Part shown: positions 1-33,535 of the stretch, in pieces
Layout: each line of letters opens with the position of its first letter
How positions within the stretch are numbered: position 1 is the first letter of the stretch
From: Actinomycetota bacterium
Lineage (GTDB): Bacteria > Actinomycetota > Coriobacteriia > Anaerosomatales > UBA912
NCBI GenBank assembly: GCA_018334075.1
Contig: JAGXSC010000001.1
Span: 1 to 33,535 of the forward strand
DNA: 33,535 bases
Reading direction: 5' to 3'
Notes under the pieces: generated by a model
The model's input: the letters and a program-made list of their open reading frames with translations, nothing else
What the model was told of the DNA's origin: nothing
The model's database searches: none
Position numbers and translations under genes: made by a program

Positions 1-470
1 TGACAACTGGCACAGTACAAACCCCGAGTGGCTGTGAAAGTCGTTGCGGAGACAGTTGCCGGATAGCTCAAGTACTGAATCGCCGTCAGAGTACCGCTAC
101 CACCCGGAATATAGTTGTCCCCCAACCCAAGCCGATGCCCTTGGTGAATAAGTCTGTCAGCAATCGGCACGTTGTATGCGGCCAGGTTCGGAACCTCGGC
201 GGCAGGAGTACCTGAAAAACCGGGATCAAAAGCGCCTGTGGGTGCCGACTGATAGAGCGTATGGCATGTCGCACAGACGTCAGTAACGGTTGTTTCTCTC
301 ATCAGCACATAATCTCCAGCGGCCCCATGCATGTCATGACATTGCAAACACGAATCCGTAGCCATGCTGTAACCACCATGCGGGATCGTCGCTCCGTCAG
401 CGGCAAACGCCGAAGCTGTAGATAGGAAAACGCCAAACCCTAGCGCAGCTAAGGCTATGGCCTTTCTCAT
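1..470 (-). CDS. Multihaem c-type cytochrome, N-terminal part (cut by window edge)
   Basis: Exported electron-transfer protein, incomplete at its C-terminus because the window ends. It starts at ATG 470 behind a near-perfect Shine-Dalgarno (AGGAGGTGA, about 4 nt spacing). Residues 1-24 form a signal peptide (RKAIALAALGFGVFLSTASAFA, then A-D). Three CxxCH haem-binding motifs follow in the visible 156 residues: CLQCH near residue 40, CATCH near 65, and CASCH at the very edge, which suggests more haems beyond the window. Residues such as HGGY and HGAAG near the first motifs could supply distal ligands, as in doubly His-ligated multihaem cytochromes. It lies 66 bp downstream of the response regulator on the same strand, so it may be the last gene of that unit or a regulated target. 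The exact family is unclear. It could be a CxxCH outer-surface or periplasmic electron carrier. Confidence 0.88.
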   Translation of the reverse strand, partial: MRKAIALAALGFGVFLSTASAFAADGATIPHGGYSMATDSCLQCHDMHGAAGDYVLMRETTVTDVCATCHTLYQSAPTGAFDPGFSGTPAAEVPNLAAYNVPIADRLIHQGHRLGLGDNYIPGGSGTLTAIQYLSYPATVSATTFTATRGLYCASC

Positions 471-536
471 AGTTCACCTCCTGTCAATTGCTAGTCAATC
501 TCCGCAATGGCCTGGGACGTGGCGAAGATGAGTACC

Positions 537-1292
537 CTACCTCATTCCAGCTTTTGTCTTCAATTCAGTAACCAATCTCCGACTAACCGGTATCTGTGTA
601 CCGGCGGCATCTGACAGACCGATCTTGTAAAGTGAGGAAGACGCCCATTTACCAGACGCAATCCTGCCGATATTTACCAGATACGACCGATGAACCCTCA
701 TAAAACCCGCTGGAGCGGCGGCTACGGCCTCACTGAGCGTCAAACGACTTAAATATTTCTTGTCATAAGTATGAACAAAAGTGTAGTTCTTTGCCCCGGC
801 AATAAAGTAGACGTCTTCTGAAGGAATCAGCAAGGACTCACCCGAGCCCAGAAAAACGGGGAAAGAACACTCTGGCAGAGGCTGGCCGTCGCCCACGACC
901 GAACGCCGCAACAAAGCCGCAACGCGACATTTCAGTTCAGATATATCGAAAGGTTTGACTAGATAGTCATCGGCCCCAAGAGTAAAACCTGTAATTTTTG
1001 CCTCAGATGCGCCTTTGGCCGTTAGCATTAGCACCGGAATTCGCGCTGTGCCACTGTTGCTCCTGATAGTGCGAAGGACTTGCCATCCATCGACTTCTGG
1101 CATCATTACATCCAGTATTACCAGGCAGGGCTCGAAATTTTTTACCACATCCAAGGCCATCGCCGGCTTACTTAATGTTTCGACCAGATAGCCTTCCTTG
1201 GACAACACCATTCTGAGACCCTTCAGAAGGTCGATGCTGTCATCAATTATCAACAATTTGCGACCACTGGTTTTTTGCTGCTCCCCGGCCAT
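537..1292 (-). CDS. LytTR-family response regulator (REC + LytTR DNA-binding domain)
   Basis: Transcription regulator of a two-component pair, 251 aa. The receiver domain (about residues 11-130) has the acidic pair DD at 17-18, the phosphoacceptor Asp61 in VILDVMMPEVDG, Thr91 in LMLTAKG and Lys113 in LVKPF. The C-terminal part (about 145-250) is a LytTR domain: IPSEDVYFIAGAKNYTFVHT, then FMRVHRSYLVNIGRI and IPVSRR, all typical of the family. LytTR proteins bind pairs of short direct repeats about two helical turns apart, and such a pair lies at 7671-7710 upstream of the ABC genes. It starts 3 bp after the kinase stop, so the two are co-transcribed. A pairing of a HAMP/HisKA-type kinase with a LytTR regulator is less common than LytS-type pairing. 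Confidence 0.95.
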   Translation of the reverse strand: MAGEQQKTSGRKLLIIDDSIDLLKGLRMVLSKEGYLVETLSKPAMALDVVKNFEPCLVILDVMMPEVDGWQVLRTIRSNSGTARIPVLMLTAKGASEAKITGFTLGADDYLVKPFDISELKCRVAALLRRSVVGDGQPLPECSFPVFLGSGESLLIPSEDVYFIAGAKNYTFVHTYDKKYLSRLTLSEAVAAAPAGFMRVHRSYLVNIGRIASGKWASSSLYKIGLSDAAGTQIPVSRRLVTELKTKAGMR

Positions 1293-1295
1293 CTC

Positions 1296-2858
1296 TTACG
1301 CCCCTGCCTCTTCGGCGACCTTCACGATCGAAACTTCGATGCTGCGGAAGTCTTTCATCTCCTCGGCATTGAGAAGAGGGATCCTCAGGGTGAATGTTGT
1401 CCCTCTGCCATTTGACTCTGAATTAAAACTGAGTGTCGCTGCATGCGCTTGCGCGATTTTTGCGCTTATCGCAAGCCCAAGGCCCAAGCCTGCCGTATCG
1501 CGATTATCACTATGGTCAAGACGTCCAAACATTTCGAAAACCCGCGAGCGGTTGACATGAGAGATTCCGGATCCCTGATCCTCCACCTCGACGACCGCAT
1601 TTCCATTGTCAGTGAAAAAGCGAACAGAAACGGTGGTTCCCGCTGGTGAGTACTTGATGGCGTTAGAGAGCAAGTTGTCCATGATCTGGCGAATTCGCAC
1701 CTTGTCCCCCAACACGGTAATTTCCTCATCAAACGAGCCCCGATGTACGTCCACGTCATGGGTTTCGGTGGTTCGCGCGACATCCCTTACGGCCTCTTTC
1801 ACAATCTCTGTAAGGTTTAGCGGCCTCATCGTAATTCGCATCATCCCACGATCAAGTAGCGCTGCATCCATCAGGTCATTGACGATCGAATTCAACCTTG
1901 GCGCAGCCGCCGCTAGCCCATCAATGGCCTCCGAAGTGTCTTCATCGACATTGCGCGCCTTACTGGATGCCAAGATATCACTGTACAAAGTCACCACAGA
2001 TAAAGGGGTGCCTAACTCGTGAGCCACAACCGCTATGAAGTCGGACTTGAGCCGCGCCATTTCCTCAGTTTTTTTACGCAGCCGCGCCTCACTTATCTGA
2101 GCTTTTCTGGCCTCTCTCGCTGTTTCACGTAATTTCTCTTCGCCCTTATTCAGCTGTTGTGCGAGATTCTCGATCGAATCTCCCAGTTGGCCGATTTCGT
2201 CATTGCGATTGAATCCTAAAGTGATATCACGCTTGCCGTTGGCCAATTGCTCTGCCGCCACCTGAATCGCCTGAATCGGCTCGATCACCGTCCGCACGGT
2301 AAGCCAGGAAAACCAGAGAGCGGAAACCAGTACAACTGATGAAGTGACCAGTAATGTAACAATCATCGCCACGCCGAATGTCTCAAAAAAAGTGCGCTCC
2401 CCAAACGCAAGTCGTATTGTGCCGTAGTGGACATTTTCGATAGCTACCGGATGCTCGATATAGTGTGGACCAAAAAGTCTTTCCCCGATTGTTGTGCCTG
2501 CTAAAGAAGGATCATTTAGCCCCACTTCACCCAATGTTGCCAATGCCTGGCCCGTAGCGTCAGAAAACTTAATACCCTTTAGGTTCCCATGGCCCGCGAG
2601 CGATTGCAGAGTTTCAAGTTGTCCCTGGATTGCGGGAATGTCTCTGTCCATGACCATGGGTAGCACGCTGGCCGCCATGGCTCCGGCAACGTCCTGCATG
2701 TAAGCATAGCGAGCACGATAATCTGAAGCGACAACGTATGTTCCCGCACCCAGGCCGAGAATGACACCGAAAAGGGCCTGCCCCAAAATGGTCATGGACA
2801 CAAATCTGAGGGCGAGGGATCTTTTCTTGCCGTCAGCCTTGTTGCCGAAATTATTCAC
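1296..2858 (-). CDS. Membrane sensor histidine kinase (TM-sensor-TM-HAMP-HisKA-HATPase_c)
   Basis: Sensor kinase of 520 aa if started at GTG 2858, which overlaps the stop of the upstream binding-protein gene and has GGAAAG about 8 nt ahead. The open frame extends upstream to 2966, but that would lie inside the neighbour. Order: TM1 about 16-44, an extracytoplasmic sensor of about 115 residues, TM2 about 160-186, HAMP about 187-237 (ends NRNDEIGQLGDSIENL), a charged coiled coil, and HisKA with the phosphoacceptor His280 in VVAHELGTPLS. The ATPase domain follows with the N-box DNLLSNAIKYSPAG, G1 VEDQGSGIS and G2 GLGLGLAIS. All catalytic motifs are present. It is sandwiched between a PhnD-like binding protein and the LytTR regulator, so the binding protein may present a ligand to its sensor domain. 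Confidence 0.95.
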   Translation of the reverse strand: MNNFGNKADGKKRSLALRFVSMTILGQALFGVILGLGAGTYVVASDYRARYAYMQDVAGAMAASVLPMVMDRDIPAIQGQLETLQSLAGHGNLKGIKFSDATGQALATLGEVGLNDPSLAGTTIGERLFGPHYIEHPVAIENVHYGTIRLAFGERTFFETFGVAMIVTLLVTSSVVLVSALWFSWLTVRTVIEPIQAIQVAAEQLANGKRDITLGFNRNDEIGQLGDSIENLAQQLNKGEEKLRETAREARKAQISEARLRKKTEEMARLKSDFIAVVAHELGTPLSVVTLYSDILASSKARNVDEDTSEAIDGLAAAAPRLNSIVNDLMDAALLDRGMMRITMRPLNLTEIVKEAVRDVARTTETHDVDVHRGSFDEEITVLGDKVRIRQIMDNLLSNAIKYSPAGTTVSVRFFTDNGNAVVEVEDQGSGISHVNRSRVFEMFGRLDHSDNRDTAGLGLGLAISAKIAQAHAATLSFNSESNGRGTTFTLRIPLLNAEEMKDFRSIEVSIVKVAEEAGA

Positions 2859-3795
2859 TACCGACACTTTCCACGAAACCGCTCCTGTCACGGGCAAAAG
2901 ACAGTAACTCATTCGGAAAATCATAATCCTCGGGCTTTGGCCTGGTGTATCCGCCGATGAGATCATCCTCGCTGTCCGAACGATAAGTCATGAGCGCATT
3001 GATAATCTTCTCTGCTTCGGCATCGCTGAGTTTCGGTGAAACCACGAATGGCGGCATCGCATACTCATGAGAATACTCGATCACCCGAAAAGAGCCCTGG
3101 GGCCAGGAGGCTAATTGACTTCGATTCGCCGAGGTCGCGTCGGCCAACCCGTTGAGAACCCGTCTCAGATTCAAGTCCTGAGTAAAGCGTTCGTCAACCA
3201 CGCCAAAAAACTCTTCCGCGGTTCCGAGTCCTCTTTGGTAAAGCACCCACCTGGCATATGCGTTCCCCGGTATTGAGCCCCCAGCTCCGGGCGGAGAAAG
3301 TGCCAGGCGCTTTCCTTGCAAATCTGAAACGCTCATATAAGGGCTTTCCGCGCTAACCACCAACACTGCCTGCTCGGATGCGTGTCCGCTGACAATCGGA
3401 GTGGCAAGATGCGTCATGTTCTCATATTTCTCTCGGGCGATCAGATATGCAAATGTCGACATAAACGCAGCGTCTACGTGGTCATTTTCTGAGAAGATTT
3501 CCTCGGCGCGCTCGCCAGGCGCCAGAAACTTCACATGAACCGGCCTATCCAGGGAGCGGCTGATGTGTTGAAGCGCATCCATGTGTGATGGCCAAGCAGC
3601 CCAGCCGCCAACAAGCCGAACTACAGCAATGGTAAGGGGTCGCCCTGGCTGGTCTAAGTCTTCAGTCGCCGAGGAACGCGAATCCCTTACCGCGTTCAAG
3701 ATCAGCGCCCCAAAAACTAGCGTCATTGTCACCGTTGTCACGAACGAGAATACCAGCAAACGCCTTGCATCCATGTTTTTGAAATACGCACGCAT
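2851..3795 (-). CDS. PhnD/SsuA/transferrin-like periplasmic-type binding protein, membrane-anchored
   Basis: 314 aa. A single N-terminal hydrophobic segment (about residues 12-34) anchors or exports it. The rest is a type-2 binding-protein fold of the phosphonate-binding PhnD kind: LTIAVVRLVGGW, HVDAAFMSTFAYLIAREKYEN and SVSDLQGKRLALSPPGAGGSI are characteristic. No transporter permease or ATPase of the phosphonate type is nearby. Instead the gene overlaps the histidine kinase gene by 8 bp. In other bacteria PhnD-like proteins next to kinases act as sensory co-receptors (TorT and similar periplasmic partners are the better-studied analogy), so a sensing role is more likely than uptake. No clear ribosome-binding site precedes ATG 3795, and a start inside the first few codons is possible. 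The ligand is unknown. Confidence 0.85.
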   Translation of the reverse strand: MRAYFKNMDARRLLVFSFVTTVTMTLVFGALILNAVRDSRSSATEDLDQPGRPLTIAVVRLVGGWAAWPSHMDALQHISRSLDRPVHVKFLAPGERAEEIFSENDHVDAAFMSTFAYLIAREKYENMTHLATPIVSGHASEQAVLVVSAESPYMSVSDLQGKRLALSPPGAGGSIPGNAYARWVLYQRGLGTAEEFFGVVDERFTQDLNLRRVLNGLADATSANRSQLASWPQGSFRVIEYSHEYAMPPFVVSPKLSDAEAEKIINALMTYRSDSEDDLIGGYTRPKPEDYDFPNELLSFARDRSGFVESVGSE

Positions 3796-3887
3796 TATTC
3801 GTCAATACTCGTTTGTAATTCGCGAACCGTCAAGACGGGGCGGAACCAGACCCTTTTCTCGTCATGGCCGATTGTATCCGATCAGTA

Positions 3888-4655
3888 TCACATTCCGCCG
3901 AGAAGAGCCCCCGCCACCAGTGAAGGAACCGCCCCGAAGATACCAGTGATCGCGATGAACGTTACCATCGCGGCGATCACCTGCTTTTTCTGAAAATCGA
4001 TCGTCTTGGAGAAAAGCGCGGCCGCCAAAATGACAAGTCCCCAGATGACCCAGATATCAATCTGCGCCAACAAAGCGTAGGCGACACCGGGCGGATCCAA
4101 AGGTGTCGCTGGAGCCACGAGTGCACCAAGGCCTGGATGCGCAAGAAAATCACCCGTTAACTGCATATACGCCGCCTGAATGAAATTCCTGATCGCATGA
4201 GGCACCAGCGACAGCGAGGCGACGGTAAGCATAACCGTATATCCGACCTGGTTGGCCCAAACCTTGGCGGCTAGAAAGAAAAAAGTCGCGACATACAGTA
4301 CCCCAAAAAGCGCGCCCAGGCTGCCAAAGACTACTGCCGCCACGTGCCCGATAGCCATCATGCCGCCGTCCAGAGCCAGTTCACCTTCAGTAATCGTCCC
4401 CTCTTCCGGTGGTAAGGCCTCGACGACGGTGCCCTCATCTTCAACTTGCGTCACCCCCTGCTCGAGTTGCACAGCATCGAACTGACTAAAGGCCTCTTCG
4501 ATCTCGAGAGGAGCTCCGATCGAGGCTTTAGCTACAGCCGATACCAATAAAATCCCCACTATGGGCAACCAAAGCCATTTCATGGAGGTTCCAGCCCTGT
4601 CAATCGCTGTCGCCGGACGGAACAGTGCAAGCAAAATGTTGAACAAGGCCTTCAT
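3888..4655 (-). CDS. Yip1-like integral membrane protein
   Basis: About 255 aa starting at ATG 4655, which has AAGGGA 7 nt upstream. An in-frame ATG at 4670 lacks a ribosome-binding site and overlaps the permease stop. It opens with an amphipathic N-terminus (MKALFNILLALFRPATAI), followed by a first TM about 25-45, an acidic extracytoplasmic stretch rich in Glu (about 55-90), and then four more hydrophobic segments. The FRPATAI-near-start pattern and the five-helix layout match the Yip1 family of small membrane proteins, which are often found beside ABC transporters. Biochemical function is unknown. It lies 11 bp after the FtsX-like permease, so it belongs to that operon. The 92 bp that follow before the PhnD-like gene contain nothing I can recognise. 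Confidence 0.7.
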   Translation of the reverse strand: MKALFNILLALFRPATAIDRAGTSMKWLWLPIVGILLVSAVAKASIGAPLEIEEAFSQFDAVQLEQGVTQVEDEGTVVEALPPEEGTITEGELALDGGMMAIGHVAAVVFGSLGALFGVLYVATFFFLAAKVWANQVGYTVMLTVASLSLVPHAIRNFIQAAYMQLTGDFLAHPGLGALVAPATPLDPPGVAYALLAQIDIWVIWGLVILAAALFSKTIDFQKKQVIAAMVTFIAITGIFGAVPSLVAGALLGGM

Positions 4656-4666
4656 CGGATTTCCCT

Positions 4667-5977
4667 TCATTCGTGCCGAAGCGCGTTCAGCGGATCAAGA
4701 TTGGCTGCGCGAACAGCCGGAAACATCCCTGCCAGCAAACCGACGGAGGCCGAAAAAACCACCGCAAACACGGCTAGCCATAAAGGGATATGAAAAAATG
4801 CCATCTGCGTCTCGCCGTCCGCCGCCGCGCCCGCCGGCTGCATCGCCATCTGCATCGCGATGTAGTCTTGCACGAAAAGATTCCCAAGGGCCGCTGTGGA
4901 TACCGAAAACGCAAGACCGATGACGCCACCTAAAACCCCGATGATTGACGCTTCACCCAAAAACACGCGCTTTATCTGCCGGTTGGATGCCCCAACCGCC
5001 TTCATGATGCCTATCTCTTTTGTTCGCTCATAGATCGACATCGTCATGGTGTTGGTGATTCCGAGCGCCGCAACAATCATGGCAATCGCACCAAGGGCGC
5101 CGAGCACCCCCTGGATAATCAGAAACATGCTATTTATGCCCTGCTGCATCGTGCGCGCCGAAAAAGGCTCGTACCCCATCTCTCTAAGTTCGGCCTCTAT
5201 ATCGGCCACATCCACTGGTGAATCGGCCTGGACGATCAAGCTGTCATACACCGGCCTTCTCGTGGCTGTCCCGTTAAGTTCCAAGGCCGCATCCAAAGTG
5301 ATAAACGCCGACCTGTCAGTTTGCATATCCGCCGACGCCAAAACTCCTACGACTGTCATCCTGCGGGTGTGCTCCTGCGGCTCCTGAATGGTTTCGGCGT
5401 CCATTTCGATGCCTTCAACGGGAAAATCCGTATAAGTCAGGTCCAGGCGAGCGCCAAGTAAGTCGGCAGGCTCATAGCGCTGGATCTCCCCATCTACAAA
5501 GAAAGCATCACGCGGAACCATCGCCCCTACTACTACTTCGCCCTCACTTCTAGGGAGGCGGCCGTGCTCGACCGCAAATCCCAGCTGCTCGAAGGCGTCT
5601 ATCTCCACGCCTTGCATCGAAAAAAACGCAGTGCTCCTTTTATACTCAATCCCTGTCACGGTAACAGGCGCTACCTGAGGCATAACCACATCCACGTTTT
5701 CGATAGCCTCTATCTCCGCGACAGATCGTGAGTCTATCGACTTCGGATCCGCCATGCCCGGCATGAACCCGGCGAACACGTTGATGTGTGTCGCTGCCCC
5801 CATCGCGCCTAGCTCCTCGGTGACGTTTCGCTGAAGTCCTATCCCGACCGCCATCATCAGCACTATCGAAGACGTGCCGATAACAACTCCTGTCACAGTG
5901 AGCGCAAGCCGCAACCTCATTCGCTTGAGATTGGAGATGGTCAGAACTATCTGGTCCTTAGCGCGCAAATCATCCAC
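4667..5977 (-). CDS. ABC transporter permease, MacB/FtsX type
   Basis: Membrane component of a type VII-like (MacB/FtsX) ABC system. I place the start at GTG 5977, which overlaps the upstream stop (436 aa). The frame is open to an ATG at 6136, which would add about 53 basic residues inside the neighbouring gene and is less likely. TM1 is about residues 22-45 (LALTVTGVVIGTSSIVLMMAVGIG). A large extracytoplasmic MacB periplasmic-core-like domain (about 60-300) follows, then three TM segments, with the FtsX signature around NTMTMSIYERTKEIGIMKAVGAS and a typical end AANLDPLNALRHE. Such proteins do not pump across the membrane by alternating access. They transmit ATP-driven movements to extracytoplasmic partners, and here the exported CARDB-like protein is the obvious candidate. 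Confidence 0.9.
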   Translation of the reverse strand: MDDLRAKDQIVLTISNLKRMRLRLALTVTGVVIGTSSIVLMMAVGIGLQRNVTEELGAMGAATHINVFAGFMPGMADPKSIDSRSVAEIEAIENVDVVMPQVAPVTVTGIEYKRSTAFFSMQGVEIDAFEQLGFAVEHGRLPRSEGEVVVGAMVPRDAFFVDGEIQRYEPADLLGARLDLTYTDFPVEGIEMDAETIQEPQEHTRRMTVVGVLASADMQTDRSAFITLDAALELNGTATRRPVYDSLIVQADSPVDVADIEAELREMGYEPFSARTMQQGINSMFLIIQGVLGALGAIAMIVAALGITNTMTMSIYERTKEIGIMKAVGASNRQIKRVFLGEASIIGVLGGVIGLAFSVSTAALGNLFVQDYIAMQMAMQPAGAAADGETQMAFFHIPLWLAVFAVVFSASVGLLAGMFPAVRAANLDPLNALRHE

Positions 5978-6941
5978 CCAGTCCGAAAAACGCCCTGACA
6001 AACGCGATAAACCAGTTTTCCTCGCGCGCGTCACCCGGCTCTTCGCCCTCGCCATTTGCTTCCTCGGCTGCGACAGGCTCTTCAACTGCAACCGTACGTG
6101 TCTCACGATGGGATTGAGCCTGGCCAAAATCGTCACGGTACTCTAAAACCAACACAACCTCTAGCTCGCCGGGTTCTTCCGCGCGAACTACCGATTCGAT
6201 CGACTCGATTGTTGCAGGAGCAAAGTTGCCGATAAACCAGCTTCCGTCCGTGACACTCGCACCGCTCGCCTCGACAGAAAGTTTCGCGGCCTTGAGCTCG
6301 AACGCGCTTGCGTTAGCAAGCTCAAAACTTGTGGTGAAGTCTTCTCCTGCCACAACTTTGGAGGGAACTTCCGCTGTCACGAGAGAGAGGACGGGCACGC
6401 GCTCGACTATCAGCCCGATCGTGTAGACGACCTCATGACGCACTCCCTCATACTCGAAGCTGATATTGACTGGCACATTTAGCGCCCCCGCCGAGACCCC
6501 GGGGGTCGTAACCACATCAAAGGTCACATCAGCCTGCCTTTGTCCCCTTAGCGCGCCGATATGCTTTGCGTTCCCAGTACCCAAAACCGCAAGGCCCCCC
6601 GCACCCGCGGCAGCTGGCGGGGTCTCGGCGCCGGCAACCGAGACAAGAACGTTTTCTGCCCGACGCGCTGTAGTGTTGAGGATGCTCAGCCTGAGCGCAA
6701 AGGGATCCCCAGCTAATATTCTCTCAGGTGTGGTCGAAAACGACCTGATTATAAGCAGCGGAATGGGGGTGGGCGATGCCGCGATCGTCTCGGCTGAAGT
6801 AAGCGAAACGGGCACAGCCTCCTGAGGCCCATCGGCCGGAGTCGCCTGAACCGGCGCCCACGTCGTAAAAACCAAGGCAGCACAGATCAGGGCAGCGACA
6901 CTTACCCTCAGAGCCCGCCGGATTGGCAATACAATAGTCAC
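5970..6941 (-). CDS. Exported CARDB/COG1361-like protein of the ABC module
   Basis: 323 aa. An N-terminal signal sequence (about residues 8-33, ending PVQA) is followed by two immunoglobulin-like beta-rich repeats. The first (about 62-175) starts LLIIRSFSTTPERILAGDPFALRLSILNTT. The second (about 185-285) starts VPVLSLVTAEVPSKVVAGEDFTTSFELANAS. That layout, with phrases such as 'AGEDF...N.S', is that of CARDB/NEW3-like domains (COG1361). A Glu/Ala-rich linker leads to a short hydrophobic C-terminal segment (WFIAFVRAFFGLGG) that could be a membrane anchor. The start codon overlaps the ATPase stop by 4 bp and its stop overlaps the permease start, so the three genes look translationally coupled. 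Probable role: extracytoplasmic partner or adaptor of the transporter. Substrate unknown. Confidence 0.78.
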   Translation of the reverse strand: MTIVLPIRRALRVSVAALICAALVFTTWAPVQATPADGPQEAVPVSLTSAETIAASPTPIPLLIIRSFSTTPERILAGDPFALRLSILNTTARRAENVLVSVAGAETPPAAAGAGGLAVLGTGNAKHIGALRGQRQADVTFDVVTTPGVSAGALNVPVNISFEYEGVRHEVVYTIGLIVERVPVLSLVTAEVPSKVVAGEDFTTSFELANASAFELKAAKLSVEASGASVTDGSWFIGNFAPATIESIESVVRAEEPGELEVVLVLEYRDDFGQAQSHRETRTVAVEEPVAAEEANGEGEEPGDAREENWFIAFVRAFFGLGG

Positions 6942-7636
6942 GAGCCTCCTCCTTTTTCGATGCTTTCGATTTTCCCGTCAAGGATGTGAACAATCCTGTC
7001 AGCCAGAGTTTCAGCGACCCTGCTGTCATGAGTAGAGATAAGAAACGTCCTTCCGTCTTTATTCATCTGCAAAATCAAATCCAGAATTTCCTGTCCGGTA
7101 GCAGTATCGAGATTTCCGGTCGGTTCGTCAGCGAGAATTACAGTCGGTTCGTTGACCACCGCCCGAGCTATGGCGACTCTTTGCTGCTCTCCACCTGACA
7201 ATTCTGTCGGCTTATGGTCAAGGCGGTGTCCAAGTCCTGTCGATTCCAGGGCCCGGAAAGCCCGCTTCCTGCGCTCTTCGCTGGTCAGGCCAGCAAAGAC
7301 CAGTGGCAGTTCGACATTGCTTCTCGCGGTCATGCTCGCGATGAGGTTGAACGACTGAAAGACAAACCCGACCTCGCGACGCCGATATCCAGCTAGCCGC
7401 TCATCGTTCATTTGGGCAAGATCTTCTCCACTGGCGAACACGGTGCCAGCTGTTGGACGATCAAGTCCGCCGATGATGTTGAGCAGCGTCGACTTCCCGG
7501 AACCGGACGGGCCCATCACGCAAACAATCTCTCCGCGCTCAATCGTGAGATCTATTCCCTGCAATACCTCGAGCGGCTCTCCGCCCATTACGTAGTGCTT
7601 GGTAAGACCTGTAACCTCTACTACGCCAGTCAACAT
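6938..7636 (-). CDS. ABC transporter ATP-binding protein, MacB/LolD type
   Basis: 232 aa cytoplasmic ATPase. All motifs are visible: Walker [10 protein letters not shown] (about 41-49), Q-loop FQSFNL, signature [14 protein letters not shown], Walker [13 protein letters not shown] and H-loop STHDSRV. The 'GNLD' D-loop and overall length are typical of the MacB/LolD/FtsE group that partners FtsX-like permeases. It is the first gene of the minus-strand cluster. ATG 7636 has a GGGGG-type ribosome-binding site, and 35-75 bp upstream lies the tandem 20-bp direct repeat described separately. Its stop overlaps the start of the exported CARDB-like gene (ATGA). Likely drives a mechanotransmission-type exporter or efflux system. 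The cargo cannot be told from sequence. Confidence 0.95.
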
Positions 7637-7670
7637 GCCCCCGTCTACAGTGATATTCGACGCTTTAGAT

Positions 7671-7710
7671 TAGCTTATACCCACTTTTCCTAGCATATAC
7701 CAACTTTTCC
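7671..7710 (-). promoter_or_regulatory. Tandem 20-bp direct repeat, probable LytTR-type operator
   Basis: Two adjacent copies, TAGCTTATACCCACTTTTCC (7671-7690) and TAGCATATACCAACTTTTCC (7691-7710), differ at two positions. Read on the minus strand, each contains AAAGT(T/G)GGT. The copy at 7691-7710 (AAAGTTGGT) fits the published LytTR consensus [TA][AC][CA]GTTN[AG][TG] at every position, and the other deviates at one. The 20-bp period is two helical turns, close to the spacing known for LytTR targets. The copies also contain TATATG/TATAAG, which could serve as -10 elements. They precede the ABC ATPase start by 35 bp. The proposed regulator is the one encoded at 537-1292. Confidence 0.6.
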
Positions 7711-7735
7711 GCTACATTTTTTACTCCGGGGTTGA

Positions 7736-7753
7736 TTGACAAAGTAAGTGCAA
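7736..7753 (+). repeat. Left terminal inverted repeat of the IS30-type remnant
   Basis: TTGACAAAGTAAGTGCAA. It matches the reverse complement of 8524-8541 in 17 of 18 positions (A versus C at position 11). Confidence 0.85.
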
Positions 7754-7848
7754 CCCTTGGTCGACGTTGATCGGCTGCCTCACTTAGTGCAAGGGATCCG
7801 GTGGCCGTGCTGTCTTGCTTGTCCGCCTCGCCGCCGTGGGTCGTGGGG

Positions 7849-8391
7849 TTAATCTTTAGTGGCGGTGTTCGCCACCGGTGAGGCTCCGCCGAGGGAGGCC
7901 CGTGGCGTCGAGTTCACATGGCTTGCGATGATCGCGGCGTCGCGGTTCGTCAGATTGTCGATCGAGGTCTTCTCGGGGACGATGCGGCGAAGCAGGCGGT
8001 GGCAAACCCGTTCCCAAGCAGGGACTGGAGCGCATTGAATACCTCCTCGACACACGCCCTCCACGCAGTCGATCTCGACAGCCGAGAGCCGCTCGTCGTC
8101 GGTAAGAGCGAGGAAGTCGGTGTGGGTGCGCCCCTCCGGGACGAAGAAGCGCTCCGGTGGGGCGCTTAACGCTTGCGCGGCCGGTAGCGGCACTTGGTCA
8201 CCAGGTCGATCATGGCCAAGAAGGTACCCTTCCTCTCTGCGGTTGCGAACGACCTCGCGCGTGATGCTCGAGACGCTTCGGCCAAGACTTCTGGCGATCG
8301 AGCTCACGGACTCGTCGGCACCAAGCGTCCGCTCGATCTCCAAGCGGTCGTCGTAGGTGAGGTGGCGATAGCCACAGGGATTCTCCGGCAT
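7849..8391 (-). pseudogene. IS30-family transposase, central catalytic region deleted
   Basis: Starting at ATG 8391, the N-terminus (MPENPCGYRHLTYDDRLEIE, followed by SVSSIARSLGRSVSSITREV) is a clear IS30 helix-turn-helix. The segment around VEIDCVEG resembles the motif that carries the first catalytic Asp of the IS30 DDE core. The frame then jumps to RLLRRIVPEK, TSIDNLTNRD and NSTPRASLGG, which corresponds to the very C-terminal part after the last catalytic Glu (family pattern NRLLREYFPKGTS and LN.RPRK.LG). Roughly the middle third, including the second Asp, is absent, so this product cannot be an active transposase. The frame is also open upstream to 8550, outside the element, but that extension shows no family similarity. 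Confidence 0.8.
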
Positions 8392-8523
8392 GCGGGTACT
8401 CCTCTCTGTCGTCAAGGCCCACCGGAGACGAGGCGGCGGATGCCAGAGAGGATAGGGTGACGCGAGGAATCGGGATAGTGAGGATGCTCGGGGTAAGACC
8501 TGCCAGACTAAGTGCAAGACCAT

Positions 8524-8541
8524 TTGCACTGACTTTGTCAA
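8524..8541 (-). repeat. Right terminal inverted repeat of the IS30-type remnant
   Basis: Read on the minus strand this is TTGACAAAGTCAGTGCAA, pairing with the left end. A second partial match (TTGCACTTAGTC on the minus strand, about 8509-8520) follows just inside, as in many IS30 ends where the repeat extends inward with lower identity. Confidence 0.85.
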
Positions 8542-8559
8542 TTCAGGCATAAAAAAGTA

Positions 8560-8589
8560 TTGACGCGGGGGGTGTTATAGGATCAATAT
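8560..8589 (+). promoter_or_regulatory. Weak candidate promoter of the secreted-protein island
   Basis: A good -35 hexamer TTGACG at 8560-8565 lies just outside the IS right end. The best -10 is CAATAT at 8584-8589 (18-nt spacer), which is poor. This is the only promoter-like pair I see ahead of the first shared-leader gene. There is no equivalent before the second copy, which may rely on read-through. Confidence 0.3.
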
Positions 8590-8721
8590 ATCCATAAGGG
8601 GGCAACTTTTCCCAATCACAATCCAAGGAAAGATTGTGCGGGGCGGTTGTCGGAAAATAATTGAGAGGGGCGTGGAAGTTAATGAAGAGGAAGTTCCGTA
8701 TTGTCTCGCTGTTTCTGACGG
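8590..8721 (+). repeat. 132-bp direct repeat, copy 1 (leader plus signal-peptide start)
   Basis: Matches 10716-10847 with about six substitutions and no gaps (about 95 percent identity). It covers about 92 bp of untranslated leader and the first 13 codons of the exported protein that follows. The leader contains an inverted repeat, CACAATC-N8-GATTGTG (about 8618-8639), which is imperfect in copy 2. Identity stops abruptly inside the signal-peptide hydrophobic core. Confidence 0.92.
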
Positions 8722-9407
8722 TTGCTCTGCTGATGTCTGCCTTTGTGACTCCGGCTGTCGCAAGGCAAGGGAACGGAAGGGGGCAAGAAAAACAAAGTGC
8801 GCGGCAAATTCAGTACCTTGATGCAGAAGTTCGGGTGATTGACGGACAGCCGGTGCTTAAGGTTGAGGCAGAAGAAGGATATTCATCCTATGAATTTCCC
8901 TGGCCAGAAGTAGCAGTTGTCGATGGCAGGAGAGTTGCCCTAGAAAGGCAAGGTAACTACTTTTTGTTGCCGACAGATGATGGTAACGAAAAAGTCTCCG
9001 TCGAGGAATTTCAGGTGGCACTGGTAGCAGGACAATTAATGTTAGTAAAAAATGTGAATCCTTGGTTTGGGGTAAAAATCGCAGTTGCTGCTGCTGCACT
9101 AAAGGCAGCGGGAGTGGCAGTAACGACGTCAACCTTAAAGGCTGCGAGCATATTGATATCAGCAGGTGCAAAGGTAACCAAAGCAACAGTTAACGTGGTA
9201 GTGCGCGTTTGGCCAATACTAAGAATCGCACTTCAAGTGGCGGGAATTGCCAATACAACCTGGAATCTCGTACAGGCAGGTAGGGCCTGGGTACGAGGTA
9301 ATTGCATATCTTGTGGTCAAAGAACACCTGGCGGTTCTTTCGGTGATGTTTTTAGCAGTGGATGCGCCCAAAGGTATGGTGTTCAGTTCTTTGGGGGACG
9401 CCCCTAG
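8682..9407 (+). CDS. Secreted protein of unknown function, Ala/Val-rich hydrophobic middle, Cys-containing tail
   Basis: I do not recognise this protein. Starting at ATG 8682 (241 aa), residues 1-28 are a Sec signal peptide (MKRKFRIVSLFLTVALLM, then SAFVTPAVA). The mature part has a beta-rich segment (about 45-110, with repeated Val/Tyr/Glu patterns). A long stretch of about 75 residues follows, rich in Ala, Val and Lys with little acid (for example VKIAVAAAALKAAGVAVTTS), which looks amphipathic or membrane-active. The polar tail carries CISCGQ and one more Cys. An alternative TTG start at 8661 is possible. Its leader and signal-peptide start are duplicated at 10716-10847. Membrane-protein genes follow directly, so a bacteriocin-with-immunity arrangement is conceivable but unproven. 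Confidence 0.75.
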   Translation: MKRKFRIVSLFLTVALLMSAFVTPAVARQGNGRGQEKQSARQIQYLDAEVRVIDGQPVLKVEAEEGYSSYEFPWPEVAVVDGRRVALERQGNYFLLPTDDGNEKVSVEEFQVALVAGQLMLVKNVNPWFGVKIAVAAAALKAAGVAVTTSTLKAASILISAGAKVTKATVNVVVRVWPILRIALQVAGIANTTWNLVQAGRAWVRGNCISCGQRTPGGSFGDVFSSGCAQRYGVQFFGGRP

Positions 9408-9428
9408 ATGCCCTTCTAAAGATAATTA

Positions 9429-9469
9429 CTCACAGGCTACCCTGGCTTTACGGTGGGGTAGCCTGTGAG
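9429..9469 (+). terminator. Strong hairpin, possible transcription terminator or attenuator
   Basis: Perfect 14-bp stem (CTCACAGGCTACCC with GGGTAGCCTGTGAG) around a 13-nt loop, 22 bp after the secreted-protein stop. No T-run follows (GCGTATAAATC), so it may be a partial terminator, an RNA-stability element, or act in both directions. Confidence 0.6.
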
Positions 9470-9498
9470 CGTATAAATCTTAGTTGGGAGGGACCCTC

Positions 9499-9990
9499 TT
9501 GTTTGTGGATATGACTCTTGTGGATATATTAGTTCATGTGCTTCTACTTTTAGTGGTACTCCTGCTGTCTGTTCATTTACTGTTAGTTATTCCAACATCT
9601 TTTGGAGTATTTCTTGGGCAAAAGGCCGGATTGTGGAGCACAAAAAACCGTTTAGGAAAAACCAAAGGTGAGCACGCTTTTCCCCTCCCATACGATGCCA
9701 AAAATTTTTTCTGGTGGGGCATTTTCGCTGTTTTCCTAACAGTTGAAACGATAATTATGATATTGGGTGACTTGGATATACCTAATATACCTATACTGCC
9801 ACAAACATTATTTTTTCCATTTTATATTTACAGAGCTTTACTGATACAGCAACTAGAAGAACCAGTGTATGTCATGGTTTATAGCATTCTTATGATGACA
9901 GGAGTCTTTGCTGTTGGTTTTGTAAGAGCATTATTGTTTACGCGGAAGAAAGAGCTGAAGGCTGACAGTATTGCCCTGACCGAAGATTGA
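9499..9990 (+). CDS. Hypothetical multi-pass membrane protein (about four helices)
   Basis: Not recognised. I favour TTG 9499 as start because GGGAGGG lies 6 nt ahead. GTG 9505 and ATG 9511 are in frame alternatives (160-164 aa). A very hydrophobic first helix (rich in Leu/Val) is followed by a cytoplasmic or external loop with several Lys, then FFWWGIFAVFLTVETIIMIL, a short central hydrophobic segment, and a last helix VYVMVYSILMMTGVFAVGFV ahead of a charged tail. It lies downstream of the secreted protein with the hairpin between them and is visibly AT-rich compared with the chromosomal genes on both sides, which suggests transfer. Possible roles include self-protection against the upstream product or assistance in its export. 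Both are guesses. Confidence 0.7.
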   Translation: MFVDMTLVDILVHVLLLLVVLLLSVHLLLVIPTSFGVFLGQKAGLWSTKNRLGKTKGEHAFPLPYDAKNFFWWGIFAVFLTVETIIMILGDLDIPNIPILPQTLFFPFYIYRALLIQQLEEPVYVMVYSILMMTGVFAVGFVRALLFTRKKELKADSIALTED

Positions 9991-10108
9991 CATATTCTCA
10001 CCTTCCATTTGAATGATTAGTAAAAACGCGTCTCTGCGAAGGCTGAGGGACGAAAAAGGCATCGACTACCAGGTCGGCGTCTAGACACAGGGAAGGCGGG
10101 ATCACGAC

Positions 10109-10657
10109 ATGGCTAGTCAGCTGGGACAAAAAAATCGCGAGGTATTCGACAGGGCGCTCAAAAAGTATGTCGGAAGTAGATTGGTTTGGTCCTTGATGTT
10201 CGCGGTAGCGCTTCCCTTTTTTGCATTTTGGTATCTTGGAAAAAATCAGGTGTATACCCATAGCCTTGCAGGCGTCGCGATTTTTTGTGTGGTGTATTTA
10301 GGCTACTCGCTGATCCAATACCTAATATACCTGCTGATCCAACGCCCAACACACCGGAGGACCTTCCAGAGCTACAAGACTGAAGAAGCGTTTGCGACCG
10401 TAGACGAACTGAAAACGGCCTATCGGACACTGATACAGCGCGCGGCACGAAAAAGTCTGTCGGTGAGTCTGGGCGTATATGCGTCAGTCGGAACGTTTGT
10501 TGCGGTGTGGATCTCCTCATGGCATGGCTTTACCTCTGCAGAGAGAGAGGGACTCATCTTCGTGGCGCTCGCCGTGGGCGCAGTATCGTTGATAGAGTTC
10601 ATGGACTACACGCAGGTTCGATGGGATAAAGGTTTCCCCGCAGAGCTGGAGAGCTGA
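10109..10657 (+). CDS. Hypothetical membrane protein, two helix pairs with a charged central domain
   Basis: 182 aa, ATG 10109 with GGAAGGCGGG 8 nt upstream. A basic N-terminus precedes two helices (about 27-43 and 54-75), then a hydrophilic region of about 35 residues (PTHRRTFQSYKTEEAFATVD and onward), then two more helices (about 117-135 and 149-165) and a charged tail. No family is recognised. It has the same topology class as the preceding membrane protein but no visible sequence similarity to it. It ends 58 bp before the second copy of the shared leader, so it may form a unit with the genes before it. The 118-bp gap upstream holds a 23-codon open frame at 10013-10084 that I do not treat as a gene. 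Confidence 0.75.
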   Translation: MASQLGQKNREVFDRALKKYVGSRLVWSLMFAVALPFFAFWYLGKNQVYTHSLAGVAIFCVVYLGYSLIQYLIYLLIQRPTHRRTFQSYKTEEAFATVDELKTAYRTLIQRAARKSLSVSLGVYASVGTFVAVWISSWHGFTSAEREGLIFVALAVGAVSLIEFMDYTQVRWDKGFPAELES

Positions 10658-10715
10658 GGAAAAGGAGGCAGGAGTAGAGAATGGGACTAGAGGCCATCTC
10701 ATCAAAACCGGGGGC

Positions 10716-10847
10716 ATCCATAAGGGGGCAACTTTTCTCAATCACAAGCCAAGGAAAGATTGTGCGGGGCGGTTGTCGGAAAATAATTGAGAGGGGCGCG
10801 GAAGTTAATGGGGAAGAAGTTCCGTATTGTCTCGCTGTTTCTGACGG
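10716..10847 (+). repeat. 132-bp direct repeat, copy 2 (leader plus signal-peptide start)
   Basis: Second copy of the segment at 8590-8721, offset by 2126 bp. Two substitutions fall in the early leader, one just before the start codon and three in codons 2-3. The first Lys-Arg pair becomes Gly-Lys, and the next ten residues KKFRIVSLFLT are unchanged apart from this. Beyond 10847 the two genes diverge completely. Confidence 0.92.
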
Positions 10848-11401
10848 GTGTTCTGTGTTTAACAATAATCGGTGGCATACTTTGGCACCAAAATAGAGTA
10901 GTGGGTGAGGCTGTTCCGAATGATGGGCATGAAGCGTACTTGAAGGTAATTAGCACAGGTGGCCGGGGGCTTCTAGAGAATGTCCCTGAGTACATTGAAC
11001 ATGTCGCCTCCGGTGAAAGAATTCCCTTGCGGCAGCATGCGAAAGACCTCCTTGATGGTACGCGGGGCGAGGCCGTAGATATGCTAGGCTTTTATCTGAT
11101 GGAACCGCGAACGGGGCAATCGATCGCCAGCCCCGTTCGAGTAAAGCTTTGGCACGCCACCAATCATTACGGAGGGGGAATACTGCGGATCACCGATACT
11201 AATGGCAACACCCTAGCCAGACTTCAGCTTCCCGAGATTTCTCATTATAACCTCACCCAGCACGCTTACGAAACCGAAATAACATTCGAGCAACCTGCTA
11301 CTACTGGGGGGTTCATCGTTGGACACTTATGGAGCGCGAAGGATGAATACCCGGATGACTATAAAAAGGCTGCTGTAAGTATTCCCATCGTATTCAGATA
11401 A
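10808..11401 (+). CDS. Exported protein with Gmad2-like C-terminal domain, shared leader copy 2
   Basis: 197 aa from ATG 10808. The N-terminus MGKKFRIVSLFLTGVLCLTI continues as a signal or anchor helix (to about 30). The first 13 codons come from the duplicated segment. The mature part has two regions: about 45-95, not recognised, and about 100-197, which resembles the Gmad2 immunoglobulin-like fold seen in exported Gram-positive proteins. Its signs are TGQSIASPVRVK at the opening, ILRITDTNGNTLARLQL in the middle, and a closing strand ending SIPIVFR. The Gmad2 assignment rests on pattern memory only. Its mature sequence shares nothing visible with the first shared-leader gene. Whether it is secreted or membrane-tethered depends on cleavage, and no clear AxA site is seen. 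Confidence 0.75.
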   Translation: MGKKFRIVSLFLTGVLCLTIIGGILWHQNRVVGEAVPNDGHEAYLKVISTGGRGLLENVPEYIEHVASGERIPLRQHAKDLLDGTRGEAVDMLGFYLMEPRTGQSIASPVRVKLWHATNHYGGGILRITDTNGNTLARLQLPEISHYNLTQHAYETEITFEQPATTGGFIVGHLWSAKDEYPDDYKKAAVSIPIVFR

Positions 11402-11429
11402 GGGTAGGGGCGGCTTTCCTTGCCCCCCA

Positions 11430-11858
11430 TTGCTTAATGGCCATCTCATAGCCATAAAAGGAAACTACAAATTCTGCTATTCCATTTCGATTGAACAACA
11501 AGGGGACACTATAGTGCTTTTGGGTTCGTTTTACGCATTGTTTGAAAACAATATTATTTCGGTCTGTGAGCGATTAAATTTTAGGATAGAGCATATTATT
11601 GAATTGCGCGTTAATGGTGCATTGGCTGTTTACTACATCCGTAATAATCCCTTTGCCAAAGGAAAGGCCTTATTTGCTGTTATTGACAACCCCGATGGTA
11701 GTAAATCTTCGGCTCGGTTAAATATTGAGATGGACAAAAGTTGGAAGCATCCAACACTTATTTTGTTTATAGATGGGGACAAGGTTGATCTCAGTGAAAG
11801 TACTGAAGCAGAGGTAAAGAAGAAGGTCCAAGAGATGGGGTACTTTTATGAGAAATAA
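11430..11858 (+). CDS. Hypothetical protein, possibly N-terminally truncated
   Basis: Not recognised, 142 aa from TTG 11430. There is no convincing ribosome-binding site and no early ATG. The frame stays open upstream into the end of the previous gene, so the true start is uncertain or the N-terminus has been lost. The body alternates beta-strand-like segments (YKFCYSISIEQQGDTIVLLG, VNGALAVYYIRN, KGKALFAVIDNPDG) and ends with an acidic helix. No signal peptide or membrane helix is visible, so it is probably cytoplasmic. Base composition is clearly AT-rich, like the membrane protein at 9499-9990 and unlike the chromosomal operons. It is the last gene of the island before the terminator at 11963-12003. 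Confidence 0.55.
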   Translation: MLNGHLIAIKGNYKFCYSISIEQQGDTIVLLGSFYALFENNIISVCERLNFRIEHIIELRVNGALAVYYIRNNPFAKGKALFAVIDNPDGSKSSARLNIEMDKSWKHPTLILFIDGDKVDLSESTEAEVKKKVQEMGYFYEK

Positions 11859-11962
11859 GAGGGGCGAGGCCAGGGGCTATTATTATTCTTTTTCGCCTCA
11901 TTGTTTGCTTTTGTTATTTCACTAGTCTTGGTGTTTGGCCGAGATTGAATCGCGCCGGGTTT

Positions 11963-12003
11963 CGCCGCGCAAACGAGATACTCAAGAGCGCGGCGGCTTT
12001 TTT
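11963..12003 (+). terminator. Rho-independent terminator at the end of the island
   Basis: Stem CGCCGCGC (11963-11970) with GCGCGGCG (11988-11995), 8 bp perfect and all G/C, followed at once by GC and six T. The 17-nt loop contains a small GAG-ATA-CTC pairing. Oriented for plus-strand transcription coming from the hypothetical genes upstream. Confidence 0.75.
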
Positions 12004-12013
12004 CGGGGCGGAT

Positions 12014-12078
12014 CTCGACCGCCGACAGAGGAAATAGTCGGCTACATCAATGCCCGTAAGGGCGATTTCGGGGTCGAG
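12014..12078 (+). ncRNA. Candidate structured RNA (three-way junction)
   Basis: Nested perfect complementarity. The outer helix is CTCGACC (12014-12020) with GGTCGAG (12072-12078). Inside it are GCCGAC/GTCGGC (12021-12026 with 12037-12042) and a GCCC-GTAA-GGGC hairpin (12052-12063) closed by a GNRA-type loop. It lies between the island terminator and the tRNA-Leu promoter, where no protein gene is evident. It does not match a riboswitch class that I know. It could equally be transcribed from the minus strand, as the 3' region of the LOG operon. Low confidence that it is functional. Confidence 0.3.
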
Positions 12079-12127
12079 CGCGATTCACACATTTTTTACT
12101 TCTGTTCCCCCGATCGCCTCCGTTGCG

Positions 12128-12133
12128 TATAAT
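12128..12133 (+). promoter_or_regulatory. -10 element of the tRNA-Leu gene
   Basis: A perfect TATAAT lies 19 bp before the tRNA 5' end. The -35 is not clear: TTCCCC at 12105-12110 is the hexamer at 17-bp spacing and is poor. Confidence 0.55.
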
Positions 12134-12151
12134 CTGCCACGCAGCTAAAAA

Positions 12152-12238
12152 GCCCGGGTGGCGGAACTGGCAGACGCGCCGGTCTCAAAAACCGGTTCTC
12201 GAAAGGGAGTGCGGGTTCGATTCCCGCCCCGGGCACCA
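12152..12238 (+). tRNA. tRNA-Leu (anticodon CAA)
   Basis: 87 nt including an encoded CCA end. The acceptor stem GCCCGGG pairs with CCCGGGC, with discriminator A. The anticodon arm is CCGGT-CTCAAAA-ACCGG, giving anticodon CAA (reads UUG). A long variable arm (TCTCGAAAGGGAG) makes it class II as expected for leucine, and the T-arm GCGGGTTCGATTCCCGC is canonical. It is transcribed toward the LOG gene, which converges from the minus strand and stops only 2 bp away. Confidence 0.97.
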
Positions 12239-12240
12239 TT

Positions 12241-13044
12241 TCACGAAGCCCCCAAGCCGTCATGATCGCCGCACCCATGCGGATTCTTCGCTATGATCTC
12301 CAGCATTTCTTCAAGCGAGTCGGTCACACAAAGCAAATCGAGATCCGCCGGGTCGACTGTACCTTCCGAGCAAAGCTTGCTCTTGAGCACATCTATCATC
12401 GGCGACCAAAAGCGACGATCCATCGCGACGATCGGAAAATGGCGAATCTTGCCAGTTTGCATCAGCGTCAGAGTCTCGAATATCTCGTCCAAGGTGCCGA
12501 AGCCACCCGGCAGCACCACGAATGCGCACGAATATTTTACGAGCATCACCTTGCGAACGAAGAAGTGCTCGAACTCGATACACTCGTCGATATACGGATT
12601 GGGTTTTTGCTCATGCGGCAGATGGATGTTCACCCCATAGGAGCGCCCGCCTGCCTCGCGGGCACCCCGATTGGCGCCCTCCATCACTCCCGGTCCGCCA
12701 CCGGTCATCACCGAGTAGCCCGCCCCGGCAAGCGCGCCGCCAACCGCGCGCGCGAGGTCGTAGTATGGGTGTCCCTCGGCGAATCGCGCCGAACCGAAGA
12801 CGGTGACAACCCTTTCGCCGAAGGGCATGAACTCGACCCCTCGCAGAAACTCCAGGAATATCCTGACCGCACTTTCCAGGTTGTCGGAATAACGGCGATG
12901 CCCGGCTAGAAAGTCGATCTCCGCGCCGGCCGCCTGCCGGAGCAGTGACGGCTTGCCGGTGGTCTCTTTTCGGCGCTCGGGCCCTTTGTAGTCGCTCTCA
13001 CCGTCGTCTGAGTTTCCTGGCGGGTCTTTGGCTTCGGTCACCAT
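12241..13044 (-). CDS. LOG-family protein (putative nucleotide 5'-monophosphate phosphoribohydrolase)
   Basis: 267 aa, Rossmann-like LOG family (TIGR00730 type). Both diagnostic motifs are intact: GGGPGVMEGANRGA (about 115-128) and PGGFGTLDEIFE (about 179-190), with an Arg/Lys pair (FFVRKVMLVK) between them. The family cleaves cytokinin- or purine-type nucleoside monophosphates into base plus ribose-5-phosphate. The long hydrophilic N-terminus (about 40 residues, with GPERRKE) is typical of the larger bacterial version. The physiological substrate is not known in most bacteria. Last gene of the accD-accA-pfp-AOR-aldolase run, with a 7-bp overlap with the preceding gene. Confidence 0.92.
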   Translation of the reverse strand: MVTEAKDPPGNSDDGESDYKGPERRKETTGKPSLLRQAAGAEIDFLAGHRRYSDNLESAVRIFLEFLRGVEFMPFGERVVTVFGSARFAEGHPYYDLARAVGGALAGAGYSVMTGGGPGVMEGANRGAREAGGRSYGVNIHLPHEQKPNPYIDECIEFEHFFVRKVMLVKYSCAFVVLPGGFGTLDEIFETLTLMQTGKIRHFPIVAMDRRFWSPMIDVLKSKLCSEGTVDPADLDLLCVTDSLEEMLEIIAKNPHGCGDHDGLGAS

Positions 13045-13634
13045 CTCTCATAGTCCTCTCCGTGTTCGCGATATTCAATCAGATCAGCCCCGAGCGAGTC
13101 GCGCAGATTGAGTATCTTGCACGCCATCTCAAGGGAGCTCACCCACTGAAAAGCCTCTTCGAGCACGGTTCCTATGGCAAAAGGACCATGGCCGCGCAAG
13201 CAGACGCACTTGTACTCCTTCAGCGCGGCGGAAACCGTATCGGCCACCTCGGAAGATCCAGCTGTTCGTGCCAGCGAGTAGACGGGCACTTTGTGCAACA
13301 GATAGCTCGCCTCGGAATCGACAGGAATGATCTCGTCGGCGAGCATGGAGCGCAGGATAGTGTGGGGGGAGTGGGTGTGAACTATCGCCAGCCCGTTGGT
13401 GCGCTTGTAGATCGCCCTGTGAACGACGATCTCGGTGGAGGCAAGCGCCGTTTCAGAGTCATCGCCGTCAAGCGCGGTCTCGATGATGTCCCTTGGAGTC
13501 AGCCGGCCCAGCATCGATCCCCTGCGGGTGATGAGCACCCTGTCGCCAAGGCGAACGCTCATGTTGCCGCCGTGGCTGGAGATCAGGTGGCTCAGATATA
13601 TGTCGCGCCCGATGTCCCGAAACTGCTCGTACAT
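13038..13634 (-). CDS. Class II aldolase/adducin family protein (fuculose-phosphate aldolase-like)
   Basis: 198 aa cytosolic metal-dependent enzyme. Visible: HGGNMSVR (21-28, phosphate-binding Gly-Asn), the acid/base Glu68 in ASTEIVVHRAIY, and the metal-binding histidines His86 and His88 in VHTHSPH and His149 in LRGHGPF. That is the arrangement of L-fuculose-1-phosphate and L-ribulose-5-phosphate family enzymes. All ligands are present, so it should be active, but the sugar phosphate (or a methylthioribulose-phosphate-type substrate) cannot be assigned. ATG follows the AOR stop directly (TAAATG) with GGGAG about 8 nt before. Placement after an aldehyde oxidoreductase suggests that one makes an aldehyde the other oxidises. 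This is inference. Confidence 0.88.
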   Translation of the reverse strand: MYEQFRDIGRDIYLSHLISSHGGNMSVRLGDRVLITRRGSMLGRLTPRDIIETALDGDDSETALASTEIVVHRAIYKRTNGLAIVHTHSPHTILRSMLADEIIPVDSEASYLLHKVPVYSLARTAGSSEVADTVSAALKEYKCVCLRGHGPFAIGTVLEEAFQWVSSLEMACKILNLRDSLGADLIEYREHGEDYERW

Positions 13635-15434
13635 TTAGCTTACTCCCTGCTCGGTGGAGAGTCCTAACTCTTGAAGCTTGGCGGTCACCGGTACGCCATC
13701 CTCGCCCCAACCCCTGAAGCGATAATACTCCTGAAGCATCGGCTCCAGGTTCACCACCGCGCCCCGCGAGTCAGGTTCGGTCAAAAGGCGCGTAGGCAAC
13801 CGGTCGTCCGCCGCCGAAAAGCCCTCTCGAAGATTGTAGAGGCGCTCCAGATTCCATATCCGCTCGCCCGTCAGGAGCAGATCCTGCCCGCTCAGGTCGA
13901 TTCCCGTGACCGCGGAGTAAAGGCGCGCGTAATGCTCCTCGGAAAGCGCGAAGCTCGAAAACTTGCACATCGAAAGTGAGTCAAGAGCCGCGCCGAGATG
14001 TTGCGCGACGATGAGCAGCCCGGCTTTGCCGCTCACCGCTCCAGGATCGACCAGCTTTGGCGTGCCGAGAACCTCGAACCCGAGCATGTTGCCGCGCAGG
14101 TGACAGCCGCCCCTGTTGGAGGTGGCGTAGCCAAGCCCCTGGCCCTGCATGCCGCGAGGGTCGTATGCGGGAAGCTCGAGTCCTTTGACCTGCATCGCCA
14201 CCTCAGGCGCACCGCAAGCCTCGGCGAGTACCCGGGAGCCTTCCGCGGCCAACTGTCCGAACTCGCCTTCACGCCTGGAAAGAGCCACGATCGCATCGCG
14301 AACGGAGGCGACATCCCCCGCTCTAACGGGCAGGTCAGCGAGTCCTTTCTCCGCTAGCTCGATCGCGGCCGCCAAAGTGCCGCCGACCGAGATGGTGTCA
14401 AGCCCGAGCTCGTTACACAGGTAATTCAGCTCGATCACATCTTGCAGGTCAGTGATGCCGAGATTCACGCCGAGGGCCCAGATCGTCTCGTACTCCGGGC
14501 CATGGCCCTCCGCTCCCTCGGTACGCGTGCGACGGCCACAAGCGATCGGGCAGCCCCAGCAGCCGGAGCGCTTCACGAGAAATCGCTCGGCGAGGTGCTC
14601 TCCGGAAAGTGTCTCTGCCAGCTTTCGTCCGTCGGCGCGATAGTTGGAGGCGGGCATCAGGCCGCGGCGCCCAAGCACGCCAACGAGCATCGAGGTACCG
14701 AAACTCGGCAGAACCTTGGCCGTGATCGGATTGGCGGACAATGTCTTGTCCACTTCGTATAAGAAGAAATCGAGCGCCTCGGGACGCGAGACAGCGGGAC
14801 GTCGCGTGCCGGAAGCGACTATCGCCTTGAGGCGCTTCGAGCCCATGACGGCACCCATGCCGCCTCTTCCGAGCGCGCGCTTGGCATCCACCATGATAGT
14901 CGCCAGCTTCACCATTCGCTCTCCGGCCGAGCCGATGACAGCCGCACTCGCGGATTTGCGACCGGCGAGAAGCGCCTGCGTGGCGGCAGGGATCTCGAGC
15001 CCCTCGATCTGTGCGGCGGACTCGAACCGCACCCCGTCGGCGTCGATTTGCAGCACGGTCGCTTCCTCGGCAGAGCCTGTAACCACGAGCGCGTCGTAGC
15101 CGGCGCTTTTCAGGCGAACTCCGAACGCCCCGCCGCAGTTGGTGTCGAGTATCGTGCCGGTAAGCGGCGAGCGGCCGGTAAGCGAGAAGCGTCCGCCCGT
15201 AGGGACCTTCGTGCCGGTAAGCGGCCCTGTCGCAAAGATCAGCGGCGCCTCCGGTGACAGGGGGTCCATGCCCGGCGCGGCAAGATCGAAAAGCATCTTT
15301 GCGCCGAGGCCTCTTCCGCCGATGAATGCCCGGGCCACATCGGCATCCAGCGGCATTTCGCAGGCGGTACGCTTGCCGAGATCGACGAAAAGAATCCTGC
15401 CGACATACCCGAACGCTGAGGCCGTCTCACTCAC
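13635..15434 (-). CDS. Aldehyde:ferredoxin oxidoreductase (tungsten, AOR family)
   Basis: 599 aa, standard length. AOR family N-terminal domain with the tungstopterin-binding region (GGRGLGAKML about 39-48, TGTILDTNCGGAFGVRLKSA about 92-111). The 4Fe-4S ligands Cys292, Cys295 and Cys299 lie in GCWGCPIACGRRTR, with a fourth Cys near 490 in SMCKFSSF. The enzyme oxidises aldehydes to acids with ferredoxin as electron acceptor and works without oxygen. ATG 15434 overlaps the phosphofructokinase stop by 8 bp, and the class II aldolase-like gene follows without a gap. No separate ferredoxin or molybdopterin gene is in the window. It could be an AOR, FOR or GOR subtype. The context with sugar-phosphate enzymes makes a GAP- or sugar-aldehyde role worth testing. 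Confidence 0.95.
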   Translation of the reverse strand: MSETASAFGYVGRILFVDLGKRTACEMPLDADVARAFIGGRGLGAKMLFDLAAPGMDPLSPEAPLIFATGPLTGTKVPTGGRFSLTGRSPLTGTILDTNCGGAFGVRLKSAGYDALVVTGSAEEATVLQIDADGVRFESAAQIEGLEIPAATQALLAGRKSASAAVIGSAGERMVKLATIMVDAKRALGRGGMGAVMGSKRLKAIVASGTRRPAVSRPEALDFFLYEVDKTLSANPITAKVLPSFGTSMLVGVLGRRGLMPASNYRADGRKLAETLSGEHLAERFLVKRSGCWGCPIACGRRTRTEGAEGHGPEYETIWALGVNLGITDLQDVIELNYLCNELGLDTISVGGTLAAAIELAEKGLADLPVRAGDVASVRDAIVALSRREGEFGQLAAEGSRVLAEACGAPEVAMQVKGLELPAYDPRGMQGQGLGYATSNRGGCHLRGNMLGFEVLGTPKLVDPGAVSGKAGLLIVAQHLGAALDSLSMCKFSSFALSEEHYARLYSAVTGIDLSGQDLLLTGERIWNLERLYNLREGFSAADDRLPTRLLTEPDSRGAVVNLEPMLQEYYRFRGWGEDGVPVTAKLQELGLSTEQGVS

Positions 15435-16668
15435 AATCAGGACTCTCGTGTTCTACCTGCTGATATTCGAGCGCCCTGGCGAGACGGTAAAAATCACTGT
15501 CGCGATGAATATATCGCACCCTGGTGAGAAGAGTGTCCGGGTCGATTAGCTCATCGAAGGGCACGTAGGTGAGATCCAGTTGCTCCTTGACGCTCACCAT
15601 CACACCGGAGCGCCGCTCCTCAGCCACCGCGCAGTAGGCGCCGACCCCCAGCTGCGCGCCCAGCATGACATCGAAGGCGCCCGGCTCGGCGCAGCGGGTC
15701 TCATACCCGATCTGCTTGGCGCGTATCCGCTTCTTGACGCCGGTGCGGGCGAAAAGTGCACGCTCCATATGTTTCGCGAGCTGCTCCCCGATTCCCATCG
15801 AGCCTAGAAGCGGGTTGCCATGCTCGTCAACCTCATCGAGAATTTTGTTGCCTGTCAGGATGTCGGCGAGCCCTTCCGCCACACAGATGACCCCGTATTC
15901 CCGGCCATCCTTGGCTCTCGTGAGAATGAGATCCACCAGCTCCTCGGCGGTTGACTCGACATCGAACGTCCCGTCGAAGTCCTCCACCGAAAGCATCCTC
16001 GTGGCCTCACCCGCAATCCCTGCCGCATACGTGAGCCAACCCGCCTTGCGCCCCATCAGCTCAAGCACATACCAGGACTTCGTGGAGCGCGCGTCAGCAC
16101 CGATATTGCGGATCGACATCGCCGCGAAGTGGGCCGCCGAGGTAAACCCGAATGTCCAGTCGATGCCGTAGTAGTCGTTGTCGATGGTCTTCGGAAGATG
16201 CACGACGCTGACGCGCCGGGGCGTTTGGAGCATCTCCTGCATGCGATAGAGATAGTTGGCGGTTTTTAGTGTGTCATCCCCGCCGATAGAGATCAGCGCG
16301 TCAATCTTATGGTGCTCAAACGCCGAGAGAACCGCTCGGAGCTTGGCATTTTTCTCTTGGTTGGCAAGATCGTCCAGTGAACGGACTTCCTTGCCGGGGT
16401 TTGCCCGCGAGGTGCGCAGGATTATGTCCTTGCGGGTACGTATACCCGACACCAGATCGCGGGTGAGGCAAAGATATTCGCGGCCCTCCCGCAGTGGGGT
16501 CTGCGGTGAAAAACGCTCGAGATTCTCGTGCCCGTCGAGGAACCCGATGACCTGAATGCCGGCGTTGAGAAAAGACATGGCAGCTGCCGAGATGACCGCG
16601 TTGGCGGCAGGAGCCGGACCGCCCGAAAACAAGATGCCTACTCTCCTGATGTTCGTGCTTTCACCCAT
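15427..16668 (-). CDS. pfp: Phosphofructokinase, probably PPi-dependent (diphosphate-fructose-6-phosphate 1-phosphotransferase)
   Basis: 413 aa from ATG 16668, which has GGAGGT 6 nt ahead. A longer frame to 16734 lacks this and enters accA. Motifs: GILFSGGPAPAAN (11-23), SIGGDDTLKT with GGDD at 129-132, PKTIDND at 159-165 and MGRKAGWL. The second Asp of GGDD (Gly in ATP-PFKs, GGDGT) and the Lys of PKTIDND are the residues that select PPi over ATP, so I infer a reversible PPi-linked enzyme. It sits between accA and AOR in the same transcription unit. A reversible PFK with the nearby DhnA-type aldolase would suit both glycolysis and gluconeogenesis. Confidence 0.88.
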   Translation of the reverse strand: MGESTNIRRVGILFSGGPAPAANAVISAAAMSFLNAGIQVIGFLDGHENLERFSPQTPLREGREYLCLTRDLVSGIRTRKDIILRTSRANPGKEVRSLDDLANQEKNAKLRAVLSAFEHHKIDALISIGGDDTLKTANYLYRMQEMLQTPRRVSVVHLPKTIDNDYYGIDWTFGFTSAAHFAAMSIRNIGADARSTKSWYVLELMGRKAGWLTYAAGIAGEATRMLSVEDFDGTFDVESTAEELVDLILTRAKDGREYGVICVAEGLADILTGNKILDEVDEHGNPLLGSMGIGEQLAKHMERALFARTGVKKRIRAKQIGYETRCAEPGAFDVMLGAQLGVGAYCAVAEERRSGVMVSVKEQLDLTYVPFDELIDPDTLLTRVRYIHRDSDFYRLARALEYQQVEHESPDCE

Positions 16669-16705
16669 TTTCAACCTCCGCATCGACGGCATCTGCATTA
16701 CCGCC

Positions 16706-17677
16706 CTATTCCTGCCCAGGCTCACTCCAGACACCTATCGCCCTGAGGCGAAGGTAACGCTTGTTCACAAGTTCGTCCCCGCTCAAGCCCACGAGCTCAT
16801 CGAGCGCCGCTGTGATTCGCTGGCCTGTCGCAGCGATGACCGAACCGGGATCAGTGTGCGCTCCGCCGAGCGGTTCACCTACGATCTCATCGGCGATTCC
16901 CATACCAACAAGGTCCTCGGCGGTTATCTTCAGGCTGACGGCGGCCACCTCGGCATGCGATGCGTCTTTGTAAAGAATCGACGCGCATGCTTCCGGACTA
17001 ATGACGGAGTAGTATGCGTTCTCAAGCATGATCAGGCGGTCACCGAATCCGATGGCCAACGCCCCGCCACTGCCGCCTTCGCCGATGCCGACCACCACAA
17101 CCGGCGCCTTGACGGCGCAAAGAGTCGCAAGTGACTTGGCGATGACGAAAGCTTGCCCCCGCGCCTCGGCTTCCTTGCCGGGATACGCTCCAGCGGTGTC
17201 GAGGAAGCTCACAACCGGAATCCCAAAACGATCGGCAAGGCGCATGACCCTCATCGCTTTGCGAAAACCCTCGGGGCTCGGCGAACCGAAGTTGCGGCTG
17301 ATGTTCTCCTTGGTGGTCTTGCCCTTCCGATGCCCTAGAATCACAACTTTGTGATCAGCTATTCTTCCCAGCCCGGCGAAGATCGCGCCATCGTCGCCGA
17401 ACGCCTTGTCGCCATGCAACTCGATGACGTCGCTGAAAAGCGCTTCGATGTAATCTTGCGTTCTGGGCCTTAGTGGATGGCGTGAAATCTGTACGCGTGC
17501 CCACGGGGTAAGGTTCTCGTAAGTAGTGGCGCGGAGCCGCTCGATATCGGCTGAAAGCGCTTCGATTTCGGCGAGAAGCTCCGGATTCCCGGACAGGTCA
17601 AGCCGTCGTAATTCGGTGAGCTTCTCTTCCAGCTCGACAAGTGGGCGCTCGAACTCCATGGTGAAGCGAGAGACCAT
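16706..17677 (-). CDS. accA: Acetyl-CoA carboxylase carboxyltransferase subunit alpha
   Basis: 323 aa. Transfers the carboxyl group from carboxybiotin to acetyl-CoA together with the beta subunit, making malonyl-CoA for fatty-acid synthesis. Visible family features: the N-terminal coiled segment (FERPLVELEEKLTELRRLDL), WARVQISRHPLRPRTQDYIE, HGDKAFGDDGAI, GHRKGKTTKENISRNFGSPS, FLDTAGAYPGKEAEARGQ and EGGSGGALAIGFGDRLIMLE. Full length. ATG 17677 overlaps the accD stop by one base (TGATG), so the two subunits are translationally coupled and made in equal amounts. Confidence 0.97.
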   Translation of the reverse strand: MVSRFTMEFERPLVELEEKLTELRRLDLSGNPELLAEIEALSADIERLRATTYENLTPWARVQISRHPLRPRTQDYIEALFSDVIELHGDKAFGDDGAIFAGLGRIADHKVVILGHRKGKTTKENISRNFGSPSPEGFRKAMRVMRLADRFGIPVVSFLDTAGAYPGKEAEARGQAFVIAKSLATLCAVKAPVVVVGIGEGGSGGALAIGFGDRLIMLENAYYSVISPEACASILYKDASHAEVAAVSLKITAEDLVGMGIADEIVGEPLGGAHTDPGSVIAATGQRITAALDELVGLSGDELVNKRYLRLRAIGVWSEPGQE

Positions 17678-18627
17678 CAGGCTTCACCACCTTTGGTCGC
17701 AGTGGCACCGCTTTTGGCCGCGTCAGCCTTGCCCGCATCCGCGCCGATGCTGCCACCGCACCGCGAGTGCATGAGGTAGCCGAGAGTCAGGGCCACCCTG
17801 TCACGCAGCTCTGACCGAGGCACTACTCCGTCGATCATCCCGTGGCGCAGCAGAAACTCCGATCTCTGGAAGCCCTTGGGGAGCTTCTGGCGTATCGACT
17901 GCTCTATAACTCGCGGGCCGGCAAAACCCACGAGCGCGCCGGGCTCGGCGTAAGTGACATCCGCCAGCCCCGCGAAGCTTGCGGTAACACCGCCCATCGT
18001 GGGATGCGTCAGAACGGCGATGTAGGGCAGCCCCTCGCGAGAAAACCTCTCTATCGCGGCCGCGGTCTTCGCCATCTGCATCAGCGAGAGCATCCCCTCT
18101 TGCATACGCGCTCCGCCTGACGCGGTCGCGAGAACTACCGCCCTGCCCTCCACCGACGCAAGCTCGAAAGCACGCGCCACCTTCTCGCCGACGACAGAAC
18201 CCATGGACGCGCCGATGAAGCGGAAGTCCATCGCGCCGAGGACCGTCGGATACCCATTAATTGACGCGCGTCCGGTGATGATGGCCTCAGGAAGGCCGGT
18301 CGCCACCTTGGCCGAGGTGATGGAGTCCTCGTACGACTTGACGGCGGTAAAGGCAAGTGGGTCAGCGGCGGTCAGTCCGGCGTCGATCTCCGAAAAGCTC
18401 TCCGCGTCCACCAGCATGTTGATTTTTTGGACCGCGGTCAATTCGACGTGATATCCGCAGTGACGACACACGTAGAGGTTTTTGATCAGTTCGCCCTGAT
18501 AGATAATTCTCTTGCACTCGACACACTTCGACCACACCCCGTCGGGCACATCGGCCGTGCCGACAGAGCGCTGGCTAACTGTATATTTCTGGCTCTCTCT
18601 AGCCTTGAACCAGTCGCCGATCGACAT
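17677..18627 (-). CDS. accD: Acetyl-CoA carboxylase carboxyltransferase subunit beta
   Basis: 316 aa. Partner of AccA. It starts with the four-cysteine zinc finger (WSKCVECKRI at about 33-41 and YVCRHCGYH at about 52-60), then the crotonase-like carboxyltransferase core (VVLATASGGARMQEGMLSLMQMAKTAA split over about 165-190, VLTHPTMGGVTASFA, GFAGPRVIEQ). A Lys/Ala/Gly-rich C-terminal tail extends beyond the core. First gene of the six-gene block that runs to LOG. The 60 bp between it and the aldolase gene upstream show nothing distinctive. Biotin carboxylase and carrier protein genes are not in the window. Confidence 0.97.
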   Translation of the reverse strand: MSIGDWFKARESQKYTVSQRSVGTADVPDGVWSKCVECKRIIYQGELIKNLYVCRHCGYHVELTAVQKINMLVDAESFSEIDAGLTAADPLAFTAVKSYEDSITSAKVATGLPEAIITGRASINGYPTVLGAMDFRFIGASMGSVVGEKVARAFELASVEGRAVVLATASGGARMQEGMLSLMQMAKTAAAIERFSREGLPYIAVLTHPTMGGVTASFAGLADVTYAEPGALVGFAGPRVIEQSIRQKLPKGFQRSEFLLRHGMIDGVVPRSELRDRVALTLGYLMHSRCGGSIGADAGKADAAKSGATATKGGEA

Positions 18628-18689
18628 ACGGCCACTTCCTTCAACGCCGCGTGATGAACGGCGGCTACTTATCGTCCGGCGTCACGAGC

Positions 18690-19646
18690 CTACGCGGAAT
18701 ACTCTTCCTTGCCCTCGAACACGGCCAAGGCGCGATCGGCGTCATAGTCGCTCAGGGTGATCGCGCTTATCGCCTTCGTCAAGCGCACCGCCTCAGACAA
18801 CTCGCGCTGATGGATATTGCGGCCGGTGGCATTGCCGATGGCGCCTCCGACATGAATCTGCTCCCAAAGCTGGCCGAGAAAGCTTCTTGCGTCCACCGTC
18901 GAGCCCCCGGCGCAAACCAGTCCGGTGCGTCCAGCGGCCAGCGAGGCCTCTTTTAGCAGCTCTGCCGAGGAATGGGCGTCCGTGCTCTTCGGCGGGTTGA
19001 CCTTCACGAAATCGGCTCCGATGGAAACGGCGACGCCAGCGGCACCCGCTATCAGGTGCGCGTTCTTCTCATCGGTAACAGCTCTGCCTCGCGGATACAT
19101 CCACAAAACAACGATCAGTCCGTTTGCGTGCGCCTCGGCAATAAGCTGGGCGGCCTCGGACATCATCTGCGATTCGTATTCCGAGCCTATGTATATGGTA
19201 TAGCCGATGCCGACAACCCTGACCCCGTTGTCGCGTAGCTCGAGCACGGCCTGCAAATCATGTAGCTGCGGCGAGTACGGATCCTCCTGATGCTTTGCTG
19301 GATCGCTGGAGGTCTTGACCAGGTGTGTTTTGCTGTTCATTTTGACCAGGTAGTTGATATCCGGATAGTCACCGGCATATTGAGCGACCAGTCCACGCTG
19401 AGCAGCCAGGACTCCAATCTCGCCCATCGCTCCGATCCTGAAGAGATGCTCTGGCTCGGCGTCTTCCTCGGCGATGCCTTCCCCGTAGAAATCGTCGTTG
19501 AGATGCTCGATCTTCTGATCACAGGCGAACAGCATCAGTCGCCCGGTACCGCGAGTGGCGGCCATGTAGTTGTCTATGTAGGTCTCTCTGGCCTCGGCCG
19601 GAACATCCATCGGTACACGAACTTGACCACGAGTAATACCGGGCAT
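18690..19646 (-). CDS. Class I fructose-bisphosphate aldolase, DhnA/archaeal type
   Basis: 318 aa from ATG 19646 with GGAGGGG about 6 nt upstream. Motifs of the DhnA family: FACDQKIEHLND near the N-terminus, LWMYPRGRAV (the YPRG loop), the Schiff-base strand ADFVKVNPPK, and CAGGSTVDARSFL as phosphate-binding loop. It cleaves fructose-1,6-bisphosphate reversibly without metal. The family also includes aldolase/phosphatase-like and ADH-synthase (AroA') relatives. The long central insertion (about 85-130) is longer than in short archaeal forms, so the exact reaction is inferred. It lies upstream of accD in the same direction, and the PPi-PFK further along would make its substrate. Confidence 0.85.
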   Translation of the reverse strand: MPGITRGQVRVPMDVPAEARETYIDNYMAATRGTGRLMLFACDQKIEHLNDDFYGEGIAEEDAEPEHLFRIGAMGEIGVLAAQRGLVAQYAGDYPDINYLVKMNSKTHLVKTSSDPAKHQEDPYSPQLHDLQAVLELRDNGVRVVGIGYTIYIGSEYESQMMSEAAQLIAEAHANGLIVVLWMYPRGRAVTDEKNAHLIAGAAGVAVSIGADFVKVNPPKSTDAHSSAELLKEASLAAGRTGLVCAGGSTVDARSFLGQLWEQIHVGGAIGNATGRNIHQRELSEAVRLTKAISAITLSDYDADRALAVFEGKEEYSA

Positions 19647-19755
19647 ACAGCACCCCTCCAAAAAATACGGACTTCCAGTTCCTGAAGCGCGATATCAAAC
19701 CGCGCTCAATCCTCCGATTCACACACAATAGGGTAAGCGAAGTAAGGCGCGTTTG

Positions 19756-21399
19756 CTAGGGGGCGTTCGGATCACGAAGCTTGCGGCCGTAGCGGTTTGT
19801 AAGCGGCATCCGGCGGCCTCTTCCCAGCGCATTCGGCGTGACAACAGGTCCCACCGCGCTTTGCCTGCGCTTGAACTCGGAGCCATCCACCAACGCCACG
19901 ACTTCCTTGACCGTCACGCGATCGTACCCGATTGACACGATCTCCTCCGCCGACACGTTTTCCTCCAGGTACAGCGCAAGAATTTCATCGAGCAAATCGT
20001 AAGGAGGCAGCGTGTCCTGATCTATCTGCCCCGGCCGAAGCTCCGCGCTCGGCGGTTTGGCAAGCGTTGCGGCGGGAATCACCTCGCCTTTCGCGTTGCG
20101 CCAGCGCGCCAACTTGTACACGCTGGTCTTCACCACGTCACACAAAGGCGCAAACCCTCCAACCATGTCCCCGTAAAGTGTCGCATAGCCCACCGAAGAC
20201 TCACTTTTGTTGCCCGTGGCAAGCACCAGCCAGCCAAAGCGATTGGAAAGCGCCATCAACAGCGTTCCGCGTATTCTGGCCTGGAGATTCTCTTGCGTCA
20301 GCCCGACATTGCCCTCTCCGGACACCAAAGCCAACGTTTCAAGAAACGCGCCGAAGGCCGGCTCTACCGGCAACTCGATCGTTTCGATGCCGAGTGTGCG
20401 CGCGAGCTCCCGCGCATCGATAACGCTGCCTTCCGAGGAGTACCGGCTCGGCATCACCGCGCCGTGTACGCGCGACGGCCCGAGGGCGTCCACGGCGATC
20501 GCCGCCACAAGCGCGGAGTCCACTCCTCCAGACAGGCCAAGCACCACATCGGTAAAGTCGTTTTTCAAAACATAGTCCCTTGTGCCTAGCACAAGCGCAT
20601 CGTATAGCTCCTCCTCGGCACCAGGCACGGGCTGGATATTTATCTCGTCCGAACCTGGTCGGGGCCGATCCCCTTTTTCGGGCGCGCCCACGTCAGCAAA
20701 GACTATATCCTCGGCAAACGCCTTCGCGCGGGCGACGACCGAGCCGTCAGGGGATATGACCACACTGCGTCCATCAAAAACCAGCTCGTCCTGCCCGCCT
20801 ACGAGATTGCAACACGCAATCCACACTTGGTTATCACGAGCGCGGGAGCACAGGATTTCCTCGCGTTCACGGCTTTTGCCCCTATAGAACGGGGAGGCAG
20901 CGATATTGAAGACCACGCCTACTCCCATATCGGAAAGCCCCCTCGTCAGCGATGGATCCCAGATGTCCTCGCATACCGTCATCGCGACATTGAGGCCCTC
21001 ATACTCGAAAAACTCCGAGCCGCCACCGGCGGAAAAATATGCGCGTTCGCCCATAGCTCCATCGTCTGAAAGCAACCGCTTGTGATACACACGAGCCACC
21101 TGTTGACCAGAAACAAACGCGGCCGCGTTATATAATGCGCCCGCCTGGCGATCGACGAAGCCCACGATCATGTCGATACGCGCCGAAGCGGCCACTCGCT
21201 TTAGGGCCGCAAGGTTAGCGCTTATGAGGTCTTGGTTATAGATGAGGTCCAGCGGAGGGCAGCCCACAAGAGCCAGCTCCGGGAAGACAGCCAGCCGAGC
21301 CCCCTCCCGCTCTGCTCGCTCAAGCGCGTCAAGCACCAGCTCGACGTTGCCGTCGATATCGCCAACTACCGGATTTATCTGTGCTATCGCGATGCGCAT
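19756..21399 (-). CDS. nadE: Glutamine-dependent NAD+ synthetase
   Basis: 547 aa from ATG 21399 (a TTG one codon earlier is in frame). The N-terminal nitrilase-like glutaminase (about 1-260) has the catalytic Glu in VFPELALVG, Lys in VYHKRLLSD and Cys in WIACCNLVGG. The C-terminal synthetase has the PP-loop LGLSGGVDSALVAAI (about 290) and LATGNKSESSVGYATLYGDM. It amidates deamido-NAD+ using glutamine-derived ammonia. All active-site residues are seen. The start overlaps the antiporter stop (TGATG), making it the last gene in the Trp T-box operon. After its stop, the roughly 110 bp to the aldolase start hold no clear terminator. Confidence 0.96.
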   Translation of the reverse strand: MRIAIAQINPVVGDIDGNVELVLDALERAEREGARLAVFPELALVGCPPLDLIYNQDLISANLAALKRVAASARIDMIVGFVDRQAGALYNAAAFVSGQQVARVYHKRLLSDDGAMGERAYFSAGGGSEFFEYEGLNVAMTVCEDIWDPSLTRGLSDMGVGVVFNIAASPFYRGKSREREEILCSRARDNQVWIACCNLVGGQDELVFDGRSVVISPDGSVVARAKAFAEDIVFADVGAPEKGDRPRPGSDEINIQPVPGAEEELYDALVLGTRDYVLKNDFTDVVLGLSGGVDSALVAAIAVDALGPSRVHGAVMPSRYSSEGSVIDARELARTLGIETIELPVEPAFGAFLETLALVSGEGNVGLTQENLQARIRGTLLMALSNRFGWLVLATGNKSESSVGYATLYGDMVGGFAPLCDVVKTSVYKLARWRNAKGEVIPAATLAKPPSAELRPGQIDQDTLPPYDLLDEILALYLEENVSAEEIVSIGYDRVTVKEVVALVDGSEFKRRQSAVGPVVTPNALGRGRRMPLTNRYGRKLRDPNAP

Positions 21400-23039
21400 C
21401 AAGAAACCCTTCCTGTTTTCTCGGCGATAGTGAACACCGCCTGGTCCGCCGCGTCGTCAAATGGCATCAATACATGATCGACACCCACCGCCTCGAGTTC
21501 TTCGATCTCGGATTCATCATGCGCCGTGGCCATAAACTTGCCCGGGAACCTGACGCTTTCAAGGCCGTGAAGAACAGCTTTGTTGACATTGAAAGAAGGA
21601 AGGGTGCTGACTACCAAGGCTGCTGAGGAAAGCGGAAGTGAGCCGGTGAACTCGGGATCCTCGGCATCGCCATATTGGATCGGAACACCCTTTGCCTTGG
21701 CCGCTTTCAAAGCCTGTGGGTCAAAGTCGACTCCCAGCACAGTAAGACCCCTAGCCATGAGGCCGTCGACTATGGAGCCTCCATATCTGCCAAGCCCCAA
21801 AACGACAACATCGACCCGGGCCGGCTCCTGCAGCGAGTCCTCGATCTCCCGAAAGGGTACATTGCGCTCGAAGACGCGCAACGGCTTCGACACAACATCG
21901 TAGAGGCGATCCGCTCCCAAAATCATATAGGTTGAAGTCGATATAGTCGCGATGCCAACCAGCGTGACCAGGCTCAGAATATCAGTGCCGATATGTCCCA
22001 GGCTCACGCCGAGCGCGGCCAAAATGAGGGAGAACTCCGATATCTGCGCGACCGTCAGGCCGGCGAAAAGCCCAGTGCGCCTCCGATAACCCATGTATCC
22101 CATGATTCCGACGACTATCAGAGGATTGCCCACCAACACGAAGACTGACAGCACTGCGGCGGACGCCAACTGTTCTCCAAAGTCGACGAGATTGAGCTTG
22201 GATCCAAGGTCGATAAAGAAAAACAGGAGCAAAAAGTCGCGAAGCCCCGTCAATCGCGCGACAATGGCGTCCCTGTACGGAGTCGACGCTATCGACACAC
22301 CGCCGAGAAACGCGCCCACCTCCTTGCTGAAGCCGAGGAAATCACCGAGCGCGCCCAGGGCAACCGCCCAGGTTACAGCGAAAAGCACGAGCATCTCCTG
22401 GGAGCGCGCCAGAACTTTCAGCAGCGGATTAGCGACAAACCTCATGAACACCGCCAGCAAGACGACCAGTCCGACGCCCACTATGAGCAAACGGAGAACC
22501 TGCGCCACAGGGCCGATCTCGGCCTGCACGGCAAATGCCGGTAGCAAAAGCAAGACGATAACAACGAAGATATCCTGGACGATGAGAAAACCGATCGCGA
22601 TTCGTCCGTGTAAGGAGTCAATCTCCCTTTTGTCGGAGAGGAGCTTGACGATGACTATCGTGCTTGAAAACGTCAGCGCCACTGCGATATAGGCGGCCTC
22701 GACCGTCGAGAAACCAAGCGCGGTAGCGATCAGAAACCCGGCGACGGAGGTAACCGCAATCTGCCCGATACCTGTCGCCAGGGCCACAGGACCGACCGAC
22801 CTAATCAGCCGAAGATCGAGCTTTAGGCCCACCACGAATAGCAGGACCGAGATTCCTAAGCCAGCAAGTACCTCCACCTGGGCCGTTGCTGTAATAAATC
22901 CGAAGACCGCGGGCCCTACCAGCACACCCACAACGATATACGCGATGATCAGAGGCTGCTTCAGGCGCACCGCGACCATGCTGACAACCGCCGCAAGGGC
23001 GAGAATGAGTGCGATTTCCTGGAAAATGTCCAATGTCAC
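21399..23039 (-). CDS. Kef-type monovalent cation/proton antiporter (CPA2) with TrkA-N domain
   Basis: 546 aa. About twelve hydrophobic segments in residues 1-385 form the Na+/H+-exchanger fold of the CPA2 family (FQEIALILALAAVVSMVAVR, RLKQPLIIAYIVVGVLVGP, IAVALTFSSTIVIVKLLSDK). The soluble C-terminus (about 410-545) is an RCK/TrkA-N domain with the nucleotide loop VVVLGLGRYGGSIVDGLMARG and an acidic residue at the end of beta-2 (LGVDFDP), typical of NAD(H) binding. Probably K+ or Na+ efflux gated by a nucleotide. ATG 23039 overlaps the trpA stop (ATGA), which ties its expression to tryptophan supply. The next gene makes NAD, which could be its regulatory ligand. Confidence 0.93.
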   Translation of the reverse strand: MTLDIFQEIALILALAAVVSMVAVRLKQPLIIAYIVVGVLVGPAVFGFITATAQVEVLAGLGISVLLFVVGLKLDLRLIRSVGPVALATGIGQIAVTSVAGFLIATALGFSTVEAAYIAVALTFSSTIVIVKLLSDKREIDSLHGRIAIGFLIVQDIFVVIVLLLLPAFAVQAEIGPVAQVLRLLIVGVGLVVLLAVFMRFVANPLLKVLARSQEMLVLFAVTWAVALGALGDFLGFSKEVGAFLGGVSIASTPYRDAIVARLTGLRDFLLLFFFIDLGSKLNLVDFGEQLASAAVLSVFVLVGNPLIVVGIMGYMGYRRRTGLFAGLTVAQISEFSLILAALGVSLGHIGTDILSLVTLVGIATISTSTYMILGADRLYDVVSKPLRVFERNVPFREIEDSLQEPARVDVVVLGLGRYGGSIVDGLMARGLTVLGVDFDPQALKAAKAKGVPIQYGDAEDPEFTGSLPLSSAALVVSTLPSFNVNKAVLHGLESVRFPGKFMATAHDESEIEELEAVGVDHVLMPFDDAADQAVFTIAEKTGRVS

Positions 23040-23848
23040 TCCGTTTTCAAGGCGTCGGCCAATTCACCTACGAACGCCTCCAGCGCCTCGGGATCGTGCT
23101 GCCGACGGACACACGCCGATCCAACAATTACCCCATCGGCGATACGGGCAGCCTGGACGACGTGCTCCGGTGTGGCGATCCCGAACCCGAGCGCTATCGG
23201 TAGCGAGGTGAATGCCCTCATGCTAGAAACCATATAACCCATGTCAGCAGGCAGTTTATCACGTTCTCCGGTAACTCCTGTTGTCGATACGGCATAAACA
23301 AAGCCTACCGAGTGCTCGGCTGCTTTACGCATCCGCTCGGGCGTCGAAGTAGGCGCGACCATAAACACCGTCGACAGCTCGCCAGCTTCGCGCAACCAGG
23401 GCTGCGCCATCTCTACCGGCATATCGGGAACGATCACCCCGCTGACTTTGGCTTCTCGCATCTGAAGCGCAGCACGCCGATATCCCATCCTCAGCAGTGG
23501 ATTGAAGTAGGTCATAAGCAACACCGGCACAAAGCGGGCTTTTCTCGAAGCCTGCGCCGAGATGAACTCGGCGGCCAGCTCGATCGTCTCGGCAAGTCCG
23601 AATCCTTCCGGTGCGGCGCTCATCGCGACTGAAGCGGCGTTCGCGATCACGGGTCCATCGGCCAGAGCATCAGCGTAGGGTACCCCCAGTTCGATGATGT
23701 CGGCGCCGGCGCGAGCAGCCGCAAAAAGCGCCTCCAGCGAGCCTTGCCGGTCAGGATAGCCGGCCATCAAGTACACGATCAGCGCGGGACGTCCCTTGCC
23801 AAAAGCGCTCTCGATGGAGAAGGGCTCTCCGGGTTCCCCGCTATTCAC
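23036..23848 (-). CDS. trpA: Tryptophan synthase alpha chain
   Basis: 270 aa from GTG 23848, overlapping the trpB stop with AGGGCG just upstream. A longer frame to 23890 runs into trpB. It cleaves indole-3-glycerol phosphate to indole and glyceraldehyde-3-phosphate and passes indole to TrpB. The catalytic Glu53 and Asp64 lie in IIELGVPYADALADGP. The canonical Pro after the first Asp is Ala here, a minor difference. The phosphate-binding end, with ALGFGIATPEHV and GVIVGSACV, is present. Length is normal. Confidence 0.96.
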   Translation of the reverse strand: MNSGEPGEPFSIESAFGKGRPALIVYLMAGYPDRQGSLEALFAAARAGADIIELGVPYADALADGPVIANAASVAMSAAPEGFGLAETIELAAEFISAQASRKARFVPVLLMTYFNPLLRMGYRRAALQMREAKVSGVIVPDMPVEMAQPWLREAGELSTVFMVAPTSTPERMRKAAEHSVGFVYAVSTTGVTGERDKLPADMGYMVSSMRAFTSLPIALGFGIATPEHVVQAARIADGVIVGSACVRRQHDPEALEAFVGELADALKTE

Positions 23849-25073
23849 CCGCCCTCGCCTCTTTGATGATATCGATATCCTTATCTCCACGGCCGCTCAA
23901 AGTGAGTACGACGCGCGCGTTTGGACCCAACTCCTCGGCCAGGCGGGGAAGCAGCGCAAGGGCGTGGGAGGACTCGAGCGCGGGCATTATGCCCTCCGTT
24001 CGACACAAAAGCGCAAAGGCGTCGAGCGCTTCTTCATCCGTGGCCGCTTCATAGCGAACGATACCGGCGTCGTGCCAGGCCGCGTGTTCCGGACCTACCC
24101 CGGGATAGTCGAGCCCGGCGGAGATCGAGTATGCCTCAAGCGGATTTCCTCGCTCATCCTGCAAAAGGTAGCTGTGAAACCCGTGCATCACCCCTGGCTG
24201 CCCAAGCGTGATCGCCGCCCCCGTCTTGCCGCTTGCAAGCCCTTCGCCCGCCGCTTCGGCTCCAATAAGCAGCGGTGTCCCCATGAGCGAGCGGCTGAGA
24301 ACAAATGGGAAAAACGTCCCAACGGCATTGCTTCCGCCGCCGATACAAGCCACGACGGCGTCAACTTCGTAAATACCCCTACCGTTTAGTTGATCGATGA
24401 TTTCCAGCCCTATTACACTTTGAAAATCGCGAACCATCATCGGGTATGGATGGGGGCCCAGGGCCGACCCCAGGACATAGAAGGTGTCCTGAACGCGCTC
24501 CACCCAGTGACGCAAGGCCGCGGTCACGGCGTCGGCGAGAGTACCGGCGCCGTCTGTCACGGGCACGACTTCAGCGCCAAGAAGCTTCATCTTGTAGACG
24601 TTTAGTGCCTGGCGGCGAATATCTTCCTCGCCCATAAACACAACGCACTCCAACCCGAACAACGCGGCGGCGGTGGCGGTGGCGACGCCATGCTGTCCGG
24701 CGCCGGTCTCGGCGATCACACGACGTTTGCCCATGCGCGTCGCGAGAAGGCACTGCCCAATGGTGTTGTTGATCTTGTGCGCGCCGGTATGGCAGAGGTC
24801 CTCACGCTTGAGTAAAACCTCGCCGAGTCCAACGGAGCTTGCGAGATTCTTCGCCGAGTAAAGGGGCGTGACCCTGCCGATATAATCACACCTGAGTTCG
24901 TCGAGCCTTTCTTCGAAAAGCGGATCCTCACACGCGGCCTTGTAGGCGTCGGTGAGTTCGTGCAGCGCCGGAAGAACGGTCTCCGGCACATACGCACCGC
25001 CATAAGCTCCGAAAAACCCCAGTGCGTCCGGCGCCGAATAGACCTCATCGGCATTGGGAAAAAACTTGCTCAT
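23841..25073 (-). CDS. trpB: Tryptophan synthase beta chain, type 1
   Basis: 410 aa from ATG 25073, overlapping the trpF stop by 4 bp. The in-frame extension to 25115 is inside trpF. PLP enzyme that joins indole and serine. The PLP lysine is Lys100 in EDLCHTGAHKINN, with AETGAGQHGVATA, the phosphate loop GGGSNAVGTF, and the C-terminal ESSHALA and LSGRGDKD. It is the usual TrpA-partner type (TrpB1), placed directly before trpA. A second, TrpB2-type gene lies at 25765-27111 in the same operon. Confidence 0.97.
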   Translation of the reverse strand: MSKFFPNADEVYSAPDALGFFGAYGGAYVPETVLPALHELTDAYKAACEDPLFEERLDELRCDYIGRVTPLYSAKNLASSVGLGEVLLKREDLCHTGAHKINNTIGQCLLATRMGKRRVIAETGAGQHGVATATAAALFGLECVVFMGEEDIRRQALNVYKMKLLGAEVVPVTDGAGTLADAVTAALRHWVERVQDTFYVLGSALGPHPYPMMVRDFQSVIGLEIIDQLNGRGIYEVDAVVACIGGGSNAVGTFFPFVLSRSLMGTPLLIGAEAAGEGLASGKTGAAITLGQPGVMHGFHSYLLQDERGNPLEAYSISAGLDYPGVGPEHAAWHDAGIVRYEAATDEEALDAFALLCRTEGIMPALESSHALALLPRLAEELGPNARVVLTLSGRGDKDIDIIKEARAGE

Positions 25074-25711
25074 CTTTTCGCCCTTTCCACATCCGCTCTT
25101 CTTACAGCTTCGCAAAAATCTCCGATGGTGTCACGGTCTTTGACTCCGATGGACGACTCCACGCCAGAACAAACATCAACAGCGAAGGGTTTCGCCGTCA
25201 AGATGGCGTCCCGGACATTTATTGGATTCAGCCCTCCGGATAAAACCAGCGCGAACCTCTCCGACAACCCATCGGCGATGCGCCAGGGAAACACAACGCC
25301 TGTGCCGCCGTGTCTGTGCGGATCGAACGAGTCCAGCAGCATCGCGTCGACAGCCTCCAGATATGGCTCGACTGTGGCGGCGCTAAAGTCCGGTCCCACG
25401 CGAAACGCCTTTATCACGCGAGCAGGCGCGGTGGCGCAAATTTCCGGGCGCTCCTCGCCGTGAAATTGCACGCAATCCAGCCTCAGGCGGTCTACCGCAA
25501 GCCGCACAACTCGCTCGGGCGCGTCAACGAACACGCCGACCCGCGCGACAAAAGGCGGCACCGCCGAGAATATCTTCTCGGCGGCATCGAGCCCAACTTG
25601 CCTGGGAGAGTCCGCGTGCAAAATCACGCCGAGTGCGTCAGCGCCCGCGTCGACCGCCCAGCGCGCATCCTGCGCCTTGGTCAACCCGCAAATCTTGATT
25701 CGAGTGCGCAT
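25070..25711 (-). CDS. trpF: Phosphoribosylanthranilate isomerase
   Basis: 213 aa TIM-barrel. Starts MRTRIKICGLTKAQDA with the catalytic Cys8 in KICGLT. The catalytic Asp is in LLDSFDPHRHGGTG, and the phosphate-binding end includes LSGGLNPINV and VDVCSGVESSIGVKD. Converts phosphoribosyl-anthranilate to the ketone CdRP for TrpC. The 53 bp after trpB2 carry a weak ribosome-binding site (GGGAAGGGCG about 14 nt from the ATG). Normal length, no oddities. Confidence 0.96.
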   Translation of the reverse strand: MRTRIKICGLTKAQDARWAVDAGADALGVILHADSPRQVGLDAAEKIFSAVPPFVARVGVFVDAPERVVRLAVDRLRLDCVQFHGEERPEICATAPARVIKAFRVGPDFSAATVEPYLEAVDAMLLDSFDPHRHGGTGVVFPWRIADGLSERFALVLSGGLNPINVRDAILTAKPFAVDVCSGVESSIGVKDRDTIGDFCEAVRRADVERAKR

Positions 25712-25764
25712 AAAAATCGCAATCGCCCTTCCCGTACCCGCGGTGACGTCCCGGCTACCCTCGC

Positions 25765-27111
25765 TTACTCCTCCGAGGGCAACATCGTACCTGCCGCGAA
25801 ATCGTAGTCCACCAACGCCTTAGAGTTGTAAGCCTCGTAAGCGGCAAGATCGAAGTGTCCGTGTCCGGACAGGCAAAACAGCACGGTCTTGTCTTCTCCG
25901 GCTTCCTTGGCGGCAAGCGCCTCGTCGATGGCCGCACGAATGGCGTGGCTGCTTTCAGGCGCGGGCAATATCCCTTCGGCACGCGCGAACAGAGCCGCCG
26001 CATCAAAACTCGCGACCTGGTGAACGGCTACAGCCTCTACCTCCCGCTCATGTACCAACTGCGAGAGCGTCGGTGAGTCACCGTGATAGCGAAGCCCTCC
26101 GGCATGAATACCCGCGGGCACAAAATCGTGTCCCAGTGTATACATGACCATCTGCGGAGTCATTTTGGCCTCATCGCCGAAGTCGTAGCGGTATTCACCC
26201 GCCGTCAATGTGGGGCATGCCTTTGGCTCAACCGCAACGAGACGCGTGGAGCTCTTGCCTTCCTTTCGGCGGAAGTAATATGGAGCGGCGATGCCCATGA
26301 AGTTGGAGCCTCCGCCCGCGCATCCAATGACCACGTCGGGCTCCGCCTGCGCCATCTTCATCTGCTCGATCGCCTCAAGGCCGATCACAGTCTGATGCAG
26401 GCAGACATGGTTTAGTACCGAGCCTAGCGCGTAGTGTGTGTCTGGCCTCGTCGCGGCGACTTCCACCGCTTCGGAAATGGCGATGCCGAGAGACCCTGTC
26501 GACTCCGGATCGAGGTCCAGCACGTGGCGGCCGGCCGCGGTGAGCTTTGACGGACTCGCATGAACGGTCGCTCCGTACGTCTCCATCAATATCCTGCGAT
26601 ACGGCTTTTGCTCGTACGAGACCTTGACCATGAAAACCTCGACCTCTATGCCGAAGAACGCTCCCGCTATCGACAGCGCGCTGCCCCATTGGCCCGCGCC
26701 GGTCTCGGTGGCGATCTTCGTGATCTTCTCGGCCTTGTTGTAGTACGCCTGCGGAATCGCCGTATTTGGCTTGTGGCTTCCAGCGGGCGACACGCCTTCG
26801 TACTTGTAGAAGATCTTGACGCCGTCGGGCAGCCCAAGATTGCGCTCAAGCTGGCGCGCCCGCAACAGCGGCGAGGGCCTGTATGTTTTATATACATCCA
26901 ACACCGCGCCGGGGATGTCGATATATCGTTCCTGTGAGACTTCCTGCTTGATGCACTCCATGGGAAAGATCACGGCTAGCTGTTCGGGCCCCATGGGATT
27001 CCCGTCACGATCCAGCGGCGGATCCAGTGGCTTGGGAAGATCAGGAAGCACGTTATACCACGCCAAAGGCATGTCCTTTTCGTCTAGCATGAACCTCGTT
27101 TTGTCGGACAC
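25765..27111 (-). CDS. Tryptophan synthase beta chain-like, type 2 (TrpB2)
   Basis: 448 aa, from GTG 27111 with GGGAG about 7 nt ahead, overlapping trpC by 28 bp. Its N-terminus is about 40 residues longer than TrpB1 (WYNVLPDLPKPLDPPL is characteristic of TIGR01415-type TrpB2). The PLP lysine is Lys114 in SPAGSHKPNTA, with TETGAGQWGSAL, the phosphate loop GGGSNFMGIA, and ESSHAIR plus LSGHGHFD near the end. TrpB2 proteins make tryptophan from indole and serine without tight TrpA coupling, or use phosphoserine in some lineages. Having both types in one operon is unusual, and the division of labour is not evident from sequence. Confidence 0.95.
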   Translation of the reverse strand: MSDKTRFMLDEKDMPLAWYNVLPDLPKPLDPPLDRDGNPMGPEQLAVIFPMECIKQEVSQERYIDIPGAVLDVYKTYRPSPLLRARQLERNLGLPDGVKIFYKYEGVSPAGSHKPNTAIPQAYYNKAEKITKIATETGAGQWGSALSIAGAFFGIEVEVFMVKVSYEQKPYRRILMETYGATVHASPSKLTAAGRHVLDLDPESTGSLGIAISEAVEVAATRPDTHYALGSVLNHVCLHQTVIGLEAIEQMKMAQAEPDVVIGCAGGGSNFMGIAAPYYFRRKEGKSSTRLVAVEPKACPTLTAGEYRYDFGDEAKMTPQMVMYTLGHDFVPAGIHAGGLRYHGDSPTLSQLVHEREVEAVAVHQVASFDAAALFARAEGILPAPESSHAIRAAIDEALAAKEAGEDKTVLFCLSGHGHFDLAAYEAYNSKALVDYDFAAGTMLPSEE

Positions 27112-27914
27112 TTGACTCTCCCTTCCAACCTCAATACTCCGGTCAATTGCTTTAGCAGATCTATTGGGCAGGGCAAGCGCATCAAAGCCTCGCCCACCAA
27201 CACCCCGTGTGCGCCGGCCTTCGCTGCGGCCACGACATCCTCGCGCGATTCGATTCCGCTTGCCGAGATAACCTTGGCTCCGCTTCCGGCGGCTATCTTT
27301 GTCACCCTGTGTGCGCGGTTCTTGTCGATAATCAGAGTTCGCAGGTCGCGGCTATTGACGAGCACCGTGTTTGCTCCGGCGGCAAGCGCGCCGTCAAGCT
27401 CAGGCTCGTCTATCACTTCCACAATCGGCGTCATTTCCAATGTCAACGCAAGATTGAGGTACTCGACAAGCTCACTTCCGAGCACGCTGACCATAAGAAG
27501 CACGGCGTGGGCGCCGTTGGCGCGGGCGACGAAGAGTTGAACGGGATCGACTACGAAGTCTTTACACAAGATGGGAAGCTCAACTGCGGCGGACACATCG
27601 CGCAGATCCGAGAAGGCTCCACCGAAGTCCTCCGGTTCTGTCAGCACGCTTACGGCCGCCGCCCCTCCGGCCTGATATCGCAACGCCTGCTTGCCCGCAT
27701 CAAGCTGCGGGGCGATGGGACCGGCTGCGGGTGAGCGCTTCTTGACCTCGGCGATGACCGCAACGTCTTCGCGACTCAGTAGCGCCGCCTCGAAGTCGCG
27801 AGCGGGTCTTTCGGTAGCGGCTAAGCGCCTGCGCTCGGCATGCGTAAGCACCCCGTACTCCTCGGCGATCCGCTTCCGGCGTCGCGCCATCATGTCCTTC
27901 AAGTAATCACTCAT
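27084..27914 (-). CDS. trpC: Indole-3-glycerol phosphate synthase
   Basis: 276 aa TIM-barrel. Signature VIAEVKKRSPAAGPIAP (catalytic Lys), ILCKDFVVDPVQL (second Lys), NTVLVNSRDLRTL, ISASGIES and GVLVGEALMR. Converts CdRP to indole-3-glycerol phosphate, the substrate of TrpA. ATG 27914 overlaps the trpGD stop (ATGA). The C-terminal tail after the last helix (VLRLEGRVKCPTKRGSC) is longer than usual and overlaps trpB2, so the stop may have drifted by frame extension. Confidence 0.96.
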   Translation of the reverse strand: MSDYLKDMMARRRKRIAEEYGVLTHAERRRLAATERPARDFEAALLSREDVAVIAEVKKRSPAAGPIAPQLDAGKQALRYQAGGAAAVSVLTEPEDFGGAFSDLRDVSAAVELPILCKDFVVDPVQLFVARANGAHAVLLMVSVLGSELVEYLNLALTLEMTPIVEVIDEPELDGALAAGANTVLVNSRDLRTLIIDKNRAHRVTKIAAGSGAKVISASGIESREDVVAAAKAGAHGVLVGEALMRLPCPIDLLKQLTGVLRLEGRVKCPTKRGSC

Positions 27915-29566
27915 CGCCGGCCTCCCAGCCGTGAAGACACCGCAGCAAGCGATTGAAGGGCCGCTTCGGCACTGCCTGAGTCGATCGAATCGGAAGCCAT
28001 CGCCGCCCCTGCGGCAAAATCAGTGGCCTTGCCAGCTGCATAGAGCGCGACCGCGGCGTTAGCCAGCACCACATCACGCCTGGGCCCACGCTCTCCGGAA
28101 AGAACCGCCCGCACTATCTCGGCATTTTTTACCGCGTCGCCACCCGCGATCGCCTCAATCGTTCCGCGCGAAACGCCAAATTGCTCGGGCGCGACCTCGT
28201 ACAAACGCACACCCTCGGTGCTCGAATCGAACTCGGCGATCTTTGTGGCGCCGCTGGCCGAAACCTCGTCCATTCCCGGATGCCCATTGACGACAAGTAC
28301 CCGTCTTGCCCCGAGCCGGCCGGCCGCCTCCGCGATCACAGGCAGCAGTTTCGCGTCGTATACACCGATCAACTGCCGAGAAGCCCCGGCGGGATTCGTC
28401 AGGGGTCCCAGCAGGTTGAAAACGGTGCGAACGCCTATTTCGCGGCGCGCCGCGGCCGCATGGTGCATCCCCGCGTGTAGCGTGGGAGCGAAGAGGAATC
28501 CCACACCGCACTCGTCGATGCACTGCGCCATTGAGCGGGCGTCGATGGACACATCCACCCCAAGCGCCTCGAGAACATCGGCGCTGCCCGTCGCGCTGCT
28601 CACCGCTCTGTTGCCGTGCTTGGCGACAGGAACGCCCGCGCCCGCGACGACAAATGCCGCGCAGGTAGAGATGTTGAAGGTGGAAAGCCCGTCACCACCG
28701 GTTCCGCAAAGATCAATAAAATCACCGGAGGCCGGCCGCACCGGCGTCGCCTCCTCGCGCATCGCGCCGGCAAGCCCCACGATCTCATCGACCGTCTCAC
28801 CCTTCATCCGCAAACCGATCGCGAGCGCCGAGATCTGCGCCGAGGTAACCTCGCCGTTCATGATGGCCTTCATGACAAGACGTGCTTGCCCTTCGGTCAA
28901 GGAAACGCCTTCGCTCACTTTTGCGATCGCGGCGGGCACACCACTCGCTCCCGCCGATGAGCGACCTTGTCCGTCTGTCTCTTCCTTTGAGATCTCGCCG
29001 GTGAGCTTCAGGAAATTTGCGAGCAGCTTCCCGCCGGCGGCGGTAAGGATACTCTCGGGGTGAAATTGAAAGCCGAAGTGCGGCAATTCACGATGCGCCA
29101 GTCCCATCACGATCTTTTCCGAGGAACGAGCGGTTACCTCCAGAGCGCCTGGAATGCATTCGTCGTCCACACAAAGCGAGTGATACCGGGTTGCGACAAA
29201 GGGGCTTTCCACGCCCGCGAACAGCCCTGTCCCGTCGTGATATATCTCGCCGGTCTTGCCATGCACCGGATGGGGCGCACGGATCACTTTGCCCCCAAAG
29301 ACCTCGGCGATACATTGGTGGCCCAGGCAAATCCCCAACAGCGGCACTCCTGAAGCGGCGGCCAATCGGACGACCTCACACGATATGCCGGCGTCTTTCG
29401 GGCCTCCCGGGCCAGGCGAAACAACGATGCCGGACGGCTTGAGCGCCAGGGCCTCTTCGGCGGTCAGCGCATCGTTACGCTCGACCCTTACTTCAGCGCC
29501 GAGGACGGCAAGCAGCTGCGCCAGGTTGTATGTGAATGAATCGTAGTTGTCGATGAGCAAAATCAT
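27911..29566 (-). CDS. trpGD: Fused anthranilate synthase component II / anthranilate phosphoribosyltransferase
   Basis: 551 aa bifunctional protein. Residues 1-190 form the class I glutamine amidotransferase (catalytic Cys80 in GICLGHQC, His169 and Glu171 in FQFHPESI). A linker rich in Ser/Gly (about 191-212) leads to TrpD (about 215-551), with GTGGDGLSTFNIST (288-301), VPVAKHGNRAVSSATGSADV and the second PRPP region. TrpG supplies ammonia to TrpE. TrpD adds phosphoribose to anthranilate. This fusion is known from enterobacteria and also occurs in scattered other lineages. ATG 29566 overlaps the trpE stop. Confidence 0.97.
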   Translation of the reverse strand: MILLIDNYDSFTYNLAQLLAVLGAEVRVERNDALTAEEALALKPSGIVVSPGPGGPKDAGISCEVVRLAAASGVPLLGICLGHQCIAEVFGGKVIRAPHPVHGKTGEIYHDGTGLFAGVESPFVATRYHSLCVDDECIPGALEVTARSSEKIVMGLAHRELPHFGFQFHPESILTAAGGKLLANFLKLTGEISKEETDGQGRSSAGASGVPAAIAKVSEGVSLTEGQARLVMKAIMNGEVTSAQISALAIGLRMKGETVDEIVGLAGAMREEATPVRPASGDFIDLCGTGGDGLSTFNISTCAAFVVAGAGVPVAKHGNRAVSSATGSADVLEALGVDVSIDARSMAQCIDECGVGFLFAPTLHAGMHHAAAARREIGVRTVFNLLGPLTNPAGASRQLIGVYDAKLLPVIAEAAGRLGARRVLVVNGHPGMDEVSASGATKIAEFDSSTEGVRLYEVAPEQFGVSRGTIEAIAGGDAVKNAEIVRAVLSGERGPRRDVVLANAAVALYAAGKATDFAAGAAMASDSIDSGSAEAALQSLAAVSSRLGGRR

Positions 29567-31065
29567 CTTGGCGACCCGCTGCCGCTCGCCCGGTCGTACA
29601 TGCCTCTGGCCAGCTCAAGTGCCTTGTGAAGCGCCTGAATCTTGTGAAGGCACTCTTCGTGCTCGCGCAGCGGGTCGCTGTCGGCCACAATACCCGCCCC
29701 GGACTGTAAAAAAACACGCCCCTTGGCCAGCACAAATGTGCGTATGGTAATACACATGTCCATCGTGCCGTCGAGCCCGATATAGCCAAGCGTCCCAGCG
29801 TAAGGGCCCCTTGCCGCGGGCTCGAGATCAGCGATGATCTCCATCGCGCGTATCTTCGGCGCGCCGCTCACGGTACCGGCGGGAAAGGTCGCCTTCAACG
29901 CGTCGATCGCGTCCTTGCCCTCGGCGAGAGTACCAGTGACGTTGCTGACGATATGCATCACGTGACTGTAGTGCTCCACCTCCATCAACGAGTCCACCTT
30001 GACGCTGCCCGCCTCGCTTACCCGTCCAAGATCATTGCGGCCGAGATCGACAAGCATCACATGCTCGGCCCGCTCCTTCTGGTCGGCCAGCAGCTCCGCA
30101 CAAAGGCGTTGGTCCTCGGCGAAATCGCTCCCTCTCGGGCGCGTGCCCGCCAAAGGCCGAGTGAGCACTTGGTCGCCCTCCACACGAACAAGCGGCTCCG
30201 GGCTTGATCCAACCAAGGTGACCTCGCGGGTGCGCAGGTAAAACATGTATGGGCTTGGATTGACCGTTCGCAGGACACGGTAAAGATCGAAGCCGTCCCC
30301 CTCGTAAGTCGCGCTGAAGCGCTGGGAGAGGACAACCTGGAAGATATCGCCCGCGGCGATATGCTCTTTGGCGGTCATGACAGCGGCGATGAAGTCATCG
30401 CGGGCCGTATGGGCTTCGAGCGGCACTTCAGCCGTGACCCCCGCCTCGCCGAGTCCCGCGCTTTGCGGCCCTTTCTCGATCTGGCTCAAGCAGCGGTCGA
30501 TCCTGTTTTGGGCGGCTTCGTAAGCGGCCTCGGGCGCGCCTCCTGGGCGCACCGGAACGATTATCTGAATGACGCGCCGGACATGATCGAAGGCAACCAC
30601 CACATCGGCGACCATAAACGCCATGTCCGGAAGGCCGAGTTCGTCTTTCGCATGCCGAGGAACTTTATCGAAGCCGGACGCGGCCTCATAGCCGACATAG
30701 CCCACCGCGCCTCCGACAAACAACGGGAGTCCCGGCACACGAGCAACTGTTCCAGCCTGTATTCGCCGAGACACCGTCCTCAGGGGGTCGTCCGCAAGCT
30801 CTCCCGATACACCGCCATTTTCCAGAACGACTTGGTTGCCATAGACGGTGATGACCTCCCTGTCACCAAGCCCCAGAAAGCTGTAGCGGCCGAGACGCTC
30901 GCCACCCTCGACGCTTTCCAGCAAGAACGCGTACTCGGCGCCTTCCGAAAGAGCCATGAACGCCGAGATTGGCGTTACGAGGTCGGCATATATCTCGCGA
31001 GCAACCGGAACGATGTCGTTGTCGGCCGCCAGCCGGACAAACTCTTCTTTTTCCGGTACCAACAT
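29563..31065 (-). CDS. trpE: Anthranilate synthase component I
   Basis: 500 aa chorismate-utilising enzyme and first gene of the operon. The N-terminus carries the tryptophan feedback site motif ([18 protein letters not shown], about 47-64). Core motifs: [55 protein letters not shown] and [12 protein letters not shown]. Makes anthranilate from chorismate with ammonia from TrpG. GGGAG lies 9 nt before the ATG, and a Trp T-box leader precedes it, so supply is controlled both by feedback and by uncharged tRNA-Trp. Confidence 0.97.
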
Positions 31066-31136
31066 CTCCAGACGCTCCCTTATGATCCCGTTTCACTCCA
31101 TGCCACATCACTTCGGGATCGAGAGCCTGAAAGCAC

Positions 31137-31165
31137 AAAACCTCCCGTCCCCAAGGGACGAGAGG
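31137..31165 (-). terminator. Intrinsic terminator of the Trp T-box
   Basis: On the minus strand CCTCTCGTCCC pairs with GGGACGGGAGG (one G-T pair) around a 3-nt loop, followed by TTTT. It begins 5 bases after the T-box sequence, the geometry of a mutually exclusive antiterminator and terminator. Confidence 0.88.
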
Positions 31166-31340
31166 TCATCTCGCGGTGCCACCCTTGTTGCCCTGCAAAA
31201 TTTCGCAAGGCCACTCTTCTAAAAATACGTGCCTCTGGGGTCCATTCCTGCCGGAGACTCACGTCAGCTTACACCACCCGCTGACTCTCTTTGCTTCGCT
31301 TCCGGAGTACTACTCCCCGTCAAAGGCTAATATTCGATTG
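31141..31340 (-). promoter_or_regulatory. T-box leader, tryptophan-specific (reads tRNA-Trp)
   Basis: On the minus strand the leader shows the Stem I distal part AGAGAGTCAGCGG with GTGTAAGCTGAC (stem GTCAGC/GCTGAC). A specifier loop GAATGGACC follows, with Trp codon TGG at 31244-31242. The T-box sequence AGGGTGGCACCGCGA is at 31185-31171. TGGC in the antiterminator bulge would pair with a tRNA end of GCCA, as expected for tRNA-Trp with discriminator G. A terminator competes downstream (separate entry). Uncharged tRNA-Trp should allow transcription into trpE. Between the terminator and trpE a further 7-bp complementarity (GATCCCG/CGGGATC, 31120-31114 with 31090-31084) surrounds a short segment just before the ribosome-binding site. 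Confidence 0.93.
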
Positions 31341-31346
31341 CGGGGG

Positions 31347-31352
31347 AGTATA
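31347..31352 (-). promoter_or_regulatory. -10 element of the trp operon
   Basis: TATACT on the minus strand, with an overlapping TATGCT one step upstream. The start of transcription would be near 31340, right at the leader. No good -35 hexamer is seen. Confidence 0.5.
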
Positions 31353-31420
31353 GCATAGTCGGTGGCGGTTGCGTAGAAGTGTGGTGTGGTGGACGCGCTT
31401 CGAAGCGACTCCGGCTGACT

Positions 31421-31576
31421 CTATTCAGCTGCTATGGCCCAGTCCCCATCGGGGCCGAAGCTTCCAGCCGCAACTAGGGTCCGAGCGGCACTAACCAGCG
31501 CCTCCATGTTGGCGATAGTCGCAGCCATGCCGACCGCGATTTCGGCAACAGCAATCGAGTCATTGAGGCGTGCCAT
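31421..31576 (-). CDS. Possible small protein of 51 residues, amphipathic
   Basis: ATG 31576 with AGCAGGTG a few bases upstream, stop TAG at 31421. The product begins MARLNDSIAVAEIAVGMAAT and stays rich in Ala, Val, Ile and Met until a small acidic tail (GPDGDWAIAAE). It would form one amphipathic helix of about 30 residues. It lies 47 bp after the PepSY-like gene on the same strand and about 70 bp before the T-box promoter of trpE. Codon composition looks like that of the neighbouring genes. No family is recognised. It could be chance. The other unexplained bases between 31353 and 31623 show no further feature. Confidence 0.4.
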   Translation of the reverse strand: MARLNDSIAVAEIAVGMAATIANMEALVSAARTLVAAGSFGPDGDWAIAAE

Positions 31577-31623
31577 ATACACCTGCTCTGGCTAACGTCA
31601 CGGCGCTTGATCCGCTCGTAGCC

Positions 31624-32418
31624 TCAGTAGAGCTCGGCGGTAATGTCACTTCCTGTCAACGCGTCGAAGAACTGCACCATGCCGGTCGACTCGACGACCT
31701 TGCCGTCCGGGTACGTGAGGCCAACCCGATAGTCCACGCACCAAACGAGCCGCCCGGCTCCTTTCGAGTCCTCCCTGACTTCAAGCGTGACCGCCTTGAT
31801 CGTGTCAAGCCTGTGATCTGGATCACTGGCGAAGATTGACCTGACTTTGCGCTCATCGACGACGGGAACCATGCTCGAAACTTGCGGCCGGTCATACTTG
31901 GCCGAGTACCCACGCAGGCTGCCACTCTTCAGATTCACCCGTACTGACGCACTTCGCCCTAGGCGGATGCCTTCGTCGGATCTCTCATCCCATGCGAAGA
32001 TGTAGGCATCCTCAGACACCTTGATTGCGACTGGGCTACCAAGTTGGCCAAGGTCCGGATACTGCGACGCTACGAATTCCGTCGCTTCAGCACGCGCGGA
32101 TTCGAGAGACAGCGGGAGTTCGCGCTGCGCGCGGGCAACAGCACCGGATGATCCAATCGTGCGGCCTACCTGGTCAAGCCAGAGGATGGTGCCGCGGTCG
32201 GTGCGCACCTCAAGCTGCTGAGCGCGACCATTGGGCGCCACTATTTCCTCAACTGACTGCACAGACCCCACCTCCGGCATACGCTTCACGGCGTCGACGG
32301 CCAGCTCCTGCGCACTAGGAACCTCGCTCAGACTCACTGCTCCGGCCCAGACGGCACCGGCGACCACGGCAGTCGTCGCAACCACTGCCGCAGCGACCAG
32401 TGTTCGTGTCCTGAACAT
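31624..32418 (-). CDS. Exported protein with PepSY-like domains
   Basis: About 264 aa from ATG 32418, chosen because GGTGAG lies 7 nt ahead. Two ATGs just before it (32421 and 32424) are equally in frame, and a longer frame to 32535 would overlap the neighbour. Residues 1-28 form a signal or anchor sequence (FRTRTLVAAAVVATTAVVAG). The mature part resembles PepSY/YcdB-type domains: LSLESARAEATEFVASQYPD in the first, and a second ending RVGLTYPDGKVVESTGMVQFFDALTGSDI, where '..F.DA.TG' is the family's closing pattern. PepSY modules are often inhibitors or propeptides of secreted proteases, and a caspase-like secreted protein is encoded directly upstream. Confidence 0.7.
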   Translation of the reverse strand: MFRTRTLVAAAVVATTAVVAGAVWAGAVSLSEVPSAQELAVDAVKRMPEVGSVQSVEEIVAPNGRAQQLEVRTDRGTILWLDQVGRTIGSSGAVARAQRELPLSLESARAEATEFVASQYPDLGQLGSPVAIKVSEDAYIFAWDERSDEGIRLGRSASVRVNLKSGSLRGYSAKYDRPQVSSMVPVVDERKVRSIFASDPDHRLDTIKAVTLEVREDSKGAGRLVWCVDYRVGLTYPDGKVVESTGMVQFFDALTGSDITAELY

Positions 32419-32426
32419 CATCATTC

Positions 32427-33151
32427 TCACCAGCTTCCGTATCGCGCCGGCCGCAAGACTTGACCATACTGGCCTTGTGTTACCCAGCTGTACATGGCCG
32501 CCTTGCGCATCGGGGTTGACTCGCTGTTCGCCCACATGTAGTCGAACGCATACTGCATGCAGTCGTTATCCTCTCCAGAATTGCGGCCCGGCGGGGAATC
32601 CACTGGGTAACTGGTGTAACGCACCGCACGGCAAAACCCCATGCCGAACAACGGAGGCCCGTCGTCATACAGGGTTTCTTCCCACCCGATCGCGATGTCC
32701 GCCCCTTTGCCGCGAGCCTCACCGAGCAGATTGCCGTATGTCGAATGCGTGACGCCGGTCGAACAACCTATCGGCATGAACAGCAGTAGATCTGCAATAT
32801 CGGTGGAAGACATGTTCTTGATGTACCATAGCGTGCTTGTGTTCGAGCCGCCCTTGCCCAAGATCTTCGAGCTGTCGTTTGCGACTATGACCCCTGGCGC
32901 TCCGTGTGAGACCGAGATGCACAGTGCGTCGTCCTTCATGTTGGTGTACCACGCATATGCACTGAGAGTGGTGCTCGAATAGCAGTTGTAACCCGATTGA
33001 TCCAACCAGCCCTCACCCCAAGTCAGCTGGTACCCCATTGGAATGGTGTTGAGATGCCCCACGGCGGCGAATACTGTGTTGCATATGCGACCGGGGCTGC
33101 CAGCGACGCCGTCATGAATACCACAAGCATGAGTGCGATCTTCTTACTCAC
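32427..33151 (-). pseudogene. Secreted caspase-like (clan CD) peptidase, reading frame broken after the signal peptide
   Basis: GTG 33151 has an excellent ribosome-binding site (AAGGAGG, 7 nt) and opens a signal peptide (SKKIALMLVVFMTASLAAP, then VAYA). That frame soon stops. The mature protein continues in the next frame from about 33062. Adding one G to the GGGG run at 33057-33060 joins them as PPWGHLNTIPMGYQ. The body has the caspase-fold dyad: His in ISVSHGAPG (residue 53 of the downstream open frame) and Cys in LLFMPIGCSTG (residue 100), each after a hydrophobic strand, and then GADIAIGWEETL. So either the gene is broken, the sequence has a homopolymer error, or the frame slips during translation. 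Peptidase assignment rests on the dyad pattern, and a CHAT/gingipain-like relative is equally possible. Confidence 0.65.
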
Positions 33152-33186
33152 CTCAACTCCTCCTTGGCGTAGGAGCGCCTCCTCCT

Positions 33187-33215
33187 ATTCTGGACGATTC
33201 TGGACTCGACGTCAA
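33187..33215 (-). promoter_or_regulatory. Promoter of the caspase-like/PepSY pair
   Basis: TTGACG (33215-33210) and CAGAAT (33192-33187) with a 17-nt spacer. An ATTCTGGAC sequence is present twice in the same region (33187-33195 and 33197-33205), a 10-bp-period direct repeat that could bind a regulator. Confidence 0.55.
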
Positions 33216-33260
33216 GAGGCGGTCAAATGGCGAGCGCGTAAGAATTCGGGGGGTCTACTC

Positions 33261-33535
33261 TCAGTTCCAAGGACCGAACATCGCCAGAAACTGCTGACGC
33301 GTCGAAAAAGGCATCAGATGCCCCGCCGGTGGTTCGTATCCCTTTCCGTCCGAATATACCATTTCATAGCTGAATGCGTAGCGGCGCTTATTTGCGATCG
33401 CCTCGCGACGGCGCCTGTCCTTCAGCTTAAACGTCTGCTCCCTCTGCGGCACCGGCAGGGCTTCTCCCGAAAAGACCGCTGCTCTGATACGCGCCATGTC
33501 GCTCGCGCCTTTGACCGACCACGCGCCGCCCCACA
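33261..33535 (-). CDS. C-terminal part of a protein, probably ISLre2/UPF0236-type transposase (cut by window edge)
   Basis: The frame is open from the window end to a stop at 33261. The residues WSVKGASDMARIRAAV resemble the conserved C-terminal WSxxGAxxMAxLR signature of ISLre2-family (UPF0236) transposases. It is followed by a basic segment (KLKDRRRREAIANKRRY) and a short tail (MPFSTRQQFLAMFGPWN). An internal ATG at 33497 is probably not the start. The family assignment rests on one motif, and the rest lies outside the window. No terminal inverted repeat was identified in the 100 bp downstream. Confidence 0.4.
   Translation of the reverse strand, partial: WGGAWSVKGASDMARIRAAVFSGEALPVPQREQTFKLKDRRRREAIANKRRYAFSYEMVYSDGKGYEPPAGHLMPFSTRQQFLAMFGPWN

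What the first reader, a model, noticed from the sequence alone, without database searches (positions are those of the whole stretch)
8590..10847. Two secreted-protein genes share one 132-bp leader and signal-peptide start but have unrelated mature parts
The leader plus the first 13 codons is about 95 percent identical between 8590-8721 and 10716-10847. Identity stops inside the signal peptide. This looks like a modular cassette in which a common expression and secretion head is joined to different payloads, as if payloads are exchanged by recombination in the shared segment. Both payloads sit next to multi-pass membrane proteins. I do not know a described system with this arrangement.
Basis: partly seen in the sequence, partly recalled or inferred. 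Interest (0 to 1): 0.68.

Follow-up and report, generated by a model that had tools for sequence, protein, structure and literature searches.

The report
Swappable secretion head on toxin-like payloads
Several bacteria, at least some of them from strongly alkaline serpentinite waters, carry many copies of one gene start (leader plus secretion signal) joined to at least seven different, mostly toxin-like protein endings beside likely immunity genes; this window holds two of them, which points to an undescribed family of exchangeable secreted antibacterial toxins.

Summary
The repeat is real: 8590-8729 and 10716-10855 match at 132 of 140 bases, and identity stops at about codon 16. The two payloads share nothing beyond residues 1-20.

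Only these two near-identical copies exist in the genome. Diverged copies of the same head (leader and/or signal peptide) are common: about seven in this genome and about twelve more in five others, from two phyla. They are joined to at least seven tails: A (window 8682-9404, hydrophobic helices plus a Cys tail), B (DUF4258-like, weak), C, D, E (beside an ABC transporter), F (window 10808-11398, Gmad2-like) and G (DUF6973). Most of the intact units are followed by a small membrane or soluble gene that looks like an immunity gene. Orphan and displaced copies of these genes also occur.

Leaders cluster by genome while tails cluster by type. The window's own type A gene is a mosaic: its head is nearest a same-genome paralogue, its tail nearest a Bacillota homologue.

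Best reading: a new, compact, Sec-exported polymorphic toxin (bacteriocin-like) family, diversified by recombination in the shared head. Secretion, toxicity and immunity are inferred. The second window copy lacks the promoter box and carries a Gmad2-like payload, so it may be an accidental head capture.

The parts
8560..8589 (+). TTGACG box (8560-8565) with an AT-rich -10-like stretch at about 8583-8589; likely promoter of copy 1, absent upstream of copy 2
   Evidence: The TTGACG box is conserved upstream of C42, C7, C64, L029, L031; not picked up by the generic promoter scan, so inferred
8590..8681 (+). Leader (5' UTR) copy 1
   Evidence: Repeat D1; homologous leaders in other genomes
8682..9407 (+). 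Type A secreted protein, 241 aa: signal peptide 1 to about 27, beta head domain about 45-127 (8814-9062), helical and Cys-containing tail 128-241 (9063-9404)
   Evidence: Homologues at 40-65%, AlphaFold2 model, domain-wise identities
9484..9990 (+). Membrane protein of three TM-like segments, likely type A immunity protein (start may be 9511)
   Evidence: Same family follows type A genes in C42 and L028, and occurs as orphan copies
10109..10657 (+). Membrane protein of four TM-like segments, role unknown, directly upstream of copy 2
   Evidence: ORF, hydropathy; no family above cutoff
10716..10807 (+). Leader copy 2, without the promoter box
   Evidence: Repeat D1; sequence upstream unrelated to copy 1
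10808..11401 (+). Type F payload, 197 aa: 13-16 shared codons, anchor-like N-terminal helix, Gmad2-like C-terminus
   Evidence: Similarity to Germane-Gmad2 proteins, low-confidence model with helix 4-28 and beta strands
11430..11858 (+). Soluble 142-aa ORF downstream of copy 2, possible partner of payload F
   Evidence: ORF; no family above cutoff; role is a guess
7849..8550 (-). Transposase remnant at the left edge of the island
   Evidence: HTH_38, E 4.7e-12; IS30-type from general knowledge
12152..12238 (+). tRNA-Leu (CAA) at the right edge of the AT-richer island
   Evidence: ARAGORN; composition

Best explanation
The shared segment is the constant head of a family of small (about 200-375 aa) Sec-exported polymorphic toxins. 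The head is a promoter, a leader of about 95 nt and a signal peptide, followed in types A and B by a beta domain of about 83 residues. Each head drives and exports one of several C-terminal payloads, and most payloads are followed by their own immunity gene. Homologous recombination in the shared head, or further down in the beta domain and hydrophobic linker, swaps payload-immunity units and homogenises heads within a genome, leaving displaced tails and orphan immunity genes behind. In the window, copy 1 is an apparently intact unit (type A toxin plus three-TM immunity protein); copy 2 is a promoterless head copy joined to a Gmad2-like, probably membrane-anchored protein. Shown: head sharing, unrelated payloads, mosaics, adjacent and orphan partner genes. 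Inferred: export, killing, immunity, and recombination as the route.
For: Heads with at least seven unrelated tails in six genomes of two phyla. One partner family follows type A genes in three loci and another follows type B genes. Orphan or displaced partner genes and tails: C42, C19, L029, G001, and a type D tail remnant plus its partner behind the type B unit in L031. Leader identity 78% within against 59% between genomes (permutation p 2e-4); different tails in one genome 78%, same tail in different genomes 56%. Window type A gene: head 83% to C42 and 67% to L028, tail 51% and 66%. C60 joins an A-like head to a B tail. L051 has an L028-like UTR and an L050-like signal peptide. ABC ATPase next to type E scores second-best against the lantibiotic-protection subfamily, below cutoff. 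Type G has DUF6973.
Against: No tail except G comes close to a curated family, and G is just below the cutoff. No activity data exist. Payload F is Gmad2-like, which is not a known toxin domain. Partner genes were not shown to protect. Some copies are decayed or cut by contig ends, and C60 (3.6 kb contig) may be misbinned. Leaders could also be similar within a genome through plain recent duplication.
Confidence: 0.68

Rival explanations
1. For the window pair only: a local duplication copied the 5' end of the type A gene in front of an unrelated ORF (Gmad2-like) without functional design. The wider family may be polymorphic, but this pair is a passive by-product.
For: Copy 2 has no TTGACG box and the repeat begins about where copy 1 transcription should start; its N-terminus is anchor-like, without an AxA cleavage motif; the payload is Gmad2-like.
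Against: Reading frame, ribosome-binding region and hydrophobic N-terminus are intact in copy 2 and the ORF is open over 197 codons; the leader is also duplicated behind the immunity gene in L028.
Confidence: 0.4
2. The payloads are not toxins but diverse secreted surface or envelope proteins that share a strong expression-and-secretion module.
For: Payload F resembles Gmad2; no activity data; most tails have no family.
Against: Dedicated partner families per tail type, orphan partners, displaced tails and DUF6973 in type G fit toxin-immunity loci better.
Confidence: 0.2
3. The conserved element is a regulatory RNA (leader switch or thermometer) that ties a regulon together, and the signal-peptide similarity is secondary.
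For: The noncoding leader is homologous across phyla and two leaders occur without a signal peptide.
Against: No Rfam match; folding no better than shuffles for the window copies; stem support mostly one-sided; coding heads are shared as far as leaders.
Confidence: 0.1
4. Assembly or binning artefact.
For: Several contigs end inside the head (C64, C60, L047), as expected at repeats; C60 may be misbinned.
Against: The window pair lies 2.1 kb apart on one contig with 6% divergence; C42 and C7 run through head and payload on 40 and 95 kb contigs; the pattern recurs in independent MAGs.
Confidence: 0.03

Closest known systems
Polymorphic toxin systems (Zhang et al. 2012, PMC3482391)
   Same: Constant N-terminal trafficking part, variable C-terminal part, toxin-then-immunity gene order, strings of displaced immunity genes, exchange by recombination
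   Different: Here the constant part can shrink to leader plus signal peptide, proteins are small, there is no known trafficking domain, and most tails lack a family
MafB/MafI of Neisseria (PMC5349182)
   Same: Signal peptide plus a short conserved N-terminal domain, variable C-terminus, adjacent immunity gene, several loci per genome on islands
   Different: MafB has DUF1020; this head has no Pfam match and occurs in Actinobacteria and Bacillota
SitA lipoprotein toxins of myxobacteria (PMC8546572)
   Same: Modular head and polymorphic tail with a cognate immunity gene, many alleles per genome
   Different: SitA are lipoproteins with an escort domain of about 375 aa delivered by outer-membrane exchange; none of this applies here
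CDI ionophore toxins (PMC11630599)
   Same: Helical, membrane-active C-terminal domain paired with a polymorphic immunity protein
   Different: Those are CdiA C-termini, described from E. coli isolates; the resemblance to types A, C and D rests on hydropathy and one moderate-confidence model

Membership tests
Polymorphic toxin systems | Constant N-terminal export part | tested here: met
   Signal-peptide head shared by all types; types A and B also share a beta domain
Polymorphic toxin systems | Variable, unrelated C-terminal parts | tested here: met
   At least seven tail types; A and F match only over residues 1-20
Polymorphic toxin systems | Immunity gene directly downstream, specific for the tail type | tested here: inconclusive
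   Partner families track tails A and B and are found next to C and D; protection not testable here
Polymorphic toxin systems | Displaced tails and orphan immunity genes | tested here: met
   L031 D remnant and partner behind a type B unit; orphan partners in C42, C19, L029, G001
Polymorphic toxin systems | Head-tail exchange by recombination | tested here: met
   Mosaics in the window type A gene, C60 and L051; clustering of leaders by genome
Polymorphic toxin systems | Recognised toxin domain in the tail | tested here: inconclusive
   DUF6973 in type G just under cutoff; DUF4258 far below cutoff in C60; none for A, C, D, E, F
Polymorphic toxin systems | Toxic activity | not testable with these tools
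   Needs expression assays
MafB | DUF1020 head | tested here: not met
   No Pfam match in the head
PrsW-dependent polymorphic toxins | N-terminal PrsW peptidase domain | tested here: not met
   No PrsW match; the head has a single hydrophobic signal segment
SitA lipoprotein toxins | Lipoprotein with an escort domain of about 375 aa | tested here: not met
   Mature head about 100 aa and no lipobox apparent in the signal peptide
Known Rfam leader or riboswitch families | Covariance-model match in the leader | tested here: not met
   No leader match at E up to 10 in the window region or up to 2 in L028, L029, L031

The most novel reading that the evidence does not exclude
The exchange unit is the 5' regulatory-plus-signal-peptide segment itself: a small head (promoter, leader, signal peptide) that spreads by recombination and can capture almost any downstream ORF, toxins and also non-toxins such as the Gmad2-like protein in the window, across the Actinobacteria-Bacillota boundary in alkaline communities.
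Probability: 0.25. Interest if true: 0.8.

Novelty: new variant of a known kind. Interest (0 to 1): 0.6.

Why it matters
If true, this is a small Sec-dependent polymorphic toxin family that no library searched here names, shared between two phyla and found in MAGs that include serpentinite-site genomes. Its heads are short and nearly identical within a genome, so head-payload swapping can be followed by reading breakpoints, and the toxin-partner pairs are small enough to test directly. It would also supply several membrane-active toxin and immunity families that lack Pfam models.

Tried and rejected
Tandem paralogues over the full length: rejected, profile comparison aligns residues 1-20 only. 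Known RNA family in the leader: no match. Family membership through Pfam, NCBIfam and PDB sequence: nothing for types A-F beyond below-cutoff noise such as Bee_toxin on the signal peptide. PDB fold search: no hit at E 0.001 for type A; only weak, generic beta hits for F. Plasmid, phage and viral-contig searches: none. DNA-level leader copies in 60 relatives: none. Paper searches found no description of this family. A first leader identity table used a wrong start for L047 and was replaced; one script failed part-way and its test was redone.

Full report
OBSERVATION. The window holds one long direct repeat, 8590-8729 and 10716-10855, with 8 differences in 140 bases. Both edges are sharp. The shared part is about 92 nt of leader plus 13-16 codons of a signal peptide. 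Only these two copies of this version exist in the genome, and none was found in 60 relatives by DNA. The two proteins match over residues 1-20 only, by BLASTP and by profile-profile comparison.

SETTING. The two genes lie in an AT-richer stretch (GC down to 0.41) between a transposase remnant (HTH_38, 7849-8550) and a tRNA-Leu at 12152, while most of the rest of the window has GC 0.5-0.65. The genome is an unnamed MAG in the same family as Actinobacteria bacterium UBA912; this is inferred because the G003 contig and DBEG01000069.1 have the same length, 5444, and the same match.

THE HEAD ELSEWHERE IN THIS GENOME. A protein search with copy 1 finds C42 (65%, nearly full length), C60 (57% over residues 14-177, other tail), and C7 and C64 (signal-peptide region only). 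On DNA, C42, C7 and C64 share about 245 bp at 93-94%, including a TTGACG box, leader and signal peptide. C42 then continues as type A, C7 as an unrelated protein followed by an ABC ATPase and permease; C64 ends with its contig. C42 holds a further leader copy without a toxin, followed by two partner-like membrane genes. C60 begins at its contig end, is only 3.6 kb, and may be misbinned.

THE HEAD IN OTHER GENOMES. One scan of 85,000 species genomes gave four loci: Clostridium sp. CROMO_A_128, Dethiobacter sp. CROMO_SB6, Bacillota HKB214 and UBA912. [quoted passage not shown] that HKB refers to Hakuba is a guess from the name. Searching those genomes and their class gave more heads with other tails: L048 and L051 (type C), L050 (D), L049 (A, decayed), L047 (cut by the contig end), L054 (G), and a leader without signal peptide at G070:C83. 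Four of 98 genomes in that class and two of 69 in the window's order hold full family members. The noncoding leader is itself homologous across the phyla.

THE TAILS. Type A: hydrophobic helices and a C-terminal Cys motif. Type B (C60, L029, L031): weakly DUF4258-like in C60, far below cutoff. Types C and D: no family. Type E: no family, next to an ABC transporter. Type F (window copy 2): its C-terminus matches proteins that carry Germane plus Gmad2. Type G: DUF6973 at 26.7 bits against a cutoff of 27. None of A-F has a Pfam or NCBIfam assignment.

PARTNER GENES. Type A genes in the window, C42 and L028 are each followed by a membrane protein of one family, with three TM-like segments in the two that were counted; orphan members sit in C42, C19, L029 and G001. 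Type B genes are followed by a protein of about 170 residues, double-length in C60 and present in extra copies in L031. In L031 a remnant of tail D and its partner gene lie behind the type B unit, 88.8% identical to L050. Strings of immunity genes left behind by earlier swaps are what Zhang et al. describe for polymorphic toxin loci (PMC3482391). The UBA912 type A gene has a different neighbour, a large membrane protein.

RECOMBINATION. Leader identity is 78% within and 59% between genomes (permutation p 2e-4). Pairs with the same tail in different genomes average 56%; pairs with different tails in one genome average 78%. These comparisons share sequences, so the p-value is a guide only. The window type A gene has a head closest to its genome-mate C42 (83%, against 67% to L028) but a tail closest to L028 of the other phylum (66%, against 51%); C60 has an A-like head and a B tail. 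L051 has an L028-like UTR (79 of 95) and an L050-like signal peptide (60 of 66 against 44 of 66 for L028). Breakpoints therefore fall near the start codon, within the signal peptide and after the beta domain. In C42, C64 and C19 the units are also flanked by copies of the 3' end of a hemN-like gene, consistent with duplication of whole units.

STRUCTURE. AlphaFold2 gives type A a beta-rich head domain (49-123) and four helices (133-206) with moderate confidence (pLDDT 65) and no PDB match at E 0.001. Type F gives a low-confidence, beta-rich model (pLDDT 57) whose best PDB hits are generic. The leader RNA has a possible GGCAAC/GTTGCC stem, but support is mostly one-sided changes.

INTERPRETATION. 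The best reading is a new, compact, Sec-exported polymorphic toxin family. Head sharing, tail diversity, orphan partners and mosaics are shown. Export follows from the signal peptides by general knowledge. Toxicity, immunity and the recombination route are inferred. For the window pair, copy 1 with 9484-9990 looks like an intact toxin-immunity unit. Copy 2 lacks the promoter box, has an anchor-like N-terminus and a Gmad2-like payload, and may be an accidental capture of the head.

NOVELTY. The architecture is known (polymorphic toxins, MafB). The head, most tails and the partners are not in the libraries searched, and a constant part reduced to leader and signal peptide is unusual among the systems compared here. 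It is rated a new variant of a known kind.

Noticed in passing
L023:8748-8867, L023:6410-6448, L026:7173-7292, L068:2115-2234: Copies of the 3' end of a hemN-like gene (intact at L023:10086-11375) flank head and partner copies, nearly all broken off at the same point of the gene.
   Followed up: partly
L026:459-1306 and L026:1458-2206 / 6345-7093: Tandem array with a unit of about 66 bp, and a 749-bp repeat at 96%, on the contig (C64) that ends inside a head copy; an ORF at 6434-6778 looks MazF-like (family from memory).
   Followed up: no
L029:2614-3357: ORF next to the type B unit in the Dethiobacter MAG that looks like an ADP-ribosyltransferase-fold (DUF3990-like) protein, from memory only.
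   Followed up: no
L028:1856-2353: Second head copy behind the immunity gene of a type A unit with a short, apparently decayed payload: the same layout as the window.
   Followed up: partly
window 8590 / 10716: The repeat starts about where transcription of copy 1 should start, so copy 2 lacks the promoter box; an RNA-templated copy is conceivable but untested.
   Followed up: no
window 4667-7636: FtsX/MacB-type permease, a secreted protein and an ABC ATPase on the minus strand left of the island; looks like an ordinary MacAB-like exporter.
   Followed up: no
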